A stretch of DNA of 64,000 nt from Blastopirellula retiformator (GTDB taxonomy: Bacteria; Planctomycetota; Planctomycetia; Pirellulales; Pirellulaceae): NCBI RefSeq assembly GCF_007859755.1, contig NZ_SJPF01000003.1, positions 558,001-622,000 on the forward strand, written 5' to 3'. The notes beneath the pieces are model-generated. The model was not told the DNA's origin, did no database searches, and saw only the letters and a program-made list of their open reading frames with translations. Positions within the stretch are counted from its first letter, which is position 1. Every line of letters starts with the position of its first letter. The position numbers and the translations under genes were made by a program. Shown piece by piece: positions 1 through 64,000 of the stretch.

Positions 1-929
1 CCGTAGACAAAGCCTGCCATGACGATCCGCAGGCCAATTCCCATCACCGTCTTGCGCGTCGCCAGGTAGAAGCCGGCCAGGATGGCGCCGACGCCGGTAG
101 CGCCGGTCATCTCGCCATAAAGATCGGGACCCGCGTGCACCAGATCTTCGACGATCGCCGGCAGCACGACCGAGCCCTGCATCCCCATCACACTGACCAG
201 GCACATGAACAGCAGCAGCGAATAGACCGGCGGCAAGCCGATCGCATAGGTGAACCCTTCGACCATGCCATCGCGGACGGCCATCTTCTTGGCCGGCGCC
301 GGTTCGGCCAGGTTGCGCATGAAGAACAGGGCCGTGATCACCGGGATGTGAGTGATCGCGTTGATCAGAAAGCAGTACGCTTCTCCCAGCGTCGCGAGCA
401 ACAGGCCGGCGACCAATGGTCCGACCAGCCGCGAGCCATTGACGATTGCCGAGTTGATCGCGATGGCGCCACCCAGGTCTTCCCGGTCATCGACCAGATC
501 GGCGACAAGCGCATGCCGCAGCGGCACTTCAAACGCGTTGACGATCCCCAGCACCAAGCTAAACGCGATGATCTCCCATTGGTTGATCTGCCGCGCCCAG
601 ACTAGCGCCGATAGGGTCGCGGCCTGCAGCATGGCGATCCACTGCAATAGCATGATCGCCTGGCGGCGGTTCACGCGATCCGACAGCACCCCGGCCAGCG
701 GCGCGAGAAAGAACGTCGGGATCTGCCCAGCGAACGCGACCAGGCCGAGCACAAACGTCGAATGGCCGAGGTCATAGGTCAGCCACGCCATCGACGTGTA
801 CTGCAGCCAGGTGCCGGTCTGCGAAACTGCCTGGCCAAACGCGAAGTAGCGAAAATTGGGATGGCGCAGCAGCGGTCCAAAGACCGAGCGGGGGGCGAAG
901 GGAGTTGGCGGGACGTCGTCGGCGGACAT
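1..929 (-). CDS. MFS transporter, EntS/MFS_3-like, 3' end outside window
   Basis: An uninterrupted reading frame runs leftward from an ATG at 929 off the window edge (about 309 residues seen). The protein starts MSADDVPPTPFAPRSVFG, then has alternating hydrophobic helices and the cytoplasmic loop motif LAGVLSDRVNRRQAI between helices 2 and 3, typical of major facilitator superfamily proteins. The RHPNFRYFAFGQAVSQTGTW opening and the NSAIVNGSRLVGPLVAGLLL stretch resemble the EntS/MFS_3 group of drug or siderophore exporters. It would sit in the inner membrane and use the proton gradient. The substrate cannot be read from sequence, and the last helices are not visible. Confidence 0.85.
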   Translation of the reverse strand, partial: MSADDVPPTPFAPRSVFGPLLRHPNFRYFAFGQAVSQTGTWLQYTSMAWLTYDLGHSTFVLGLVAFAGQIPTFFLAPLAGVLSDRVNRRQAIMLLQWIAMLQAATLSALVWARQINQWEIIAFSLVLGIVNAFEVPLRHALVADLVDDREDLGGAIAINSAIVNGSRLVGPLVAGLLLATLGEAYCFLINAITHIPVITALFFMRNLAEPAPAKKMAVRDGMVEGFTYAIGLPPVYSLLLFMCLVSVMGMQGSVVLPAIVEDLVHAGPDLYGEMTGATGVGAILAGFYLATRKTVMGIGLRIVMAGFVY

Positions 930-1087
930 GAGGGCTTAAATGGGCGGTCGGGGTGGTAAGTCTAGAGCGGAAAAGCAGTTGCCGCCCCACGATGCTGGTC
1001 AAACCAAGAGAGATAGTCGCGATTGTCGTTCACCGCAAGACAAATTGATTAGAACCGAAATGAAGCCCCAGGAAAGACACGGTCTAG

Positions 1088-1236
1088 CGGTCCGTTGATT
1101 TTCTCGACGGACTGCGTGATCGCACGGATGCGATCCCAAAATAACGACGTAAGTCGTTATTTTGGGAGCCGCGAAGAGCTATGCTCTGAGCCTGGCGAGG
1201 TTGAAAAATGCCACGATGGCATTTTTCAACAGGCAG
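1088..1236 (+). mobile_element. MITE-A copy 1, full length (149 bp)
   Basis: Begins CAGTCC-type (here CGGTCCGTTGATT) and ends CAACAGGCAG, flanked on both sides by CTAG (1084-1087 and 1237-1240), a 4-bp target duplication. Inside are a perfect hairpin with 14-bp arms CCCAAAATAACGAC around GTAA (1135-1166) and a second hairpin with 13-bp arms TTGAAAAATGCCA around CGA (1201-1229). The same 149-bp element recurs at 13477, 33563 and 37723, with shorter variants at 31376 and 38663. There is no coding capacity, so transposition would need an IS5-type transposase acting in trans (inference from the YTAR duplication). Confidence 0.9.
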
Positions 1237-1300
1237 CTAGTCCGCGGCAAGCGCAAGTGACGAGCGAAAGAGGGGAGAATCGCGCATAAAAACGCCAAGA

Positions 1301-1381
1301 ATGGGCCGTGATCGCCTGAAGAAACGCCGCACGACACTGAAAAAAAAGCAAGCCAAGAAAACAAAGAAGCCAAGACGATAG
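1301..1381 (+). CDS. Possible tiny basic protein (26 aa)
   Basis: ATG at 1301 opens a 26-codon frame ending in TAG, giving MGRDRLKKRRTTLKKKQA followed by KKTKKPRR: more than half Lys/Arg. Such composition is seen in small ribosomal or nucleic-acid-binding proteins, but no family is recognised. A purine-rich GAGGGGAGAA lies about 20 bases upstream, too far for an ideal ribosome site. It may simply be an A-rich non-coding stretch; conservation in related genomes would decide. Confidence 0.25.
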   Translation: MGRDRLKKRRTTLKKKQAKKTKKPRR

Positions 1382-1400
1382 TGCGGAAAGCGGCGTCGTT

Positions 1401-1435
1401 GTAGCCCGCAGCGCAAGCCGAGGGAATGCGGCCGC
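1401..1435 (-). repeat. Dispersed repeat, GCATTCCCTCGGCTCGCG family (reverse copy)
   Basis: The complement of this stretch matches a short repeat with core GCCGCATTCCCTCGGCT followed by CGCG..TCGGGCTAC. Other copies lie at about 1888-1920, 4172-4204, 4249-4280, 44244-44272 and 54666-54695, all between genes or just ahead of a start codon. It is non-coding and of unknown function. Confidence 0.7.
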
Positions 1436-1501
1436 AAGGTCAATGACGAATGACGAACAACAAACCGGGTGGCCCGGTCACGTCGGCTTCCGACTGGCCG
1501 G

Positions 1502-1525
1502 GTTGCGCAGCAACAAGATGCCTCA
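1502..1525 (+). repeat. 24-bp inverted repeat, left partner
   Basis: Identical, in reverse complement, to 4023-4046 (core GCAGCAACAAGATGCCTCA). Weaker matching continues outward on the 5' side of this copy, where GGTGGCCCGG pairs with CCGGGCCACC near 4070-4080. The pair brackets the ATPase gene at 2339-3868. Confidence 0.8.
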
Positions 1526-1596
1526 CCATCCGGATTGTCTCTTCAGCAACGCCTCCATCCGTCATGCCCTGCAACCAACATCCCCATCCTTCTTCC

Positions 1597-1817
1597 GCCC
1601 CGGAGGGGCAAGCCAACCTAGCCTAGGGCGAAGTCGCCCACCAGGCGACGCAGCCCTAGGTAACGTCGCCACCCTGATCGAAAGCCCCGGAGGGGCGAAC
1701 CTAACGAGCGACCAATCCGGTCCAACGTCAACGATTGATTTCGCGCACCGTTCCTGGGGCTGCGTCGCGAAGCGCGACTACGCCCCAGGCTAGGTTGGAA
1801 CGGCCCTCCGGGCCTGA
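1597..1817 (+). repeat. About 220-bp palindrome-rich repeat, copy 1
   Basis: Starts and has an internal copy of GCCCCGGAGGGGC, contains CTAGCCTAGGGCGAAGTCGC, and ends with a GCTGCGTCGCGAAGCGCGAC palindrome, CCAGGCTAGGTTGG and GGCCCTCCGGGCCTG. The same order of blocks recurs at 3761-3979 in the same orientation. In that second copy the first half is translated as the C-terminus of the ATPase gene; here it is non-coding. Confidence 0.85.
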
Positions 1818-1825
1818 TGACGTTC

Positions 1826-1945
1826 GTCATTCGGACCTTCGGATTTGATTCGACATTCGCTCCTTCGACATTCGTCATTGAAATGGACGCCGCATTCCCT
1901 CGGCTCGCGCGTCGGGCTACGATTTTGTGCGATTTCGCCCTTGTT
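1826..1945 (+). repeat. Dispersed repeat following the 220-bp repeat, copy 1
   Basis: Contains several ATTCG(T)-rich short repeats and then TGGACGCCGCATTCCCTCGG. The same succession, less well conserved, follows the second 220-bp repeat at about 4108-4225. So the two copies share a repeat block of roughly 350-450 bp on either side of the ATPase gene. Confidence 0.65.
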
Positions 1946-2144
1946 TTCTCGGGTCAAAATTGGTTTGACAAATTGCTCGACTTTTGGGCTAATGCCTCTC
2001 GCAACATGGGTGACGGATGCCCGTCGATTCTTCCCGCCGGCCTGGCGACGCTCTTCGCCGTGGCCATCAAACATGACGAAATGTAACGAAACGTGTGCCA
2101 CTGCTGGCTTGTCCAGCAACGTCTGCAGGCAACGTAAATAACTC

Positions 2145-2164
2145 GTAGGGTCCGCTGTGCGGAC
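2145..2164 (+). repeat. Palindromic repeat GTAGGGTCCGC..GCGGAC, copy 1
   Basis: GTAGGGTCCGCTGTGCGGAC, a short palindrome with arms GTCCGC/GCGGAC. An almost identical copy with one base change lies at 3590-3609, where it is translated inside the ATPase gene as VGSAMRT. Confidence 0.75.
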
Positions 2165-2338
2165 TACGGCAGCGCGTTTGCTTGCGCGATTCGAAAAAGG
2201 GTCAGGTCGCTTTTTCGCGGTCGCGTGCTGCGCGTGTGGAAAACTTACTCGCGAAAAAGAGACCAGATCCTGTTTCTCAATCGGCCCTGTTTCTCATTCC
2301 GGCCGGTTTCTCGTTCAACTTTTTGGGGAGGCAAAATC

Positions 2339-3868
2339 ATGAATCGTAGTGATCGGATCGAGCGGCTGCGGGAGTTGTTGCAAGGGCAAGGGATGTTCCC
2401 GATCGCGGTGCCTGATCCGATGATCGAGGCGGCGGTCGACCGGTTTGACTCGACCAACAAACCGCTGCAAGAGTTCACCTCGGTCGAACTGCTCGAGCAG
2501 CCGCACGAAGTCGACTGGCTGGTGCCCGGCCTGCTCTCGCGCGGCGCTCCGGCGGTGATTTGCGGGCCGAGCAAATGTTTGAAAACGTCGCTGGCGGTCG
2601 ACCTGGTGGCGGCCTTGTCGACGGGCGAAAAGTTCTTGGGGCGATTTGCGACCAAGCGCAAGGTGCGCGTCGGCATCTTCAGCGGCGAGCAAGCGAAGCA
2701 TGCGCTGACCGACTTAACGCGGCGGTGGATGACGAGCAAACAGAAACAAGAGACGCCCCGGTTCGTCTGCGCGCTGCAAGGGGCGAGTGCGAATCTTGAA
2801 AAACAGCTGCGGCAGTTGCGCGCGTGGATCGGCAAGTACGAGTTGGAAGTGGTGATGATCGACCCGCTCGACGTCGCGGCCAAAACAAAACGGGCCCACA
2901 CGCTGCATCTGCAGGCGATGATCCGCTGTTGTCTCGAGTGCGGCGCGACGCCGATTTTGTGCTGCGCGACGCGCAAGACGATTCGGCCGCGAACGCTCAA
3001 TGTGACCGACTTGCAAAGCGCCGGCTGTCACGACCTGGCCCGGCAATGGCTGCTGGTGAATCGCCGCCAAAGCTATGAACTCGGCAGCGGAAGGCATCAA
3101 CTATGGCTGACTGTTGGCGGCGACGCCGGGCAAGATGATCTGTGGGGCGTTGATGTCGACGAAGGTCGGTTGAGTGATGCAACGGGAAGAAGATGGCAGA
3201 CGAGCGTTCGTTCGCCGGAGTCGCTGAAGAACGAACAAGCCGCCCGCGAAGCGATGACCCGCGACGAGCGGCACGATGCAAAACTGCGCGTCGTGATCGA
3301 AAACCTCGGCCCCGACCGAGCGATGAAGCAAACGGTTCGCGAACATGCCGGGATGAACGGCACAATGTTCGCGGCCGCGTGGGAGCGCTTGTTGGCGAAT
3401 GGCGAAATCGAAGCAGTAACCCCCGCCCGGCGAAGCGGCTTCGCCACCTTCCAGTTGAAAAACGTAGGGCAATCCAGCGTAGGGCAGGCCGTGCCTGCCG
3501 AGAGCACGAGCGACCACCCCGAACAAAGTCCACCCACCCCAAAAAACGAAACAGTCCAGTCCGGTCCGCCCGAGTTGCAAGAACCGCCCGTAGGGTCCGC
3601 TATGCGGACCAAGACCCCGCCAAACGATGACGATGATCAAGTCATCAACAACGCCACGAACAAGAAAGAGTCGCCAGCGAGTCCCGTCACGGAAAAACCA
3701 AAACAGTCCAGTCCCGTCGAACCGCACGAATCCACGAAACAGTCGAGTCCGACCCAAAAAGCCCCGGAGGGGCGCCGCCAATCTAGCCTAGGGCGAAGTC
3801 GCGCCAGCGACGCAGCCCTAGGAAAAGTCGCCACCATGATCGCAAGCCCCGGAGGGGCGACCCAATAA
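2339..3868 (+). CDS. RepA/RecA-like AAA ATPase with repeat-derived C-terminal tail
   Basis: The start is the ATG at 2339, preceded by a GGGGAGG ribosome site; upstream in-frame codons belong to leader sequence. 509 residues. The core (about residues 55-300) is a RecA-fold ATPase of the AAA_25/RepA type: a variant Walker A GPSKCLKTSLAVDL in which the usual Gly before Lys-Thr is Leu, the following TGEKFLGRF, and Walker B VVMIDPLD. A small helical domain follows (to about residue 380, GNGEIEAV-like winged-helix region). The last 130 or so residues are low complexity with repeated KQSSP units and translate palindromic repeats found elsewhere in the window. It stands alone, with no relaxase, primase or integrase beside it, so it may be the residue of a plasmid or phage. 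The role is probably nucleic-acid-dependent ATP hydrolysis; the partner is unknown. Confidence 0.75.
   Translation: MNRSDRIERLRELLQGQGMFPIAVPDPMIEAAVDRFDSTNKPLQEFTSVELLEQPHEVDWLVPGLLSRGAPAVICGPSKCLKTSLAVDLVAALSTGEKFLGRFATKRKVRVGIFSGEQAKHALTDLTRRWMTSKQKQETPRFVCALQGASANLEKQLRQLRAWIGKYELEVVMIDPLDVAAKTKRAHTLHLQAMIRCCLECGATPILCCATRKTIRPRTLNVTDLQSAGCHDLARQWLLVNRRQSYELGSGRHQLWLTVGGDAGQDDLWGVDVDEGRLSDATGRRWQTSVRSPESLKNEQAAREAMTRDERHDAKLRVVIENLGPDRAMKQTVREHAGMNGTMFAAAWERLLANGEIEAVTPARRSGFATFQLKNVGQSSVGQAVPAESTSDHPEQSPPTPKNETVQSGPPELQEPPVGSAMRTKTPPNDDDDQVINNATNKKESPASPVTEKPKQSSPVEPHESTKQSSPTQKAPEGRRQSSLGRSRASDAALGKVATMIASPGGATQ
3478..3500 (+). repeat. Palindromic repeat GGCAGGC..GCCTGCC inside the ATPase gene
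   Basis: CGTAGGGCAGGCCGTGCCTG followed by CCG. A reverse-complement copy is at 54611-54634 between genes. In this copy it is read as protein (VGQAVPAE). Confidence 0.75.
3590..3609 (+). repeat. Palindromic repeat GTAGGGTCCGC..GCGGAC, copy 2
   Basis: Differs by one base from the non-coding copy at 2145-2164. Here it lies within the coding frame of the ATPase gene. Confidence 0.75.
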
Positions 3869-3979
3869 GAGAAACGGTCCAGTCCAGCGTCAACGATCGA
3901 TTGAATCGCACCAACCTGGGGCTGCGTCGCGAAGCGCGACTGCGCCCCAGGCTAGGTTGGGACGGCCCTCCCGGCCTGA
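3761..3979 (+). repeat. About 220-bp palindrome-rich repeat, copy 2
   Basis: Direct-orientation copy of 1597-1817 with the same blocks: two GCCCCGGAGGGGC palindromes, CTAGCCTAGGGCGAAGTCGC, the GCTGCGTCGCGAAGCGCGAC palindrome and CCAGGCTAGGTTGG. The ATPase reading frame runs into it and ends inside it at 3868. Confidence 0.85.
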
Positions 3980-4361
3980 GAGATTGGTGATGGCGGCGTT
4001 TGTTAAGGGGCAGACCGAATGTTGAGGCATCTTGTTGCTGCGCAACGTGAGCCAGTCTTGGCAGACTGGTCGGGCCACCCGGGGAATTCAAGAATCGTCC
4101 GGTCCGGTTCGTTATTCGGGCATTCGGATTCGATTCGTCATTCTGGTTTCGGCATTCGTCATTGGGAATGGACGCCGCATTCCCTCGGCTTGCGCCTCGG
4201 GTTAGTGTGGGATTTTTCGTCCGCTTTCCGCTTTGCCTTGCGGCCGCATTTCCCTCGCTGGCGCATCGGGCTACTACTTTGGGCGTTTGCCAGGCAGCCG
4301 GCGGATCGCCTATTTTCGCTATACTGCACCGGAGTCTTGGAATTGTAAGAGGCGGAGACGA
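3869..4361. other. Repeat-filled gap before dgt
   Basis: Holds the rest of the 220-bp repeat, the right partner of the 24-bp inverted repeat (4023-4046) and two copies of the GCATTCCCTCGGCT-type repeat near 4172 and 4249. The TATTTTCGCTATACTGCACC stretch near 4310-4330 may contain the dgt promoter (TATACT as a -10 candidate), but no good -35 was found. Confidence 0.6.
4023..4046 (-). repeat. 24-bp inverted repeat, right partner
   Basis: Exact reverse complement of 1502-1525. See that entry. Confidence 0.8.
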
Positions 4362-5738
4362 ATGGATTGCCCTTTGAATTGGACGCAACTGCTATCGAGC
4401 GAGCGGACCCGCCGCAAACCGGCCGGCGAGACGACGCCGTCGCGGCAAGTTCCCGATGGCGAACGGCGGACCTCGTTTGAGCAGGATTACGACCGGATTG
4501 TCTTTTCTCCCCCGTTTCGGCGGCTGGCGAAAAAGACCCAGGTCCATCCGATGGCCAGCAACGACCATATTCACAATCGGCTGACCCACTCGATTGAAGT
4601 CGCCAGCGTCGCCCGGTCGTTTGCCCGGCGGGTAGCGGCGCTGATCGCGCCGGCGGATCTTTCGGCCAAGCAACGGACCTCGATCGACTGGATCGTCCAG
4701 TCCGCCTGTTTAATCCATGACATCGGCAATCCGCCCTTTGGCCATGCCGGCGAAGAGGTGATCCGGACCTGGGCGCAGAAGCATTGGGATTACATCTTTC
4801 CGGCGTCGCTGCGCAATGACCCCGAGCGCCAGCACTGGACCGCGGAAGAGGAAGCGCAGATTCGGGCCGACTGGGAGATCTTTGAAGGGAACGCTCAAGG
4901 CTTTCGGATCGCCTCGCGGCGCGACAACCCGCAAGCCGGCTACTTGCGACTGACGTATGCCACGCTCGGCAGCGTGGTGAAGTATCCGTGGGGATCGGTC
5001 GACGCCAAACGCTGCGGCAAGCGGAAGCACAATTTCCATTCGCACGAGCGGGAGATCTTTGCCGAGACGTTCCAGTCGCTGGGGCTGGTTCGCGGTGACG
5101 GCAGCTATTGTCGGCATCCGCTCTCGTTTTTGACCGAAGCGGCCGACGACATTTGTTACCGGATTCTGGATCTGGAAGATGCGGTGGCGATGCATATTTT
5201 CGAGCAGAAGCGAGTCCACCAACTGATGCTCAAGATTACCGGCAACCAGGAGAACCACTGGATGGGACTGGCCCAGCTGCGCGGTCAGGCGATCAACCAG
5301 CTGGTTGGCGAGTTCTGGAAGGTGTTTGAAAGCGACTATGCGGCGATCATGCAGGGGGACCGCCAAGACGATCTGAAGTCGTCGCTTCCCAGTGAGTTCA
5401 AAGAGCACCTGCAGCAGGTCGCCGAGATGTACGAAGAGATCTTCGGCCACCGCAAAAAGATCGTCACCGAGCTGGGCGCCTACCGGGTGTTGGGGCGAAT
5501 TCTAAGAGCGCTGCTAAAGACGGTCGAATCGATCGGTAATGCCAGCAACTATGGAGAGCTACACTTCCTATCAAAGAACTGCGCCGAGCTGGCGTGGAGC
5601 AAAGAGTACGTCGAAGCGAACCTCGACAAATCGCACGCCTGGTGGTTGGGGCAGGTGATGGATTTTGTCAGCGGGATGACCGACAACTACGCGACGCGGT
5701 TGTCGCGAGAGTTGGATGGGTTGGCGTTGGAAGGGTAA
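4362..5738 (+). CDS. dgt: Deoxyguanosinetriphosphate triphosphohydrolase (dGTPase)
   Basis: 458 residues from ATG 4362, chosen because AGAGGCGGAGACG precedes it and the sequence upstream is repeat DNA. The enzyme hydrolyses dGTP (or dNTPs) to the nucleoside and triphosphate in the cytoplasm. HD-superfamily metal ligands are visible: NRLTHSIEVASVARSFA and LIHDIGNPPFGHAGEE, with the family's QVHP and RLTHS motifs near the N-terminus and DDICYRILDLEDA in the middle. The length fits bacterial Dgt. It is a lone gene, convergent with smpB. Family assignment is firm; the exact nucleotide preference is not readable. Confidence 0.93.
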   Translation: MDCPLNWTQLLSSERTRRKPAGETTPSRQVPDGERRTSFEQDYDRIVFSPPFRRLAKKTQVHPMASNDHIHNRLTHSIEVASVARSFARRVAALIAPADLSAKQRTSIDWIVQSACLIHDIGNPPFGHAGEEVIRTWAQKHWDYIFPASLRNDPERQHWTAEEEAQIRADWEIFEGNAQGFRIASRRDNPQAGYLRLTYATLGSVVKYPWGSVDAKRCGKRKHNFHSHEREIFAETFQSLGLVRGDGSYCRHPLSFLTEAADDICYRILDLEDAVAMHIFEQKRVHQLMLKITGNQENHWMGLAQLRGQAINQLVGEFWKVFESDYAAIMQGDRQDDLKSSLPSEFKEHLQQVAEMYEEIFGHRKKIVTELGAYRVLGRILRALLKTVESIGNASNYGELHFLSKNCAELAWSKEYVEANLDKSHAWWLGQVMDFVSGMTDNYATRLSRELDGLALEG

Positions 5739-5799
5739 GAGGTTGGATGGGGAGCGTGTTGGCGGTGGGATGTCGATCGTGTTCGTCGGGCCGCATTCA

Positions 5800-5819
5800 T
5801 TGCCACGAAGACGTGGCAA
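5800..5819. repeat. Perfect palindrome between dgt and smpB
   Basis: TTGCCACG-AAGA-CGTGGCAA, 8-bp arms and a 4-base loop, between two convergent genes, where it could act as a bidirectional transcription stop. The right arm plus ACGGCACCC matches 56051-56068, and a related ACAAAGACGTGGC palindrome is at 8631-8654, so it belongs to a dispersed family. Confidence 0.65.
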
Positions 5820-5838
5820 CGGCACCCCTGATTTATCG

Positions 5839-6333
5839 TTACCCCCGATTGCGCATCGCCCGGGCCATGTCTCGTTTGGCGTCTTGCGATTTCAGCTTGT
5901 CACGCTTGTCATGTTGTTTGCGACCGCGACCGACGCCAAGGAGGACTTTGACGCGGCCTTGTTTGAAATACATTTTGAGCGGGACCAGGCTGAGGCCGCG
6001 GTCTTCGCTCTTGCCGGCGAACTTGGCGATTTCCGTTTTGTGCAGCAGCAGCTTGCGAGGACGCTTGGGCTCGTGGTTGAGGAACATGCTGGTATTGCTG
6101 TATTCGGGGATCTCGCAATTGACCAGAAAGACCTCGCCGCGCAGCACGCGGGCAAACGACTCGCTGAGCGAGAGCTTGCCGTCGCGGAGGCTTTTTACCT
6201 CGCTGCCGACCAGTTGGATGCCACACTCCAGCGTGTCGATGATTTCGTAATCGTGCCGGGCCTTCCGGTTTTCGCCGATCGGGCGTTCCAGCTTCTTCTT
6301 GTCGTCTTCTTTGGAGTCTTTTTTTTTCGCCAT
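5839..6333 (-). CDS. smpB: SsrA-binding protein SmpB
   Basis: 164 residues. SmpB binds tmRNA and delivers it to stalled ribosomes for trans-translation. The family pattern is clear: NRKARHDYEIIDTLECGIQL, then GSEVKSLRDGKLSLSESFAR, EPKRPRKLLLHKTEI and the C-terminal tail PLKMYFKQGRVKVLLGVGRG-RKQHDKRD that enters the mRNA channel. The N-terminus has an extra Lys/Asp-rich stretch (MAKKKDSKEDDKKK), common in this phylum. The end is convergent with dgt. The tmRNA gene itself was not seen in this window. Confidence 0.96.
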   Translation of the reverse strand: MAKKKDSKEDDKKKLERPIGENRKARHDYEIIDTLECGIQLVGSEVKSLRDGKLSLSESFARVLRGEVFLVNCEIPEYSNTSMFLNHEPKRPRKLLLHKTEIAKFAGKSEDRGLSLVPLKMYFKQGRVKVLLGVGRGRKQHDKRDKLKSQDAKRDMARAMRNRG

Positions 6334-6546
6334 GGGTGCTTTCGCTCTCGTCGCTAGCGGCGGGGCGCTTTTTCATGAATTGATCTTGCGAAGCGGAAAA
6401 TCGCCGCTTCGATTGCTAGTCGTTATGGGCTACGGGTTTAGCTGCAATCTGGCTTCCCGGCTGGCCTTTCCCCGGGTGGAGGGAATTGCTACTCTCCCCG
6501 TCCTTGATCGCAGCTAAAAATCAGCCTCTTGCGGTGACGATATTCC

Positions 6547-7314
6547 GTGTCTTCTCGTATCGAAAACAACTACGAATCGACAGGCGTCGACTTCCACTAC
6601 CTGGGAACGATCGACTTCGACTTGTGCCTGGCATTACAGCGCCGTCTGGTTTACGAAGCCGGGGGCCGCGATGACGGACGGATTACCGTCCTGCTGTGCC
6701 AACATACGAGTATGATCACTGTCGGCCGAGCAGGTTCGCGGCAACATATTCGCCTGACGCAGGACGAGCTCGAAACGCTGCGATGGCAGGTTCGCTGGGT
6801 CGGACGGGGGGGCGGTTGCGTACTGCATGGCCCTGGCCAACTTGCGATTTATCCCATTGTACCGCTGAGAAGCCGCAATTGGACCGTCGGCGAATATTTA
6901 GAGCGACTGCAGCAAGCGATGGTCGCCACCGCAGTAGCACACGGCGTGCCGGCGTACGCTCGACCTGGTCGCTACGGCATATGGGGAAAAAGCGGCCTCT
7001 TAGCGGCGGTTGGCGCCGCCGTGCAGAACTGGATCACCAGTCACGGGGCCTTCCTCAACATCCACGCCAGCGGCGACGCTCAGTCGTTTGTCGAGGCCAA
7101 CCCGCCCGAATTGGCGGCGCCAGGCGATTCGCCCATTATGGGGAGCCTGCTGTCAGAAACGGATCAACCAGTTAGAATTGAGACTGTGGCCCGAGTCGCA
7201 GCGCGACGGCTGGCTGACTCCTTCGACTGCGTCGACCGACGCTGGCACGAGGGGCATCCTTTGCTATTTGAAATCTCCGAGCATCAACGTGAGCGACTCG
7301 CACGAGTTGGTTAA
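6547..7314 (+). CDS. lipB: LipB-like octanoyltransferase homologue lacking catalytic residues
   Basis: 255 residues from a GTG start. The fold matches the lipoyl (octanoyl) transferase family, which moves octanoate from acyl carrier protein to target domains: the signature GRGGGCVLHGPGQLAIYPIV is present, as are TVGRAGS and the SHGAFLNI segment. However, the catalytic lysine of the KIAAIG motif is Leu here (GLLAAVG), and the catalytic cysteine of the PCG motif after LN[VI] is absent (FVEANPPELAAPG). The only cysteine in the C-terminal half is in DCVDRR, in an unrelated place. The gene overlaps the start of lipA by 26 bases, so a role in lipoylation is likely, but the normal chemistry seems impossible. 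It could be a pseudo-enzyme or use another mechanism. Confidence 0.8.
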   Translation: MSSRIENNYESTGVDFHYLGTIDFDLCLALQRRLVYEAGGRDDGRITVLLCQHTSMITVGRAGSRQHIRLTQDELETLRWQVRWVGRGGGCVLHGPGQLAIYPIVPLRSRNWTVGEYLERLQQAMVATAVAHGVPAYARPGRYGIWGKSGLLAAVGAAVQNWITSHGAFLNIHASGDAQSFVEANPPELAAPGDSPIMGSLLSETDQPVRIETVARVAARRLADSFDCVDRRWHEGHPLLFEISEHQRERLARVG

Positions 7315-8221
7315 CCTACCGGTCGTCGAATTGCCGGTCATCGACGCACCAGGCAACCATCCCAAACAACGTCTGCCGAAGTGGCTGAAGCGAAACGTCC
7401 CCAAGGGGAACGCCAATCACTTTACGCAGAGTCTCCTGGAAGAACTGCAGCTGGAAACGGTCTGCGACAGCGCTAAATGTCCGAACCGGATGGAGTGCTA
7501 CTCGCAGAAGACCGCCACTTTCATGATTTTGGGGAATGTCTGCACCCGGGCCTGCAGCTTCTGCTCGGTCCCCCGCGGCAAGCCGGAAGAACTGTCTGGG
7601 GACGAGCCGGAACGCTTGGCCGAAGCCGCCTATCGCTTGGGACTGAAGCACGTGGTCATCACGTCGGTCACCCGCGACGACCTGCCCGACGGCGGCGCCG
7701 ATCACTACATCCGCTGTATCGCTGCGGTGCGAGAGCGAACCGGCGCCACGGTCGAAGTGCTGACGCCGGACTTCATTCACTGCCGCGACGCGCTGGACCG
7801 GATCATCGTCGAAGCCTCGCCGGACGTCTTCAATCACAACACCGAAACGGTTCCGCGGCTCTACAAGCGAGTTCGCGGCGTCACGTCGGACTATGCCTGG
7901 ACGCTGGGCCTGTTGAAGCGGGTCAAAGAGCTGAATCCCAAGGTCAAAACCAAAAGCGGTTTGATGCTGGGCCTGGGCGAGACGCATGACGAGGTCTTTG
8001 CGGTGCTCGAAGATCTGTTAGCGCACGACGTCGACTTCCTGACGCTTGGTCAATACCTGCAGCCTGACGAAAAGCGTTACTTGAAGGTAGAGCGTTACGT
8101 GACGCCGGAAGAGTTCGAGATGTTCGGCCGCAAGTCAAAAGAGATGGGCTTCAAGCAGGTCGCCAGCGGCCCGTTCGTTCGCTCTAGCTACCATGCCCGC
8201 GATATGGCGGAAGCCTACTAA
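7289..8221 (+). CDS. lipA: Lipoyl synthase LipA
   Basis: 310 residues from GTG 7289; this start gives the normal family length, while upstream codons belong to the lipB overlap. LipA is a radical SAM enzyme that inserts two sulfurs into protein-bound octanoyl groups. Both iron-sulfur motifs are intact: [12 protein letters not shown] (CX4CX5C, auxiliary cluster) and CTRACSFC (CX3CX2C, SAM cluster). The C-terminal serine ligand motif RSSYHA is also present. Co-translation with lipB and the following yjdM gene (one base after the stop) suggests one transcript. Confidence 0.96.
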
Positions 8222-8222
8222 G

Positions 8223-8561
8223 ATGAGCAAACTACCCAACTGTCCCGAGTGCGCTTCGGAATATACCTACGAAGACCGCGATCTGCTGGTCTGCCCCAGC
8301 TGCGGGCACGAATGGACCAAAGCGGCTGCTGAAGAAGCGGCCGCCGCCGCGATCATTCGCGACGCCAACGGCAACGAGCTGCAAGACGGCGACACCGTGA
8401 CGGTCGCGAAAGACCTGAAGGTGAAAGGCTCGTCGCTGGTGGTCAAAGTTGGCACCAAGGTGAAGAACATCCGCCTAGTCGACGGAGATCACGACATCGA
8501 CTGCAAGATCGACGGCATCGGCGCGATGCAGTTGAAGTCGGAGTTTGTGAAGAAGGCGTAG
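8223..8561 (+). CDS. YjdM/PhnA-family zinc-ribbon protein
   Basis: 112 residues, ATG one base after the lipA stop (TAAGATG), so translation is probably coupled. The N-terminus is a zinc ribbon with two CXXC knuckles (NCPECASEY and VCPSCGHEW). The C-terminal domain reads [20 protein letters not shown] then [20 protein letters not shown] and [10 protein letters not shown], the YjdM (formerly PhnA) pattern. The family's exact function is unsettled despite the old alkylphosphonate name. Confidence 0.93.
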
Positions 8562-8578
8562 GCGCGGATCTGCGGCGC

Positions 8579-8654
8579 CATGCTTTCACGGCGTCTTCGC
8601 CGGGTAAGCATGTCTTTGCCCTGCCGCAAGCATGGCCACAAAGACGTGGCCATG
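8579..8654. repeat. Two adjacent palindromes between yjdM and pheT
   Basis: CATGCTT..AAGCATG (8579-8612) and the perfect CATGGCCAC-AAAGAC-GTGGCCATG (8631-8654) lie between two convergent genes. The second resembles the palindrome at 5800-5819. They may end transcription from both sides, but no T-run follows. Confidence 0.6.
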
Positions 8655-8666
8655 GCGTCTAGCGCA

Positions 8667-10682
8667 TTACCCCAACAGCTTCGCTTCATGTTGCTTTTCG
8701 CACGACGTGACGATGGCGTCACGGACGGCGTCCGCTTCTTCGCCGGTCAGGGTGCGATCTTCGGCGCGTAGCGTGATGGTCAGCAGCACCCGCTTTTTGC
8801 CTGGGCCGTCTTTCTTGGTGTCGCGGAAGATCTCGCGGTACTCGACTTGCTCCAGCAGTTCGCCAGCTGACGTGGTGACGGTCGCTTCCAGCTGATCCCA
8901 GGCGAGCGTCTCGTCGACGATCAGGTTCAGGTCGCGGGTCATCGTCGGGTAGGTGCCGAAGTCGTGATGCTGCGGGATCAGTACGGTCAGCTCTTCGAGC
9001 ACCCGCAGATCGAGCTCGGCGACGGTCGCCGGTTGCTGCAGCTCGAACGCCTTCTGAGCCGAACCGCTCAATAGGCCCAGATAGCCAAGCGTCTTGCCGT
9101 CGACCTTCAGTTCGCACGCCTGTTCGACGTCGAGCAGCGAATCAGCGAACCGCGACGCGGTAACGCGAACGTCGGGGCTGAGCGAATGGACGAGCGTTTC
9201 GACCACTCCCTTGAGTCCGCGGAAGTCGCGACCGCTGGTTATGCTGACGACGTACCGTTCATCCGGCAGCTCGCCTTTCCGCGGCAGGTAAACCTTGGCG
9301 ATCTCGTAAAGCTCGATCGGCGTGTTGTCGAACTTCTCGTTCATCCGCCGGGCGCCCAGCAGGCTCGGCAGCACGCTCAGTCGGAGGCAATCTTCGCCAC
9401 GAACCATCGGCGTGGTGACGGTCAGCGCTTCGGCTTTACTCCAGCCATGGAACGCCGCCGACCACTCTTTGCTGACGACGCTCCGCGTGACCGCCTCGTT
9501 CATCCCGGCGGCGACCATCAGCGTGCGAATGCGATTGCGAACGCGGTCGGCGTCGCTACGGTGCGAGGCCGACATCTTCACCGCGGCGTCTTGCGGGATC
9601 TTGTCGTAGCCATGGATCCGAGCAACTTCCTCGACCAGATCGATCTCGCGATCAATGTCGCGACGCCAGCTGGGCGGAATGACGGTGATCTTCTGGCTGG
9701 CGACCGATTCGATGTCGTTCCCCAAACGCGAGAGGATTCGCTCCACTTCGTCAGCCGGAACATTGATGCCAAGGATGCGCTTCAGCTGCGGCAGGCGAAG
9801 CGTGACCGATTTGCGGGGCTGCGGCTGACTGCCGGCATAAATCGAGCCTTCGGCCAATTCGCCGCCGGCCAGATCGAGGATCAACTCGCAGCAGCGTCGG
9901 CTAGCCCAGTCGATCATCTCGGGATCGACGCCCCGCTCAAACCGGTAGCTGGAGTCGCTCTTCAGCTTCAACCGGCGCGACGTGGTTCGAACCGGCAGGG
10001 CGGCGAACTGAGCCGCTTCGATCAGCAGGTCGGTCGTTTCTTCGGTCACTTCCGAGTCGGCGCCACCCATGACGCCGGCGATGGCGACGGCGCCTACTTC
10101 ATCGGCGATAACGTAGTCGTTGGGCTCCAGGTCGTACGTCTTGTGGTCGATCGCCATGAATTTCTCGCCGGGGCGAGCCTGGCGAACGGTGACCCCGGCG
10201 CCGTCGATCTTGGCCAAGTCAAACGCATGCAGCGGCTGGCCGATTTCCATCAACACATAGTTGGTGATGTCGACGACGTTGTTGATCACGTTGATGCCGA
10301 GCGTCTCCAGACGGCGCGTCAGCCACTCGGGGCTGGGGCCAACCTTCACGCCTTTGATCGCCCGGGCGATGTAGCGGGGGCAGAACGCTTCGTCCTCGAT
10401 CGTGACGGTGACGTAATCGCTGATCTTCTGGCCTGTGCCGCTGACGTCGGCCGGCGGGATTTTCAGATCAAGATCGAACAGCACCGACGCTTCTCGCGCG
10501 ATGCCGACATGGCCAAGCCAGTCGGGGCGGTTGCTGGTCACTTCCAGATCGAGCTGGCGATCGTCGCCGACCGACTCCGAGCCGTCATAGTTAAGGCCCG
10601 CCATCGTGACGCGGTCGCAGAATTCCGCTTCCGAAACGTCCAGCTGCAGATAATCGTTGAGCCACTTCCAGGAAACTAACAT
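8667..10682 (-). CDS. pheT: Phenylalanine-tRNA ligase beta subunit, short form
   Basis: 671 residues. It forms the alpha2-beta2 enzyme with PheS that charges tRNA-Phe. Visible parts are the N-terminal MLVSWKWLNDYL, the B3/B4 region (EVTSNRPDWLGHVGIAREAS, RFERGVDPEM), B5, a catalytic-like core with LVEEVARIHGYDKIP, and a C-terminal FDX-ACB anticodon-binding domain (TYPTMTRDLNLIVDE to the end). The OB-fold tRNA-binding domain that normally follows MAGLEV is missing: the chain goes from MAGLNYDGSESVGDDRQ directly to LDLEVTSNRPD, about 110 residues shorter. It lies 21 bp after pheS on the same strand. Confidence 0.96.
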   Translation of the reverse strand: MLVSWKWLNDYLQLDVSEAEFCDRVTMAGLNYDGSESVGDDRQLDLEVTSNRPDWLGHVGIAREASVLFDLDLKIPPADVSGTGQKISDYVTVTIEDEAFCPRYIARAIKGVKVGPSPEWLTRRLETLGINVINNVVDITNYVLMEIGQPLHAFDLAKIDGAGVTVRQARPGEKFMAIDHKTYDLEPNDYVIADEVGAVAIAGVMGGADSEVTEETTDLLIEAAQFAALPVRTTSRRLKLKSDSSYRFERGVDPEMIDWASRRCCELILDLAGGELAEGSIYAGSQPQPRKSVTLRLPQLKRILGINVPADEVERILSRLGNDIESVASQKITVIPPSWRRDIDREIDLVEEVARIHGYDKIPQDAAVKMSASHRSDADRVRNRIRTLMVAAGMNEAVTRSVVSKEWSAAFHGWSKAEALTVTTPMVRGEDCLRLSVLPSLLGARRMNEKFDNTPIELYEIAKVYLPRKGELPDERYVVSITSGRDFRGLKGVVETLVHSLSPDVRVTASRFADSLLDVEQACELKVDGKTLGYLGLLSGSAQKAFELQQPATVAELDLRVLEELTVLIPQHHDFGTYPTMTRDLNLIVDETLAWDQLEATVTTSAGELLEQVEYREIFRDTKKDGPGKKRVLLTITLRAEDRTLTGEEADAVRDAIVTSCEKQHEAKLLG

Positions 10683-10703
10683 GGCGCCCTGCTCTCTCCG
10701 CTC

Positions 10704-11732
10704 TTAAAACTGCGACAGGAATCGCACGTTGTTGTTGTACAAATGCCGAATGTCGTTGACGCCGTGGCGACGCATGCAAAGTCGCTCGACGCCGAGGCCG
10801 AAGGCGAACCCGGTCACTTCTTCCGGATCGTAGCCGACCGACCGCAGTACGTTGGGATCGACCATCCCGGCGCCGCCGAACTCCAGCCAGGTATCGTTCC
10901 ACCGCATGTCGACTTCGACGCTCGGTTCGGTGAACGGGAAGAACGACGGGCGAAAGCGAATCTCCACGTCCTGGCCCAAGTACGTCTTGGCGAAGAGGTG
11001 CAGCACGCTTTTCAGGTCGGCCATGGTGACGTCGGTGTCGATCATCAGCCCTTCGATCTGATGAAACATCGCGTAGTGGGTCGCGTCGATTTCGTCGGGG
11101 CGATAAACGCGGCCGAGCGAAACGATCCGGACCGGCGGCTTCGTGTTCTCCATCACGCGGATCTGCACGGTGCTGGTCTGGCTTCGCAGCAGCATGTCGC
11201 CGCCAGCCGCTTTGGCGGCGGCGTTCAGGTAGAAGTTGTCGAGCGGGTCGCGGGCCGGGTGCTCCAGCGGAATGTTGAGCGCCTCGAAGTTGTGCCAGTC
11301 GTCTTCGATCTCGGGCCCTTCGACGGCCGAGAAGCCGAGCCGACCCATGATGTCTTTCAGCTCTTCGATCGTCTGGGTGATCGGGTGAACGTGACCGACC
11401 GGCAGCAGCGTACCGGGCAGGCTGACGTCGAACGCTTCGCTCGACTTGCCGTCGCCGCCGCTTTCGCTCAGCTTGGCGACGGCCGACTCAAACAGCTCTT
11501 CGATTCGCTGTTTGACTTCGTTAAAGCGTTTGCCGGCAACCGGCTTGTCGTCTTTGCTGACCTTGCCAAGTCCCTTTTGAGCCGACTTGAGCTTGCCGCT
11601 CTTGGCGCCCAGGAACTCGACGCGGGCCGCTTCCAGCACTTCGCCGTCAAACTTGTCGACCGCGTCATTGAAACGCTCGACGGCCGAGTCGACCAAGTTG
11701 TCCAATTCGCGAATGAAATCGTTCAGCGACAT
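10704..11732 (-). CDS. pheS: Phenylalanine-tRNA ligase alpha subunit
   Basis: 342 residues, the normal length for the catalytic alpha subunit. Class II synthetase features are visible: [19 protein letters not shown], motif 2 region ([34 protein letters not shown]) and motif 3 ([20 protein letters not shown]). The N-terminal 90 residues form the helical coiled coil typical of bacterial PheS. It is first in a pheS-pheT unit and is separated from rplT upstream by a terminator-like hairpin. Confidence 0.97.
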
Positions 11733-11769
11733 CGCTTTCTCGCTCGCGGCACATTCTGGAAAGTAAGAA

Positions 11770-11793
11770 AGCCGCCGAGAGGTCCCGGCGGCT
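11770..11793 (-). terminator. Probable terminator after rplT
   Basis: Read leftward: AGCCGCCG-GGACCTCT-CGGCGGCT followed by TTCTTACTTT. An 8-bp GC stem with a T-rich tail, 40 bp after the rplT stop and 38 bp ahead of the pheS start. It probably separates rpmI-rplT from pheS-pheT. Confidence 0.7.
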
Positions 11794-11832
11794 CATGTTG
11801 TTTCGGCATCGATTGCACGTTGTACGTGCGCC

Positions 11833-12189
11833 TTACGCGGCCAGGGCGGCTTTCACCAGCTCGGTCACTTCGTCAAAGGCGCCCGGATCGTGGATCGCCA
11901 TTTCCGACAACGTCTTGCGGTCCAGTTCGATACCAGCCTTCTTCAGGCCGTAGATGAACTGGCTGTAGCGGACGCCACGCATGCGGGCGGCGGCGTTCAA
12001 GCGGATGATCCACAGCTTGCGGAATTCACGCTTGCGCACCTTACGGTCGCGATAGGCGTAAACGCCGGCGCGGAGCAAGGTTTCTTTCACGGTACGCAAT
12101 AGCTTACCGCGACCGCCGCGGAAACCGCGGGCTTTCTTAAACAGACGCTTCTTCGACTTGTGCCGTGCGGCGCCGTAAGTCGTTCTCAT
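11833..12189 (-). CDS. rplT: 50S ribosomal protein L20
   Basis: 118 residues, the standard size. Clear L20 sequence: [20 protein letters not shown] near the N-terminus, then the [19 protein letters not shown] core and the C-terminal [20 protein letters not shown]. It binds 23S rRNA early in 50S assembly and in other bacteria represses its own operon. It lies downstream of rpmI on the same strand; infC, the usual first gene of the operon, is not adjacent here. Confidence 0.98.
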
Positions 12190-12302
12190 CGTGTCACCTC
12201 GTTTCGTCCACTAGGCCCTTCGCTCAATTGGCGGCGAAGCGTTTGTGCCCGTGCACTGGGAATAAAAAGCTCGAATCCACAATTCCGACGAGGATATCGC
12301 TA

Positions 12303-12506
12303 CTAGTAGCTGTATCCGTTCAGGGCTTTGATCAGCATCGGCTCGTCAACTTCGGCCAAGACGCGGGTGCCGCGAAGATTGCGGGTGCGCTTCGAAGTCA
12401 GGCGAGTGGCCAAGTGGCTGGTGCCGCATTGGCGATGCTTGATGTGGCCTTTGGCCGTCAGTCGGAACCGTTTCTTCGTTCCCTTGTGCGTCTTCATCTT
12501 TGGCAT
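12303..12506 (-). CDS. rpmI: 50S ribosomal protein L35
   Basis: 67 residues from the ATG at 12506, which gives the conserved MPKMKTHKGTKKRFRLTAKG opening. A GTG four codons upstream (12518) is also possible and lies nearer the AGAGAGAAAG purine stretch. L35 has a Lys/Arg-rich chain (KHRQCGTSHLATRLTSKRTR). It is first in the rpmI-rplT unit with a -10 TATAAT about 55 bp upstream. Confidence 0.96.
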   Translation of the reverse strand: MPKMKTHKGTKKRFRLTAKGHIKHRQCGTSHLATRLTSKRTRNLRGTRVLAEVDEPMLIKALNGYSY

Positions 12507-12880
12507 CGTTAGACCCACTTTCTCTCTAAGGAAGGTTTGGAAACGGTCGAAAACCCAAGATTATACGCCCTTCTGGGCAACTTCGTAAGGGGGAAGCGAA
12601 AAATTCGCATCCGGTTCACGGGGAACAAGGATTTGTCGAAAGTGGTTTCAGGGTAAGTGTTTGGCGATTTCGGGTCTGGCGCGGCCGTCCCGTGAATATT
12701 TACTCCCCGGTCCCTCCAAACGAACCTTCGGCCCCTCTCTTGCGCCTTTCCTTGGCGGGTTGCGTCTAGCCGACCCCGCGTTCGTCAGTAGAATGCATTG
12801 ACTGCACGGCGCTCTATTACCGGGCAAACGCCCGAGTTTCTCACGCCGATTTTTCGCTTTTAGACCCACAGAGGACCGAC
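12507..12880. other. Divergent intergenic region rpmI / rsfS
   Basis: 374 bp. Contains the candidate rpmI promoter and, next to rsfS, an AGAGGACC ribosome site. No supportable ORF; the frame at 12648-12869 on the minus strand has no recognisable domain. Confidence 0.6.
12560..12588 (-). promoter_or_regulatory. Candidate promoter for rpmI-rplT
   Basis: On the minus strand a perfect -10 hexamer TATAAT (12560-12565) with a 17-bp spacer to TTACGA (12583-12588), four of six matches to the -35 consensus. The predicted start is about 45 bp ahead of rpmI. Confidence 0.5.
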
Positions 12881-13336
12881 GTGTCGGAGACGACTTCCCC
12901 CAAAAAACGCGCTTCAGGTACCACCGCCAGCAGCTTAGAGTTGGCCCACGCGGCCGCCGTTGTTGCGGAAGAGAATCGCGCTAAGAACATCGTCGTCCTC
13001 GACATGCGTAAGCTGACGGCCGCGTTCGACTACTTTGTGGTCGTCACCGGCGCTAGCCGCCGGCAGTTGCATGCGATCAGCGACGAAATCGACGACAAGT
13101 TCGAGAAAGATCTGGGCGATACGCGCCTGGGCCGCGAAGGTTACGACGACTCGCGGTGGATTCTGCTCGACTACGGCGATGTCGTGATTCACATCTTCGA
13201 CGAAGAGACCCGCGACTACTTCTCGCTGGAAGAGTTGTGGGCTGAAGCGCCCCGGCTTGATCTTAGCGAAGTGCTGCATGATCATGCCGCCAACGAAGCG
13301 TCGAAGGCGGCGGCCCAGTCCGACGAAGGCTTCTAG
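12881..13336 (+). CDS. rsfS: Ribosome silencing factor RsfS (Iojap family)
   Basis: 151 residues from a GTG, preceded by CAGAGGACCGAC. RsfS binds L14 on the 50S subunit and blocks joining with 30S under starvation. The conserved core is visible: NIVVLDMRKLTAAFDYFVVV, TGASRRQLHAISDEI, then EGYDDSRWILLDYGDVVIHI and FSLEELWAEAP. A roughly 30-residue C-terminal tail is extra. The stop is followed within 17 bp by a MITE-B insertion. Confidence 0.95.
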   Translation: MSETTSPKKRASGTTASSLELAHAAAVVAEENRAKNIVVLDMRKLTAAFDYFVVVTGASRRQLHAISDEIDDKFEKDLGDTRLGREGYDDSRWILLDYGDVVIHIFDEETRDYFSLEELWAEAPRLDLSEVLHDHAANEASKAAAQSDEGF

Positions 13337-13353
13337 TCGGACGAGAGTTTCTA

Positions 13354-13663
13354 GAGCGGTTTTCCTCCATCTGTATCGTTCTGGCTGGTTGTGGCCGCGC
13401 TGGTCGGCGTTGACCTGCATCGACGAATCTTGAGGATTCGCCTGCTTCGGTCGCCTTGACCAGCTTGCCTCACTAACTGCCTGTTGAAAAATGCCATCGT
13501 GGCATTTTTCAACCTCGCCAGGCTCAGAGCGTAGCTCTTCGCGGCTCGCAAAATAACGACTTACGTCGCTATTTTGGGATCGCATCCGTGCGATCACGCA
13601 GTCCGTCGAGAAAATCAACGGACTGCTAACGCCAGAAACGCTACAGCGATCAGAAAAACGCTC
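13354..13663 (-). mobile_element. MITE-B copy 1, split by a nested MITE-A
   Basis: Ends GAGCGGTTTTCC and GAAAAACGCTC are inverted repeats, flanked by TA on both sides (13352-13353, 13664-13665). Total 310 bp. Subtracting the internal MITE-A (149 bp) and one 4-bp target copy leaves 157 bp, exactly the length of the uninterrupted copy at 38285-38441. It lies just after rsfS. Confidence 0.9.
13477..13625 (-). mobile_element. MITE-A copy 2, full length, nested in MITE-B
   Basis: 149 bp, reverse orientation, flanked by CTAA at 13473-13476 and 13626-13629. The uninterrupted MITE-B at 45228 reads CCTCACTAACGCCAG across the same position, an empty site with a single CTAA. Confidence 0.92.
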
Positions 13664-13684
13664 TACTGCGCTAGAGATGCTGCG

Positions 13685-14983
13685 TTAGCTGGCGGCAGAT
13701 GTCGCCGGCTCAGCTTCCAAGACGAGATTCCGCGCTTGCGGCTCGGTTGCCTCTGCGCTGACCGGATCGACATCGCGATCCATGCGCCAGCCAATCAGCA
13801 CCATGCCGATCGCCACGATCACCACGCCAGCGCTGACCAGCGGTGTTCCGCCCAGGCCCAGCGGCGAAGCGACCACCTGACCGCCGATTGCGGCGCCCAT
13901 CGCGATGCCCAGATTGAAGGCCGATTGGTTCAACCCGGCGGCGACGTCGACCGCGCCGGGAGTCCAGCGGCGAGCTTGATTCACCGCCAACAGTTGCAGT
14001 CCGGCCCCGGGGCTGAACATGAAAACTCCAAAGAAGATCACCGCCGCGATCATGGCGATCTTGAACGGAGCGGCCAGCCAAATGCCGAGCATGCCGACCA
14101 CGACCAGGCAGAAGAGTCCGGCCAGCGCTGGGTAGATCTTCTTGTCGGCCGCTTTGCCGCCGATGATGTTGCCAAAGGTGATGCAGACGCCGATCACGCC
14201 CAGGATCAACGTCACTGCAATCGCGTGAAAGCCAGAGATTTCTTCGAGGATCGCGGTCATGTAAGTGAATGTGGCGAAGGTGCCGGCATAACCGATCGAC
14301 GTCATCGCCAACGCGAGCAGCACCCGCGGTTGTTTCATGACGGCTGCCTGACTGGCAAGCGTCATCCGTTTGGTTGGCGCCGGAGTCTTCGGCAGAAAGC
14401 GAGCTTGCGCAAGCATAGCGAAGAGCCCGAGAAACGCGGTTCCGCCAAAAGCGACGCGCCAGCCGAGCGTTTGTCCCAATAGTGAACCGAGCGGCACGAT
14501 CGTCGCCATCGCCACCGAGAGGCCTGCGAAGACGACGCCGATCGCATGCGCTTCTCTTCCCTTCCCAACCAACTGTGTCGCGACGGTGGTTGCCGCCGCC
14601 AAGAAGACGCCGTGCGAGATTGCGGTAAAGAATCGCACGCCGAGCAGAAAGCCATAGCTGGGCGCCAAAGCGCACGCCATGTTGGTCACAAAGAAAAGGA
14701 CCATCAAGCTGATCAGCATCCCCTTGCGCGGCAAGCCCGAAAAGACCGCCGACAAGATCGGGGTCAACAGCGTCACGCCCATTGCATAGCCCGAGACCAG
14801 CAGTCCGGCCGCCGGCAACGTCACCTCTAGGTCGCCAGCGATCGTCGGCAACAGTGCGACCGGCAGGAACTCGGTCGTGCCCAGGGCAAAGCTGCCCATG
14901 CCCAGCGCCAGCAACGCGGCGCCAGGGTTCTTCGGTACAGGTCCGACAGACGATTCATAAGCAGCGGCAGCAGACGCATCCAT
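13685..14983 (-). CDS. MFS transporter, AraJ-like (DHA1 family)
   Basis: 432 residues from ATG 14983; the longer frame upstream adds 25 residues without membrane character. Twelve hydrophobic helices are apparent, with the opening ALLALGMGSFALGTTEFLPV and LLPTIAGDLEVTLPAAGLLV that mark AraJ/YdhP-type DHA1 exporters. The GWRVAFGGTAFLGL motif ends helix 5. It probably pumps out sugars, arabinose-like compounds or drugs from the inner membrane. It stands alone and its substrate is not deducible. Confidence 0.9.
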   Translation of the reverse strand: MDASAAAAYESSVGPVPKNPGAALLALGMGSFALGTTEFLPVALLPTIAGDLEVTLPAAGLLVSGYAMGVTLLTPILSAVFSGLPRKGMLISLMVLFFVTNMACALAPSYGFLLGVRFFTAISHGVFLAAATTVATQLVGKGREAHAIGVVFAGLSVAMATIVPLGSLLGQTLGWRVAFGGTAFLGLFAMLAQARFLPKTPAPTKRMTLASQAAVMKQPRVLLALAMTSIGYAGTFATFTYMTAILEEISGFHAIAVTLILGVIGVCITFGNIIGGKAADKKIYPALAGLFCLVVVGMLGIWLAAPFKIAMIAAVIFFGVFMFSPGAGLQLLAVNQARRWTPGAVDVAAGLNQSAFNLGIAMGAAIGGQVVASPLGLGGTPLVSAGVVIVAIGMVLIGWRMDRDVDPVSAEATEPQARNLVLEAEPATSAAS

Positions 14984-15394
14984 ATGCGATCTCAGATTCC
15001 AACAAAAGTGGCAGGGTAATCTCAGGTGGGCGTCGTCGACAGCGGTATCGTCCGCCATGTGGGCGAACTGCTTGTCGACGATCCATGGGGTGGGAGAGAG
15101 TGCTTAGATTCTCACAATCGATCGCCAAGTCGACAAGTTGTGTTTTTCCTTGCGGGAGAATTTGCGACAATCCTCACGGAATATTGAGAATTAAGGGGCG
15201 AGAATTCCCTTGTTGCATTGGCGGTCTGATTGCCGCAAAGTGGGCGATGGTCAGAATAGGGGCCCCATTTGGCGATCGCGGATGGGGCTTTGAGCGTAGA
15301 TGCCGTGTGTACGGTGAATGGTCGAGAAAAACTCAAAATGCGCGGGCGCGATTAATTCCTCTTAATCGCGGCGGCATAGGGACGAAGCGTGCTG
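14984..15394. other. Gap between MFS gene and M56 gene
   Basis: 411 bp that would carry the MFS promoter and the end of the M56 transcript. Apart from the stem-loop at 15347-15370, nothing recognisable was found. Confidence 0.5.
15347..15370. terminator. Stem-loop after the M56 gene
   Basis: Perfect CGCGATTAA-TTCCTC-TTAATCGCG, 9-bp arms, 24 bp beyond the M56 gene stop. There is no T-run, so intrinsic termination is uncertain; it may protect the mRNA 3' end. Confidence 0.4.
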
Positions 15395-18300
15395 CTAGCG
15401 TGGCGACGCCTGGGTTGCCAGACGCTCGATCGACGCGCGAATCATTTCTTCGCCCTGCACTTCCGACACGATCTTGCCTTCTCCATCAATCAGATAGGAG
15501 GTCGGCCAGCGGTTGATGTTCCACTGGCGGACGATTTTTCCTTCGGCGTGCGGACCGTCGACCAAATTGCGGAACTGGACCTGATGCTCGTCGATCGCCT
15601 TTCGCGCCGCTTCCGGCGTGTCGCTCATGACGCCCAGGATAACAAGCTGGTCGGGAAAATCTTCCGCCAGCTTTTGTAGGCCTGGCAGCTTGAAGATGCA
15701 GGGGCCGCACCAACTGCCCCAGAAGTTGAGCAGCACGATCTTGCCTTTCAGGTCCGAAAGTTTCAGCGGCTTGCCATCTGAATCGATGCCGGAGATTTCC
15801 GGCGCCGGCGATCCTGGCTGCAGGTATCGCAACTCGTAAAGTTGACGTTCGGCCGATTCGCCAATCGTTCGCCCTTGGTAGAGCGGTATGTCGGCGAACT
15901 CGTCGATCACGCGTTGCAGGTATTGTTTCGCCAGTTCGTTCGCCTTGTTGGGGGATGGAAGGGGTGGGTAGTTTTTTTCGGTCAGTTGCATGCCGATCGA
16001 ATAGCAGGCCCGTCCCCGTGCGACGCGGCTTTGGTTTTTGGCGATCAATTGGTCGGCCCGCTCCATTCGTTTTGAAATCGGATCGGCATCTGGATCTTGC
16101 CGATAAAGGAGTTTGTCGACGCAGTCGGCCAGCTGAGGGCGATGTGCGTAGCCGGCCAGCAACATCTCGACCGCTTCGTGACGTTGCTGTGGGTAGTGGG
16201 CTGCCGCACGGCGGTGATCGTAGGGGAGCTTCGCAATCCAGTGGAGTGCGGCAAAGCAGGTTTCGGTATCGCGGTTGGCCTTGGCGATCGCCAGCATTGC
16301 GAAAAGATACTCTGGCGTTGGGTCGGCTCGTTCATCGAGTAGTTGCTGGATCCGGCGCGAGCTGGTCGCGGTCCGCTCTTGCTGGTAGGCCGCGTGATCA
16401 ACAGCGAACTGCCGTTCTAACCGCGCAAATTCGGCTTTGCCAAGCGCCGGGTCATACGGAGGCATGACAAAGCGATCGACTTGGCGCTCTTCCGGAGAGC
16501 CGACTGGTTCGACGAGAATGTCTCCCAGGTCAAGCGGCTTGTCGAAGGAGAGCTGTCTTTGCGCCCCATCGCCAGACAGCATCCGCTCTTGGTAGTCCGC
16601 CGGCGTGAGTCGCAGCGTTTCGCACTCCCCTTCGTGCTCAATCTCCAGGCGAAATCTCCCCTCCTGATTCGGATGGAAGCTCGCATGATGACGCTTGGCG
16701 GCGCCTTCGCCGTCGGCTGGCGGAACCAAATAGTAGAGATCGACCGAGCCCTTGCGGATCGGGCGTTTCAGGTCGGCGTCGATCAGGCGGCCGGAAACGA
16801 CCGATGTCGATCGCATGTAGACTTCCAGCGGCGCTTGCCAGGCCGACTCATCTAGCGAGATCGTTCGTTGTTGGGTCGAGCGGCGATCCCGAAAAGTTAC
16901 GGGAATCGTCTTGACCCAATCCTGCTTCCAAACATGATTCAGGTGAATCAGGGAAAAACGTCCCTGGTCGTCAGCCAGGACTTGTTGGCTTATGTAACCT
17001 CGAATTCCATCTGCGGACGAGGCGAACGGAATTTGATAGTTGATCGCCACGTCGCCAAGCGGCTGGCCGTGCGAGTCGTAGATCATGCCGTCGATCGTTG
17101 GAGCCAATTTGATTGGGATTAACGCATCGTCAATCGGACGTTGTAGCGCCGCGTCCCAACTGGGCGGTCGCTGGTCTTCCCGCGCGAACTCATACGATGG
17201 TTGCGAGTAGATAGCACCGCCGTGTGTCGCGACGATCTTGCCGGGCGCGACGACCGTCCGAAACTTCCCTTGGGCGTCCGTTGCGACGGGGTTATACCCA
17301 GAACGCTCTGGAGATCCCTTTGTGTTCGTGAGGTTGAATGCCAGATTGGGCATCCCTTTCCCTGTCTCCTGATCGACGACCTTTCCGGCGATGACCGCCC
17401 CTTTTTGCAGTCGTACGGTAATCAGGGCCTCGCGCTGGTCTTCCTCAAAGTTGAAGATGCTAGAGGTAGGCAGATAGTCGGCGCCAGCCGGCGGGCTGAT
17501 GATATAAGCGACCGACTTGGTGGTTGGCGGCTCTACCGAAGTCATGCGTCCATGCTCGTCGGCGATTTGCTTGGCAGTTTCGCGATAGTGGCCGTAATCG
17601 TGCTGCTTTGCCCCTTTCAGCGGCTGGCCGGTGTCGTCGGCGACGACCTGGAACGTCAATTTCCGCCCTTCTTGCAGTTCGATCCGAACTTCGCCGGTTT
17701 GGACGTTTCGTTTCATCAAATCGCGATCACGTTTTTCGAGCTCTGCGATCGTGGCGGCGAAGGCGAAGTCATCGACAAAATTAGGATGCCGGATCTGAAG
17801 GCCAAAGCCGCGCCGCGGCGGCAGGCCGGTCAATCGGAAACGGCCTTCGGCGTCTGTGGTTGTTTGGGGCATTGCCCGGCTGTCGCGAAAATTGATGAAG
17901 TCGCGGTCCGAGTATTTGGGCCACCGTCCCTCTTCCAGATCGGCCTGGGTGATGTGCCGGATCGACATGCCGTACATCACCCGAACCTGCGCTCCGGCGA
18001 CCGGGCGGCCTTGCGGATCGACAACTTGACCAGCCAGCGTTGCCGGCGGCGAGAGCGTGATATCGGCACTTAAATGAGGTTGGTCTCCCTGGAGATGCCG
18101 CCAGCCGACCGATTGTCCTTGTCCGACGGCGGCGACGTCGAGCGGCAGGTAGCTAAGTTGAATGCGCTCATGCCGCTGCCCGAGGTTGAAAGGAACGTCC
18201 TCGAATCGATATCGCCCTTCGGCATTGGTGCGCGTGGCTGCGATATCTCCTCGCGGCTTCGAGAGGACGTCGTTCGTAGAGAACCAATGATTGCTGCGGA

Positions 18301-19501
18301 GGATGACTTCGACGTCGGCGGCCGGCTTTACGTCAGAGCCGAAAACGCGTCCCGCGATCGGTTGCAGCCGGAGGGTAGGGGTTTCGATGAACAATTCTAC
18401 CGGCGGAATCGCATCGTCCGCCGTCGCATTTGGGGCCATGTTCCCGAGCAGCGCGATCGTAAGTCCCACGATCATCAGCAACCCGGCGCCAATCGCCCCC
18501 AAGAATCTCGAGTTCCTTGACGCGGGATTGGGGCCAATCCCAAAAATCCGCTGAATCCGCCGTTTCAAATCGCTATCGCCGGCCGCCATCGCCAGCGTTT
18601 CGACCGGCGCGGCCGTGGCGACCGACAGCAGCGCCTTGCCATAGGTAACCCGATCTCCCACGACTTGAATGGCAATTTCGTCGCAGATTTGCTCGCGCTC
18701 GAAGCGGATCTGCCGCGAGATCCACCAGATTGCCGGGTGATAGAACAGCAGCGTTTCGACGGCGCTTTGCAGCAAGTTGACGACGAAATCATGACGACGA
18801 ATATGAGCCAGCTCATGAGCCAGCAGGCATTCCACTTCGGCGACGGTCAGGCCGCTCAGTAGCGCGGATGGCGTGACCACGATCGGCCGTAGCCAGCCGA
18901 AGGTGAGCGGAGTCTGAATGATCGTCGACTGCAACCACACAATTCTTCGCTTGATCTGCATCGTTTCGGCGAGTCTTTCGGCCCGTTGCATCCACGTTGG
19001 GTCGAGCGGCATACCATCGCGACCGGCGTAGCAGCGCACCCGCCAATAGCCGCCGATCAGTCGCAGAGAAAGAAGCGCGACGCCAATTCCCCAGAGCAGC
19101 GCGAGCAGGCTGAACGCCGTGTCGAAACCGCTAGGGGAATGAGTGACCGGTATTGGTTCAACGTGCGGCGGAAGAAGCCCGACCGGCGGTTCGGCGGGCG
19201 CTTCCGGACCGGAAGTGGCCAGCGGAATTGGTTGGGGCGTCGGGGGCTCGGCGACCAATTCTTCGGAAACGACGGGCGCAGCCTGCGACAGGAGCCAAAC
19301 GTAGGTCGTCAGCAGGCAGCAGGGAGAGATAACGAGTAGGCTCAGGAAAACTGCGTAACGAACTTGGGGCCCGGTTCGCCTTAGCTTTACAGACAATACC
19401 GCGGCTATGACGCCGAGAACCGCTCCTTGCCAAAGAAAATGGCACAGCGCCGCGCCTAGTCGCGCAAGTTCATCGGTCGAGATCAGATTGGCGATCGTCA
19501 T
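15395..19501 (-). CDS. M56 (BlaR1-like) metallopeptidase fused to regulatory-like repeats and a TlpA thioredoxin domain
   Basis: 1368 residues. N-terminal hydrophobic helices (about residues 10-70 and 125-150) flank the M56 zinc peptidase with HELAH at 229-233 and the downstream FEREQICDEIAI ligand region; another helix follows at about 335-355. The long middle part has several carboxypeptidase-regulatory-like beta domains (LAGQVVDPQGRPVAGAQVRV, IAGKVVDQETGKGMPNLAF). The C-terminal 130 residues are a TlpA/ResA-like thioredoxin fold with WGSWCGPC (redox cysteines 1265 and 1268) and the cis-proline region RWPTSYLIDGEG. The start codon overlaps the blaI stop (ATGA). In BlaR1/BlaI pairs the peptidase responds to an outside signal and inactivates the repressor; here the sensor seems to be replaced by Ig-like and thioredoxin modules. 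Confidence 0.9.
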   Translation of the reverse strand: MTIANLISTDELARLGAALCHFLWQGAVLGVIAAVLSVKLRRTGPQVRYAVFLSLLVISPCCLLTTYVWLLSQAAPVVSEELVAEPPTPQPIPLATSGPEAPAEPPVGLLPPHVEPIPVTHSPSGFDTAFSLLALLWGIGVALLSLRLIGGYWRVRCYAGRDGMPLDPTWMQRAERLAETMQIKRRIVWLQSTIIQTPLTFGWLRPIVVTPSALLSGLTVAEVECLLAHELAHIRRHDFVVNLLQSAVETLLFYHPAIWWISRQIRFEREQICDEIAIQVVGDRVTYGKALLSVATAAPVETLAMAAGDSDLKRRIQRIFGIGPNPASRNSRFLGAIGAGLLMIVGLTIALLGNMAPNATADDAIPPVELFIETPTLRLQPIAGRVFGSDVKPAADVEVILRSNHWFSTNDVLSKPRGDIAATRTNAEGRYRFEDVPFNLGQRHERIQLSYLPLDVAAVGQGQSVGWRHLQGDQPHLSADITLSPPATLAGQVVDPQGRPVAGAQVRVMYGMSIRHITQADLEEGRWPKYSDRDFINFRDSRAMPQTTTDAEGRFRLTGLPPRRGFGLQIRHPNFVDDFAFAATIAELEKRDRDLMKRNVQTGEVRIELQEGRKLTFQVVADDTGQPLKGAKQHDYGHYRETAKQIADEHGRMTSVEPPTTKSVAYIISPPAGADYLPTSSIFNFEEDQREALITVRLQKGAVIAGKVVDQETGKGMPNLAFNLTNTKGSPERSGYNPVATDAQGKFRTVVAPGKIVATHGGAIYSQPSYEFAREDQRPPSWDAALQRPIDDALIPIKLAPTIDGMIYDSHGQPLGDVAINYQIPFASSADGIRGYISQQVLADDQGRFSLIHLNHVWKQDWVKTIPVTFRDRRSTQQRTISLDESAWQAPLEVYMRSTSVVSGRLIDADLKRPIRKGSVDLYYLVPPADGEGAAKRHHASFHPNQEGRFRLEIEHEGECETLRLTPADYQERMLSGDGAQRQLSFDKPLDLGDILVEPVGSPEERQVDRFVMPPYDPALGKAEFARLERQFAVDHAAYQQERTATSSRRIQQLLDERADPTPEYLFAMLAIAKANRDTETCFAALHWIAKLPYDHRRAAAHYPQQRHEAVEMLLAGYAHRPQLADCVDKLLYRQDPDADPISKRMERADQLIAKNQSRVARGRACYSIGMQLTEKNYPPLPSPNKANELAKQYLQRVIDEFADIPLYQGRTIGESAERQLYELRYLQPGSPAPEISGIDSDGKPLKLSDLKGKIVLLNFWGSWCGPCIFKLPGLQKLAEDFPDQLVILGVMSDTPEAARKAIDEHQVQFRNLVDGPHAEGKIVRQWNINRWPTSYLIDGEGKIVSEVQGEEMIRASIERLATQASPR

Positions 19502-19884
19502 GCGTTTCGCTTCCTTTCGAATTCATCGATCATCGTGCGAATTTCGGCCAGTTCGGCGGCGGACAGATTCTTGGCGGAGAGGGCCTGCATGATCAATTGG
19601 TCGGCGGCGCCGCCAAAACAGCGATCGAGCAGGTTTTTGACCAGCTTCTTTTGCGTCGTTTCTCGCTTTTGCTTGGCGGCATACACATGCGACCGCTCTG
19701 ATTCGTCACGGGTGACTAGTCCTTTTTCCGCCATGATCTGCATCAGCTTCAACACGGTCGTATAGCCGACCGTTCGCGGCATGTGCTCATGAACCTGGCG
19801 GACCGTGGCCGGGCCCACGTTCCACAAGATCGAGAGAATCTCCAGTTCGCTTTCGGTCGGCTGGTTGGCGTTCTTGGGTGACAT
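19498..19884 (-). CDS. BlaI/MecI/CopY-family repressor
   Basis: 128 residues from ATG 19884 (MSPKNANQPTESELEILSIL). It is a winged-helix repressor: ESELEILSILWNVGPATVRQ and MPRTVGYTTVLKLMQIMAEK are the family's helix-turn-helix signature, followed by VYAAKQKRETTQKKLVKNLL and a C-terminal dimer helix. BlaI proteins are cleaved when the partner M56 peptidase is activated. It overlaps the M56 gene by four bases, and its own promoter carries two palindromes, so self-repression is likely. The signal is unlikely to be a beta-lactam, since no penicillin-binding domain is present in the partner. Confidence 0.93.
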   Translation of the reverse strand: MSPKNANQPTESELEILSILWNVGPATVRQVHEHMPRTVGYTTVLKLMQIMAEKGLVTRDESERSHVYAAKQKRETTQKKLVKNLLDRCFGGAADQLIMQALSAKNLSAAELAEIRTMIDEFERKRNA

Positions 19885-19922
19885 CGCGTGCTCTGGGGGA
19901 TAGAAGCTCTTCAATGGCGATG

Positions 19923-19963
19923 ATTGTACGAAGTTCTTCGTAGGTGTCAACGAAAGTTTTCGT
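19923..19963 (-). promoter_or_regulatory. blaI promoter with two operator-like palindromes
   Basis: On the minus strand TTGACA (19945-19950), a 16-bp spacer and TACAAT (19923-19928) form a near-consensus promoter. One palindrome, TACGAA-N4-TTCGTA (19927-19942), fills the spacer and touches the -10; a second, ACGAAA-N2-TTTCGT (19950-19963), sits just upstream of the -35. Their centres are 22 bp apart, about two helical turns, as expected for paired repressor dimers. Confidence 0.8.
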
Positions 19964-20064
19964 ACTTTGGTGCAGTGAGATGAGGCGGCGCCTTGCGTAA
20001 GATGAGCGGAGGCGCTGGAAGAAATGCGGGTCTCAAGTGTGCTGGCCGCTGAGATCCGCGCTCG

Positions 20065-20580
20065 TCACTTCGAATCGAGAGAGAAATCGGCCTGGTCGCT
20101 GCCGCCGGCGGCGACGGTGAATTCCCGTTCGGTCTGTGTGTTGTACCGCGGGGGAAGCGTTTCTTTGGCCGTCACGCGGACGGTGTCGCTGGGGCAGTTG
20201 TAAGCCGCAAGTGAGGTCTCGCGGACCGCCTGGTTGCGGGAACTGAGCGAGTCGACCGAATGATCGTACAAATCGTATAGGTTCTGTTGTTCGACATAGG
20301 GAAGAATGGCGATCGCCCAACCCATAAAGCCGCGACTGTTGACGATGCCGCCGGAGTTGTGCTGGCACGTGCCAATGGGGAATGTGTTGTGGACGTCGTT
20401 GTAGACATGCATCGCCAAGGCGATCTGCTTCAAGTTGTTGGAGCAATGCATCCGACGAGCCGCTTCGCGGGCCTGCTGCACCGCCGGCAAGAGCAGCGCG
20501 ATCAATACGCCAATAATGGCGATAACGACCAGTAATTCGACCAGCGTGAATCCTGGTCGGCGGGATCTGAAGATACTCAT
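20065..20580 (-). CDS. DUF1559-type prepilin-like protein, short
   Basis: 171 residues from ATG 20580, preceded by TTGGGAGCG. It has the type IV prepilin-like N-terminus [20 protein letters not shown], then the planctomycete DUF1559 motif [15 protein letters not shown] and [17 protein letters not shown]. These proteins are thought to be exported and processed at the FTLVE site. Typical members are 300 or more residues; this one ends soon after [12 protein letters not shown], so the C-terminal half is missing. It may be a truncated or a naturally short paralogue. It stands between the blaI promoter and a divergent DinB gene. Confidence 0.85.
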
Positions 20581-20952
20581 GGCGACGCTCCCAAGCGAAG
20601 AGAAAAGATGGATGGAAGGAGGAGCTGCGGTGGAGTCACCGTATTCCATGATTGTCGCGCGTTAGCCCTTTTTGTGTAGCGAAAACATGTAAAATAATGC
20701 GAATTATTTTCATTGAGGCATGTTAAGGGGGCGAGAGTGGCTCTCCTGGGCAGTGGTTTGCACTCTTGCGGATTCTCAACGGCAAACAGACAGGCCAGAA
20801 GATCCGCGGCTAGACCCTGGAGACTAGCGATGCGCGACACGTGTACTGGTACGGCGAGTGAAGTTTTGTACACTTTTGGCATGGCTTGCGGGTTATCCCA
20901 AGTCAGCGCTTCAAGGTCCCTGTACACGACTATCGCCCAGTGGAGAAAATCG
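20581..20952. other. Divergent region DUF1559 / DinB
   Basis: 372 bp, with an AT-rich core unlike the surrounding DNA and the perfect palindrome at 20691-20710. Further right are two GTACAC words (20867 and 20920 area). No gene is supported; the longer frame into DinB lacks any domain in this part. Confidence 0.5.
20691..20710. promoter_or_regulatory. AT-rich perfect palindrome, possible operator
   Basis: AAAATAAT-GCGA-ATTATTTT, 8-bp arms in an AT-rich island of an otherwise GC-rich region, between two divergent genes. Composition and symmetry suit a regulator site; the regulator is unknown. Confidence 0.4.
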
Positions 20953-21453
20953 ATGACGATCGCCCAATCCCTGTTGCCCGAGTTTGACGAAGAGATGGCG
21001 CTAACGCGGAAGACGTTGGAAGCGATTCCCAGCGACAAGCTGAATTGGAAGCCGCACGTCAAGTCGAACACGATCGGCTGGAACGCCAATCACCTGGCCG
21101 ACATCCCGAGCTGGATCGAGTTCATGCTGGAGCACGACTCACTCGACATCGCTCCGGTGGATGGTCCTCCCTGGAAGTCGCCGAGCCTGGAGTCGAGCGA
21201 AGAGATTCTGGCGCTATTTGATGAGAACGTCGCCCACGCGCGGAAGGTGCTGGAGAAAACGCCCGACGAAGTCTTCGCCCAAGACTGGGCGTTCATGATG
21301 GGAGGACAAGTGATGTTCACCATGACCAAGGGCGCTACGCTGCGGAAATGGGCGCTCAGCCACATGGTGCATCACCGGGCGACGGTCCGCGTCTATCTGC
21401 GGATGAACGACATCGCCGTCCCCGGCGTCTATGGGCCTTCGGGCGACGAATAG
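20953..21453 (+). CDS. DinB-family protein
   Basis: 166 residues from ATG 20953, chosen for the GTGGAGAAAATCG site just upstream. The four-helix DinB/YfiT-like fold is suggested by LLPEFDEEMALTRKTLEAIP, the metal-binding histidine in GWNANHLADIP and the C-terminal HMVHHRATVRVYLRM motif, followed by PGVYGPSGDE. Members include thiol-dependent metalloenzymes and proteins of unknown role. No neighbour hints at the substrate. Confidence 0.9.
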   Translation: MTIAQSLLPEFDEEMALTRKTLEAIPSDKLNWKPHVKSNTIGWNANHLADIPSWIEFMLEHDSLDIAPVDGPPWKSPSLESSEEILALFDENVAHARKVLEKTPDEVFAQDWAFMMGGQVMFTMTKGATLRKWALSHMVHHRATVRVYLRMNDIAVPGVYGPSGDE

Positions 21454-21522
21454 AATCGCCGGCCAGCAACCAGCAACGCCGGCTCGCAGGAGTCGGCGTT
21501 GGCGATCGATCGCGGGCGGGGC

Positions 21523-22137
21523 CTAGCGACGTCCGTTGGCGGATAAGCGCGTCGCGGCGCCAAGTCCGTTCGCTGCGGCATCGCGAGCTTCATCCAGTTG
21601 TTTCATGAACGCGCCGAAGTACCGACCGTTGTCATGAAACGTGCGGCCGCTGACGATGTTGCCGTCGACGACGCAGGGCTCGTTGACGAAGATCCCGCCG
21701 CAGACTTCCAGGTCGAACTTGCACTTGGGTACGGTCGCCATGCGGCGACCTTTCACGCAGTCGGCGTAAGCCAAAATCTCGACGCCATGGCAGACGCAGG
21801 CAACCGGCTTGCCCGACTCAACGAAGTGACGCGTCGCTTTGACCAGGTGCTCGTCATAGCGGATATATTCGGGCGCACGACCGCCGCTGAGCATGATGCC
21901 GGCGTATTCTTCCGGCACGATGTCGGCGAAGGCGATCTCCGCGTTCAGGGTGTACCCCTCCCACTCTTTGGTGATCGTCCAGCCCGGCTTCACTTCGTGC
22001 ATCACCATTTGGTACAGGCGTTTTTCGGGGGCGGCGACCACCGGCTGATAGCCCCCTTCTTGCAGGCGATAGTAAGGATAAAGCGTGTCGAGCGTTTCCG
22101 ACGCGTCGCCGATGATGATCAAGACCTTGTCCGACAC
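21523..22137 (-). CDS. DJ-1/PfpI-family protein
   Basis: 204 residues from GTG 22137, with an AAAGGACAAT ribosome site and only one base after the stop of the upstream gene. The class I glutamine amidotransferase-like fold is visible: VLIIIGDASETLDTLYPYY, GIMLSGGRAPEYIR and the nucleophile elbow VACVCHGVEILAYAD with the likely active cysteine before HG. The family includes stress-linked deglycase-like proteins and proteases. As the last gene of the leftward sugar cluster it may repair or detoxify reactive carbonyl compounds, which is a guess. Confidence 0.9.
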   Translation of the reverse strand: MSDKVLIIIGDASETLDTLYPYYRLQEGGYQPVVAAPEKRLYQMVMHEVKPGWTITKEWEGYTLNAEIAFADIVPEEYAGIMLSGGRAPEYIRYDEHLVKATRHFVESGKPVACVCHGVEILAYADCVKGRRMATVPKCKFDLEVCGGIFVNEPCVVDGNIVSGRTFHDNGRYFGAFMKQLDEARDAAANGLGAATRLSANGRR

Positions 22138-22138
22138 G

Positions 22139-23083
22139 TTATTGTCCTTTCGCGCTCTTAGCGACGTAGTTATCGAGGTATTGACGTCCCCGGTCGATCT
22201 CGGCCGTCGTTTCGGCCACCGTGGGCAAGATGGGGATGCCGCGAGGGACCGGGTGCATGAAAACTTCGGTCCAGCCCTGGTATTGTATCGCGGCGAGAGC
22301 GGCGACCAATGGTTGGAAGTCGACAGGGCCGCGTCCCGGCATCTGTAAGAGCTGCCGCTCGGTCGGCAGCGGCTCATGACAGCCGTCGCCATGTTGCCAG
22401 GCATAGAACATTTCGAGCCCCTCGGCCAGTTCATGAATCAACTCGGCAAGGAGCTTCTCGTCCTGCGGCAAGTGGTACGGCGCGAGCGCGATTCCCAAGT
22501 TTTTGGATGGCCGCAACTCCAGCAGCCAGCGCAGCGAGTCGGGCGACTCAATCAGGTTATTGGCGTGATTCTCAATCGCGATCGTGACGCCGGTTTCTTC
22601 GGCCACTTCCAGATGAGGCTTCATCTTTTCGACGAAGGCGGCGACTCCCTTTTTCAGTTCGGCGCCGGTTAAACCCTTGGGGCCAGAGCCGCCGGTCACC
22701 ATCAGTTGGCAACCAAACCGCTGGGCTAATTGCATCTCGTCTTGCAGGCCGAATGGGCCTAGTTTGTACTGGGTGATACAGCCGAGCTTCACGTCGTTTT
22801 GCTGCAAGAGCTCGGCAAAACTCGCTTCACCTAGTGCGTCGATCTGTTCGCGCTGATCGCCGTGCACCTTGGGCCAAACGTCAATGTGCTTGGCGCCGAT
22901 CTTCTTCGCCTCGGGCAAGATCTCCGCCAGCTTGGCGTAGCCGTACATGCAGGAAGGGAGCATGTAGTGGAGTTGAAAAGCGGCGTCGGTCGCAGCGCGA
23001 CTTGTGCCGATCAGACTAGCGCCGATCGCACTGGCGGAAAGCGCGTGAAAGCGGCGACGATCGATTCGGGGTAGGTGAGGCAT
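22139..23083 (-). CDS. Sugar phosphate isomerase/epimerase family protein, Tat-exported
   Basis: 314 residues. The N-terminus PRIDRRRFHALSASAIGASL is a twin-arginine signal. The rest is a xylose-isomerase-like TIM barrel (AP endonuclease 2 family): KKIGAKHIDVWPKVHG, VTIAIENHANNLIESPDSLR and FYAWQHGDG with metal-ligand-type residues. It is tightly followed by the DJ-1 gene and lies 24 bp after the oxidoreductase gene. Planctomycetes carry many such exported isomerases next to MocA-type oxidoreductases; the sugar is unknown. Confidence 0.9.
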   Translation of the reverse strand: MPHLPRIDRRRFHALSASAIGASLIGTSRAATDAAFQLHYMLPSCMYGYAKLAEILPEAKKIGAKHIDVWPKVHGDQREQIDALGEASFAELLQQNDVKLGCITQYKLGPFGLQDEMQLAQRFGCQLMVTGGSGPKGLTGAELKKGVAAFVEKMKPHLEVAEETGVTIAIENHANNLIESPDSLRWLLELRPSKNLGIALAPYHLPQDEKLLAELIHELAEGLEMFYAWQHGDGCHEPLPTERQLLQMPGRGPVDFQPLVAALAAIQYQGWTEVFMHPVPRGIPILPTVAETTAEIDRGRQYLDNYVAKSAKGQ

Positions 23084-23107
23084 CGGGTTCTCGATTAAGA
23101 GGTGAGC

Positions 23108-24403
23108 TTAGGCGACTTCAAAGCCGGGGCGTTGCTCGCGGCGGAGGTGCTGATTCGCTTCGTCGTCGCCGACGAAGGTCTCGCTCTTGGGGTCCCAGGT
23201 CAGCTTGCGGCCCAGTTTCATCGAGATGTTCCCCAAGTGGCAGGTGCTGACGCTGCGATGTTGACCTTCGACGTCCGAGATTGGCGTCTTCCGGGCGGCG
23301 ACGCAGTCGAAGAAGTTGCCCATGTGGTTGACGATCGCGTCGAGCTTGCCGGCCCGCTCGGGACGGGTGAGGTTGTCGAAGTTGTAGAGCGTAAATTCCT
23401 CGCGCGGCAGCGGCTTTTCAGTCGGCGCCCCTTCCAGTGAACCGCGGTTCACGAACAGGCGTCCTTTGTCGCCGGTGAACATCAAGCCGTTGCGACCATT
23501 GTCGGCGACCGTCATCTCGACGCCGTTGTCCAGCTTGTAGCGAACGTGGTAGTCGATCGCCACGTTGTATCCGTCGGCGACATTGGGCATTTTGGCGGTC
23601 CCTTCGATTTCGACCGGCAGCGCACCGGCGCCCCACTGGCCGATGTCGATATGGTGCGCGCCCCAGTCGGTCATTTGCCCGCCGCTGTATTCGTACCACC
23701 ACCGGAACGTGTAGTGCGAACGCTCTGGAATGTACGCGACGTCAGGCGTCTGGCCTTGCCATAGATCCCAGTTCAGATTCTTGGGAACCGGCTGTTTGGC
23801 GAACGGCCCGCCAGTTTTGTTCTTGCCCAGGACAATGTCGACGCGCTGGAGGGCGCCGACCCAGCCTTGGCGAACCATTTCGACCGCGGTCCGAAACCGA
23901 CTGTCGCTGCGTTGCCACGATCCGACTTGGACGACGCGGCCGGTCTCACGCACGACGTTGTGTAGCGTCTTCCCTTCATCGATCGTCAGCGTCAACGGCT
24001 TCTCGCAGTAGACGTCTTTGCCGGCGCGACACGCATCGATCACCATCTTCGAGTGCCAGTGGTCCGGCGTGCCAATCATCACCACATCGACATCGTCGCG
24101 AGCGAGCAGATCGCGGTAGTCTTCCATCAGCTTCGATTTGCCGCCGAAGTCGTGGTTGGCTTTCTCCAGGATTTCTCGGTCGACGTCGGCCAGCGCGACG
24201 ACGTCGCCATGGGCGGCCGCTTTTTCGGTGATGACCGAGCCTTGGTAGCGAAGGCCGATCGCGCCCACGCCCAGACGAGAGTTGGCGTCGCGCGGCTTTT
24301 CGTCAGCGGCGGCCGTCGAAAGGCCGCCAAAGACCAACGCCGAAGAGGCGGCAGCCGAAACTTGCGCGATCCAATGGCGGCGATCGAGTGTGGGCTGTGA
24401 CAT
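23108..24403 (-). CDS. Gfo/Idh/MocA-family oxidoreductase, Tat-type signal
   Basis: 431 residues from ATG 24403, supported by the AGGAGCCCCGC site. The signal contains DRRHWIAQVSAAASSALVFG. A Rossmann domain (RLGVGAIGLRYQGSVITEKA, VVALADVDREI) binds NAD(P); the EKPLTLTIDEGKTL motif holds the conserved Lys of the family, followed by a C-terminal beta domain with WGAHHIDIGQWGAG. These enzymes oxidise or reduce sugars and inositols. It is first of three closely spaced genes with the isomerase and DJ-1 protein. Confidence 0.94.
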   Translation of the reverse strand: MSQPTLDRRHWIAQVSAAASSALVFGGLSTAAADEKPRDANSRLGVGAIGLRYQGSVITEKAAAHGDVVALADVDREILEKANHDFGGKSKLMEDYRDLLARDDVDVVMIGTPDHWHSKMVIDACRAGKDVYCEKPLTLTIDEGKTLHNVVRETGRVVQVGSWQRSDSRFRTAVEMVRQGWVGALQRVDIVLGKNKTGGPFAKQPVPKNLNWDLWQGQTPDVAYIPERSHYTFRWWYEYSGGQMTDWGAHHIDIGQWGAGALPVEIEGTAKMPNVADGYNVAIDYHVRYKLDNGVEMTVADNGRNGLMFTGDKGRLFVNRGSLEGAPTEKPLPREEFTLYNFDNLTRPERAGKLDAIVNHMGNFFDCVAARKTPISDVEGQHRSVSTCHLGNISMKLGRKLTWDPKSETFVGDDEANQHLRREQRPGFEVA

Positions 24404-24549
24404 GCGGGGCTCCTGCATGGGGAGGTGAGATGAGGATATTGCGTGGCGGATGTGATCGCCTTATCCTCGCCCAGCCGCTGGGCCGATGCAATCCGCGAAT
24501 GCGTAGAGTTGCTCCGGTATTTTGTCAGCCGATAAAGGCGATCAAGACG

Positions 24550-25716
24550 CTAGGTTTTTCGCCGTTCGCGACGATACTGCCCGGGAGGAACGCCATAAAA
24601 CGTGCGAAACGTTTCAGCCAGATGTTGCGTTCGACGGAAGCCGCACCGCTCGCCGATCGCCGCCAAGGTCAGGTCGGTGTGGGTCAGCAACTCTTCGGCC
24701 CGGTTTAGTTTGAGTCGCAGCAACTCTTGGTTGGGGGATCGACCGAGCAGTTTTCGCAGGCCTCGTTCCAGCGAACTCCGCGAGATCGCGACCGCCCGCA
24801 GTACATCGGCGACCGAGGCGCCCTTGCAAGCGTTCTCACGCATGAAGAGGAGCGCCGCCGCCAGTTCCGGATCATCGACCGCCACGACGTCGGACGATTG
24901 CCGCGTCACCACGCCCAACGGATCGACCAAGATCGGCTGCTTAGGCGGCTTGCCTCCGCGCATCAGATGTTCCAGCAGCTCGGCCGCGCGGTAGCCGATT
25001 GCTACGCCATTCAGCTCAACGCTAGAAAGGGGCGTGCTTGCCATGCTGCAAAGGGACGCGTCATTTTCAACGCCAACCACGGCGACTTCCTCGGGCACGG
25101 TAGCCCCGCAGCGGCGGCAAGCGTCCAATAGCCAGAAGCCGAGCTGGTCGGTACAGGCCATCACGCCAACCGGCTTTGGCAGATTGTCGACCCAGTCGGC
25201 TAGTTCCTGTTGCGCTTGTTCCCACTGGGTCGGTTGCTCGCGGCGATTGCGGGGATGATAGCGCTGGGCTTGGTAGCCGTTGTCGGCGACCGTCTGCACG
25301 AAATTCTCGCACCGCTGCTGGAAGTATTCCTCGGCGCCAAGTTGATAGACCGCGAAGTGGCGATAGCCGCGATTGAGAAAATGCTCCGCCACCAGTTTGC
25401 CGAGCGAGCGATTGTCGACGCCGACGAAGGGGAAGGAATGTTCCAGCCGCGTCGAGCGGAGTTCGACCGTCGGCAGGCGTGCGCGACCAACCGCGTCGGC
25501 CATCGTTTGCGAGCCGCTTCGGGTCAGGATGCCGTCGCCACGCCATGCCGGCAGCCACGGCGGCGGAGGAGACTCCAGCGACCGCGACTCAACCAATAGC
25601 GACCACGGGCCATGCTCGGCGACATACTGGCGAACGCCATGCAGCAGCTCGCGCCCGTAGGTGCGCGAGGTTTCGATTAGTAAGGCGACGTGCGGCGTGG
25701 AGGCCCGACGTGACAT
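24550..25716 (-). CDS. XylR-like transcription regulator (periplasmic-binding-like + AraC HTH)
   Basis: 388 residues from ATG 25716 with AAAGGTCGA upstream; the length matches E. coli XylR (about 390). The N-terminal two thirds look like a LacI-type sugar-binding domain (PHVALLIETSRTYGRELLHG, PFVGVDNRSLGKLVAEHF, VGVMACTDQLGFWLLDA). The C-terminal 100 residues form an AraC-type double helix-turn-helix (SRSSLERGLRKLLGRSPNQE, AAIGERCGFRRTQHLAETF). It follows the CE15 esterase gene by 22 bp on the same strand, so it probably senses a sugar from plant or algal polymers; the ligand is inferred only. Confidence 0.93.
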   Translation of the reverse strand: MSRRASTPHVALLIETSRTYGRELLHGVRQYVAEHGPWSLLVESRSLESPPPPWLPAWRGDGILTRSGSQTMADAVGRARLPTVELRSTRLEHSFPFVGVDNRSLGKLVAEHFLNRGYRHFAVYQLGAEEYFQQRCENFVQTVADNGYQAQRYHPRNRREQPTQWEQAQQELADWVDNLPKPVGVMACTDQLGFWLLDACRRCGATVPEEVAVVGVENDASLCSMASTPLSSVELNGVAIGYRAAELLEHLMRGGKPPKQPILVDPLGVVTRQSSDVVAVDDPELAAALLFMRENACKGASVADVLRAVAISRSSLERGLRKLLGRSPNQELLRLKLNRAEELLTHTDLTLAAIGERCGFRRTQHLAETFRTFYGVPPGQYRRERRKT

Positions 25717-25738
25717 TCGACCTTTGACGTCTGCGGCG

Positions 25739-27007
25739 TTACTTGCCGCGCAGTTGTTTGTCGGCGAAGTCGAGATACGCTTCCCAATCGCTCGGCAAGA
25801 CGTTGTGTCCACCGCTACGAATCCGGTAGCCGATGCGGCTGTTGATCAGCTTGTTGACCGGAGGCATTTTGTCCGCAGCCAATCCGTCCGTTCCAAGCAA
25901 GCGATACGCCGGATCGGCGTACAGTCCCGACAGGAACTCGCCCTTTGGATCGGCCCAGTAGTCTTCCTGGGCGCTGCAGATCAGCACCGGTCGCGGAGCG
26001 ATCAACGCGATCAACTCGTGCTGGTCGACTGGGCAGGCGTCTTCGTTGTTGTCGTACTTCAGGAAGTTGTCGCAAAACCAATGAGGGAACGATTTGTTGA
26101 TCCGCCAGACCGACTCGCCGATTCGACGACGGCTGAGCGCCGCTCCGCCGCAGCCCGAGTTGTTGGAGATCACCAGGTCAAAACGAGGATCGGTCGCGCC
26201 GGTCCACAGCGCCGTTTTGCCGAGTCGCGAGTGCCCCATCACGATCATGCGGTCGTGATCGATCGCGTCTTGTTCTTCCAGGTAGTCGGCGATTCGCGAC
26301 AGGCCATACGTCCACCCAGCGATCGTGCCCCATTGGTCGGCGGCCAGCTTGTCGCCCTCGGTGCGGAAGGCGCCATGGATGCCGTTCTGGAAGCCGTCGT
26401 CAAAGTCGGGATCGATGTCGCCATAGTAAACGGTCGCCAGACCATAGCCGCGATCGATGATTCGCTCGACCGGCCAGCGCGCTTTGGCGGCGCCGCGCGA
26501 CTGTTCAACGGCGACATGTTTGGTGACGCCATTGGAGGCGTCGTTACGCACCCACGACTTGGTCAGCGGAATCGCCGGATCGTCGCTCAGCGAGTGATTG
26601 CCTTTGAAGTTAAGCGCCGCGACGACCGGAACCGGCTTGTCGCTTTTGGGAAGGATGAGCAGCAGGTCGGCGTACGGGCCATCCTCGTCGCCGGTCAGAA
26701 AGATGCGAACCTGACGCTCGGTCGCTTTGTCGTCGAAAACTTCTCGCTCAGAAACGACGCGGCTGCTGATCGGTTTCGCCGTTGGGGCTTTGCCGTAGAC
26801 CTCGGTCTCGAACAGTTCGAGCAGCTCTGGGCGACGAATTTTTTCCCACGCTTCGGCGGTCGTGATCTTGGTCCCGTCCTGGGCGACCAACGGATCGGGC
26901 AGAGTGAAGTCGGGAATTTTCGCTTCGTCGTAGTTCGCTTTGGCGTCTTGACCGAGCAAAGGCATGGCAAAGGTGAGCGCGAAAAAGAGCGAGAAAATAG
27001 ATCGCAT
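25739..27007 (-). CDS. Glucuronoyl esterase (CE15-like), secreted
   Basis: 422 residues with a Sec signal (MRSIFSLFFALTFAMPLLGQ). The alpha/beta-hydrolase nucleophile motif MGHSRLGKTALWTGA and the following ISNNSGCGGAALSRR match carbohydrate esterase family 15, and SGGHNVLPSDW carries the likely catalytic His. Such enzymes cut ester links between glucuronic acid of xylan and lignin or related esters. It precedes the XylR-like gene, supporting a role in polysaccharide use. Confidence 0.9.
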   Translation of the reverse strand: MRSIFSLFFALTFAMPLLGQDAKANYDEAKIPDFTLPDPLVAQDGTKITTAEAWEKIRRPELLELFETEVYGKAPTAKPISSRVVSEREVFDDKATERQVRIFLTGDEDGPYADLLLILPKSDKPVPVVAALNFKGNHSLSDDPAIPLTKSWVRNDASNGVTKHVAVEQSRGAAKARWPVERIIDRGYGLATVYYGDIDPDFDDGFQNGIHGAFRTEGDKLAADQWGTIAGWTYGLSRIADYLEEQDAIDHDRMIVMGHSRLGKTALWTGATDPRFDLVISNNSGCGGAALSRRRIGESVWRINKSFPHWFCDNFLKYDNNEDACPVDQHELIALIAPRPVLICSAQEDYWADPKGEFLSGLYADPAYRLLGTDGLAADKMPPVNKLINSRIGYRIRSGGHNVLPSDWEAYLDFADKQLRGK

Positions 27008-27148
27008 CGGCGCGTCTCTGGCGAGTCAGGCGGGATAACAAGAAAAGCTGCGGAGCGAGAAATTGGTTCTCACCCTCGCAGCTTCAAGATAGTCGAACCA
27101 AGGCCGAGAGACTACCTGCGGCTGGCGAAGTTTTTCTGCGGAAAAACG

Positions 27149-28492
<1,344 letters not shown>

Positions 28493-28956
28493 GCGGTTTC
28501 GATCCTGAGCAAAGTTAGATTGACTGTTTCCTGACGGTCAATCTTTCGCTACCCGGATAGCCGTAAGATTTTCATCTCGCCTCCCTTCATCGTCCGTAGA
28601 CGACGCTACTTCCATGTGGGATCCGCTTCGGCGCCAGCAAACTAGCATGCCAGCGGCGGAGGGCCGCAGAGCTTGTCAGCATTTGCCGGATGCCCATGTT
28701 CTAGTGCGAAAAGCCCGCAATTGTCCATACGAACCAGCAATTTTCTTCGTTTCTTATTCAACCCCGGAGTTTGATGGAATCCTCACAAACGGAACCCCAT
28801 ATTTGGGATTCTACGCCGCATGGTCCATTTTGAGTCAAGCAAAAGGTTGTCGCTTTCCTTGAGTTGTAACTAAAATCACATTCAATCATTTCGTGGGGCG
28901 ATCGTGATGCCGGCGAAACGACTGATTTCGATCTTAGACAGGTTAGGGGCGCACCG
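28493..28956. other. Divergent region phoH / FlhA-domain gene
   Basis: 464 bp with the inverted repeat listed at 28517-28544. It also has AT-richer tracts around 28740-28890. No coding frame with a domain was found. Confidence 0.5.
28517..28544. promoter_or_regulatory. Inverted repeat upstream of phoH
   Basis: AGATTGAC-N12-GTCAATCT, perfect 8-bp arms, 25 bp ahead of the phoH start codon. It could be an operator or a leader hairpin in the phoH transcript. Confidence 0.35.
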
Positions 28957-30429
28957 ATGGACTACTCCTCGATTCTTTCGCGATATATCGGCCGAGAGGT
29001 TTGCGTCTCCACCTTTGGACATATCAAGCTCCGCGGCGAAGTCGCGGCCATCTACGACGACTGCGTTCGCCTGATTAACGCCAGTACGCAGGGGGACGCT
29101 GAGGAAATCTCGTGGAACGTCGACAGCGATCATGGCCAAGAGGCGCTCGTCCACTTTCACCACATCGTGGCGATCAGCTGCGGCGACGAAGAACTGCTCG
29201 ACATCCCGGTCGTACCGGACCATGACAAGCCGTCTTGGTTTCAGGAAGCGGAACAGCGCGAGAAAGTGGATCTGCCGACCACCGACAAGCTCGACCCGTG
29301 GCGCACCTACCTCGATCTGGACCGGCTCTCGCTGGAAGTCGGAGAGTCGTTGGTTTCGATCATCGCCCCCGAGTCGAAAGACATTCTCGATCGGATCACC
29401 GCGGTCCGTTGCCAGCTGGCCGACTCGCTCGGAATTCTCGTCCCCAACATTCGGATGTGCGACAATCGCCAACTAGGCGACAACGAGTACCGCTTTCTCA
29501 TCGACGAAAACGAAATCGCCCGCGCCCGGTTCGGCCCGGGACGCTACATCGCGCTCGACATGGGGACGTCGACCGAAACGCTGGACGGCACGCCGGGCGT
29601 CGATCCGACCTTTGGCGGACCTGGCATTTGGATTCGAGCCGATCAGCAGCGCGAGGCGGAAAAAGCGGGCTACCTGGTGATCGAACCGGGCATGCTGCTG
29701 GTAACGCATCTGCAAGAGACGCTGCGTCGGTTCGCCTCCGAGTTGTTGACGCTGGATGACGTTCGCAACCTGATCGAACTGCAGCGCGACTCGCAGTCGG
29801 CCGAGGTCGAAGAGTTGCGGGCCAGCCCACTCTCGTTGTCGACCATTCATGCGGTCCTGGTACGTCTGCTAGAAGAGCAGGTCTCGATCAAGAACTTCCC
29901 CCGCATTCTGGAAACGCTGGTCCGTCATGGTTCGCGTACCGGCGACATCGAGCTCTTGGTCGCCGCGGTCCGCGTTCGTTTGGGTCGGCAGATTTGCCAA
30001 CGTTATCTCGATCGGGATGGTCGCGTCCATGCGATCGGGCTGGAGCCGGAGTTGGAAGAACGGCTGCTCGAGTTGAACGATGCCGGCGCCGGGCGAAAAG
30101 CTCGCCCATGGGTTGAGCGACTGGTCGACAACCTGGTCGACAGCTTCCAGCAATCAGAAGAGCAACAACAGCCGACCGCCCTGGTCACGTCGATTGATCT
30201 CCGCAGCCATCTATGGCGGTTGATGTCGACCAACCTGCCGCGGGTTTCGGTCTTGAGCTTTGCCGAGATCCCTCGCAACACCGACATTTATTGGGAAATG
30301 CGGGTCTCAGGCGACGACATTGGCCTGCCGGAAGGAAGTGCCCGAAGTAGCGGCGGCGCCAAGCCGTATGCCAAAGCGGCGCACCTGATGGAGTCGCTCG
30401 GCGACAAGATGCCGCGGCAGCCTCGCTAG
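28957..30429 (+). CDS. Soluble FlhA/SctV C-terminal domain protein with Sm-like N-terminus
   Basis: 490 residues and no membrane helices. From about residue 105 the sequence follows the cytoplasmic domain of FlhA/SctV, the export-gate protein of flagellar and type III secretion: ITAVRCQLADSLGILVPNIR, NEYRFLIDENEIARARFGPG, WIRADQQREAEKAGYLVIEP, then LLVTHLQETLRRFASELL, ILETLVRHGSRTGDIELLVA and VLSFAEIPRNTDI. The membrane part of FlhA is absent; the first 80 or so residues (LSRYIGREVCVSTFGHIKLR, AAIYDDCVRLINAS) look like an Sm/LSm small beta-barrel. No flagellar or secretion genes are adjacent. The FlhA similarity is strong; the Sm-like call and any function are inference. Confidence 0.8.
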   Translation: MDYSSILSRYIGREVCVSTFGHIKLRGEVAAIYDDCVRLINASTQGDAEEISWNVDSDHGQEALVHFHHIVAISCGDEELLDIPVVPDHDKPSWFQEAEQREKVDLPTTDKLDPWRTYLDLDRLSLEVGESLVSIIAPESKDILDRITAVRCQLADSLGILVPNIRMCDNRQLGDNEYRFLIDENEIARARFGPGRYIALDMGTSTETLDGTPGVDPTFGGPGIWIRADQQREAEKAGYLVIEPGMLLVTHLQETLRRFASELLTLDDVRNLIELQRDSQSAEVEELRASPLSLSTIHAVLVRLLEEQVSIKNFPRILETLVRHGSRTGDIELLVAAVRVRLGRQICQRYLDRDGRVHAIGLEPELEERLLELNDAGAGRKARPWVERLVDNLVDSFQQSEEQQQPTALVTSIDLRSHLWRLMSTNLPRVSVLSFAEIPRNTDIYWEMRVSGDDIGLPEGSARSSGGAKPYAKAAHLMESLGDKMPRQPR

Positions 30430-30511
30430 AACTTGCCTTGCCTCGGGGAAAGGCGTTGCGTACGATTCCTTCGTTGTCGCACCTTTCTCGATTTCACATC
30501 CGGAAAACTGC

Positions 30512-30952
30512 ATGTTTCGTTTCGCCGCCATCCTGCTAACGATGCTGGGGCTCGCCTTGGGCTCGACCAGCAATCTGGTTAGCGCAGCGCCCTTGTGTGC
30601 GGCGCCGGGCGAAACGAATTGTAGCTGCGGTCAGGCGACGTCCGACGCCTGCTGTCATGCAACGATCCCTACTTGCTGCAGTGCGACGGCGGGAAGTTGC
30701 TGTCAGCAAACGAGTAGCGAAAGCCTTGCGGCTCCCATTTGTAACGGATGCCCCTGCTGCTACGAACCGGTTGAGACGCCGCTGGCGCCTTCGTCGGCAA
30801 GCGAAACGCACCTGCCGATCGACTTGCTCGCTTGGACCAGTCCCGTTGCGGTCGCCCCATCGGCGGCGGCAGGTTCCGATTTACAATATCGCGTCGCCCC
30901 GTTCGCGACAGAAGTCTCTCTACAAGTTCTCCATTGTCGTTGGCGGAATTAA
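30512..30952 (+). CDS. Secreted cysteine-rich protein 1
   Basis: 146 residues with a signal peptide (MFRFAAILLTMLGLALGSTS, likely cut after SAA). The next 60 residues hold many cysteines, often paired (NCSCG, ACCHA, TCCSA, SCCQQ, NGCPCCYEP). The C-terminal half has no cysteines until the end. No family is recognised; metal binding or disulfide bonding outside the membrane is the simple reading. It lies 68 bp ahead of a second, richer Cys protein. Confidence 0.7.
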   Translation: MFRFAAILLTMLGLALGSTSNLVSAAPLCAAPGETNCSCGQATSDACCHATIPTCCSATAGSCCQQTSSESLAAPICNGCPCCYEPVETPLAPSSASETHLPIDLLAWTSPVAVAPSAAAGSDLQYRVAPFATEVSLQVLHCRWRN

Positions 30953-31020
30953 ATCGAACGCTGCGCTGACAGCTTCGATTTTGAATTCTGACTTACGATA
31001 TTCTCTTGGAGATACTTACG

Positions 31021-31359
31021 ATGAAAAGCTTAATGGTTTTGGCTGCGCTCTTCTCGTTTTCGTTCGGGATGATTTCTTGGGCTTCCGCCGACGCGGCGCC
31101 GACCGCCAAAAAGTGCGAGTGCGTCAATTGTGCGTGCCCCGACTGCGATGGCGTCAATTGCTCGTGCGACGGCGATTGCAAATGCGAGAAGTGCGGTTGC
31201 GAAATGACGACCGACACGGCGTTGACCGCGACTTCCGCCGCCTGCCCGAACCGCCCGTGCGAAAAAGAGTGCCCGTGCGAAGCGGGTTGCGAGTGCTGTG
31301 ACGGTGAGGTCTGCACCTGCACGGGGTGCGAGTGCACCGCTTGCGACTGCGCGGCGTAA
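31021..31359 (+). CDS. Secreted metallothionein-like cysteine-rich protein 2
   Basis: 112 residues from ATG 31021 (CTTGGAGATACTTACG upstream). Signal peptide MKSLMVLAALFSFSFGMISW and then 24 cysteines in about 75 residues, in two blocks separated by a Thr/Ala linker: KKCECVNCACPDC..CKCEKCGCE and CPCEAGCECC..CECTACDC. The dense CXC and CXXC spacing resembles metallothioneins, which bind Zn, Cu or Cd, but an export signal is unusual for them. Together with the previous gene it forms a likely two-gene unit that ends 16 bp before a MITE-A. Confidence 0.8.
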   Translation: MKSLMVLAALFSFSFGMISWASADAAPTAKKCECVNCACPDCDGVNCSCDGDCKCEKCGCEMTTDTALTATSAACPNRPCEKECPCEAGCECCDGEVCTCTGCECTACDCAA

Positions 31360-31375
31360 CGGCGTTTACGTCTAA

Positions 31376-31473
31376 CAGCCTGCTGAAAAATGCCATCGTG
31401 GTATTTTTCAGCCTCGCCAGGCTCAGATCGCATCCCTGCGATCTCGCAGTCCGTTGAGAAAATCAACGGACTG
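31376..31473 (-). mobile_element. MITE-A copy 3, 98-bp deletion variant
   Basis: Flanked by CTAA (31372-31375, 31474-31477). Both ends and the TGAAAAATGCCA-type hairpin are kept, but the middle with the 14-bp-arm hairpin is missing. It follows the Cys-rich gene by 16 bp. Confidence 0.9.
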
Positions 31474-31525
31474 CTAACCTTGGAAAGCCAATCGGCGCCC
31501 TTCTCTGCGGATGAGGGCGCCTTTT

Positions 31526-32401
31526 CTATTGCGCCGACTCGGATGCCGGCGGATAGGGTTCCGCCAGAAAGCGAACATACGCGCAGCCAAATAAGACGAT
31601 CCAAATCGCATAGTACAGCCAGAGCATACTGGCGATCAAAAAGCCAATCATCCCAAACGTCGACATCTTGCCGGTGACGACGAAGATGTCGATCGGGATT
31701 CGGCAGATTTCCCACATGATGGTGCAGAGGAGCGCCCCGCGGAGGGCGTGCCAAAAGCTGACGCTGGTCCGCGGAAGTTGCCAAAAGATCAGCGTGATCA
31801 AGATCCAGTTGAACAGCAGACTGGCCCCGTATTGCGAGGGGAGGAAGACCGACAGTCCCCAGGTCGAGTCGCTCCGGATCAAGAACTGCTTCCAGGCGAA
31901 CAGCAGCGCCAGGGCGGCAACGCCGATGAACCCCAGCACCATCACAAAGACGTACGCCCTGAGCCGATAAAACACGATCCTCCACAAGAGCTGTCGCCAG
32001 GTCTCGCTGGAGGGATATTCGAGGTCGAAGATCCGAGAGAAGGCCCGCTCAAGCCAGGCGAACGCTGTCGCCCCGAGCAGCAGCAGTCCCATCAGGCCAA
32101 AACCGATCACCGCGGTATCGCTGCGGGCGCCTTCGCGAATGAAGCTCATGAAGCTTTCGGCGGTTTCTGCCGAGCTTTCCGACGCGATCCAGCTTCGCAG
32201 CTCGACCCGCAAATCTTGCTCGGTGATCGATTCGCGTACTAATGTCCGTGCGGTGGCAAAGAAGACGATCCCGGCCAGCAGCATCCACATGTAGACGTAA
32301 AACGCAATGCAGGCTGCATATACGTCCGAATCACGGTTGGACGAATGCTGCATGGCGTTCCAGAATCGAACGCCCCAACGTGTGGCAATACGACGAATCA
32401 C
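31526..32401 (-). CDS. YihY/BrkB-family membrane protein
   Basis: 291 residues from GTG 32401, preceded by GGGGAAGGTA. Six hydrophobic helices in the YihY pattern, starting DVYAACIAFYVYMWMLLAGI and including LLLLGATAFAWLERAFSRIF and WRQLLWRIVFYRLRAYVFVM, and ending MIGFLIASMLWLYYAIWIVL-FGCAY. Family members are inner-membrane proteins once mis-named RNase BN; their role may be in transport. It is a single gene. Confidence 0.9.
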   Translation of the reverse strand: MIRRIATRWGVRFWNAMQHSSNRDSDVYAACIAFYVYMWMLLAGIVFFATARTLVRESITEQDLRVELRSWIASESSAETAESFMSFIREGARSDTAVIGFGLMGLLLLGATAFAWLERAFSRIFDLEYPSSETWRQLLWRIVFYRLRAYVFVMVLGFIGVAALALLFAWKQFLIRSDSTWGLSVFLPSQYGASLLFNWILITLIFWQLPRTSVSFWHALRGALLCTIMWEICRIPIDIFVVTGKMSTFGMIGFLIASMLWLYYAIWIVLFGCAYVRFLAEPYPPASESAQ

Positions 32402-32662
32402 TACCTTCCCCGCATGTGGCGAAGCCCCTGTTTCCGCAGACTGGCATTATAGGGGACGCGGGCTTTTTCGTCGTCGCGGGTAAATTTCTAGAAACTTGCC
32501 GTAACTTCCGTAAAAGTGCTGGGTTTAAATAGTTCGTTGCCGCTGGTGGTCCTTCTGTGGGGGGCTGATCTGCAGCGACCCGAACCTCAAAAACCTCGGC
32601 GATCGCATGTCCCGCGATCGGCCAGCAACCTTTTCCCTTTGCTAACTGATTAGGAAACGAAT

Positions 32663-33478
32663 ATGAACGTGTGGAAGAAGCAGTGGTTTGCCTGCCTGAC
32701 GGCAGTTTGCCTAGTTGCCGCGATGGCCCAAATCAGCGTCGCCCAAGGTCCGGGCGGTGGTCGCGGCGGTCGTGGACCTGGCGGACCTGGCGGACGCGGC
32801 GGTTTCGGAATGAACGCGACGGCGCTGCTGGGCAACGAGCAAGTTCAGACCTACCTGGCTCTGACCGAAGATCAAAAAGAAGAGCTGCAAACGATCAGCG
32901 AAGAATCGCGTTCGGCGATGCGTGAAATGTTCCAAGGCGGCCGCGACGACGAAGATCGCGAAGCTCGTCGCGAAAAGATGACGAAGATGATGGCCGAAAA
33001 CGCCGAAAAGACCGTCGACGTTCTGACCGACGCCCAAAAGGAAAAGTTGGTCGCCATCATGTTGAAATCGGATCTGGCTGGCGCCCTGAACGACTCGATG
33101 GTCAAAGCCGAACTCGGCATCTCGGACGCCCAGGCTGAAGAGATCAACGAAGCTCGCCAGGAAGCGTTTGGCGAAATGCGGGAAATGTTCGCCGAGCTGC
33201 GTGACGCTTCGCCCGAAGAACGCCAGGAAAAGATGACCGAATTCCGCGAAGCGATGCAGGAAAAGGTCAACGGCGCCCTGACCGCCGAACAACAGGCCAA
33301 GATCAAAAAGTTGATCGCCATCGACTTTGAACTCGATCGCTCGCAGATGCGTGGCCCGGGTGGTCGTGGCCAAGGTGGCCCGCAAGGCCAACGTGGACAG
33401 CGCGGCCAACGTGGCCAACGTGGACCCGGCGGTCCGCGTGGCGGTGACAACGCCGAAGCGGACGACGACGCGATCTAG
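32663..33478 (+). CDS. Secreted Spy/LTXXQ-like helical protein with RG/GQ-rich ends
   Basis: 271 residues with a signal peptide (about 1-28, ending SVAQ). The mature start is a Gly/Arg/Pro stretch (GPGGGRGGRGPGGPGGRGG), and the end repeats GQRGQRGQRGQRGPGG. Between them is an alpha-helical, charged region with LALTEDQKEELQTISEESR and LTAEQQAKIKKL, which resemble the LTXXQ motif of periplasmic chaperones of the Spy/CpxP kind. A ribosome site TAGGAAACGAAT precedes the ATG. It is followed by a good terminator. Envelope stress or chaperone function is inferred, and the RG-rich tails suggest binding to anionic polymers. Confidence 0.75.
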   Translation: MNVWKKQWFACLTAVCLVAAMAQISVAQGPGGGRGGRGPGGPGGRGGFGMNATALLGNEQVQTYLALTEDQKEELQTISEESRSAMREMFQGGRDDEDREARREKMTKMMAENAEKTVDVLTDAQKEKLVAIMLKSDLAGALNDSMVKAELGISDAQAEEINEARQEAFGEMREMFAELRDASPEERQEKMTEFREAMQEKVNGALTAEQQAKIKKLIAIDFELDRSQMRGPGGRGQGGPQGQRGQRGQRGQRGPGGPRGGDNAEADDDAI

Positions 33479-33508
33479 GTTTCGCGCTCGCTGTGACTGA
33501 CAAATGAG

Positions 33509-33543
33509 AAAGCCCTTGCGTCGTGCGATGCAGGGGCTTTTTT
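33509..33543 (+). terminator. Intrinsic terminator after the Spy-like gene
   Basis: AAGCCCTTGC-GTCGTGCGAT-GCAGGGGCTT followed by a run of Ts, 31 bp after the stop codon. A 10-bp stem with one G-T pair. Confidence 0.85.
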
Positions 33544-33562
33544 CGTGGGCCGCTTGGTCTAG

Positions 33563-33711
33563 CAGTCCGTTGATTTTCTCGACGGACTGCGTGATCGCAG
33601 GGATGCGCTCCCAAAATAGCGACGTAAGTCGTTATTTTGGGAGCCGCGAAGAGCTATGCTCTGAGCCTGGCGAGGTTGGAAAATGCCACGATGGCATTTT
33701 TCAACAGGCAG
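33563..33711 (+). mobile_element. MITE-A copy 4, full length, at the fxsA stop codon
   Basis: 149 bp, flanked by CTAG at 33559-33562 and 33712-33715. The right-hand CTAG contains the TAG stop codon of fxsA on the minus strand, so the element begins directly after that stop. Confidence 0.92.
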
Positions 33712-34197
33712 CTAGTCTTCTTTTCGCGACTCTACCACGTACGACTCCAGGATCTCGCTGCTGCCGGGCTGCGGCGTCTGCGAAGCGGATGAGGCCGAGG
33801 TGGCGAACCCGTCGACGGTGGCGTTGGTCGTAACGTGAAAGTGCTTTTTTCCCCACGCGATCAGCCAAGCTTTGATCGGGGTGCGTAGGAAAGGGATCAG
33901 CAGCGAAAAACCGGTCATGTCGGTCAATATGCCTGGCGTGATCAGCAGCACGCCGGCCACGAAGATCAACACGGCGTCAAACAGCGAGTCGGTCGGCATG
34001 CGGCCGCTGGAAAACTCGGCTTGGATTTTTCGATAGGTCGCAAATCCCTGGCTCTTTGCTAGCATCGATCCGATGACGCCGGTCACGACAACCAGGGCCA
34101 GCGTAAACAGCGGATCGGTCGCGCTGGCCAAAAACAGCAGCAGCGTCAGCTCGACGAAAGGAACCAGGATGAACAGGATTAAGAGGATACCCAGCAC
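33712..34197 (-). CDS. fxsA: FxsA family membrane protein
   Basis: 161 residues. Helices at 1-20, 28-45 and 72-95 with the FxsA pattern LFILVPFVELTLLLFLA, VVVTGVIGSMLAKSQGFATY, GRMPTDSLFDAVLIFVAGVL and LITPGILTDMTGFSLLIP. FxsA is an inner-membrane protein that in E. coli limits exclusion of phage T7; its normal job is unclear. The C-terminal 40 residues are Ser/Thr-rich and soluble. The stop codon lies in the MITE-A target duplication. Confidence 0.94.
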   Translation of the reverse strand: MLGILLILFILVPFVELTLLLFLASATDPLFTLALVVVTGVIGSMLAKSQGFATYRKIQAEFSSGRMPTDSLFDAVLIFVAGVLLITPGILTDMTGFSLLIPFLRTPIKAWLIAWGKKHFHVTTNATVDGFATSASSASQTPQPGSSEILESYVVESRKED

Positions 34198-34381
34198 GCA
34201 ATTTCTCGCAAAAAATGGAAACGTCGTTTCCGTTCCCGTTTGTCCGGCAACTATTTTAGTTTACGACTCGGACGGAAAAGGGGGGAATTTGCCGCGGTCA
34301 GTTCACTGGCGCACGACGGCCCCCTAGAATGAATTCGCTACGAGCGGCCTGATCTTTCGCCTTCTTCGATGCGGCTAACGG

Positions 34382-36595
34382 ATGAATTTGGAACGGACTG
34401 AACTGCAAACCGACACGGATATGAAGGCTTCGGAGGAATTGAGCCTCCGCAAGACGCGTCCCCCCCGGGAAATCCCCGGGTACTCGATCGAGCGATTTCT
34501 CGGATCGGGGGCCTACGGTGAGGTCTGGTTCGCCATCGCCGCCAACACCGGACGACAGGTCGCGATCAAATTTTACAATCATCGGGCGTCGCTGGAGGAC
34601 AGTTTGATCGCCCGAGAGGTCGAAAAGCTCGTTTTTCTTTCGGCTGATCGCTACGTGGTGCAGTTGCTGGACGTCGGTTGGGATTCGGATCCGCCCTACT
34701 ACATCATGGAGTATGTCGAAAGCGGCTCGCTGGAAGACCTGCTCAAACGCAATGGCCCGTTGCCGCCTGATCGCGCGGTCGAGATCTTCCAGGATATCGT
34801 CGTCGGTTTGCTGCATGCCCATGCGAAGGGGATTTTGCACTGTGATTTGAAGCCCGCCAACATCTTGCTCGATCAGGATGGCAAGGCCCGGCTGGCCGAC
34901 TTCGGCCAATCGCGACTTTCGCACGAACAGAAGCCGGCTCTCGGGACCTTGTTTTATATGGCGCCAGAGCAAGCCGAGCTGAACGCCGTACCGGACGTCA
35001 GCTGGGACGTTTACGCGCTTGGCTCGATCTTGTTCACGATGTTGACCGGCAATCCGCCGTTTCGCAGCGCTAACGCGATCGGGCAGATTGACTCCGCCGC
35101 CAGTCTGACGGCCCGGCTCGATCGCTATCGCCAATGTATTGAGCAGGCCGAAATGCCGGTCGCCCATCGGGACGTGCCAGGCGTCGATCGCGAGTTGATC
35201 GACATTATCGACCAGCAACTGGCGGTTGACCGCAAGCGACGCTTTGCCAACGTTCAGGCGGTGCTGGATGCGCTGCAGGCGCGACAACGGAACCGCGATC
35301 GCCGCGCCTTGGTCTGGTTGGGCATGATTGCGCCCGCCGTCTTGCTGGCGATCATGCTGGGGTTTGGCTTTTGGGGGTATTCACAGGCGGTTGGCGATTC
35401 GGCGAAGGCGCTCGCCTCGAAGAGCTGGGTCAGTAATCAATTTGCGGCAGAGCTGGCCGCCACCAATGTAGCCCATGATATCGAATCGCTGTTTGACGAT
35501 GCTGAGCGTTTCGCCGACCGACCGGACGTGCTCGCCACGCTCCAGGCGACCTTGGAAAACGCCGAGCTAAAAGATCTGCTGAAGCAGCTACGCGACCCGA
35601 ACTTGGATATGGCGCGACGGGCCGAACTGGTTCATCAGTTCCAAGAGCATCCCGCCCGCGAGTCGCTGCAGGACTTGGTGATCCAGCGCTGGGCGGAAGG
35701 CAACGGACGTTACGCCAGCTGGTTCCTACTCGACAAATATGGATTTCACATCGCTTCGTCCGCCGGCAAGGCGGTCGATTCGCCGGTCGGCGGTTACTAC
35801 GGGTATCGCTCATATTTTCATGGCGGCGAAGAGGATTTCGACCATCCGGCGATTGATCCGCGCTATCATGCGTCAGTGCCGCCGCCGAATGGGATTTATC
35901 CGACGGCGACCGACGACTCGCATCTGTCGGCGGTCTTTTTAAGTACCGCCAGCAACACCTGGAAATGCGCAATTTCGGCGCCGATTCGGGTTGATGGGGA
36001 GACGATCGCGGTGGCGTCGTTGACGATCAATGTCGGCAATTTCCCTCGGTTTGAAGGTTCGCCCCAGCAGTTTGCGGTGCTGGTCGACGAGCGCCCAGGG
36101 CCGCAAGGCGGGATGATCTTGCAGCATCCTCTGTTTGATGAGTTGCTGCAGCACGAGAGCCGCCTGCCCGATCAGTTCTGCGAAGACTCGAACCTGCGCG
36201 TGCAGGTCGATGCGTTGGCCGACCAGGAAGTATACGACTACATCGACCCGTTATCGCATGATCCCGCCGGGGCTGAGTTGGCTGGTCCTTGGATCGCCGC
36301 GACTGAGTCCGTAAAGATCACGCCGGGCAACGAGACCGAGCCGCGCTCAACGGGGCTAGTCGTATTAGTGCAAGAAAAGCAGGATTCGGCGGTCGGACCG
36401 ATCCATTCGCTTGGTAAGAAGCTGGCGACGGCCGGCGTCAGCGCCATGGCGATCATCGCCGCGGTCGCCGGTTTGATGTGGGGAATTGTACTGCGGAGCG
36501 GGTCGCGAGGACGGAGCGGACGATTTCATGGAAGTGGCGCCAGTGCGACGCCGATCCATGATCAGGCGACGATTATCTTGCCAAAGAATCGTTGA
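34382..36595 (+). CDS. Ser/Thr protein kinase with extracytoplasmic Cache-like sensor
   Basis: 737 residues. The N-terminal kinase domain (about 33-290) is complete: glycine loop FLGSGAYGEV, ATP-binding Lys63 (VAIKF), catalytic loop HCDLKPANIL with Asp155, DFG at 173-175, and GTLFYMAPEQA. A first helix (about 309-334, LVWLGMIAPAVLLAIMLGFG) leads to a roughly 350-residue outside domain containing YGFHIASSAGKAV and GYYGYRSYFHGG, as in Cache sensors. A second helix lies near 695-715 (SAMAIIAAVAGLMWGIVL). So an outside ligand probably controls an inside kinase. Targets are unknown; no phosphatase is adjacent. Confidence 0.9.
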   Translation: MNLERTELQTDTDMKASEELSLRKTRPPREIPGYSIERFLGSGAYGEVWFAIAANTGRQVAIKFYNHRASLEDSLIAREVEKLVFLSADRYVVQLLDVGWDSDPPYYIMEYVESGSLEDLLKRNGPLPPDRAVEIFQDIVVGLLHAHAKGILHCDLKPANILLDQDGKARLADFGQSRLSHEQKPALGTLFYMAPEQAELNAVPDVSWDVYALGSILFTMLTGNPPFRSANAIGQIDSAASLTARLDRYRQCIEQAEMPVAHRDVPGVDRELIDIIDQQLAVDRKRRFANVQAVLDALQARQRNRDRRALVWLGMIAPAVLLAIMLGFGFWGYSQAVGDSAKALASKSWVSNQFAAELAATNVAHDIESLFDDAERFADRPDVLATLQATLENAELKDLLKQLRDPNLDMARRAELVHQFQEHPARESLQDLVIQRWAEGNGRYASWFLLDKYGFHIASSAGKAVDSPVGGYYGYRSYFHGGEEDFDHPAIDPRYHASVPPPNGIYPTATDDSHLSAVFLSTASNTWKCAISAPIRVDGETIAVASLTINVGNFPRFEGSPQQFAVLVDERPGPQGGMILQHPLFDELLQHESRLPDQFCEDSNLRVQVDALADQEVYDYIDPLSHDPAGAELAGPWIAATESVKITPGNETEPRSTGLVVLVQEKQDSAVGPIHSLGKKLATAGVSAMAIIAAVAGLMWGIVLRSGSRGRSGRFHGSGASATPIHDQATIILPKNR

Positions 36596-36780
36596 AGCCG
36601 TACGCACTTTGTCCAGGTTGACATTATTCCACGATTCTCGTAGTTTGAGAAATTCTCTACTAGGCTGCCGGGGATATCCTGTAATGGGAGGTCGCACCAA
36701 ACGGATTGCAGCGGCCCCGCCGGCGCTAGGCTAGCCTCGACCCAAATTCCACCATCGTTATAGTTTGGAAGGATAAAGTC

Positions 36781-37722
36781 ATGCCACGCGGCAAGTCTTA
36801 TGATAATGCTTGCGCCGCCATCGGCGATTCTCCGATGATTAAGATCAATCGCCTGGTGCCCGATGACCATGCGACCGTCTTTGCGAAGTGCGAGTTCTTC
36901 AATCCGCTGAACAGCGTTAAAGACCGCATTGGCTATGCGATGATCGCCGACGCTGAGCAGAGCGGCAAAATCAATCAGTACACCCACATCGTCGAGCCGA
37001 CCAGCGGCAACACCGGCATCGCGCTCGCCTTCGTTTGTGCCGCCAAAGGCTACAAGCTGACGCTGACCATGCCCGAGTCGATGTCGCTGGAGCGTCGCGC
37101 CCTGCTTCGCGCCATGGGCGCGAATCTGTTGCTAACGCCTGCTGCTGAAGGGATGAAGGGGGCGATCAACGCCGCCGCCGAAATGGTCGAGAAGGAATCG
37201 GGCGCCTGGATGCCTGGGCAGTTCGACAACCCGGCCAACCCAGCGATCCACGAAAAGACGACTGGTCCCGAAATCTGGGCCGACTCGAGTGAGAATATCG
37301 ACGCCATCGTCGCCGGCGTCGGAACCGGCGGAACGATCACCGGCGTCGCCCGCTTCATCAAGTCGAAGAACCCCGACTTCAAGGCGGTCGCCGTCGAACC
37401 GGCCAGCTCGCCGGTCATCAGCGGTGGCGGACCGGGCAAGCACCGCATTCAGGGGATCGGCGCAGGATTCGTGCCGAAGAACCTCGATACGTCGGTGCTG
37501 GACGAGGTGATCAAGGTCGATGATGAGGATGCGTTCGAATGGGGACGCCAGCTCGCCAAGCAGGAAGGGATCGTCGCTGGCATCAGTAGCGGCGCCACCA
37601 TGTGGGCCGCCGCGCAACTGGCCGCTCGTCCTGATATGAAGGGCAAACGGATCGCTGTGATCATGGCGAGCCTGGGAGAACGCTATATCTCGACGCCGCT
37701 GTTCGGCGGATTGGACGGCTAG
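36781..37722 (+). CDS. cysK: Cysteine synthase (O-acetylserine sulfhydrylase)
   Basis: 313 residues, with GGAAGGATAAAGTC before the ATG. It makes cysteine from O-acetylserine and sulfide using PLP. The PLP-binding lysine is in NPLNSVKDRIGYAM, the substrate loop PTSGNTGIALAF and the phosphate-binding GVGTGGTITG are present, and the C-terminal ISSGATMWAAAQLA is typical. The TAG stop lies in the CTAG target duplication of a MITE-A, which pushes the terminator 190 bp downstream. Confidence 0.97.
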   Translation: MPRGKSYDNACAAIGDSPMIKINRLVPDDHATVFAKCEFFNPLNSVKDRIGYAMIADAEQSGKINQYTHIVEPTSGNTGIALAFVCAAKGYKLTLTMPESMSLERRALLRAMGANLLLTPAAEGMKGAINAAAEMVEKESGAWMPGQFDNPANPAIHEKTTGPEIWADSSENIDAIVAGVGTGGTITGVARFIKSKNPDFKAVAVEPASSPVISGGGPGKHRIQGIGAGFVPKNLDTSVLDEVIKVDDEDAFEWGRQLAKQEGIVAGISSGATMWAAAQLAARPDMKGKRIAVIMASLGERYISTPLFGGLDG

Positions 37723-37871
37723 CTGCCTGTTGAAAAATCCCATCGTGGCATTTTTCAACCTCGCCAGGCTCAGAGCGTAGCTCTTCGCGGCTCGCAAAAT
37801 AACGACTTACGTCGCTATTTTGGGATAGCATCCCTGCGATCCAGCAGCCTGTTGAGAAAATCAACGGACTG
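37723..37871 (-). mobile_element. MITE-A copy 5, full length, at the cysK stop codon
   Basis: 149 bp, flanked by CTAG at 37719-37722 and 37872-37875. The left CTAG includes the cysK stop TAG. Confidence 0.92.
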
Positions 37872-37912
37872 CTAGGCCGCTTTCCCTGCCGTTATTCTAG
37901 AAAACTGCTCTC

Positions 37913-37939
37913 AGCCGCGATTTCGATCGCGGCTTTTTT
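37913..37939 (+). terminator. Intrinsic terminator, probably of cysK
   Basis: AGCCGCGAT-TTCG-ATCGCGGCT followed by TTTTT: a perfect 9-bp stem with a stable UUCG loop. Without the MITE-A it would be about 37 bp after the cysK stop. Confidence 0.85.
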
Positions 37940-38147
37940 CATAAATTTTGGCTGTGTCGGGGTCTGGTTGCGCGCCCGCCCACCACTGCCGAGTCTCGCC
38001 AATCGCCCCGTTTGGCCGCACGTGTCGCAATTTTAAGTCGTTTCTGTGTAATGGCTTACGGGTGAAATGTCTCGAATTTCCGCGCCGTGGCATGCCGCCT
38101 GCGTTAAGCCCTCATCAGGAAACGAATGATCGCTGGGAGGCAAAACG

Positions 38148-38285
38148 ATGATTCACAAATTGATGTTAATCGCATTGGGACTGACGCTGTTGGGCGTCAT
38201 CCCTGGTATCGGATCGATGCGAATTCCGTCAGGCATATTCGGACTGGTTTTGGCGCTGATGGTCGCAGCAATCCTGTTGTTCTAG
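38148..38285 (+). CDS. Small hydrophobic protein (45 aa)
   Basis: 45 residues, mostly membrane-spanning: MIHKLMLIALGLTLLGVIPG, IGSMRIPSGIFGL, then a second hydrophobic run to LLF. The ATG is preceded by a strong TGGGAGGCAAAACG. The stop TAG is made of the TA target copy and the first G of a MITE-B; before insertion it would have been TAA. It is the first gene of a small unit with the DUF4112 gene. No family is recognised. Confidence 0.65.
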   Translation: MIHKLMLIALGLTLLGVIPGIGSMRIPSGIFGLVLALMVAAILLF

Positions 38286-38441
38286 AGCGTTTTTCTGATA
38301 GCTGTAGCGTTTCTGGCGTTGGTGAGGCAAGCTGGTCAAGGCGACCGAAGCAGGCGAATCCTCAAGATTCGTCGATGCAGGTCAACGCCGACCAGCGCGG
38401 CCGCAACCAGCCACAACGATACAGATGGAGGAAAACCGCTC
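38285..38441 (+). mobile_element. MITE-B copy 2, full length (157 bp)
   Basis: Ends GAGCGTTTTTC and GAAAACCGCTC, flanked by TA (38283-38284 and 38442-38443). It contains the hairpin CGAATC-CTCAA-GATTCG. It separates a 45-codon gene from the ribosome site of the DUF4112 gene; without it the stop TAA would be followed directly by GGAAGG and the next ATG 14 bases on. Confidence 0.92.
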
Positions 38442-38460
38442 TAAGGAAGGCGATTCAATC

Positions 38461-39020
38461 ATGTCGGCGGAAACAAACAAGACAACGAAGTCACCGTCGT
38501 CGCGGATGCAACGCTTCGTCGATCTCATGGAGAACGCGGTTCGCATACCCGGCACGCGATGGCGCGTTGGCCTCGACGCGTTGTTGGGGCTTATTCCAGG
38601 AGTCGGCGATTTCGTCACCGCGAAGGCGGCTTTCGTTTTACTATGGGAAACGCGTCGTTTAGCAGTCCGTTGATTTTCTCGACGGATTGCGTGATCGCAT
38701 GGATGCGAGCCGCGAAGAGCTACGCTCTGAGCCTGGCGAGGTTGAAAAATGCCAAGATGGCATTTTTCAACAGGCAGTTAGGGATGCCGTTTCGCAAACG
38801 AGCGAAAATGGTCGGCTATGTTTTCTTTGACCTGTTGGTTGGCATCATTCCGTTCGTGGGCGACCTGTTCGACGCCGCCTACAAGTCGAACAATAAGATC
38901 TTGAAAATGTTGGAAGATCAGATTGCCGAACATGGCGACGCGACCGTGAACCCGGCGTCGCAAATGCGGGTTCCCAATTTCGTAAAGCAGGCATATTCCG
39001 CCCAGTCGCGACGCAAATAG
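38461..39020 (+). pseudogene. DUF4112 membrane protein gene split by MITE-A
   Basis: From ATG 38461 (GGAAGGCGATTCAATC upstream) the frame encodes the DUF4112 pattern: RIPGTRWRVGLDALLGLIPG and VGDFVTAKAAFVLLWETRRL, then it runs into the MITE and stops at 38673 after 70 residues. The second half, MPFRKRAKMVGYVFFDLLVG and IIPFVGDLFDAAYKSNNKIL, follows the MITE in another frame and ends at 39020. Removing the element plus one TTAG (119 bases) rejoins the frames exactly as WETRRL-GMPFRK and gives a normal 146-residue protein. As it stands, the gene product is truncated in its first membrane helix pair and probably inactive. Confidence 0.9.
38663..38777 (+). mobile_element. MITE-A copy 6, 115-bp variant, inside DUF4112 gene
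   Basis: Flanked by TTAG (38659-38662 and 38778-38781). It has both ends and the TGAAAAATGCCA-type hairpin but lacks the 34-bp segment with the 14-bp-arm hairpin. Confidence 0.92.
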
Positions 39021-39162
39021 CGGGAATTTCGCCAATGGCCATGTTGGTCGTCAATCGGCCGACAAGAGTCGGGCGAAATCGGCCGGTTTTCTCTTGATCT
39101 ATCCGTCTTGAAAGCCATTTTGACCCGGCCCTGTCGATGGGTTACCATCGGTCGGGGGTGAC

Positions 39163-42100
39163 GTGGCTAAATCGCCCCAAAGACGTTTCTTCTCTTCCGA
39201 TTTTGGGGCAACATACGTGCGCGGGTTCATCCTATCCCTGCTGCTATTCGGTTTGACGGTTCCCGCGGCTGCGCGCGAGTGGCATGCCCGCGAAGGGGGC
39301 TTCTCGGTCAAGGCCGAGCTGGTCGATGTCCGCGACGGCGCCGCCGTCTTGAAACGAGATGACACCGGGCAGGAGATCGCGGTTCCGCTCGCCAAGCTGA
39401 GCCTGGATGACGTCCGATTTGTGCATGCCGAACTCGACCGTCTGACCAAGGCGATCAACGGGGGAATGCCGGCCGACGGCGCAGCGACCGGAGGCGGGTT
39501 CTCGCCACCTCGAGCCCCCGGCAGCGCTCCGAGCGGTGGCGCCGGCGGTGCTCCCGCCGCTGGAGTTGTGGGCAACCCTGCCCCGGTCCCCGCAGCCGCG
39601 ATTCAAGAAGATCTGGGCAACTATCCCACCATGCCGCGGACCGACGCGCAAACGCCGCCGCTGGTACGCTCGGAGCAGTTTGAGTGGCAGGTAACCGTCG
39701 ACGCCAATCCCTACGAGTTTATGCTGCCGCCTGAGAAGACGGTCAAGTCGACCTCGCCGCAGAAAAGCTATTCACTCAAGCCGCAGTTCGCAGAACATCC
39801 GAGCCATTTCGTCTTTTTCGCCGAAGGCTCGAAAGACTTCTTCGCCTACCATTTGCCGACGCAAAAGCTGGTCGGCAAGCTCCACTTCGAATCTTCGCTG
39901 TATAAGAAGATCGCGTATAGCGCAGACGGGCACTACTTCGCCGCCGAGGTTCGTAACGATACGACGCGCAAGACGGGGGTCCAGGTCTGGTCCTTCGCCA
40001 CAGAACGTCTGGTGCGAACGATCACTCCCAGCAGCGACAGTTTTTATCTGACCGCGATCCGCTTTGCCGGGCCCGATCGGATTCTGATCGCCGAACCGAA
40101 CGACCATGCGATCCGTTGTTACGACATCGCCAGTGGTCGCATGATTAGTCAGATTCGCGTTGGCAGCTTCTTCCAAGAAGCTCAGCTGGCCGTCAGCCCT
40201 GGCGGCGCCTATGTCGCCGTCGCGACTTCGACCGACAAGATGGTGCACATTTACGACCTGCGGACCGGGGTTGAAGCGGGCCAGGTCGGCGGCAAGGCGC
40301 AGCTTCCCGGTTTCGCTTCGCCGCAACTGGTCAGCTTTTCCCCCGATGGCGAAGAGTTGCTGCTCTACTCCAATTCTGGAGGGGGCAAGCACTTGATCAC
40401 GTGGGACATGCGAACCGGCGAGAAAGGGGCCGAGTTGCAGTTCGACGAAGATCCTGGCCGTAAGGGGCCGGCGGGATTTTCTTATCATGATCGACCGATC
40501 GAATGGCGTCCCGATCGCAGCGGCTGGCTGATCGGCGGCTGGGTATTGGTGGAGCGGGGTTCGCCTGACATCGTCTGGATTGACGATACGCAGAAGTCGT
40601 CAAGCGACGTGGGCCAGCCGCGGCGGTTTGTCGACAACAATCGCCTGCTCGACTTCGCCAGCGACAGTGATCGCCGGATGACGATGGCCCTCACGGCGAT
40701 TTCTAACGACACCATCGCGTCCAACCGCGAGATGATCGCCAGCGGCGCGACCGCTTTTGACAATGGATTGCCGCCGCTCACGCCGATCGTCGATGACCGG
40801 ATTCAGGAGATCGTTACCGACATCCAATGGAAGTACCAGCCGGACGAGGCCCCAGCGGTTGCCGACGCGAGCCTACACGACGGCGCTCGAATCATCGCCA
40901 ACTTCGCCCAGCTGGGGCAGATGGTGATGGCCCGCACCGCCAATCGCGCCTTGATCGGACTTCGCGAACCCGACGGCAATCGCCGCCAACGCGGCCTGAC
41001 GACGATCGAAGAGCAATACTTTGACCTGGTCGATTTGCAGACCGGCAAGCCGCTGATGCGGACCACGCTGCCCTTTGCGACTCTTTTGAAGGCGGTCGAT
41101 CCGACCGGCAGTTGGGGCGCTTTTGCCGACAAGGCGAACCAAGACCGCATCGATTTGTTCGACTTGGCGACCGGCAAGCCGGCGGTCGCGTTTCGCCCGT
41201 TTCAGAACAGCGATGGCGAAATCGCGACAATGGCGTTCGGTTCCGACAAGTCGACGCTTTGGGTCTTGTCGAAAAAAGGAGAACTGACGCAATGGAAGCT
41301 GCCGGAGTGTCGCGTCGTCGCCCGGCGGATGTATGGCGCTTCGACTCGGTTGCAAGCGTCCCCCAGCGGCCATACGCTCTGCGTCGCTTCGCCGCAAAAG
41401 ATGGAATTGCTCGACGCCGACTCGGGGGCGATGCTCGGCACGCTGGCCAGTCCGGCGATCGAGAAGTTTACCGCCGCCGGCTACATGGCGTTCTCCGATG
41501 ACGGCCGCAAGTTGGCGATGGCCTGCTATGCCGGAACCGATGCCCAGCGCATCCTCGTGTGGGACTTGGTCGCCAACAATGTCGACAAATCGTTCCCATT
41601 TCCCTACAAGCCGCTGGCGATCTCGTGGGGAGACGATGACGTGCTCTTGGTCAAAGCGTTCTCGAGGCTGCCGGAGCTGACAGTCGCGGCGCACCTGGTG
41701 GCGGTCCATCTGCCGTCGGAACGGATTGGTTGGAATTACCTGTTGCCGTTTGGCGGCGTCGGCTATCGCGGTTCGGATGGACGGCAGTGGTACGTCTCTG
41801 GCGACGCGAACCAAACCGATTCAACGGTCCGTGCGGTTCGTCTGCCGCAGCCGCAAGACGCCGAGCTGATTAACGATCTGCAGCCGCTTGCTCCGCTTCT
41901 TTCCAGCGGCGATCGACTGGCGATTCGCGTCGACGCCGAGATCCCCACGATCAACATCGAGCGGAACGAATTGGCCAAAGAACTGCAGAGTTTGTATCTC
42001 GCCAAGGCGATCAAGGCGGGCTACAAACCAGACCCCAGCGCCGGGCATGTGCTAACGATCGAAGTGCGAGAGAAACTGACGGCAGAGACGCTACGGTTGC

Positions 42101-42453
42101 GCATCATCGGGCGGTTCTCCGTCGAATCGATCCAGAAGACCGAAGTATTCGCCACGCTGCGGATCGCCAATGGGGACGGCAAGCTGATCTGGGCCGATGA
42201 GATTCGGGAAAAAACCGAAGCCGATCTGGCCCGCAAAGGAATTCCGCCCGGCGTCGGCGTGTCGGAATTCTTCCGCTTGCAGCAGTGGCGCAACGTGCTG
42301 CAATGGATTGAAGATGCGAAAGTTCCGACGGCGATTTTCGACGCTAGTTCAATCACCGGCGCCGGCGTCTCGGTGATGACGGTCAACGGCGTCGAGGTGC
42401 GGACGAATTTGAACATCCCGGTGAATAATCAGCCGGGCGATCAGGCGATCTAG
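39163..42453 (+). CDS. SHD1-domain protein with large beta-propeller
   Basis: 1096 residues from GTG 39163 (GTCGGGGGTGAC ahead). A signal or anchor helix (FILSLLLFGLTVPAAA) is followed by an SHD1-like domain (REWHAREGGFSVKAELVDVR, LKRDDTGQEIAVPLAKLSLD), a Gly/Pro/Ala linker, and then about 700 residues of WD40-like repeats: KKIAYSADGHYFAAEVRND, QLAVSPGGAYVAVATS, VSFSPDGEELLLYSNSGG, YMAFSDDGRKLAMACYAG. The C-terminal 150 residues form another domain. This SHD1-plus-propeller layout is common in planctomycetes; function is unknown, probably a protein-binding scaffold outside the inner membrane. Confidence 0.85.
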   Translation: MAKSPQRRFFSSDFGATYVRGFILSLLLFGLTVPAAAREWHAREGGFSVKAELVDVRDGAAVLKRDDTGQEIAVPLAKLSLDDVRFVHAELDRLTKAINGGMPADGAATGGGFSPPRAPGSAPSGGAGGAPAAGVVGNPAPVPAAAIQEDLGNYPTMPRTDAQTPPLVRSEQFEWQVTVDANPYEFMLPPEKTVKSTSPQKSYSLKPQFAEHPSHFVFFAEGSKDFFAYHLPTQKLVGKLHFESSLYKKIAYSADGHYFAAEVRNDTTRKTGVQVWSFATERLVRTITPSSDSFYLTAIRFAGPDRILIAEPNDHAIRCYDIASGRMISQIRVGSFFQEAQLAVSPGGAYVAVATSTDKMVHIYDLRTGVEAGQVGGKAQLPGFASPQLVSFSPDGEELLLYSNSGGGKHLITWDMRTGEKGAELQFDEDPGRKGPAGFSYHDRPIEWRPDRSGWLIGGWVLVERGSPDIVWIDDTQKSSSDVGQPRRFVDNNRLLDFASDSDRRMTMALTAISNDTIASNREMIASGATAFDNGLPPLTPIVDDRIQEIVTDIQWKYQPDEAPAVADASLHDGARIIANFAQLGQMVMARTANRALIGLREPDGNRRQRGLTTIEEQYFDLVDLQTGKPLMRTTLPFATLLKAVDPTGSWGAFADKANQDRIDLFDLATGKPAVAFRPFQNSDGEIATMAFGSDKSTLWVLSKKGELTQWKLPECRVVARRMYGASTRLQASPSGHTLCVASPQKMELLDADSGAMLGTLASPAIEKFTAAGYMAFSDDGRKLAMACYAGTDAQRILVWDLVANNVDKSFPFPYKPLAISWGDDDVLLVKAFSRLPELTVAAHLVAVHLPSERIGWNYLLPFGGVGYRGSDGRQWYVSGDANQTDSTVRAVRLPQPQDAELINDLQPLAPLLSSGDRLAIRVDAEIPTINIERNELAKELQSLYLAKAIKAGYKPDPSAGHVLTIEVREKLTAETLRLRIIGRFSVESIQKTEVFATLRIANGDGKLIWADEIREKTEADLARKGIPPGVGVSEFFRLQQWRNVLQWIEDAKVPTAIFDASSITGAGVSVMTVNGVEVRTNLNIPVNNQPGDQAI

Positions 42454-42717
42454 TCTGGCACGCAGCACTGCGTGGCGATGCGGTCGAAGGAGTCGGGGCT
42501 TGTCCGTAGCAGACGAAGAGAGTCGTGAAGTTGCGCCTTCCTCCCCCATGGTGCGCGTCTACGTGCTGTTCGTTCGGCGCGTCGCGCAAATCGACGCGGC
42601 GCCACGCAGGTCTAAGTTTCAAGAGGCGAGGAATTTGTTTCCCACCCTCTCGTCAGCTTGGCGGACTAACCTACACTGGTAGAGACTTGCTCTGATTGCC
42701 GCGTACCGGTTTCCCAA

Positions 42718-43458
42718 ATGATTCAACTCTCCGCCGTCGCCAAGAGGTTCGCCGATCAGCAGGTGATCGCGCCGACCGATCTGACGATTGAGCGTGGGCA
42801 GTTCGTGTCGCTGGTTGGGCCGTCGGGTTGCGGCAAGTCGACCCTCTTACGGCTGATCGCCGGGCTCGAGTCGGTCTCCAGCGGCGATCTTACCATCGAC
42901 GAGCAACATCCCGGCAAGACGCAGACGGCGTTCGTCTTTCAAGATCCAACCCTGTTGCCGTGGCGTACCGCGCAGGCCAACATTCGCTTGCCGCTGGAAC
43001 TGCTGGGGTTGGCCGATGGCGAGCATTTGGCGAAGATCCCGTCGGCGATTCAGCTGGTTGGGCTACGTCAGGAAGATGCCGGCAAGCTTCCGCGGATGCT
43101 CTCGGGCGGGATGCGGATGCGGGTGTCGTTGGCTCGGGCCTTGGTGACCGATCCACAGGTCTTGCTATTGGACGAACCGTTTGCGGCGCTCGATGACATC
43201 TTGCGACAGCAACTCAACGAAGAGCTGCTCTCGATCTGGAAGCAGCGCCGCTGGACCGGCGTCTTTATCACGCACAACGTCGCCGAGGCGGTCTTCCTTA
43301 GCCAGCGGGTGTTGGTGATGTCGGCCCGGCCGGGGCGGATTGTTGCCGATGTGCCGATCAAGTTTGACGCTCCCCGCGACGCCGACCTGCGAGCTTCGGC
43401 CGAGTTCGCCGCTACCTGCGGCGCTATCTCGCATCACCTCCGCACAGGAGCGGCCTGA
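42718..43458 (+). CDS. ABC transporter ATP-binding protein (SsuB/TauB/NrtD type)
   Basis: 246 residues. Walker A GPSGCGKSTLLRLIAG, Q-loop FVFQDPTLLPWRTAQANI, signature LSGGMRMRVSLARAL, Walker B LLLDEPFAALDD and the H-loop FITHNVAEAVFLS are intact. The Q-loop wording is typical of nitrate/sulfonate/taurine importers. It overlaps the permease start by one base. A substrate-binding protein gene, normally next to these two, is absent. Confidence 0.93.
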   Translation: MIQLSAVAKRFADQQVIAPTDLTIERGQFVSLVGPSGCGKSTLLRLIAGLESVSSGDLTIDEQHPGKTQTAFVFQDPTLLPWRTAQANIRLPLELLGLADGEHLAKIPSAIQLVGLRQEDAGKLPRMLSGGMRMRVSLARALVTDPQVLLLDEPFAALDDILRQQLNEELLSIWKQRRWTGVFITHNVAEAVFLSQRVLVMSARPGRIVADVPIKFDAPRDADLRASAEFAATCGAISHHLRTGAA

Positions 43459-44225
43459 TGCGCGAGACCCTACAACGAATCTTGTTGCCGATGGTCACGC
43501 TGCTGATCGCACTGGCCATCTGGCAGGGGAGCGTCTCGCTGGCGAAGATTCCGCCCTATCTATTGCCGAGCCCTGCGGCAGTTGGTTCCGCGTTTTGGAA
43601 TAAAGGGAGCGCGCTCTGGTTCGGTTCGCTACTGACGGGCGCCGGCGCACTGGCCGGCTTTGCGGCGGCGGTCGCGCTCGGAACGTTGGTCGCTCTGGTC
43701 TTTTCGCAATCGCGCCTGATCCGGCTCAGCGGTTATCCCTACGCGATCTTCTTTCAAACGGTGCCGATCGTGGCGATCGCTCCCTGGATCGTCACGCTGA
43801 CCGGCTATGGCCTGCCGAGCGTGATCGTGGTGGCGACGATCATCAGCTTGTTTCCCATCATCACCAGTACGACGACCGGGCTGTTGTCGGTCGATCGCGG
43901 GCTCGACGAATTGTTTCGCCTGCATCGAGCGTCGCGGTGGCAGACGCTTTGGAAACTGCAATTTCCCGCGGCGATCCGTTACCTGGTCACCGGCATGAAG
44001 GCGAGCAGCGGCTTGGCGGTGGTCGGCGCGATCGTGGGCGAGTTCTTCGTCGGATATAGCGGCACGCAACATGGCCTGGGTTATTACATTCGCAGTTCCA
44101 GCGACAATCTGAAGACCGACGAGCTGTTCGCCGCGATGATCTGCTGCACGCTGCTGGGGGTGATCGTGTTTGTCTCGATCAACTTGGCCGAACGTTTTTT
44201 TCTCCGCCGCTGGACGCAAGCGTAG
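43458..44225 (+). CDS. ABC transporter permease (SsuC/TauC type)
   Basis: 255 residues, five or six helices. The cytoplasmic EAA loop is visible as DELFRLHRASRWQTLWKLQF, with PAAIRYLVTGMKASSGLAVV after it and GEFFVGYSGTQHGLGYYI near the end, the pattern of the BPD_transp_1 family of sulfonate, nitrate or pyrimidine-precursor importers. It is translationally coupled to the ATPase gene. Confidence 0.93.
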   Translation: MRETLQRILLPMVTLLIALAIWQGSVSLAKIPPYLLPSPAAVGSAFWNKGSALWFGSLLTGAGALAGFAAAVALGTLVALVFSQSRLIRLSGYPYAIFFQTVPIVAIAPWIVTLTGYGLPSVIVVATIISLFPIITSTTTGLLSVDRGLDELFRLHRASRWQTLWKLQFPAAIRYLVTGMKASSGLAVVGAIVGEFFVGYSGTQHGLGYYIRSSSDNLKTDELFAAMICCTLLGVIVFVSINLAERFFLRRWTQA

Positions 44226-44243
44226 TGCGATACGGGGGAGACC

Positions 44244-44272
44244 GCATTTCCCTCGCTCGCGCTTCGGGCTAC
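44244..44272 (+). repeat. Dispersed GCATTTCCCTCGCTCGCG repeat
   Basis: Copy of the repeat described at 1401-1435, lying between the permease and CDF genes. Confidence 0.6.
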
Positions 44273-44310
44273 GATTGAGATTCCCCAGCTTGCAATAGGT
44301 TGTTTCGCCC

Positions 44311-45228
44311 TTGAATCCTTCGTCTGGCTCTTCGCCCGCTCCTCTCTACCGCAGCGCTTCGCGCGCCGCCTGGTTCGGGCTGGGCGTGAACCTGACGTTG
44401 GGAATCGTGAAACTGGTGGGCGGCCTATTGGGTAGCTCGTTCGCGCTGATCTCCGACGCGGTTAACTCGCTCGGCGACTCCCTCACTTCGATCGTCGTCA
44501 TCTATGGTTTGTGGTACGCCCAGCGTCCGGCCGACGATGAGCACCCGTATGGGCATACCCGGGCCGAGGCGGTCGCCGCGTCGAACGTAGCGATGTTGAT
44601 CTTCATCTCGGCGATGTTTATCGGCTGGGAAGCGATCAGTCGGTTGGGAAGCGAGCACGCGGTTCCGCCGGTCTGGACGATGTGGATCGCGGCGGCCAAT
44701 ATCGTGATCAAAGAGTCGCTCTTCTGGTACAAACTGTCGATCAGCCGCCGCACTGGGTCGCTATCCATCGCGGCTAGCGCATGGGATCATCGCAGCGACG
44801 CTCTCTGTTCGCTCGCCGTGTTGATTGGTCTGGCGGTCGTCCGCTGGGGCGGGCCTGACTACATGTGGGCCGACGAAGGCGCCGCCTTGGTCGTGGTCGG
44901 GGCGATCTTGCTTAACACGGGCCGCATCTACCGGCAAGCGACCAGCGAGTTGCTCGATCCGCAAGCCAGCGACGAATTGATCCAGCAGATTCGCGCTGCC
45001 GCCGAAGCGGTGCCCGGCGTGCGCGCGGTCGAAAAGCTATGGGTGCGTAAGACCGGGCTCGAGTTTCTCGCCGACATCCATATCGAAGTCGACGCCCAGC
45101 TAACGGTTGACGCAGGGCATCGGATCGGCCATCAGGTTAAGGACAAGCTGATCCAGCAGTTCGTGCAATTGCGAGACGTGCTGGTTCACTTAGAGCCTTA
45201 CCCACACGAGCATTCGGGCGACGCTTAG
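44311..45228 (+). CDS. Cation diffusion facilitator family transporter
   Basis: 305 residues from a TTG start (first residues NPSSGSSPAPLYRSA). Six helices and a C-terminal cytoplasmic domain (EAVPGVRAVEKLWVRKTGLE, FLADIHIEVDAQLTVD). Metal-site motifs are SDAVNSLGDSLTS in helix 2, where the usual His/Asp is Asn, and AWDHRSDALCS in helix 5. The proton-driven export of Zn, Mn, Fe or Co is the family role; the Asn may change metal choice. The stop TAG is shared with a MITE-B end. Confidence 0.93.
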   Translation: MNPSSGSSPAPLYRSASRAAWFGLGVNLTLGIVKLVGGLLGSSFALISDAVNSLGDSLTSIVVIYGLWYAQRPADDEHPYGHTRAEAVAASNVAMLIFISAMFIGWEAISRLGSEHAVPPVWTMWIAAANIVIKESLFWYKLSISRRTGSLSIAASAWDHRSDALCSLAVLIGLAVVRWGGPDYMWADEGAALVVVGAILLNTGRIYRQATSELLDPQASDELIQQIRAAAEAVPGVRAVEKLWVRKTGLEFLADIHIEVDAQLTVDAGHRIGHQVKDKLIQQFVQLRDVLVHLEPYPHEHSGDA

Positions 45229-45328
45229 AGCGGTTTTCCTCCATCTGTATCGTTCTGGCTGGTTGCGGCCGCCTTGACCAGCTTGCCTCACTAACGCCAG
45301 AAACGCTACAGCTATCAGAAAAACGCTC
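45228..45328 (-). mobile_element. MITE-B copy 3, 101-bp deletion variant, at the CDF stop codon
   Basis: Ends GAGCGGTTTTCC and GAAAAACGCTC, flanked by TA (45226-45227 and 45329-45330). The TAG stop of the CDF gene is TA plus the first G of the element. About 56 bp of the middle are missing compared with the 157-bp copy. It carries an unoccupied CACTAACGCC, the site hit by MITE-A in the 13354 copy. Confidence 0.92.
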
Positions 45329-45511
45329 TAGTATGCAAAGGCGCTTGGCGCCGCGTAAAGCTTTTTGACGCCATTCGTCCGATCGACGAAACTTCACAGG
45401 CCAGTGGTGAGATCCGTCTGCCGGTTGAGGTTCGCGACAATCTTCGTCGAAGTCAAGTTTTTGCGCAGCAAAGAGATTGCAGATCGCAAAACTACTTTGG
45501 GATCGAACTAG

Positions 45512-48500
45512 CTACGACGAAGCAGGCGCCAGTTGGGCCGCTTCGCTGAAGATTCGCTCGAATCGGCGCCGCGTTTCGCGGGCCAGCTTGCGACACTCGC
45601 GCAGCAGTTGGGCGCCGTTCATGTCGCCCAGCAGGTAAGCGAGTTTCGCCACTTCCAGTCGCTCTTTCGGCAAGTCATGCCGTGCGGTCGTATTCATCAA
45701 CCGCAGCCGAGCTTCGACGATCCGAAAAAAGACGTACGCATTATGAAAGTGTTCGTGGTCGTCGTCGGCCAGGCGTCCCGCGTCATGCAAGGCGCTGAGC
45801 GCATCGATCGTGTTGGGCTGCAGCGTTTCGGGTTGTTCGCTGACGCACGACAGCTGCAGCATCTGCACGACAAATTCGATGTCGACGGTGCCGCCGGGGC
45901 CGCGTTTCAAGTTGGCGATGGTGGCGGTCTCTTCCATCCGCCGCCGCATGTCACGGATCTCTACGGCGTACTCCGGCTGCCAGGTCTTCGCCACAATCAC
46001 GTTGCGGATCAGCTCTTTCGCTCGCTCGCCGGCGGCCGGATCGCCATGGACGGGGCGCGCCTTGCAAAGAGCCTGGCGTTCCCAAAGTTGGCCCACGCCT
46101 TCGACATGGTAACGGTAGAACTCGGCGAACGAGACCGCCAATGGTCCATGCTTGCCGGTCGGGCGAAGTCGAGCGTCGGTTTCGTACAGTCGTCCGTATG
46201 GGCCCAGCTCGCTGATCGATTTGATGATCCGCTGCGACAGCTGACCGAAGAAATGTTGGTTGCTGGTCGCACTGCCAGGACGGCCTTTGCCGTTGACCGG
46301 ATTGGTCTGCCCTTCCCCTTCGTACAGGAAGATCAGGTCGAGGTCGCTATGGTAGTTCGGCTCACGACCACCCAGCTTGCCAAGTCCGATGATCACCATC
46401 TCGCAGCGGCGATCTTCGGGCAGCCATGGTTCGCCAAACCGCTGACTCAGATAATCGTATTCGCGCGCGACAATCCGCTTCAGGCAAATGTCGGCGATGT
46501 CCGAGAGGGTCTCAAGCCGCGCTTGCAGGTCTTTTTTGCCCAGCATGTCGAGCACGCCGACCCGCAAGTGCATCAAGTTCTTGAAGCTGTGCAAGATCGG
46601 TGTGATGTCTTCGGCGCCGCGGCAAAGTTCGGTCAGCGTCAGGTCGAGCGTCTCGCGCGTCGGCAGCTTGTCGAGCATCAGCGAGTCCATCAGCTCGTCG
46701 ATCATGCCAGGGTGGCTGATCAAGATGCTCGATAGATAGGGACTGCCAGCACAGAGCCGCACGTACAGGTTAAGCGTCGCCGGATTTGCGCTGAACAGCT
46801 CCCACAAGATTCCCTTGCCGCCAAGCGAGTCGCTGACCTGCGCCAGGTTGATCAGCGTCGAGTCGGGGTCAGGCGTCGTCGAGATCGCTTCGAGCAACTG
46901 GGGACTGATCGCCGCCAAAAAGTGACGACAGCGCCGCGTCGAGAGAAAGCGAACCTTCTCGGTCGTGAGCGCCATCAGGTTGTCGTAGGCGTTCTTGGGG
47001 TGATGGAACCCGTAGCCGGTCAGCACTTCGTCGATCATCTCGTCGCCTGGCTCGGGGTCGAGTACCAGGTCGATCGTTGGCGCGGTGTCGTCGTCGCCGG
47101 GAAACGCATCGTGCAGCAGGTGATCGAGAATCTTGCGATTCAGCTCGGTCTTTTCGGCGTAGTCGTTCTGGAAGGCGACCAGGGCCGATTCCTCTTTGCC
47201 ATGCTCGTAGCCCATGCGAAGAGCCACCTTGGTCAGCTCTTTCTCATCGCTGGGCATCGTATGAGTTTGCAGGTCGAACATGATCTGCAGCCGATGTTCG
47301 AGCTTGCGGAGGAACGCGTAGTTCTCTTCCAGGATCGTCCGCTCTTGCAGCGTCAAGCAACCGGCGCCTTCCAGCGCCGCGATCGCTTCGAGCGTGTTGC
47401 CGGTCCGAATGCCGGGCAAGTCGCCGCCGTTCAGCAGTTGCAAGAACTGAATCACGAACTCGATATCGCGAATGCCGCCGCGGCCCGTTTTGACGTTGGT
47501 GTCGTCGGTCGTTTCGCGTTCGGCCCGCTTTTCGATCCGCCGCTTGAGCGCCTTGATGCCGGAGATGTCGGCGCGGCTGAGGTAGCGACGATAGATCCAA
47601 GACTCGAGCTGCGTCAGCAGTTCTTCGCCCAGGTCATGGTTGCCGGCGACGCTGCGGGCTTTGACGAACGCCTGACGTTCCCAGGTCCGTCCCAGCACGT
47701 CGTAGTAGTGCAGCGCGGATTCAAAGCTGACGACCAGCGGCCCGCGACTTCCCTCCGGGCGCAGTCGCATGTCGATGCGATAAGGTGCGCCCAGTTCGGT
47801 TGGTTCGCCGAGCAGTTTCAGGACGCGTTGCGAAAGGCGATCGAAGAACTCGCCATTGGAGATCTTCTTTTCGCCGTCGGTGGCGCCATGCTCGTCATAA
47901 ATAAAGATCAGATCGACGTCGCTGGAGTAGTTCAGCTCGACGCCGCCCAGCTTGCCCAGCGCCAGAACGACGAATCGCGCTGGCCGGCGTCCGCCGGGTC
48001 CCGAGGCTTTGACCATGGGGCGGCCATACCGCGGTTGCATCAAGCGGTAGGCGGCGGCGACGGTCGCTTCGAGCAGCGCGTCAGCCAGGTACGAGATCTG
48101 CCGCGTCACGATGCTGATTGACTGTTCGCGGATAACATCGCCATAGGCGATCCGCAGCGTCTCGCGCCGTTTGAAGCGGCGGAGCGCCGTCATGATCGCT
48201 TTTTCGTCGTTCAGCGCTTTCACCTCGCAGACGACGTCGTCGACCAGCATCTGCCGGGCGATCGGCTGGCCGTCGGTGATGCGAAGCAGCTCGAAGCTTT
48301 CCGGATCGTAGATCAATTGATCGGCCAGCGCCTGGCTGGTCGCGAAGATCCGCAGCAGCGTCTCCAGTGATCGCAGGTCCCGCTCAAACAGGCTGGCCAT
48401 CGACAGCGGGCTACGGCTCGCCTGGAAGAGCCGCTCCAGGTTGTTCAGCGCCATGTCGGGATCGCTGGAGCCGGGCAACAGCCGCTCAAGCTGGTTGAGC

Positions 48501-48652
48501 AGAAAGACGACCAGATCGGGCGAAATCGGATGCCGGGCGATGCTGCGGACGTTCTCGCTTCCCCGCTGGATATCGGCGATGCGTAGCTGCCTAAGCCAAG
48601 AGGCCAGGGCGGCGTCTTGCGCGAGTAAGTCAGAAAGTTGATCGATTTCCAT
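45512..48652 (-). CDS. glnE: Bifunctional glutamine synthetase adenylyltransferase/deadenylase
   Basis: 1046 residues from ATG 48652; an upstream TTG would add ten residues. GlnE adds and removes AMP on glutamine synthetase in response to PII. Both nucleotidyltransferase halves have the metal motif: VLALGKLGGVELNYSSDVDL and VIIGLGKLGGREPNYHSDLD. Each is followed by a helical GlnD-type domain (RGGIRDIEFVIQFLQLL, GPGGTVDIEFVVQMLQLS). The chain is somewhat longer than the E. coli enzyme (946). It is a lone gene here. Confidence 0.95.
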   Translation of the reverse strand: MEIDQLSDLLAQDAALASWLRQLRIADIQRGSENVRSIARHPISPDLVVFLLNQLERLLPGSSDPDMALNNLERLFQASRSPLSMASLFERDLRSLETLLRIFATSQALADQLIYDPESFELLRITDGQPIARQMLVDDVVCEVKALNDEKAIMTALRRFKRRETLRIAYGDVIREQSISIVTRQISYLADALLEATVAAAYRLMQPRYGRPMVKASGPGGRRPARFVVLALGKLGGVELNYSSDVDLIFIYDEHGATDGEKKISNGEFFDRLSQRVLKLLGEPTELGAPYRIDMRLRPEGSRGPLVVSFESALHYYDVLGRTWERQAFVKARSVAGNHDLGEELLTQLESWIYRRYLSRADISGIKALKRRIEKRAERETTDDTNVKTGRGGIRDIEFVIQFLQLLNGGDLPGIRTGNTLEAIAALEGAGCLTLQERTILEENYAFLRKLEHRLQIMFDLQTHTMPSDEKELTKVALRMGYEHGKEESALVAFQNDYAEKTELNRKILDHLLHDAFPGDDDTAPTIDLVLDPEPGDEMIDEVLTGYGFHHPKNAYDNLMALTTEKVRFLSTRRCRHFLAAISPQLLEAISTTPDPDSTLINLAQVSDSLGGKGILWELFSANPATLNLYVRLCAGSPYLSSILISHPGMIDELMDSLMLDKLPTRETLDLTLTELCRGAEDITPILHSFKNLMHLRVGVLDMLGKKDLQARLETLSDIADICLKRIVAREYDYLSQRFGEPWLPEDRRCEMVIIGLGKLGGREPNYHSDLDLIFLYEGEGQTNPVNGKGRPGSATSNQHFFGQLSQRIIKSISELGPYGRLYETDARLRPTGKHGPLAVSFAEFYRYHVEGVGQLWERQALCKARPVHGDPAAGERAKELIRNVIVAKTWQPEYAVEIRDMRRRMEETATIANLKRGPGGTVDIEFVVQMLQLSCVSEQPETLQPNTIDALSALHDAGRLADDDHEHFHNAYVFFRIVEARLRLMNTTARHDLPKERLEVAKLAYLLGDMNGAQLLRECRKLARETRRRFERIFSEAAQLAPASS

Positions 48653-48733
48653 AGAGCCAGGCGACGACAGTGGGGGACGCAAAATTCTATTCTAGGCCAG
48701 ACCCGGCAAGGTTGGTAGTCGCAACGTAAATCT

Positions 48734-49459
48734 TTATTGCGAAGGGGCTTCCGTCTTTTTGGGGGCCTCTCTTGGGGCGTCGTCCCGGGCGTAGAACATC
48801 ATATGTTGCCAAGGGAGGCCGTCGAACTGCTTCGCCAGGCGAAATCCATTTGCCGTCAATTCTTTGTTGACCTGCTCTTTGCTCATCTTGTGCAGCGGCT
48901 TGATCGGCACGTTGTCGTCTTCGGCTCGAAACTCGACCAACACCACGAGGCCCGTCGGTTTGAGCGACTGGCGCATCGCGGCCAACATTTGCTCGGGGTG
49001 TGAGAACTCGTGGTAGACGTCGATGCAGAGGATCAGATCGACCTGACCTTCCGGCAGTTTGGGATCGTGGACGTCTCCCTGGATCCGCTCGATGTTGGTC
49101 AGCTCGGCTTCCTCGGCCCGGGCTTGCAGCAGCCGCAGCATCTCGGGCTGGATATCGACCGCCAGCACCTTGCCGTTCTCGCCGACCGCTTTGGCCATCT
49201 TCAGCGTGTAAAAGCCGTTGCCGCAGCCCATGTCGCACGCAGTCATCCCTGGCTTCAGGCCCAGGTTTTTCAGCATCGTCGTGCAGTCTTCTTCTCGTTC
49301 GCGCGATTCCCGGATCAGCCACGGAGCGCCAAGATAGTGCATCGTCTGCGCAATCGTTCGGCCTTTGTATTCGGTCAGCGCCGGCGGAATCTCTTCGGCC
49401 TGCAGCGAAACGCATGAGGCGAACGACAGCGACAACAAAACGAATAGGCGAGATGACAT
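48734..49459 (-). CDS. SAM-dependent methyltransferase with signal peptide
   Basis: 241 residues from ATG 49459. A Sec-type signal (MSSRLFVLLSLSFASCVSLQ, cut near AEE) precedes a class I methyltransferase: MTACDMGCGNGFYTLKMAKA (motif I), KVLAVDIQPEMLRLL, DLILCIDVYHEFSHPEQM and LKPTGLVVLVEF. Methyltransferases need cytoplasmic SAM, so an exported one is odd; the leader could be an anchor. It follows glnE on the same strand direction without overlap. Confidence 0.85.
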   Translation of the reverse strand: MSSRLFVLLSLSFASCVSLQAEEIPPALTEYKGRTIAQTMHYLGAPWLIRESREREEDCTTMLKNLGLKPGMTACDMGCGNGFYTLKMAKAVGENGKVLAVDIQPEMLRLLQARAEEAELTNIERIQGDVHDPKLPEGQVDLILCIDVYHEFSHPEQMLAAMRQSLKPTGLVVLVEFRAEDDNVPIKPLHKMSKEQVNKELTANGFRLAKQFDGLPWQHMMFYARDDAPREAPKKTEAPSQ

Positions 49460-49551
49460 GCGATGCTCGGCGGAAAAGACGTATGATTGGCTAATTGCCA
49501 GGATAGTTGAAGACTTGAAGCACGTCGACGACAACGGCCAGTTGGCGCAAC

Positions 49552-50088
49552 TCACTCGTCCGCTGCTCGGCGAACCTGCGATGATTCGAACAAATCCAAA
49601 TAAGCCCCGTCGCACAAATCGGTGCGGCGGATGGCCAGGCGGTCCATCAAGTCTTCGGCGATGATCGCTCCTTCCGCTTCGGATTGGTCGTCGCGGAGGA
49701 CGACTTCCAGTTCCATGTAGTTGCCCAGCTGTTCGACTTCGTCCAAGTGGACCCGCGTCTGGCCTACCAAATAAAGCGTCCGCCGTTTGCGAACCTCGCC
49801 CAACTCTCCCAGGACCGCCGACAAGATCCGCCGGATTCCTGCCGGGTCTTCGGTGACCGAGCGTTCGTAGGTCGAAGTCTTCGGCCCTTCCAAGTCGTCG
49901 CGATGGTAGTAGATCAACTCCGACTCTTCGCCGTTGATCGTCCGCAGCTTCAATCGCCCGTGGTGGGCATGAAAGAAGACGTCGACTTGACTGAGCGTCC
50001 AAGGTCCTTCGGTCGCGATCTGCGCCGCCAGTCGACGCAGCCGTTGCATGTCGGTCACGTGGGCCTTGATTTCTACGTTCCGCGCCAT
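49552..50088 (-). CDS. CYTH-domain protein (class IV adenylate cyclase-like)
   Basis: 178 residues. The CYTH (CyaB/thiamine triphosphatase) fold shows in VEIKAHVTDMQRLRRLA, the charged strand GRLKLRTING and YYHRDDLEG, and the second half TLYLVGQTRVHLDEVEQLGN with YMELEVVL. Such enzymes cut or cyclise triphosphate compounds using Mg; here the N-terminal ExExK motif is reduced to EIK. Whether it makes cAMP cannot be told. Confidence 0.85.
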   Translation of the reverse strand: MARNVEIKAHVTDMQRLRRLAAQIATEGPWTLSQVDVFFHAHHGRLKLRTINGEESELIYYHRDDLEGPKTSTYERSVTEDPAGIRRILSAVLGELGEVRKRRTLYLVGQTRVHLDEVEQLGNYMELEVVLRDDQSEAEGAIIAEDLMDRLAIRRTDLCDGAYLDLFESSQVRRAADE

Positions 50089-50359
50089 GTCGCCCCCCCT
50101 TTCGCAAGAGACTTTGTAATGCCGCAGTTGATCGTCGCCGCTAGTAAAGCATACATCAATAACCCTGGGGGCTCACTGTTCGGATTGGCGCCGTTTTCTG
50201 GTGAAATCGGGCCTCTTTCGATTATACGGGGCCATCTTGCCCCTATCTTGCGATACGGCGCATTGCCGTTCCGCTCGGGGATGGTTGTCATTTGCTGCGC
50301 CGCCGGGTGAAATAGAACTTCTTCCCGCACACATTCGCTTCTCCTCGAGATTGGTCTCC

Positions 50360-51595
50360 ATGACTCGCAAACGCCTGCTTGATCGTTTTCTCCGCTATGT
50401 CCAGGTCGACACGACCGCGGGTTCTCCGGGCAAGGAATACCCCAGCTCCAAAGGGCAATTGAAGCTCGGCAAAATGTTGGCGGACGAAATGCGGGCCTTT
50501 GGCATTTCCAACGCCGAGCAGGACGAGTTCGGCATCATCTACGCCGAGCTGCCCGGCAATGTACCGGACGCTCCAGCGGTGGCGTTCTGCGCGCACTTGG
50601 ACACTTCGCCTGAGACGACCGGCGCGAACGTCCAACCGCAGGTCATCCAGAATTACGAGGGAGGCGATATCGTTTTGCCGGGCGACGCCACCAAGGTGAT
50701 CCGCGAAAGCGAGAATCCGGAACTGGCCGATTTGCATGGCTGCACGCTGATCACCACCGACGGCACAACGCTGCTGGGCGCTGACGACAAGGCGGGCATC
50801 GCCGTGATCCTGGAAATGGCGGAGCGGCTGATGGCCGATCCACAGATCCCCCACGGGCCGGTCAAGATCTTGCTGACCTGCGACGAGGAAATCGGCCACG
50901 GCGTTGACCATGTCGATCTGAAGCGGCTGGCGGCCGACGTTTGCTACACGCTGGATGGGGGCGGCGCCGACGAGATCAACGCCGAAACCTTCTCGGCCGA
51001 CCTGGCGGTCGTCTCGATCCATGGCGTCAACATTCATCCCTCGATCGCCAAAGGGCGGATGGTCAACGCATTGCGGGCAGCCGGCATGTACCTCGATCGT
51101 CTGCCGCGCGACATGATGTCGCCTGAGACGACCGAGGGCCGTCATGGGTTCATCCACCCGGTGCATGTCAGCGGCGGGGTCGCCGAGGTCGAAATCCAAC
51201 TGATTCTCCGATCGTTTGAAACCAAAGAGCTGGAAGGTCACGAAGACCTGCTGCAAGCGACCGCCCGCAGCGTCGAGGCCGACCTGCCGGGCTGCAAGCT
51301 GACGGTCGTCACGTCGCCCCAGTACCGCAACATGCGGGAAGGGCTGGAAAAAGAGCCACGGGCGCTCAACTACGCCATCGAGGCCCACCAGCGGCTATCA
51401 CGCACCCCCAAGCTGGAAGTCATTCGGGGCGGCACCGATGGTTCGATCCTGACCGAACAAGGTTTGCCGACTCCTAACCTTTCGACGGGGCAGCACAATC
51501 CCCACTCCCCTTTGGAATGGGCCTGTCTTGATGAAATGGAGAAGGCAGTGGAACTTTTAATCTCCCTGCTCGGGGTCTGGGCCGAGAAGAAGTGA
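50360..51595 (+). CDS. pepT: Peptidase T (tripeptidase, M20 family)
   Basis: 411 residues from ATG 50360, close to E. coli PepT (408). It removes the N-terminal residue of tripeptides using two zinc ions. Metal ligands appear in AFCAHLDTSPETTG, LGADDKAGIAVILEMA, TCDEEIGHGVDHVD and the late GGTDGSILTEQGLPT. The LDGGGADEINAETFSAD segment belongs to the dimer domain. It is divergent from the CYTH gene. Confidence 0.96.
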   Translation: MTRKRLLDRFLRYVQVDTTAGSPGKEYPSSKGQLKLGKMLADEMRAFGISNAEQDEFGIIYAELPGNVPDAPAVAFCAHLDTSPETTGANVQPQVIQNYEGGDIVLPGDATKVIRESENPELADLHGCTLITTDGTTLLGADDKAGIAVILEMAERLMADPQIPHGPVKILLTCDEEIGHGVDHVDLKRLAADVCYTLDGGGADEINAETFSADLAVVSIHGVNIHPSIAKGRMVNALRAAGMYLDRLPRDMMSPETTEGRHGFIHPVHVSGGVAEVEIQLILRSFETKELEGHEDLLQATARSVEADLPGCKLTVVTSPQYRNMREGLEKEPRALNYAIEAHQRLSRTPKLEVIRGGTDGSILTEQGLPTPNLSTGQHNPHSPLEWACLDEMEKAVELLISLLGVWAEKK

Positions 51596-51771
51596 TGGCG
51601 CCGCTAGCGACGCTTACACTCTTTCCCCCGGCGTCGAGCGTTTTTGGGTGAAAACAGGTAAACTCGCGTGCCCTTCGGTTCCGAAGATTCATCACGTGAG
51701 CATGCCGGCAGTGTTCACGGCCACCCCTGATATGCGACGCGTTGCGTCGAAGCCGGAAGGAATGAATATCT

Positions 51772-52662
51772 GTGCGACTCTCGATCATCATCCCGGCGCT
51801 GCATGACGCGGCGCTGCTTGAAGAGACGATGCTGTCGGTGCTCGAAAACCGCCCCGCTTCCGCCGAGGTTGTTGTCGTTCATAGCGGGTTCTACACCGAC
51901 CCGTACGAACTGGCAGGCGAAGTGAAGTTTGTCGAAGCTCGAAGTGTAGTCAGCGAAGTTCAATGCTGGCAGGTCGGCCTGGCCGCCACCAGCGGCGAAA
52001 TCGTCCACCTCCTCTCGTCCGGCGTCGTCGCCACGGCCGGCTGGGCCGAAGGTGTGCGTGCCCTGTTCGCCGATCCAGCCGTGGCGTCGGTTTCGCCGGC
52101 CCTTCGGACGGGCGACCAGATCGCGTCGATTGGCGTCGCGGCCGACTCGCTCGGCTATCGCCGCTTCCTGCCGCTGGCCGAAGGCAAATCGCTGGTCGGA
52201 CCAAGCCGCCTGGCTGGGTTCTATCGCCGCAGTTGGCTCGAGCCGCTGTTGCCCGCCGCCGCGCAGCTCGGTGACGAAGCCGCCGATCTCGACCTCGCCT
52301 TTTCGCTGAAGGCCCAAGGTCTGATCAGCCGGCCGACCGCAGCCTCGCAACTGATTGTCAAAGAGCAGTCGTTGGTGCAGCAGCACGATTACGCGTCGGC
52401 CGCTGCCGCCGAACGGATTCGAGTTCGCCACCCGCAGCAGTTCGAGACGGACGGCTATTGGAACCAAGTGATCGCCCAGTCGCTCAAATCGCTGTCCAAC
52501 CCCAAGGCGGCGATCGGCGTGCTGCTGGGACACCTCAGCGGCGCCCGCGGTCAGCGTCCGGTCCAACTGGAGCCGGCCGACATCAAGGCCGATGACTCGC
52601 CGGCGACGATTCGCATGCCACAGCACGGCGGCACGTCCCGCAGCGACCGAGCCGCCGCCTAA
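51772..52662 (+). CDS. Family 2 glycosyltransferase-like protein
   Basis: 296 residues from GTG 51772 (GGAAGGAATGAATAT ahead). The opening LSIIIPALHDAALLEETMLS and VVVVHSGFYTDPYELA fit the GT-A Rossmann-like fold of family 2, and QVGLAATSGEIVHLLSSGVV corresponds to the usual region before the DXD motif. No DXD is present at that place (LSSGVV), so it may not bind a nucleotide sugar in the standard way. The sugar and acceptor are unknown; no capsule genes are adjacent. Confidence 0.7.
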   Translation: MRLSIIIPALHDAALLEETMLSVLENRPASAEVVVVHSGFYTDPYELAGEVKFVEARSVVSEVQCWQVGLAATSGEIVHLLSSGVVATAGWAEGVRALFADPAVASVSPALRTGDQIASIGVAADSLGYRRFLPLAEGKSLVGPSRLAGFYRRSWLEPLLPAAAQLGDEAADLDLAFSLKAQGLISRPTAASQLIVKEQSLVQQHDYASAAAAERIRVRHPQQFETDGYWNQVIAQSLKSLSNPKAAIGVLLGHLSGARGQRPVQLEPADIKADDSPATIRMPQHGGTSRSDRAAA

Positions 52663-53396
52663 GTGGCTCTACCACCAAAGCAATCCCTCGACCCCACCTG
52701 CGCCCGCACGCAGGTTTTTTTCTGCGCCGAGCAAAGTCGCAAAATTTCTCAATTCACGCCCGCGTGCCACGGCTCTGTGAGCCGTGTCTTGATGCGGCCA
52801 TTCAAGCTCGCCCCAAAACGGGTACGGACTGGACTGCAGCGTTCGTTTTTTTTGCGTCCCGTTTCGCTCGATTGCTTGACCTGTCTACTATTCGGACCAA
52901 CACCAAAAGTGGACTCCGCCCGCGAAATTTGTTCTTCCGCCGCCAAGCGACGCAGCTCTATGGGAACCAGCGCCGAAAGTTCAAAGCCCCACAGGAATGA
53001 CCTAAGTCAAACCTGGCTCACGCTTTTCGCTGGGATCTCGGAAAACTGGACCGGACGATTCGCTTTTTTCGAACCGCAGTGGACTCGACCGTTCGTTTTT
53101 TTCGCTCGCTTCTTCGTTCAGATCGCGCGTCCCTTCCACGCGCAGACTGGACCGGACCGCACTCATTTTTTCGCCGCTTGGTGGACTGGACCACGACCAA
53201 TTTTTTTCGCGTCGACGGCGGATGCTTACCACGATCATGTCGTGTCGTGACAACCAGACTCAATGCTTCACGTCCGAATCGAACGCCCCAAACGAAGTCC
53301 GCGGAGCATGCGCGACGACCTTGTAGTCGAGCGGAAATCCGTGCGCTTTGTCAAGGAACAAAAATGAGACGCCGAATGCCGCGCAGGTTGGCCATT
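52663..53396. repeat. Gap with array of GGACYGGAC/poly-T units
   Basis: 734 bp without a supported gene. It begins with a CACGGCT-CTGTG-AGCCGTG hairpin (52768-52786), then carries five related units, each TGGAC(C/T)(G/C)GAC, 6-12 bases, then 6-8 Ts and usually CGC: 52826-52853, 53047-53069, 53080-53105, 53148-53174 and 53182-53210. The reverse complement of the first part (GTCCAGTCC) also appears several times in the ATPase gene tail at 3553-3741 and at 3877. A 195-codon frame through it merely translates the units. Confidence 0.65.
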
Positions 53397-54512
53397 TTAT
53401 TGCGTCAAGAGGAGCCCTCGGCGGCTGCGGAGCGTGGCAATTTCGGCTGGTGTAAGCTCCGCGTAGACGGCTCCCGAGAGGTAGATCAGCTCGAGCTGGG
53501 GAAGTCGCTCGGCCAGGCGCACGATCTCGGGGCCTGCGTCCGGATCGCAGTTGAAGATTAACAGCGATTCGAGGTGGTGGAGCGACTCGAGCCCACGCAA
53601 ATCAGGACCTTGGACCAGCGGCATATCGATCCCCAGCGATTTCACGTGGGGACAGTGCTGTCCGATTTGCGCCAGCGAGGATCCTGGGATTTGATCCCCG
53701 CGGAGCGTCAGATACGAGACGCTCGGCGTCCAGTTTAAAAACGCCTCGACGCCGCTTCCATGGAGCTGCGGATCGTTGACCGTTGCGGCGATGAATCGTG
53801 AGGAAAGCCGCCGTGGATCCCGCGCCTGTTCTGCCAGCAGTTGATTGACGTCGGCCGACTTCGGCTCGAACTGGAGCGCCTGATCAATGAACGCCCCTTG
53901 GCTCCGATTTTCCCAAGTCAACCAGTATTGATGGGCCGCATTCTCGCTGATCAGGCCGAGGTCGCGAAACGGGCGTCGTTGCCAAGGGATGTGGATCCGC
54001 TTGGCGACCCAGCCCCTTTTTTGCAAATCGGCCAGGTAGCGCTGGTCGGCCAAATCGACCGACCGGAGGTGCGCGGCATAGGCCAAGACCGCCGCGATCA
54101 GAGCGACGAGCGCGACCAATTCTTTCAATTGAAATTGCCAGCCCCAGCGAGCCCGCCGCCACGCCGTCGCATAGGTGATCAAGAGGCTGGTGAGCAGCGC
54201 CACAAGTGCGTTCGCCGCAAGTTTTAATCCGGAGAACGACTGCACGTTGGCCCACAGCTTCCAGCGGTGCAGCGGAAGCGAACTGTCGACCTGGCGCACC
54301 TCGTATTCGAGCGGCCAGCCATAGTGGATCTCGGTGTAAGAAATGAATGTTCCCAACGAGGCGGGCGTATAAACCGTGACACTGGCGTTGGCGACAGTGA
54401 GAAAGGTGCCCGCGCCGTAGCCCACGGTGATGAGTAGACAAACCAAGAGGAGCCACTTGCACCGCCAGAGAGGAGCGAGTGCGAACAAGATCCATTTTCG
54501 CAGTTTGGTCAT
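53397..54512 (-). CDS. Membrane protein with C-terminal leucine-rich-repeat-like region
   Basis: 371 residues. Three hydrophobic helices (about 18-40, 95-115, 130-148) are followed by a roughly 210-residue soluble part. Its last 120 residues have LRR-like spacing: VSYLTLRGDQIPGSSLAQI, VKSLGIDMPLVQGPDLRGLE, HLESLLIFNCDPDAGPEIVR and LELIYLSGAVYAELTP. No named family was recognised for the membrane part. Proteins of this sort are frequent in planctomycetes, and the role is unknown. Confidence 0.7.
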   Translation of the reverse strand: MTKLRKWILFALAPLWRCKWLLLVCLLITVGYGAGTFLTVANASVTVYTPASLGTFISYTEIHYGWPLEYEVRQVDSSLPLHRWKLWANVQSFSGLKLAANALVALLTSLLITYATAWRRARWGWQFQLKELVALVALIAAVLAYAAHLRSVDLADQRYLADLQKRGWVAKRIHIPWQRRPFRDLGLISENAAHQYWLTWENRSQGAFIDQALQFEPKSADVNQLLAEQARDPRRLSSRFIAATVNDPQLHGSGVEAFLNWTPSVSYLTLRGDQIPGSSLAQIGQHCPHVKSLGIDMPLVQGPDLRGLESLHHLESLLIFNCDPDAGPEIVRLAERLPQLELIYLSGAVYAELTPAEIATLRSRRGLLLTQ

Positions 54513-54610
54513 GACGCAATGTCAGCCAGGAAGAGACTTAAGACGGCATGGCTGATTGTAGAGGAGGCTGGTTGGTAATTCGAGAAGAATGCGATGTGGG
54601 GCGCGAAGTT

Positions 54611-54695
54611 CGGCAGGCAAGGCCTGCCCTACGGCTTCTTTCGGTGTTCTATTCCCTCTCGACTTGCGGCCGCATTCCCTCGGCTCGCGCCCTCG
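54611..54695. repeat. Two dispersed repeats between genes
   Basis: 54611-54634 is the reverse complement of the GTAGGGCAGGCC..GCCTGCC palindrome read inside the ATPase gene at 3478-3500. 54666-54695 is a copy of the GCATTCCCTCGGCTCGCG repeat. Confidence 0.7.
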
Positions 54696-54733
54696 GGTTC
54701 GTGTTTGCTTCCTACCGCTCTCCGCTTTTCTTC

Positions 54734-55855
54734 TCAGTCGGCGTCGATGATCGCGCCGCGGTACATGATTTTGCCTTTGGAGCTGCTGAAGCGTTCGGCT
54801 AGTTGCGGGATGTCGTCGTCGTGGCCCAGCACGATGACGATGTCGCCGGCGATCAGGCGGGACTCGGGCGGCGGGTTGAGGATCGTCGAGCCGTCAGGAT
54901 GGCGGATGCCGACGATCAAGAAGCCGTGGTTACTGCGCAGTTCGATCTCGCCCAGCGGTTTGTTGACCAGCGAAGAGCCAGGGGCCACTTCCAACTCGTC
55001 AAAGTGCAGCCCGATCCGGCCGAGCTCTTCGTTCAGATCGCTGCGGTGGGTTAGCTGCTCGAGCAGGTTTTCGGCCGACGGGCGGATGATCATTTGGGCC
55101 AGCTTCTTGGCGCCGATCGCCGTCGGTAAGACAACCTTGTTGGCGCCGCAGCCGATCAGCTTCTTTTCGGTTCGGGGGTTTTCGCCCCGGGCGATGATCG
55201 TCAGCTCGGGGTTCATCTCGCGGGCCGTGACCGTCACAAAGACGTTGGTCGCGTCGGCCGACAGGACGGTCGTCAGCAGCGCTGCGCGGTGGATGCCGGC
55301 TTGCTCGAGCACCCACTCTTCGGTCGCATCTCCTTTGACAATCAAGTAGCCGAGCGCTTCGGCCGCGGCCAGCCGGGCTTCGTCGGAGTCGATCACAACG
55401 AACAGTTTCCCTTCGGCGTGCAGTTCACGAGCCAGGATCGAGCCCATTCGCCCGACGCCGCACAGGATGGTGTGACCAGTCAGCTTTTCAATTTCTTTCG
55501 TCATTCGTCGTGCCTTTAGCGCCTTTTGCAATTCGCCGTCGACCACCATTTGCATGAACCCGCCAACCGTGTAAATGACGGCGCCATAGCCGGCGATGAT
55601 CACCATGATGGTGAGCGCCCGCAGCGGGATCGATTGAACCGGTTGCACTTCGCCGTAGCCGACGCCGAAGATGGTGATGATCACCATGTAGATCGAGTCG
55701 GCCAGATCCCAGCCGGCCGAGACGTAGCCAACGACCGCGACGACGCAGATCATCAGGAACAGCACGGCGCCGGTGACCATCTTGCGAATGGGCGCCGACA
55801 GCGGACTAGGACGCTCGGGGTCGTCGTGATGGTGGAAAGGGTCGTCAGATTCCAC
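54734..55855 (-). CDS. Potassium channel with RCK (TrkA-N and TrkA-C) domains
   Basis: 373 residues from a GTG at 55855, the first plausible start before the first helix; the frame extends further upstream without a better start. Two membrane helices (MVTGAVLFLMICVVAVVGYV and ALTIMVIIAGYGAVIYTVGG) flank a pore loop with the filter FGVGYGE, close to the T-x-G-Y-G-D consensus. The inside part is a TrkA-N domain (ILCGVGRMGSILARELHAEG) and a TrkA-C domain (LVNKPLGEIELRSNHGFLIV). It should be a ligand-gated K+ channel of the inner membrane. The N-terminal stretch DDPFHHHDDPERP is His/Asp-rich. Confidence 0.9.
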   Translation of the reverse strand: MESDDPFHHHDDPERPSPLSAPIRKMVTGAVLFLMICVVAVVGYVSAGWDLADSIYMVIITIFGVGYGEVQPVQSIPLRALTIMVIIAGYGAVIYTVGGFMQMVVDGELQKALKARRMTKEIEKLTGHTILCGVGRMGSILARELHAEGKLFVVIDSDEARLAAAEALGYLIVKGDATEEWVLEQAGIHRAALLTTVLSADATNVFVTVTAREMNPELTIIARGENPRTEKKLIGCGANKVVLPTAIGAKKLAQMIIRPSAENLLEQLTHRSDLNEELGRIGLHFDELEVAPGSSLVNKPLGEIELRSNHGFLIVGIRHPDGSTILNPPPESRLIAGDIVIVLGHDDDIPQLAERFSSSKGKIMYRGAIIDAD

Positions 55856-56050
55856 AGATTTACAAGCCGCCAGCCAAGGGAAAAAACGGAAGTGCGCACC
55901 AGGAAAGAGAGCCAGTCTTGGCGCCTTGCCTGACGCGGGACCGAACCCCTTTGCCGCTGGTGAAAACTCCGCCGACTTTCGACCCAGCTCGTATCTAGGA
56001 AGTGTAGCTGAAGGGGTGGGAAATTGCGAATAGAAGAAGCAGGGAACGCG

Positions 56051-56068
56051 GACGTGGCAACGGCGCCC
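56051..56068 (+). repeat. Half copy of the GACGTGGCAACGGC repeat
   Basis: GACGTGGCAACGGCGCCC matches the right half of the palindrome at 5810-5827 with one difference. Confidence 0.5.
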
Positions 56069-56153
56069 AGGCAATTATTCGTTTGACTTTGACCGCCAGA
56101 TGCCGGACGCTAGGGACGCATTTTCAAATTTCCCACCGGGGGGAGTCGACTGG

Positions 56154-56540
56154 ATGACAATTGCGTTTCAACAAACCATACCCGTCTTGCGAATCTTTGA
56201 CCTCGCCAAGGCGAGAGAGTTTTACCTCGATTTCCTCGGCTTCCAGATCGACTGGGAACATCGTCTCGACGAGACCTCGCCGATCTATCTGCAGGTTTCT
56301 CGCGCCGGGCTAATCTTGCACCTCAGCGAACATCACGGCGACGGCACGCCGGGGACCAACGTCTTTGTTTGGATGACCGGCATTGAGGCGCTGCACGCCG
56401 AGATCATGGCGAAAGATTACCCCTACAACCGGCCGAGCGTCGAGAAGACGTTTTACAATTCGCTCTGTATGAAGGTGATCGATCCGTTCGGCAATCAGCT
56501 GCTATTGAATGAAGAGATCAAGCTGGATGGGGAAGTGTAG
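56154..56540 (+). CDS. Glyoxalase-superfamily (VOC) protein
   Basis: 128 residues from ATG 56154, just after a GGGGGGAGTCGACTG site. It shows the paired beta-alpha-beta-beta-beta layout: IPVLRIFDLAKAREFYLDFL, FQIDWEHR, LILHLSEHHGDGTPGTNVFV and the closing DPFGNQLLLNEE. Members bind a metal and act as glyoxalases, dioxygenases or antibiotic-binding proteins. The next gene starts 26 bp later and may be co-transcribed. Confidence 0.88.
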   Translation: MTIAFQQTIPVLRIFDLAKAREFYLDFLGFQIDWEHRLDETSPIYLQVSRAGLILHLSEHHGDGTPGTNVFVWMTGIEALHAEIMAKDYPYNRPSVEKTFYNSLCMKVIDPFGNQLLLNEEIKLDGEV

Positions 56541-56566
56541 ATAGGTAGGTAGGGAGAAGCGAAGCG

Positions 56567-57655
56567 ATGGAGTCATGGCATGTTGTACTTGCCGCCATCT
56601 TGTTATTCCTGCTCGTCATCGCCGCTTTCTCATGGTTGATTGATGTAACGGGATCGTGGGAACCGGCCCGGTCAGAAATTGACTGGCGAACGATCCAGGT
56701 TCCGCCGATGCGGATCAAGTTGCAGCCGAACCCGGGGATTCGCTGGCTCGATGCCGACTTTGTCGAACGGGTTCAGGAGTACCTGCAGCTGAACCGTTTC
56801 CATCCGCTGGGGGACTTTAGTAGCGAAGAAATGCGAACCGTCTCGCCGGACTTTCGCGTCGAAGCGTTCTGGCAGCCGCAGCACTGCGTCTTGGCCGAAC
56901 TTCAACAGACCTCTGCAAAGGAACTATTTGTGGAGTTCACCTCGGTCGGCGAAGCGGAGCAAACGTATGCGGTTGTCGTCTCGTCCCCGTTCCAATTGGA
57001 TTTGTCGCCGAAATTCAACGTGCGCTTATTGTCAAAGGACGAGCTTTACGAATCGCTCGAGGTTTTCTACCAGAATCGCCCCACCGATCGGCCATTCCAG
57101 TCGCTAGACGCCCCTCGATATGTAGAGCTGTTTCAGCGGTTCTATGCAGAAGGCATCGATTGGCGGATTGAGCGGGGGGGGCTAACGGCCGACGAATTGG
57201 CTCGCGTCGTCGCGTTTGAAGGGGGGACGTATAGCGACGAATTGCTCTCGGCGGTAAATACGGCGTGGCGGTTTAAATACAGCGAGTTTCTCAGTGCGAA
57301 TCTTCGAGCAAGTTTTCGCGTGGAGTACTTCATCTCGGACGATGAGTGGAACCGGATCCGTTATCGGCTGGTCTTCGTCCATCACAAACAGCTGCTGTGG
57401 CAAGTCTTCCAAACCTGGGAACCAGTTTACGCGTGCGTCAATAATACCGGCGATAACGAGGCCTACGCCCGCCACTGCGATTCGCTACGCAGTGGAATGG
57501 ATGGCAAAGCTCCGCGACAGGCGTTCGCGGAGCTCAATGAAAAACTGGGGCAACTCCGTTTCAAGCCGTACGGCCAAATGAGCAGCCCCATCGCGGCCGA
57601 CGTCTATGTTCATCCACGCGGTCCCGACAAAGCCGGCAACTATCTGCCTGCCTGA
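56567..57655 (+). CDS. Hypothetical membrane-anchored protein
   Basis: 362 residues: one N-terminal helix (VVLAAILLFLLVIAAFSWLI) and a long soluble domain without a recognised motif. Aromatic residues are abundant. It overlaps the 3' end of the next gene, on the opposite strand, by 16 bp. No function is suggested by the neighbours. Confidence 0.7.
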   Translation: MESWHVVLAAILLFLLVIAAFSWLIDVTGSWEPARSEIDWRTIQVPPMRIKLQPNPGIRWLDADFVERVQEYLQLNRFHPLGDFSSEEMRTVSPDFRVEAFWQPQHCVLAELQQTSAKELFVEFTSVGEAEQTYAVVVSSPFQLDLSPKFNVRLLSKDELYESLEVFYQNRPTDRPFQSLDAPRYVELFQRFYAEGIDWRIERGGLTADELARVVAFEGGTYSDELLSAVNTAWRFKYSEFLSANLRASFRVEYFISDDEWNRIRYRLVFVHHKQLLWQVFQTWEPVYACVNNTGDNEAYARHCDSLRSGMDGKAPRQAFAELNEKLGQLRFKPYGQMSSPIAADVYVHPRGPDKAGNYLPA

Positions 57656-57945
57656 TCGAGCATCATCTGCCGCGTTTCCAGTTCGGCGTTTTGCCAGTCG
57701 CCTGACTCGGCCATGTCGGCGATTCGCGAGAGCATCGCATGCTCGCTGGCGGTGATTTCGCCAGCGGACAATTTGTCGTCGATCAGGGTGCGAAATCGCT
57801 GCAGTTGCTGGTCGTTTTGCAGGTTGCAGACGGTCGAAAGGGTTTTCGCCATTTCGTAGGCGGCGGGACTCACTTCGGGATAGCCGCCGCAGCCGATGAT
57901 CGTCAGCAGAGCCAACGCCCCGGCAAGGTAATCGCGTCTATTCAT
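57640..57945 (-). CDS. Small lipoprotein
   Basis: 101 residues. The N-terminus [20 protein letters not shown] has a lipobox (TIIGC), so Cys19 would be lipidated after export. The rest is helical and charged (NDQQLQRFRTLIDDKLSAGE and ASEHAMLSRIADMAES). It overlaps the DUF1559 gene upstream by 8 bp, so the two are probably co-expressed. No family is recognised. Confidence 0.75.
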   Translation of the reverse strand: MNRRDYLAGALALLTIIGCGGYPEVSPAAYEMAKTLSTVCNLQNDQQLQRFRTLIDDKLSAGEITASEHAMLSRIADMAESGDWQNAELETRQMMLDQAGR

Positions 57946-58984
57946 CGCTGATCACCTCCCCTTCGGCGATGCTCGTCATCGCGGCGAATAGTTGGCGGTT
58001 GACCACTTCCGAGATAAACCGGACCGAGCCGTCGCCGAGCAACACATTCGCGCCGCCGAGATGATCGGACTGCATTTGGCCGACGTGTAGCGTTGGATAG
58101 TTGGGCGGGTGAATGATCGGGTTGCCGAACGCGTCCTGTTCGCCGGCCGCCGGACCGCTATGAACCAGCACCAGCGTCGCGGCCGACTCGGCGCCATTTT
58201 CGGGCGAGGCGATCTTTGGGTGAACGAAAGCGCCAGGCACAACGCCGACCCACGTCTTGTCGCTCAGACGCGACGTATGCTCACCGCAGAAGACGCTGTT
58301 GGATAGGCCGTCGGTCACGTCACGAAACCGGGTGCGTGAGTTGCGGAAAAAGGGGCCATCGGCGATCTTGCCGGCGTCGCCGTTCAAGCCGCCGCTCGGT
58401 CCGCTGGCGTCGCCCCAGCATTCTTCCTGCCCATGACTGGCGACATAGTGCGCCCGGCCGAGGTAGATCGCGCCGCTTCCTTTGTCGAGCGGGTCGCCAG
58501 CGTCGTCGACTACCTGCAGCGCGTCGGTCGGTCCGGCGGACGACGGACAGAGGAACATCTCGAGCTTGGTCTGCGCCGCGGCCTGCAGGGATGGGTCCCA
58601 CGCTTTGCTGCGGTTGGGCAGGGCGTCAGCGACATTTGCCTGTTCGACAAACGGCAGCATCAACTTCGCCCAGCTCCAACCTGGGGTGGCGTCCCAGGTC
58701 ACCGCGTCATAGTCCCCGGATGGCAGGCTGCTGATCGAGCTGTAATTGCTGTGCGAGACATAGCCCGATGGGAATGAGCCAAGGGCGTCGTGATAGTTGT
58801 GCAGGCCGATGCCGATCTGCTTCAGGTTGTTGGTGCACTGCATCCGGCGAGCCGCCTCGCGGGCTTGCTGCACGGCAGGCAACAGCAGGGCGATCAAGAT
58901 ACCGATGATCGCGATCACGACCAGCAATTCGACCAGGGTAAAGCCACTTTGCCGCTCGGTGCGCTGGCGAAAATTGGGGAGCAT
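57938..58984 (-). CDS. DUF1559 prepilin-like protein
   Basis: 348 residues from ATG 58984 with CGAGGCTTTC upstream. Full-length member of the planctomycete family: prepilin-type [55 protein letters not shown], and at the C-terminus the [20 protein letters not shown] motif. Proteins of this family are numerous in these bacteria and seem to be exported or surface-linked. It is translationally linked to a small lipoprotein gene. Compare the short paralogue at 20065. Confidence 0.93.
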
Positions 58985-59222
58985 GAAAGCCTCGCGTTTG
59001 TGCAAATGTTTTGTGATTGTTTGATAAGTCAAAATATCGGATACGGCAGGGCAAATCAAGTTCGGCGTGGTCTTTCCCCAGGATTTGCGTTAACGGAAAC
59101 TTCATGGCCCCATGTGGCTAATTTTTGGGCACTTCCGCCCCGCTAACGGTCGCTGGCCTCTCCCCAGGAATCCGCTAGAATTGAGAAATGTGCTTTCGTT
59201 TCCCACAACTAAGGAGACCATT

Positions 59223-60278
59223 GTGGCCTCACCGCTCGAATCGCTGATTGCTTCCGGCACGAAACTTTGGCTCGACTCGATCGATCCCGACCTGGTTCGC
59301 AGTAACTTTGCCCTCGGCGCTACCGGCGCTACGTCGAACCCGGTCATCGTTTCGGACCTCATCAAGACGGGCCGTTTCGACGACAAAATCGCGGCGCTGA
59401 TTTCCGAAGGACTTTCGGACAACGACGTGGCCTGGACGTTGACCAATCAGCTGGTCGCCGACGCCCAAAGCGTCTTTCTGCCGGTCTGGGAAAAGGCCGG
59501 GGGCAACGACGGCTACGTCAGCTTCGAGGTCGATCCGCTGTTGGAAGATCCGGAAGTTGACATGCCGCACGACGAGCGCGTCGCCAAGTACATCGAGCTA
59601 GGCAAGCATTGGGCCGAAGGTCACAAGAACCGCATGATCAAAGTGCCGGCGACCCCGGCCGGGCTCGACGCGTTGGAAGAACTGTGCGCCGCCGGGATCA
59701 CGCTGAACGTGACGTTGATCTTCACCGAGCGTCAGTACGAAGCGGCTCGCGACGCCGTTTGGCGTGGCGCCCAGCGTCGGGAGAATCTCGATAGCTTCAA
59801 GAGCGTCTACTCGATCTTCGTTTCGCGGGTCGACGTTTACACCGAACAGCATCTGCCGCAACTGACCGACGAAGCGCAGGGCCAGCTGGGCATCGTCAAC
59901 GCCAAGCGGATTTGGCAGATGAACCAGAAGTTCTGGAGCGACAAGCCGGTCAAGCACCAGCAAGAGATGATCTTCGCGTCGACCGGCACCAAAAAGCCGG
60001 AAGATCCGCCGTGGAAGTACGTCGCCGCGTTCGCCGGCAGCGATATCGAAACCAACCCGCCTGGCACCAATGACAAAGTGCAGGAAAGCGGCGTCCAGAT
60101 CACGAGCCAGGTTGCCGACATGCCGAGCGACGCCGTCTTGGCCGATCTCGACAAGCACGTCGACTATCAGCACCTCGAGAAGACGCTGATGGAAGAAGGG
60201 ATCGCCAAGTTCGCCAACCCGCAAAAGGCGCTGTTGGAACTGATCGCCGTCAAACGAGCCTCGATCACGGTCGGCTAG
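59223..60278 (+). CDS. tal: Transaldolase family protein
   Basis: 351 residues from GTG 59223, chosen because AAGGAGACCATT precedes it. Transaldolase moves a dihydroxyacetone unit between sugars in the pentose phosphate path. The TIM-barrel motifs are visible: [26 protein letters not shown] near the N-terminus, [20 protein letters not shown] with the Schiff-base Lys, and [15 protein letters not shown]. The C-terminal region with [10 protein letters not shown]-type SRVD and [11 protein letters not shown] is in place. It stands alone. Confidence 0.93.
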
Positions 60279-60290
60279 TTGGCGAAAAAA

Positions 60291-60414
60291 TGTAGGGTGG
60301 GTGTAGTAATCGCGGGCAAGTTGCATTCATTGGCAACGCGTCGTTCGCTTATGTAACCCATCTTTCGCTTGCGACCGCATTGTTGGGCCAGCGCTCCGCT
60401 GCACCCAACCTACA
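60291..60414. repeat. Long inverted repeat TGTAGGGTGGGTG..CACCCAACCTACA
   Basis: 13-base arms at 60291-60303 and 60402-60414, one mismatch, separated by about 98 bp with further short repeats (TTGGGCCAGCGCTCCGC). It lies 12 bp after the transaldolase stop and may fold as a large hairpin in its mRNA; the sequence looks like a dispersed palindromic element. Confidence 0.6.
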
Positions 60415-60582
60415 AACCCGCGACGTCGGTTCTGTGAAGGATCGGCGTCGCGTTATTTCTTGCCCGCGATTGCGGGTCGCCGTGCGCGTTTCCATTTGCC
60501 TTGCGGCGGCAAACGGGAGATAAAGGAAGAGAGCGAATCATGCGTGGATTCCAGGCAATCTCGATTTAGGAAGGCGGAGCTC

Positions 60583-62103
60583 ATGTTCGGCAAACAATCG
60601 CGACGTGGATTTTTGCAGACTGGCGCAGCGGTCGGTCTCGGCAATCTTGCGTTCCTGCAAGGGCTGCGTCCCGTCTCGGCCCAAGAGGCGAACGTCGATC
60701 TTGCCCATGTGCAGTTGCAGCCCGAGATCGCGCCGCTGGTCAAGCTGATCGAAGAGACGCCCCGCGATCGACTGCTGGAAGAGATTGGCGCCCGGATCAA
60801 CAAAGGGCTCAGCTATCAAGAGCTGCTCGCCGCGCTGCTGCTGGTCGGGGTGAAGAACGTCGAGCCTCGTCCGTCGGTCGGGCACAAGTTTCACGCGGTG
60901 CTGGTCGTCAACTCGGCTCACCTGGCGAGCATCGCTTCGCCGCCAGAGCATCGCTGGCTGCCGATCTTCTGGGCGCTTGACTACTACAAGTCGGCCGCTG
61001 CCCGCGATGTGCAAGAGCGGGGCGATTGGATGATGCCTGCGGTTGCCGAAGGAAAGATGCCCAAGCCAACCGTCGCCGGCCGGACCTTTGCCGAAGCGAT
61101 GGAGAACTGGGATGAAGCGGCCGCTGATACTGCGGTGGCGTCGCTGGCTCGCACCGCCGGCATGAACGAGATCTACGAACAGTTCTATCGATTTGGGGCT
61201 CGCGACTTTCGCTCGATCGGGCACAAGGCGATCTTCGTCGCCAACAGCCAGCGGACGCTGCAGTTTGTCGGGCGGGATCATGCCGAGCCAGTGTTGCGAT
61301 CGCTCGCCTACGCCCTGCTGATGCATGAAGGAAGCAATCCAGCCGAGCGCGATGACGAAGCGGATCGACCTTATCGCCGCAACAGCGAAGTCGCCGGGAA
61401 GATCCGCAATGATTGGCAGGACGGCGCGCTGAAGAGCGATGCGACGCTTGAACTGATCACCGCGATGCGATCCGCGACCAACGACGACGCCTGCGATCTG
61501 ACGGTCGAGCTTTTGAACCGGGGCGCTTCGCCGCAGTCAATCTGGGATGCATTACATCTAACCGCCGGCGAGATGCTGATGCAGCAGCCAGGCATTGTCG
61601 CACTGCATGCGATGACGACGACCAATGCCCTGCACTACGCTTTTCAAACCTCAGGCGATGACCAGACGCGGCGACTGATGCTGTTGCAGAACGTCGCCTT
61701 TCTGCCGATGTTCCGCGGCGCGATGAAAGGCCGCGGCAAAGTGAAGAGCGTTACGATCGACGATCTGACGCCGGAGAAGCTGGACCGCGATTCGGCGGCG
61801 ACCGAGCAGATTTTTGCCGATCTCAGCCGCGACCCGATGACCGCCGCCAGAAAAACTCGCGGGTATCTGGCCGAAGCGGGGACCGGCGGCGCGACGCAGC
61901 TGTTGGACGCCGCCCGGGTGCTGGTCTTCTTGAAAGGAAACGACGCCCACGACTACAAGTTTAGCTCGGCGGTGCTCGAGGACTTTTATCACGTTTCTCC
62001 CGAGTGGCGAGATGTTTACCTGGGGCTGAGCATGTTCAACCTGCCTGGCTCGGGGGCTCGCGACAACAGTTTGGTTCAGCGAACGCGAGCCGCTTTGACA
62101 TAG
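60583..62103 (+). CDS. Hypothetical Tat-exported protein
   Basis: 506 residues from ATG 60583 (AGGAAGGCGGAGCTC ahead). A twin-arginine signal (QSRRGFLQTGAAVGLGNLAF, then Ala-rich cut near VSAQ) leads into an all-helical chain. Histidines occur in KFHAVLVVNSAHLASI, GHKAIFVANSQR and NDAHDYKFSSA, which may bind metal. No family was recognised. Export as a folded protein suggests a cofactor, which is inferred from Tat use alone. Confidence 0.75.
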   Translation: MFGKQSRRGFLQTGAAVGLGNLAFLQGLRPVSAQEANVDLAHVQLQPEIAPLVKLIEETPRDRLLEEIGARINKGLSYQELLAALLLVGVKNVEPRPSVGHKFHAVLVVNSAHLASIASPPEHRWLPIFWALDYYKSAAARDVQERGDWMMPAVAEGKMPKPTVAGRTFAEAMENWDEAAADTAVASLARTAGMNEIYEQFYRFGARDFRSIGHKAIFVANSQRTLQFVGRDHAEPVLRSLAYALLMHEGSNPAERDDEADRPYRRNSEVAGKIRNDWQDGALKSDATLELITAMRSATNDDACDLTVELLNRGASPQSIWDALHLTAGEMLMQQPGIVALHAMTTTNALHYAFQTSGDDQTRRLMLLQNVAFLPMFRGAMKGRGKVKSVTIDDLTPEKLDRDSAATEQIFADLSRDPMTAARKTRGYLAEAGTGGATQLLDAARVLVFLKGNDAHDYKFSSAVLEDFYHVSPEWRDVYLGLSMFNLPGSGARDNSLVQRTRAALT

Positions 62104-62185
62104 CCGACAGGCGTTCTACTGTTATACTAGTAGAATGTGCTTGGTCTGTTGTTCGCTCGTTTTGTAACGCGTCTGGGTTCGCTGT

Positions 62186-62548
62186 ATGAAGTTCGCCGCC
62201 TATTTGAAAGACTCGACCGGAAAGGTGGAACGTGGCGAGATTGACGCCTTTGACGAAGCGGCGGCGCGGCGAATCCTGGAAGCGGACGAGGGAACGACGA
62301 TTGTCGAACTGCGTGAGCTGCCGCCGCTCGAGTCGCTGCACAGCATGGCCGACGGTTGGCGAACAACCTGCATCTTGCTGGCGATCACAACGTTTGGCCT
62401 GGGGATGCTGACCGCCGGATCGATGATGTTCATCCCGGTGCATCCGCCGCTGATGATGCTCTTTTTCGGCTGGATGATTTTGGGAGTCGGCTTCTCTAGC
62501 TTGGCGAACCAGCGGCATATCTTGATTGAGCTGCGCCGCCGGCGGTAA
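62186..62548 (+). CDS. Hypothetical two-helix membrane protein
   Basis: 120 residues. A soluble start (MKFAAYLKDSTGKVERGEID, with DEAAARRILEADEG) resembles the small N-terminal beta-alpha domain seen before GspF-like proteins, then two membrane helices (TCILLAITTFGLGMLTAGSM and LMMLFFGWMILGVGFSSLA) and a basic tail. It converges with the epimerase gene (3-bp gap). Confidence 0.65.
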   Translation: MKFAAYLKDSTGKVERGEIDAFDEAAARRILEADEGTTIVELRELPPLESLHSMADGWRTTCILLAITTFGLGMLTAGSMMFIPVHPPLMMLFFGWMILGVGFSSLANQRHILIELRRRR

Positions 62549-62551
62549 CGT

Positions 62552-63571
62552 CTAAAGCCAACCATTCTCTCGATACCATTGGCCGGTTTCGCGGAAGCTC
62601 TCGGCGAGCGGTTGTTTGGTCTGAAAGCCGAGTTCCTCTTGGGCGCTAGTAATGTCGCACGTCCAGTCGCCGGCGACCGCTTCCCGAATCTTGTCCAGGC
62701 TCAAGATATTCGGCTTACGGATCGCGCGGCCGAACCACTCGGACAACGTCGCCACGGTCCACAACAGCGGGCGGGGCGTGGTGATCGGCCGCAGTCGCTT
62801 GACGCCAACCGCATCGGCGACCATTTGACCCAATTCCAGGTAAGTTGGCTGCACCGGATCGGAGCTGAAGTAGTAACCGACGCCATCAAATTTATCTTGC
62901 GGGTCGGGGCGATGGGTGATTCGTTTGCCTTGGGCGAGCGCCTGAACCAGCTGTTCGATTAGATCGTCGATGTAGATGACCGATAGCTTTAGATCGGCCC
63001 GCGGCATCGCATGGATGCCAAACCGATTGATCGAACGGAACATCGGAAACAGGTCGCGGTTCTCAGCCCCAAAGATGATGCCGGGCCGCACGATCGTGAT
63101 CGGCACGCGATCGGCCAGCGTTTCCAGCTGTCGTTCGCCGGCTCGTTTGCTTTCGCCATAACCGGAGACCGGCTTGGGGAACTCGTCAGGGCGGCGCCGA
63201 CTATCTTTCTTGGCCGGACCGGCGGCGGCGATGCTGGAGACATAGATTAGCGGCGGAGGATCGGCGAGCGCCGCGACCGCTTCGCCCACCAACCGCGTAC
63301 CATCGCGATTGACGTCAAACAGTTGCTGCCGCGACATGCCGCTGATCAGTCCGGCCGAATGGAAGATCGCATCGCAACCTTCCATCGCCGACGTAAGTTC
63401 GCCACCCTCGGCAAGATCGACTTTGACCAACTCGGCGCCGATTTCCTGCAGGTGGGCGGTTTGCGAACGCTTGCGGACGGCACACCGCAGCGAGTGCCCA
63501 TCGGCGGCCAAACGACGGCAAAGATGTCTGCCGACAAAGCCGCTGCCGCCGGTTACGAAGTAGGTTGCCAT
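62552..63571 (-). CDS. NAD(P)-dependent sugar/steroid epimerase-type dehydrogenase
   Basis: 339 residues, extended short-chain dehydrogenase. The NAD(P) site MATYFVTGGSGFVGRHLCRR, the acidic AELVKVDLAEGG, IFHSAGLISG, the SSIAAAGPAKKDSRR region and catalytic YGESKRAGE are present, followed by RPGIIFGAENRDLF. It acts on a nucleotide sugar, dihydroflavonol or 3-beta-hydroxysteroid-like compound. It follows the BioF-like gene by 49 bp on the same strand. Confidence 0.9.
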   Translation of the reverse strand: MATYFVTGGSGFVGRHLCRRLAADGHSLRCAVRKRSQTAHLQEIGAELVKVDLAEGGELTSAMEGCDAIFHSAGLISGMSRQQLFDVNRDGTRLVGEAVAALADPPPLIYVSSIAAAGPAKKDSRRRPDEFPKPVSGYGESKRAGERQLETLADRVPITIVRPGIIFGAENRDLFPMFRSINRFGIHAMPRADLKLSVIYIDDLIEQLVQALAQGKRITHRPDPQDKFDGVGYYFSSDPVQPTYLELGQMVADAVGVKRLRPITTPRPLLWTVATLSEWFGRAIRKPNILSLDKIREAVAGDWTCDITSAQEELGFQTKQPLAESFRETGQWYRENGWL

Positions 63572-63620
63572 AGAGATGGATCGCGCAGGTTGCCAATCAA
63601 GTGGAAAATCGAACGCGAGC

Positions 63621-64000
63621 TTACAGCAGTTGCTGACGCAAAGTGGCCAACGCCGTCGTCAGCTTGTCGAGATGCGCCGGCGTGTGTGCATAGCTCAGGC
63701 TAATCCGCAGCAGCGACTCGCCGCTGGGAACGCTCGGAGGTCGAATGCCCGGCACGAACAGCCCCTGATCGCGCAAGCGGTGCGAGGCCTGCATGGTTGG
63801 TTCTGGTTCGCCCAGCAGGATCGGAATGATCTGGCTCTCGCCGCCGACTTGCCAGCCTTGTTTGCGTAACGTTTCGCGAAGTGCGTCGGCGCGTTTTAGT
63901 AACAGCTGCCGACGCTCTGGCTCATCCCGCACGATCTGCAGGGCGGCCAGCATCGCCGCTGAAGCGGCCATTGGCGCGGCGGTCGAAAAGACGTAGCTGC
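63621..64000 (-). CDS. BioF/KBL-family aminotransferase-like enzyme, 5' end outside window
   Basis: The last 126 residues are in view. SYVFSTAAPMAASAAMLAAL matches the segment after the PLP lysine in 8-amino-7-oxononanoate synthase and 2-amino-3-ketobutyrate CoA ligase, and the end (GIRPPSVPSGESLLRISLSY, HTPAHLDKLTTALATL) fits the small domain of BioF. BioF joins pimeloyl-ACP or -CoA with alanine in biotin synthesis. The PLP lysine is outside the window, so BioF and KBL cannot be told apart. Confidence 0.8.
   Translation of the reverse strand, partial: SYVFSTAAPMAASAAMLAALQIVRDEPERRQLLLKRADALRETLRKQGWQVGGESQIIPILLGEPEPTMQASHRLRDQGLFVPGIRPPSVPSGESLLRISLSYAHTPAHLDKLTTALATLRQQLL

Follow-up and report, generated by a model that had tools for sequence, protein, structure and literature searches.

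A conserved, membrane-free FlhA variant with a predicted Sm-like N-terminal domain in Blastopirellula retiformator and related bacteria

Introduction

FlhA rings are nonamers, whereas the rings formed by Sm proteins and Hfq contain six or seven subunits. To our knowledge, the docking ring of FlhA is otherwise known only as the lower half of the membrane export gate. Among other components of the gate, FlhX is a stand-alone homologue of the cytoplasmic domain of FlhB. It has been counted among the proteins of the fT3SS (PMC10746217). In Salmonella, the chaperones FlgN, FliS and FliT share a single hydrophobic docking cleft on the FlhA cytoplasmic domain, in which Asp456 bonds a chaperone tyrosine and Phe459 and Thr490 are also cleft residues (PMC5932034; PMC8166844). 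The linker residue Trp354 is required for ring formation and for gating of the chaperone site, and can occupy the cleft of the neighbouring subunit (PMC8166844). The linker residues E351 and D356 likewise stabilise the ring. In other bacteria, FlhA-bound chaperone complexes connect to post-transcriptional control through FliW (PMC6070490).

The gene considered here lies in a window of 64,000 nucleotides of the Blastopirellula retiformator genome, the whole stretch of DNA that was analysed, and encodes a variant of the FlhA family with a conserved and apparently undescribed architecture; an earlier note on the sequence had proposed that the architecture would be new. A stand-alone or Sm-fused FlhA was described nowhere in the literature searched, which had most subscription journals outside its coverage. 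The reading that we favour, with a probability of roughly 0.4, is that the protein would assemble into rings and offer flagellar chaperone-cargo complexes a soluble docking platform, an Sm-like barrel replacing the membrane domain as the oligomerising element.

Architecture of the gene

The open reading frame at 28957-30429 (+) starts with ATG and encodes 490 residues, divided as follows.

28957..30429, + strand: whole gene, with Sm-like domain, linker, FlhA cytoplasmic domain and tail (490 aa, stop included)
28957..29187, + strand: predicted Sm-like small beta-barrel domain, residues 1-77 (AlphaFold2 models; Foldseek and VIA-align matches to Sm/LSm; dN/dS 0.02-0.11)
29092..29139, + strand: acidic disordered loop between strands 3 and 4, residues 46-61 (pLDDT <50 at residues 47-59; net charge -5)
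29188..29310, + strand: flexible linker, residues 78-118 (pLDDT <50 at residues 78-121; dN/dS 0.06-0.8, mostly 0.2-0.5)
29299-29301, + strand: W115 of the linker (gapless alignment to Salmonella FlhA W354)
29311..30321, + strand: FlhA cytoplasmic domain D1-D4, residues 119-455 (FHIPEP E 4e-77; VIA-align to 6ch1)
29602..29613, + strand: DPTF, residues 216-219, equivalents of Salmonella D456 and F459 (alignment)
29704..29709, + strand: TH, residues 250-251, with T250 equivalent to Salmonella T490 (alignment)
30322..30426, + strand: low-confidence C-terminal tail with the conserved end PRQPR (pLDDT <50 at residues 461-490; alignment)

The Pfam profile FHIPEP (PF00771) matches residues 103-442 with 260.6 bits (E 4.2e-77; cut-off 29.1), and the match covers profile positions 312-656 only, which represent the cytoplasmic part, leaving positions 1-311 unmatched. 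The NCBIfam FlhA profile TIGR01398 matches with E 4e-83, its 279.8 bits falling below the cut-off of 772.1 curated for this full-length equivalog, and the best PDB sequence matches are FlhA cytoplasmic domains (E 1e-47). The earlier note had assigned the C-terminal 380 residues to an FlhA/SctV cytoplasmic domain; the FlhA assignment stands, and the length is corrected to about 340 residues. It had also held that some 80 residues replace the membrane part, in agreement with the domain of about 77 residues that precedes the FlhA part. Because hydropathy nowhere exceeds 1.18 in a Kyte-Doolittle scan of every 19-residue window, the protein lacks a membrane helix. An intact, ordinary flhA with a frame of 726 residues is present elsewhere in the same genome (G000, C1:988265-990232), so the stand-alone form is an additional gene.

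The N-terminal domain

Structure was predicted with AlphaFold2 for the full-length protein, on an alignment of 16 family members, and for the domain alone, with 17 members. The full-length model begins with a helix at residues 3-10, followed by strands at 14-19, 24-32, 36-45, 62-66 and 70-75, and the domain-alone model also contains a short helix and five strands. This predicted order of elements, a helix and then a five-stranded bent beta-barrel, is that of Sm proteins. When the full-length model was compared with known structures by VIA-align, residues 1-84 were placed on Sm/LSm chains (1m5q, Z 10.5, rmsd 2.0 A over 64 residues) and on Hfq (4juv, Z 10.0, rmsd 1.7 A over 61 residues). For the domain alone, the top 50 Foldseek matches were all Sm/LSm chains (probability 1.00, best E 4.8e-4), and VIA-align superimposed it on a methanogen SmAP with Z 9.5; a single designed SH3-like barrel featured in the first 50 of its matches. 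Z-scores of 9-10 are good for a 77-residue barrel, yet the fold is a simple one.

No sequence profile for Sm or Hfq matched the N-terminal domain significantly, a PDB profile search returned no Sm match, and hhalign against small Hfq and SmAP alignments of only a few sequences gave probabilities <5%. The Hfq profile PF17209 had no match anywhere in the source genome, the stand-alone FlhA locus included. Of the two halves of the profile check proposed earlier, only that with FHIPEP reached significance. The suggestion that the N-terminus resembles an Sm fold is nevertheless upheld by the predicted structure, for which the aligners select Sm/LSm chains almost exclusively, and membership of the Sm superfamily, though probable, is unproven.

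The residues of the domain bear on an alternative in which the protein would be an RNA-linked export regulator: the Sm-like ring would bind RNA, for example flagellin mRNA, while the FlhA part would sense whether chaperones are free or loaded. In bacteria that lack Hfq, this would tie the translation of flagellin, or the position of its mRNA, to the capacity for export. Sm/LSm proteins and Hfq are the closest structural matches; across the 15 less divergent sequences of the Sm-like alignment, Arg9, Arg13 and Asp35 do not vary; and H68, the equivalent of Hfq H57 by our own alignment, is kept in four genera (g1, g20, g62 and g87). Against this reading, the domain carries a net charge of -7, and the canonical Sm contacts with RNA (Asn of Sm1, Arg-Gly of Sm2 and Lys56 of Hfq) are absent by the same kind of alignment. 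The loop between strands 3 and 4 varies in length and sequence across the family. Judged from charge and residues, RNA binding by the Sm-like domain is possible and was rated below plain oligomerisation.

The FlhA domain and its chaperone cleft

VIA-align superimposed model residues 113-453 on FlhA 6ch1 with Z 34.1 and rmsd 3.0 over 331 residues. The equivalents of D456, F459 and T490 are identical (Asp, Phe, Thr) in genera g1, g20, g62 and g69 and altered in g87 (E, Y, V), in g39 of family f6 (A, Y, L) and in g23 (E, S, G). A tryptophan stands at the spacing of W354 in g1, g20 and g62; 37 of the 39 ordinary FlhA proteins compared have Ile or Val at this position. The linker residues E351 and D356 of Salmonella are not preserved in the stand-alone form. 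In g62 the tail ends in PPRRPR instead of PRQPR. Loss of the GYXLI tyrosine was considered as a sign of lost export function and was dropped, since the ordinary FlhA of these bacteria lacks this tyrosine too.

The ring-type linker tryptophan in the FlhA domain would also suit a purely negative regulator, which would mix into or compete with the real FlhA ring as a dominant-negative decoy and have no holding or delivery role; being soluble, the protein could occupy chaperones away from the gate. However, its FlhA domain is only about 34% identical to that of the host's own FlhA, so that hetero-rings are doubtful. The conservation of its N-terminal domain, moreover, matches that of the FlhA domain, so that it is no passive, truncated decoy. 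We regard this reading as quite improbable.

Distribution, selection and origin

The architecture was found in 18 genomes, that is, in 17 besides the source genome, belonging to seven genera of one order. The carriers comprise four genomes of g1, including the source (81-88% identity), one of g20 (G022, 59%) and nine of g62 (about 55%), together with divergent members in g87 (G229, 35%) and in g39 of another family, f6 (G041, about 28%); g69 (G103) and g23 (G078) also have both domains. Searches with the Sm-like domain in 396 genomes of the order yielded 16 carriers, to which a family search added G022 and G088, and a phylum sample of 392 genomes contained no carrier outside the same family. 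Wherever it was found in these two surveys, the Sm-like domain was fused to an FlhA domain. Most flagellated relatives lack the stand-alone gene.

Within genera, dN/dS was 0.02-0.11 for the Sm-like domain and 0.03-0.10 for the FlhA domain, with mostly 0.2-0.5 for the linker, while synonymous sites were strongly diverged (dS often >1). These values of about 0.02-0.1 indicate strong purifying selection on both domains, and the protein can be pictured as two folded domains under selection that a loose tether connects.

When FlhA domains were placed in a maximum-likelihood tree, the ordinary proteins of g1, g20 and g62 fell in the expected clade. The stand-alone forms fell outside the clade that ordinary FlhA from related genomes makes up (99/98), and long branches lead to the most divergent of them. 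By this separation, the stand-alone protein is an old paralogue. Constraining all stand-alone forms to one clade was not rejected (p-AU 0.55) and gave a slightly better likelihood; since these forms also share the N-terminal domain, a single old origin followed by patchy retention is favoured, within the limits that long branches set on such a test. A divergent full-length FlhA, L010 (G011:C286:2071-3177), has a cytoplasmic domain that branches next to the stand-alone forms, and could be what remains of the parent from which these arose.

An artefact or decaying pseudogene, in the form of a truncated or mis-assembled flhA, would account for a frame without the membrane half of FlhA, and mis-assembly was one of two outcomes named in the earlier note as undoing its interpretation, the other being an N-terminus unlike Sm folds; neither was observed. 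The same architecture in full-length orthologues of 17 further genomes, the intact flhA elsewhere in the genome, the branch distinct from ordinary FlhA and the low dN/dS of both domains leave this explanation effectively ruled out. The protein is genuine and conserved, and not a broken or mis-assembled flhA.

Flagellar genes and RNA-binding proteins of the hosts

A full FlhA accompanies the stand-alone gene in all 18 genomes. Hosts in the core genera also encode FliS, FliW and two to five flagellin-type genes, many of them >1000 aa. A survey of the source genome for flagella, proposed earlier, found full FlhA, FliS, FliW and flagellins, which marks this host as flagellated; its flagellin-type frames of 1075-1296 codons (C3:894628, C2:1082370 and C3:900044) are much longer than usual flagellins. 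In G041 of family f6 (L033), both FlhA types and FliW are present, and neither flagellin nor FliS was detected. The loss of cleft residues in this family, taken with the missing flagellin and FliS, fits a docking role that was lost there, or a different role.

Hfq was found in none of 30 genomes with or without the stand-alone gene, in a search whose control detected it in E. coli and others. RNA binding by the Sm-like domain is conceivable because these genomes have no detectable Hfq, and the proposal of an RNA-linked regulator gains from the tie between FlhA-bound chaperones and post-transcriptional control that FliW provides elsewhere. Relatives without the gene also lack Hfq, however, so the stand-alone protein is not a specific filler of the Hfq gap, and most of these genomes already encode FliW, whether or not they carry the gene. 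Neither co-occurrence of the gene with FliW, FliS or Hfq nor replacement of any of them emerged, as genomes with and without it showed no clear contrast. An RNA-linked export regulator is, on balance, decidedly unlikely. A more specific version, in which a soluble machine made of an Sm-type RNA-binding ring fused to an export-gate docking ring would hold flagellin mRNA or a small RNA on one face and chaperone-flagellin on the other, and would thereby couple flagellin synthesis directly to export in bacteria without Hfq, is less probable again.

Genomic neighbourhood

The earlier observation that no flagellar or type III gene lies nearby holds for the approximately 40 window proteins scanned, and flagellar genes adjoin the stand-alone gene in none of the genomes examined. 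Other genes of the window, such as those for DUF1559 proteins, point to a planctomycete of the Pirellulales type. A PIN-PhoH gene (27149-28492, -) lies upstream in divergent orientation across a gap of 464 bases, and this adjacency recurs in g1, g20 and g62 (L034, L035-L037, L092 and L094) and not in g87, g69, g23 or f6; neighbours differ outside the first three genera. Within the PhoH genes of g1, codons 181-240 (about 27773-27952, -) have a silent-site divergence of 0.13-0.14, against about 0.4 around them.

Recruitment to a non-flagellar process, with the FlhA fold serving as a mere scaffold, would explain the absence of flagellar neighbours and the PIN-PhoH protein as a recurring neighbour. 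The fast divergence and lost cleft residues of g87, f6 and g23, and the retention of the gene in G041, where flagellin and FliS went undetected, also favour it; for these divergent members, the role unrelated to secretion that the earlier note had considered may apply. Yet the cleft residues are identical in the core genera, a full-length FlhA is always found alongside, G041 itself still has full FlhA and FliW, and the PhoH adjacency, limited to three genera, is that of divergent genes well apart. We consider such a recruitment rather unlikely.

In g62 (L041-L049), the 5' leader, about 120 bases upstream of the start, and the first 30 codons stand out by their conservation at silent sites; at four-fold sites, 0.16 of comparisons show a difference here, and about 0.55 do so farther into the gene. 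A conserved RNA leader was nevertheless rejected, as the PhoH gene of g62 shows the same conservation, the stand-alone gene of g1 does not, hardly any covariation was seen, and among the genomes searched the leader pattern was confined to g62, with one copy in each.

Directly downstream of the stand-alone gene, 30512-30952 and 31006-31359 (+) encode two small cysteine-rich proteins with signal-like N-termini, the first without a Pfam match. Farther along the window, the product of 39163-42450 (+), about 1096 aa long, matches two kinds of domain better known from eukaryotes, SLA1 homology domain 1 and WD40 propellers.

A proposed soluble docking platform

In the docking-platform reading, the Sm-like barrel would oligomerise the protein in place of the membrane domain and give a soluble ring of six or seven subunits, or of nine if the number were set by the FlhA part. 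The FlhA part would bind chaperone-cargo complexes, such as FliS-flagellin, through the cleft used at the export gate, and the assembly could then act as a cytosolic holding or delivery platform, or as a competitor, that tunes when very large flagellins arrive at the gate. The oligomer, the chaperone binding and the export role are what we infer from the domains; given the mismatch between nonameric FlhA and six- or seven-subunit Sm/Hfq rings, a joined double ring is a hypothesis.

A docking platform is favoured because the cleft residues and the W354-equivalent tryptophan are kept and the hosts have FliS, FliW and large flagellins. Identity of the cleft in the core genera despite strongly diverged synonymous sites counts for it, as do the FlhA cytoplasmic fold, the full FlhA in 18/18 genomes and an Sm-like domain that was never found without the FlhA part. 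Counting against it are the position of the gene apart from flagellar genes, the altered cleft in g87, g39 and g23, the carrier G041 without detected flagellin or FliS, the replaced E351 and D356, and the majority of flagellated relatives, which lack the gene.

A conserved, membrane-free version mounted on an Sm-like barrel would mean that the docking domain can serve at places other than the gate. In such a protein, nature would provide a case in which to study what determines ring size, nine for FlhA as against six or seven for Sm/Hfq, and how the traffic of chaperones with their cargo is buffered. Should the Sm-like part bind RNA, the export of flagellar proteins would be linked to RNA control in bacteria in which no Hfq was detected.

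Comparison with known systems

The nearest relative in sequence is FlhA of the flagellar export gate (PF00771, TIGR01398; 3A5I, 6CH1-3, 7AMY), with which the stand-alone protein shares the whole of D1-D4 and, in the core genera, the chaperone-docking residues. It differs from FlhA in having an Sm-like barrel instead of the membrane domain, a tail that ends in PRxPR, its modest identity to the host's own FlhA and a gene outside the flagellar cluster. SctV of injectisomes (YscV/InvA/EscV) has the same cytoplasmic fold (Z 22-30), but its profile TIGR01399 scores below that of FlhA (E 1.6e-40 versus 4e-83). An injectisome component was rejected, as FlhA profiles far outscore SctV and no type III gene was present among the window proteins scanned. 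A contig scan queried with the single protein retrieved gammaproteobacterial FlhA only.

The N-terminal domain shares with Sm/LSm/SmAP proteins and Hfq, its best structural matches, the predicted helix and five-strand barrel, and differs from them in being acidic, in its long and variable loop between strands 3 and 4 and in its fusion to a 340-residue FlhA domain. Residues 5-50 also matched DUF6897 (PF21838, E 0.003) and the MM0924 family (NF041655, E 0.0002) weakly and below the curated cut-offs; both profiles are short (57-58 positions) and have no assigned function. Nearest in kind is FlhX, an earlier example of an export-gate protein whose cytoplasmic part also exists as a soluble protein by itself, although FlhX is of the FlhB type and has no Sm-like domain.
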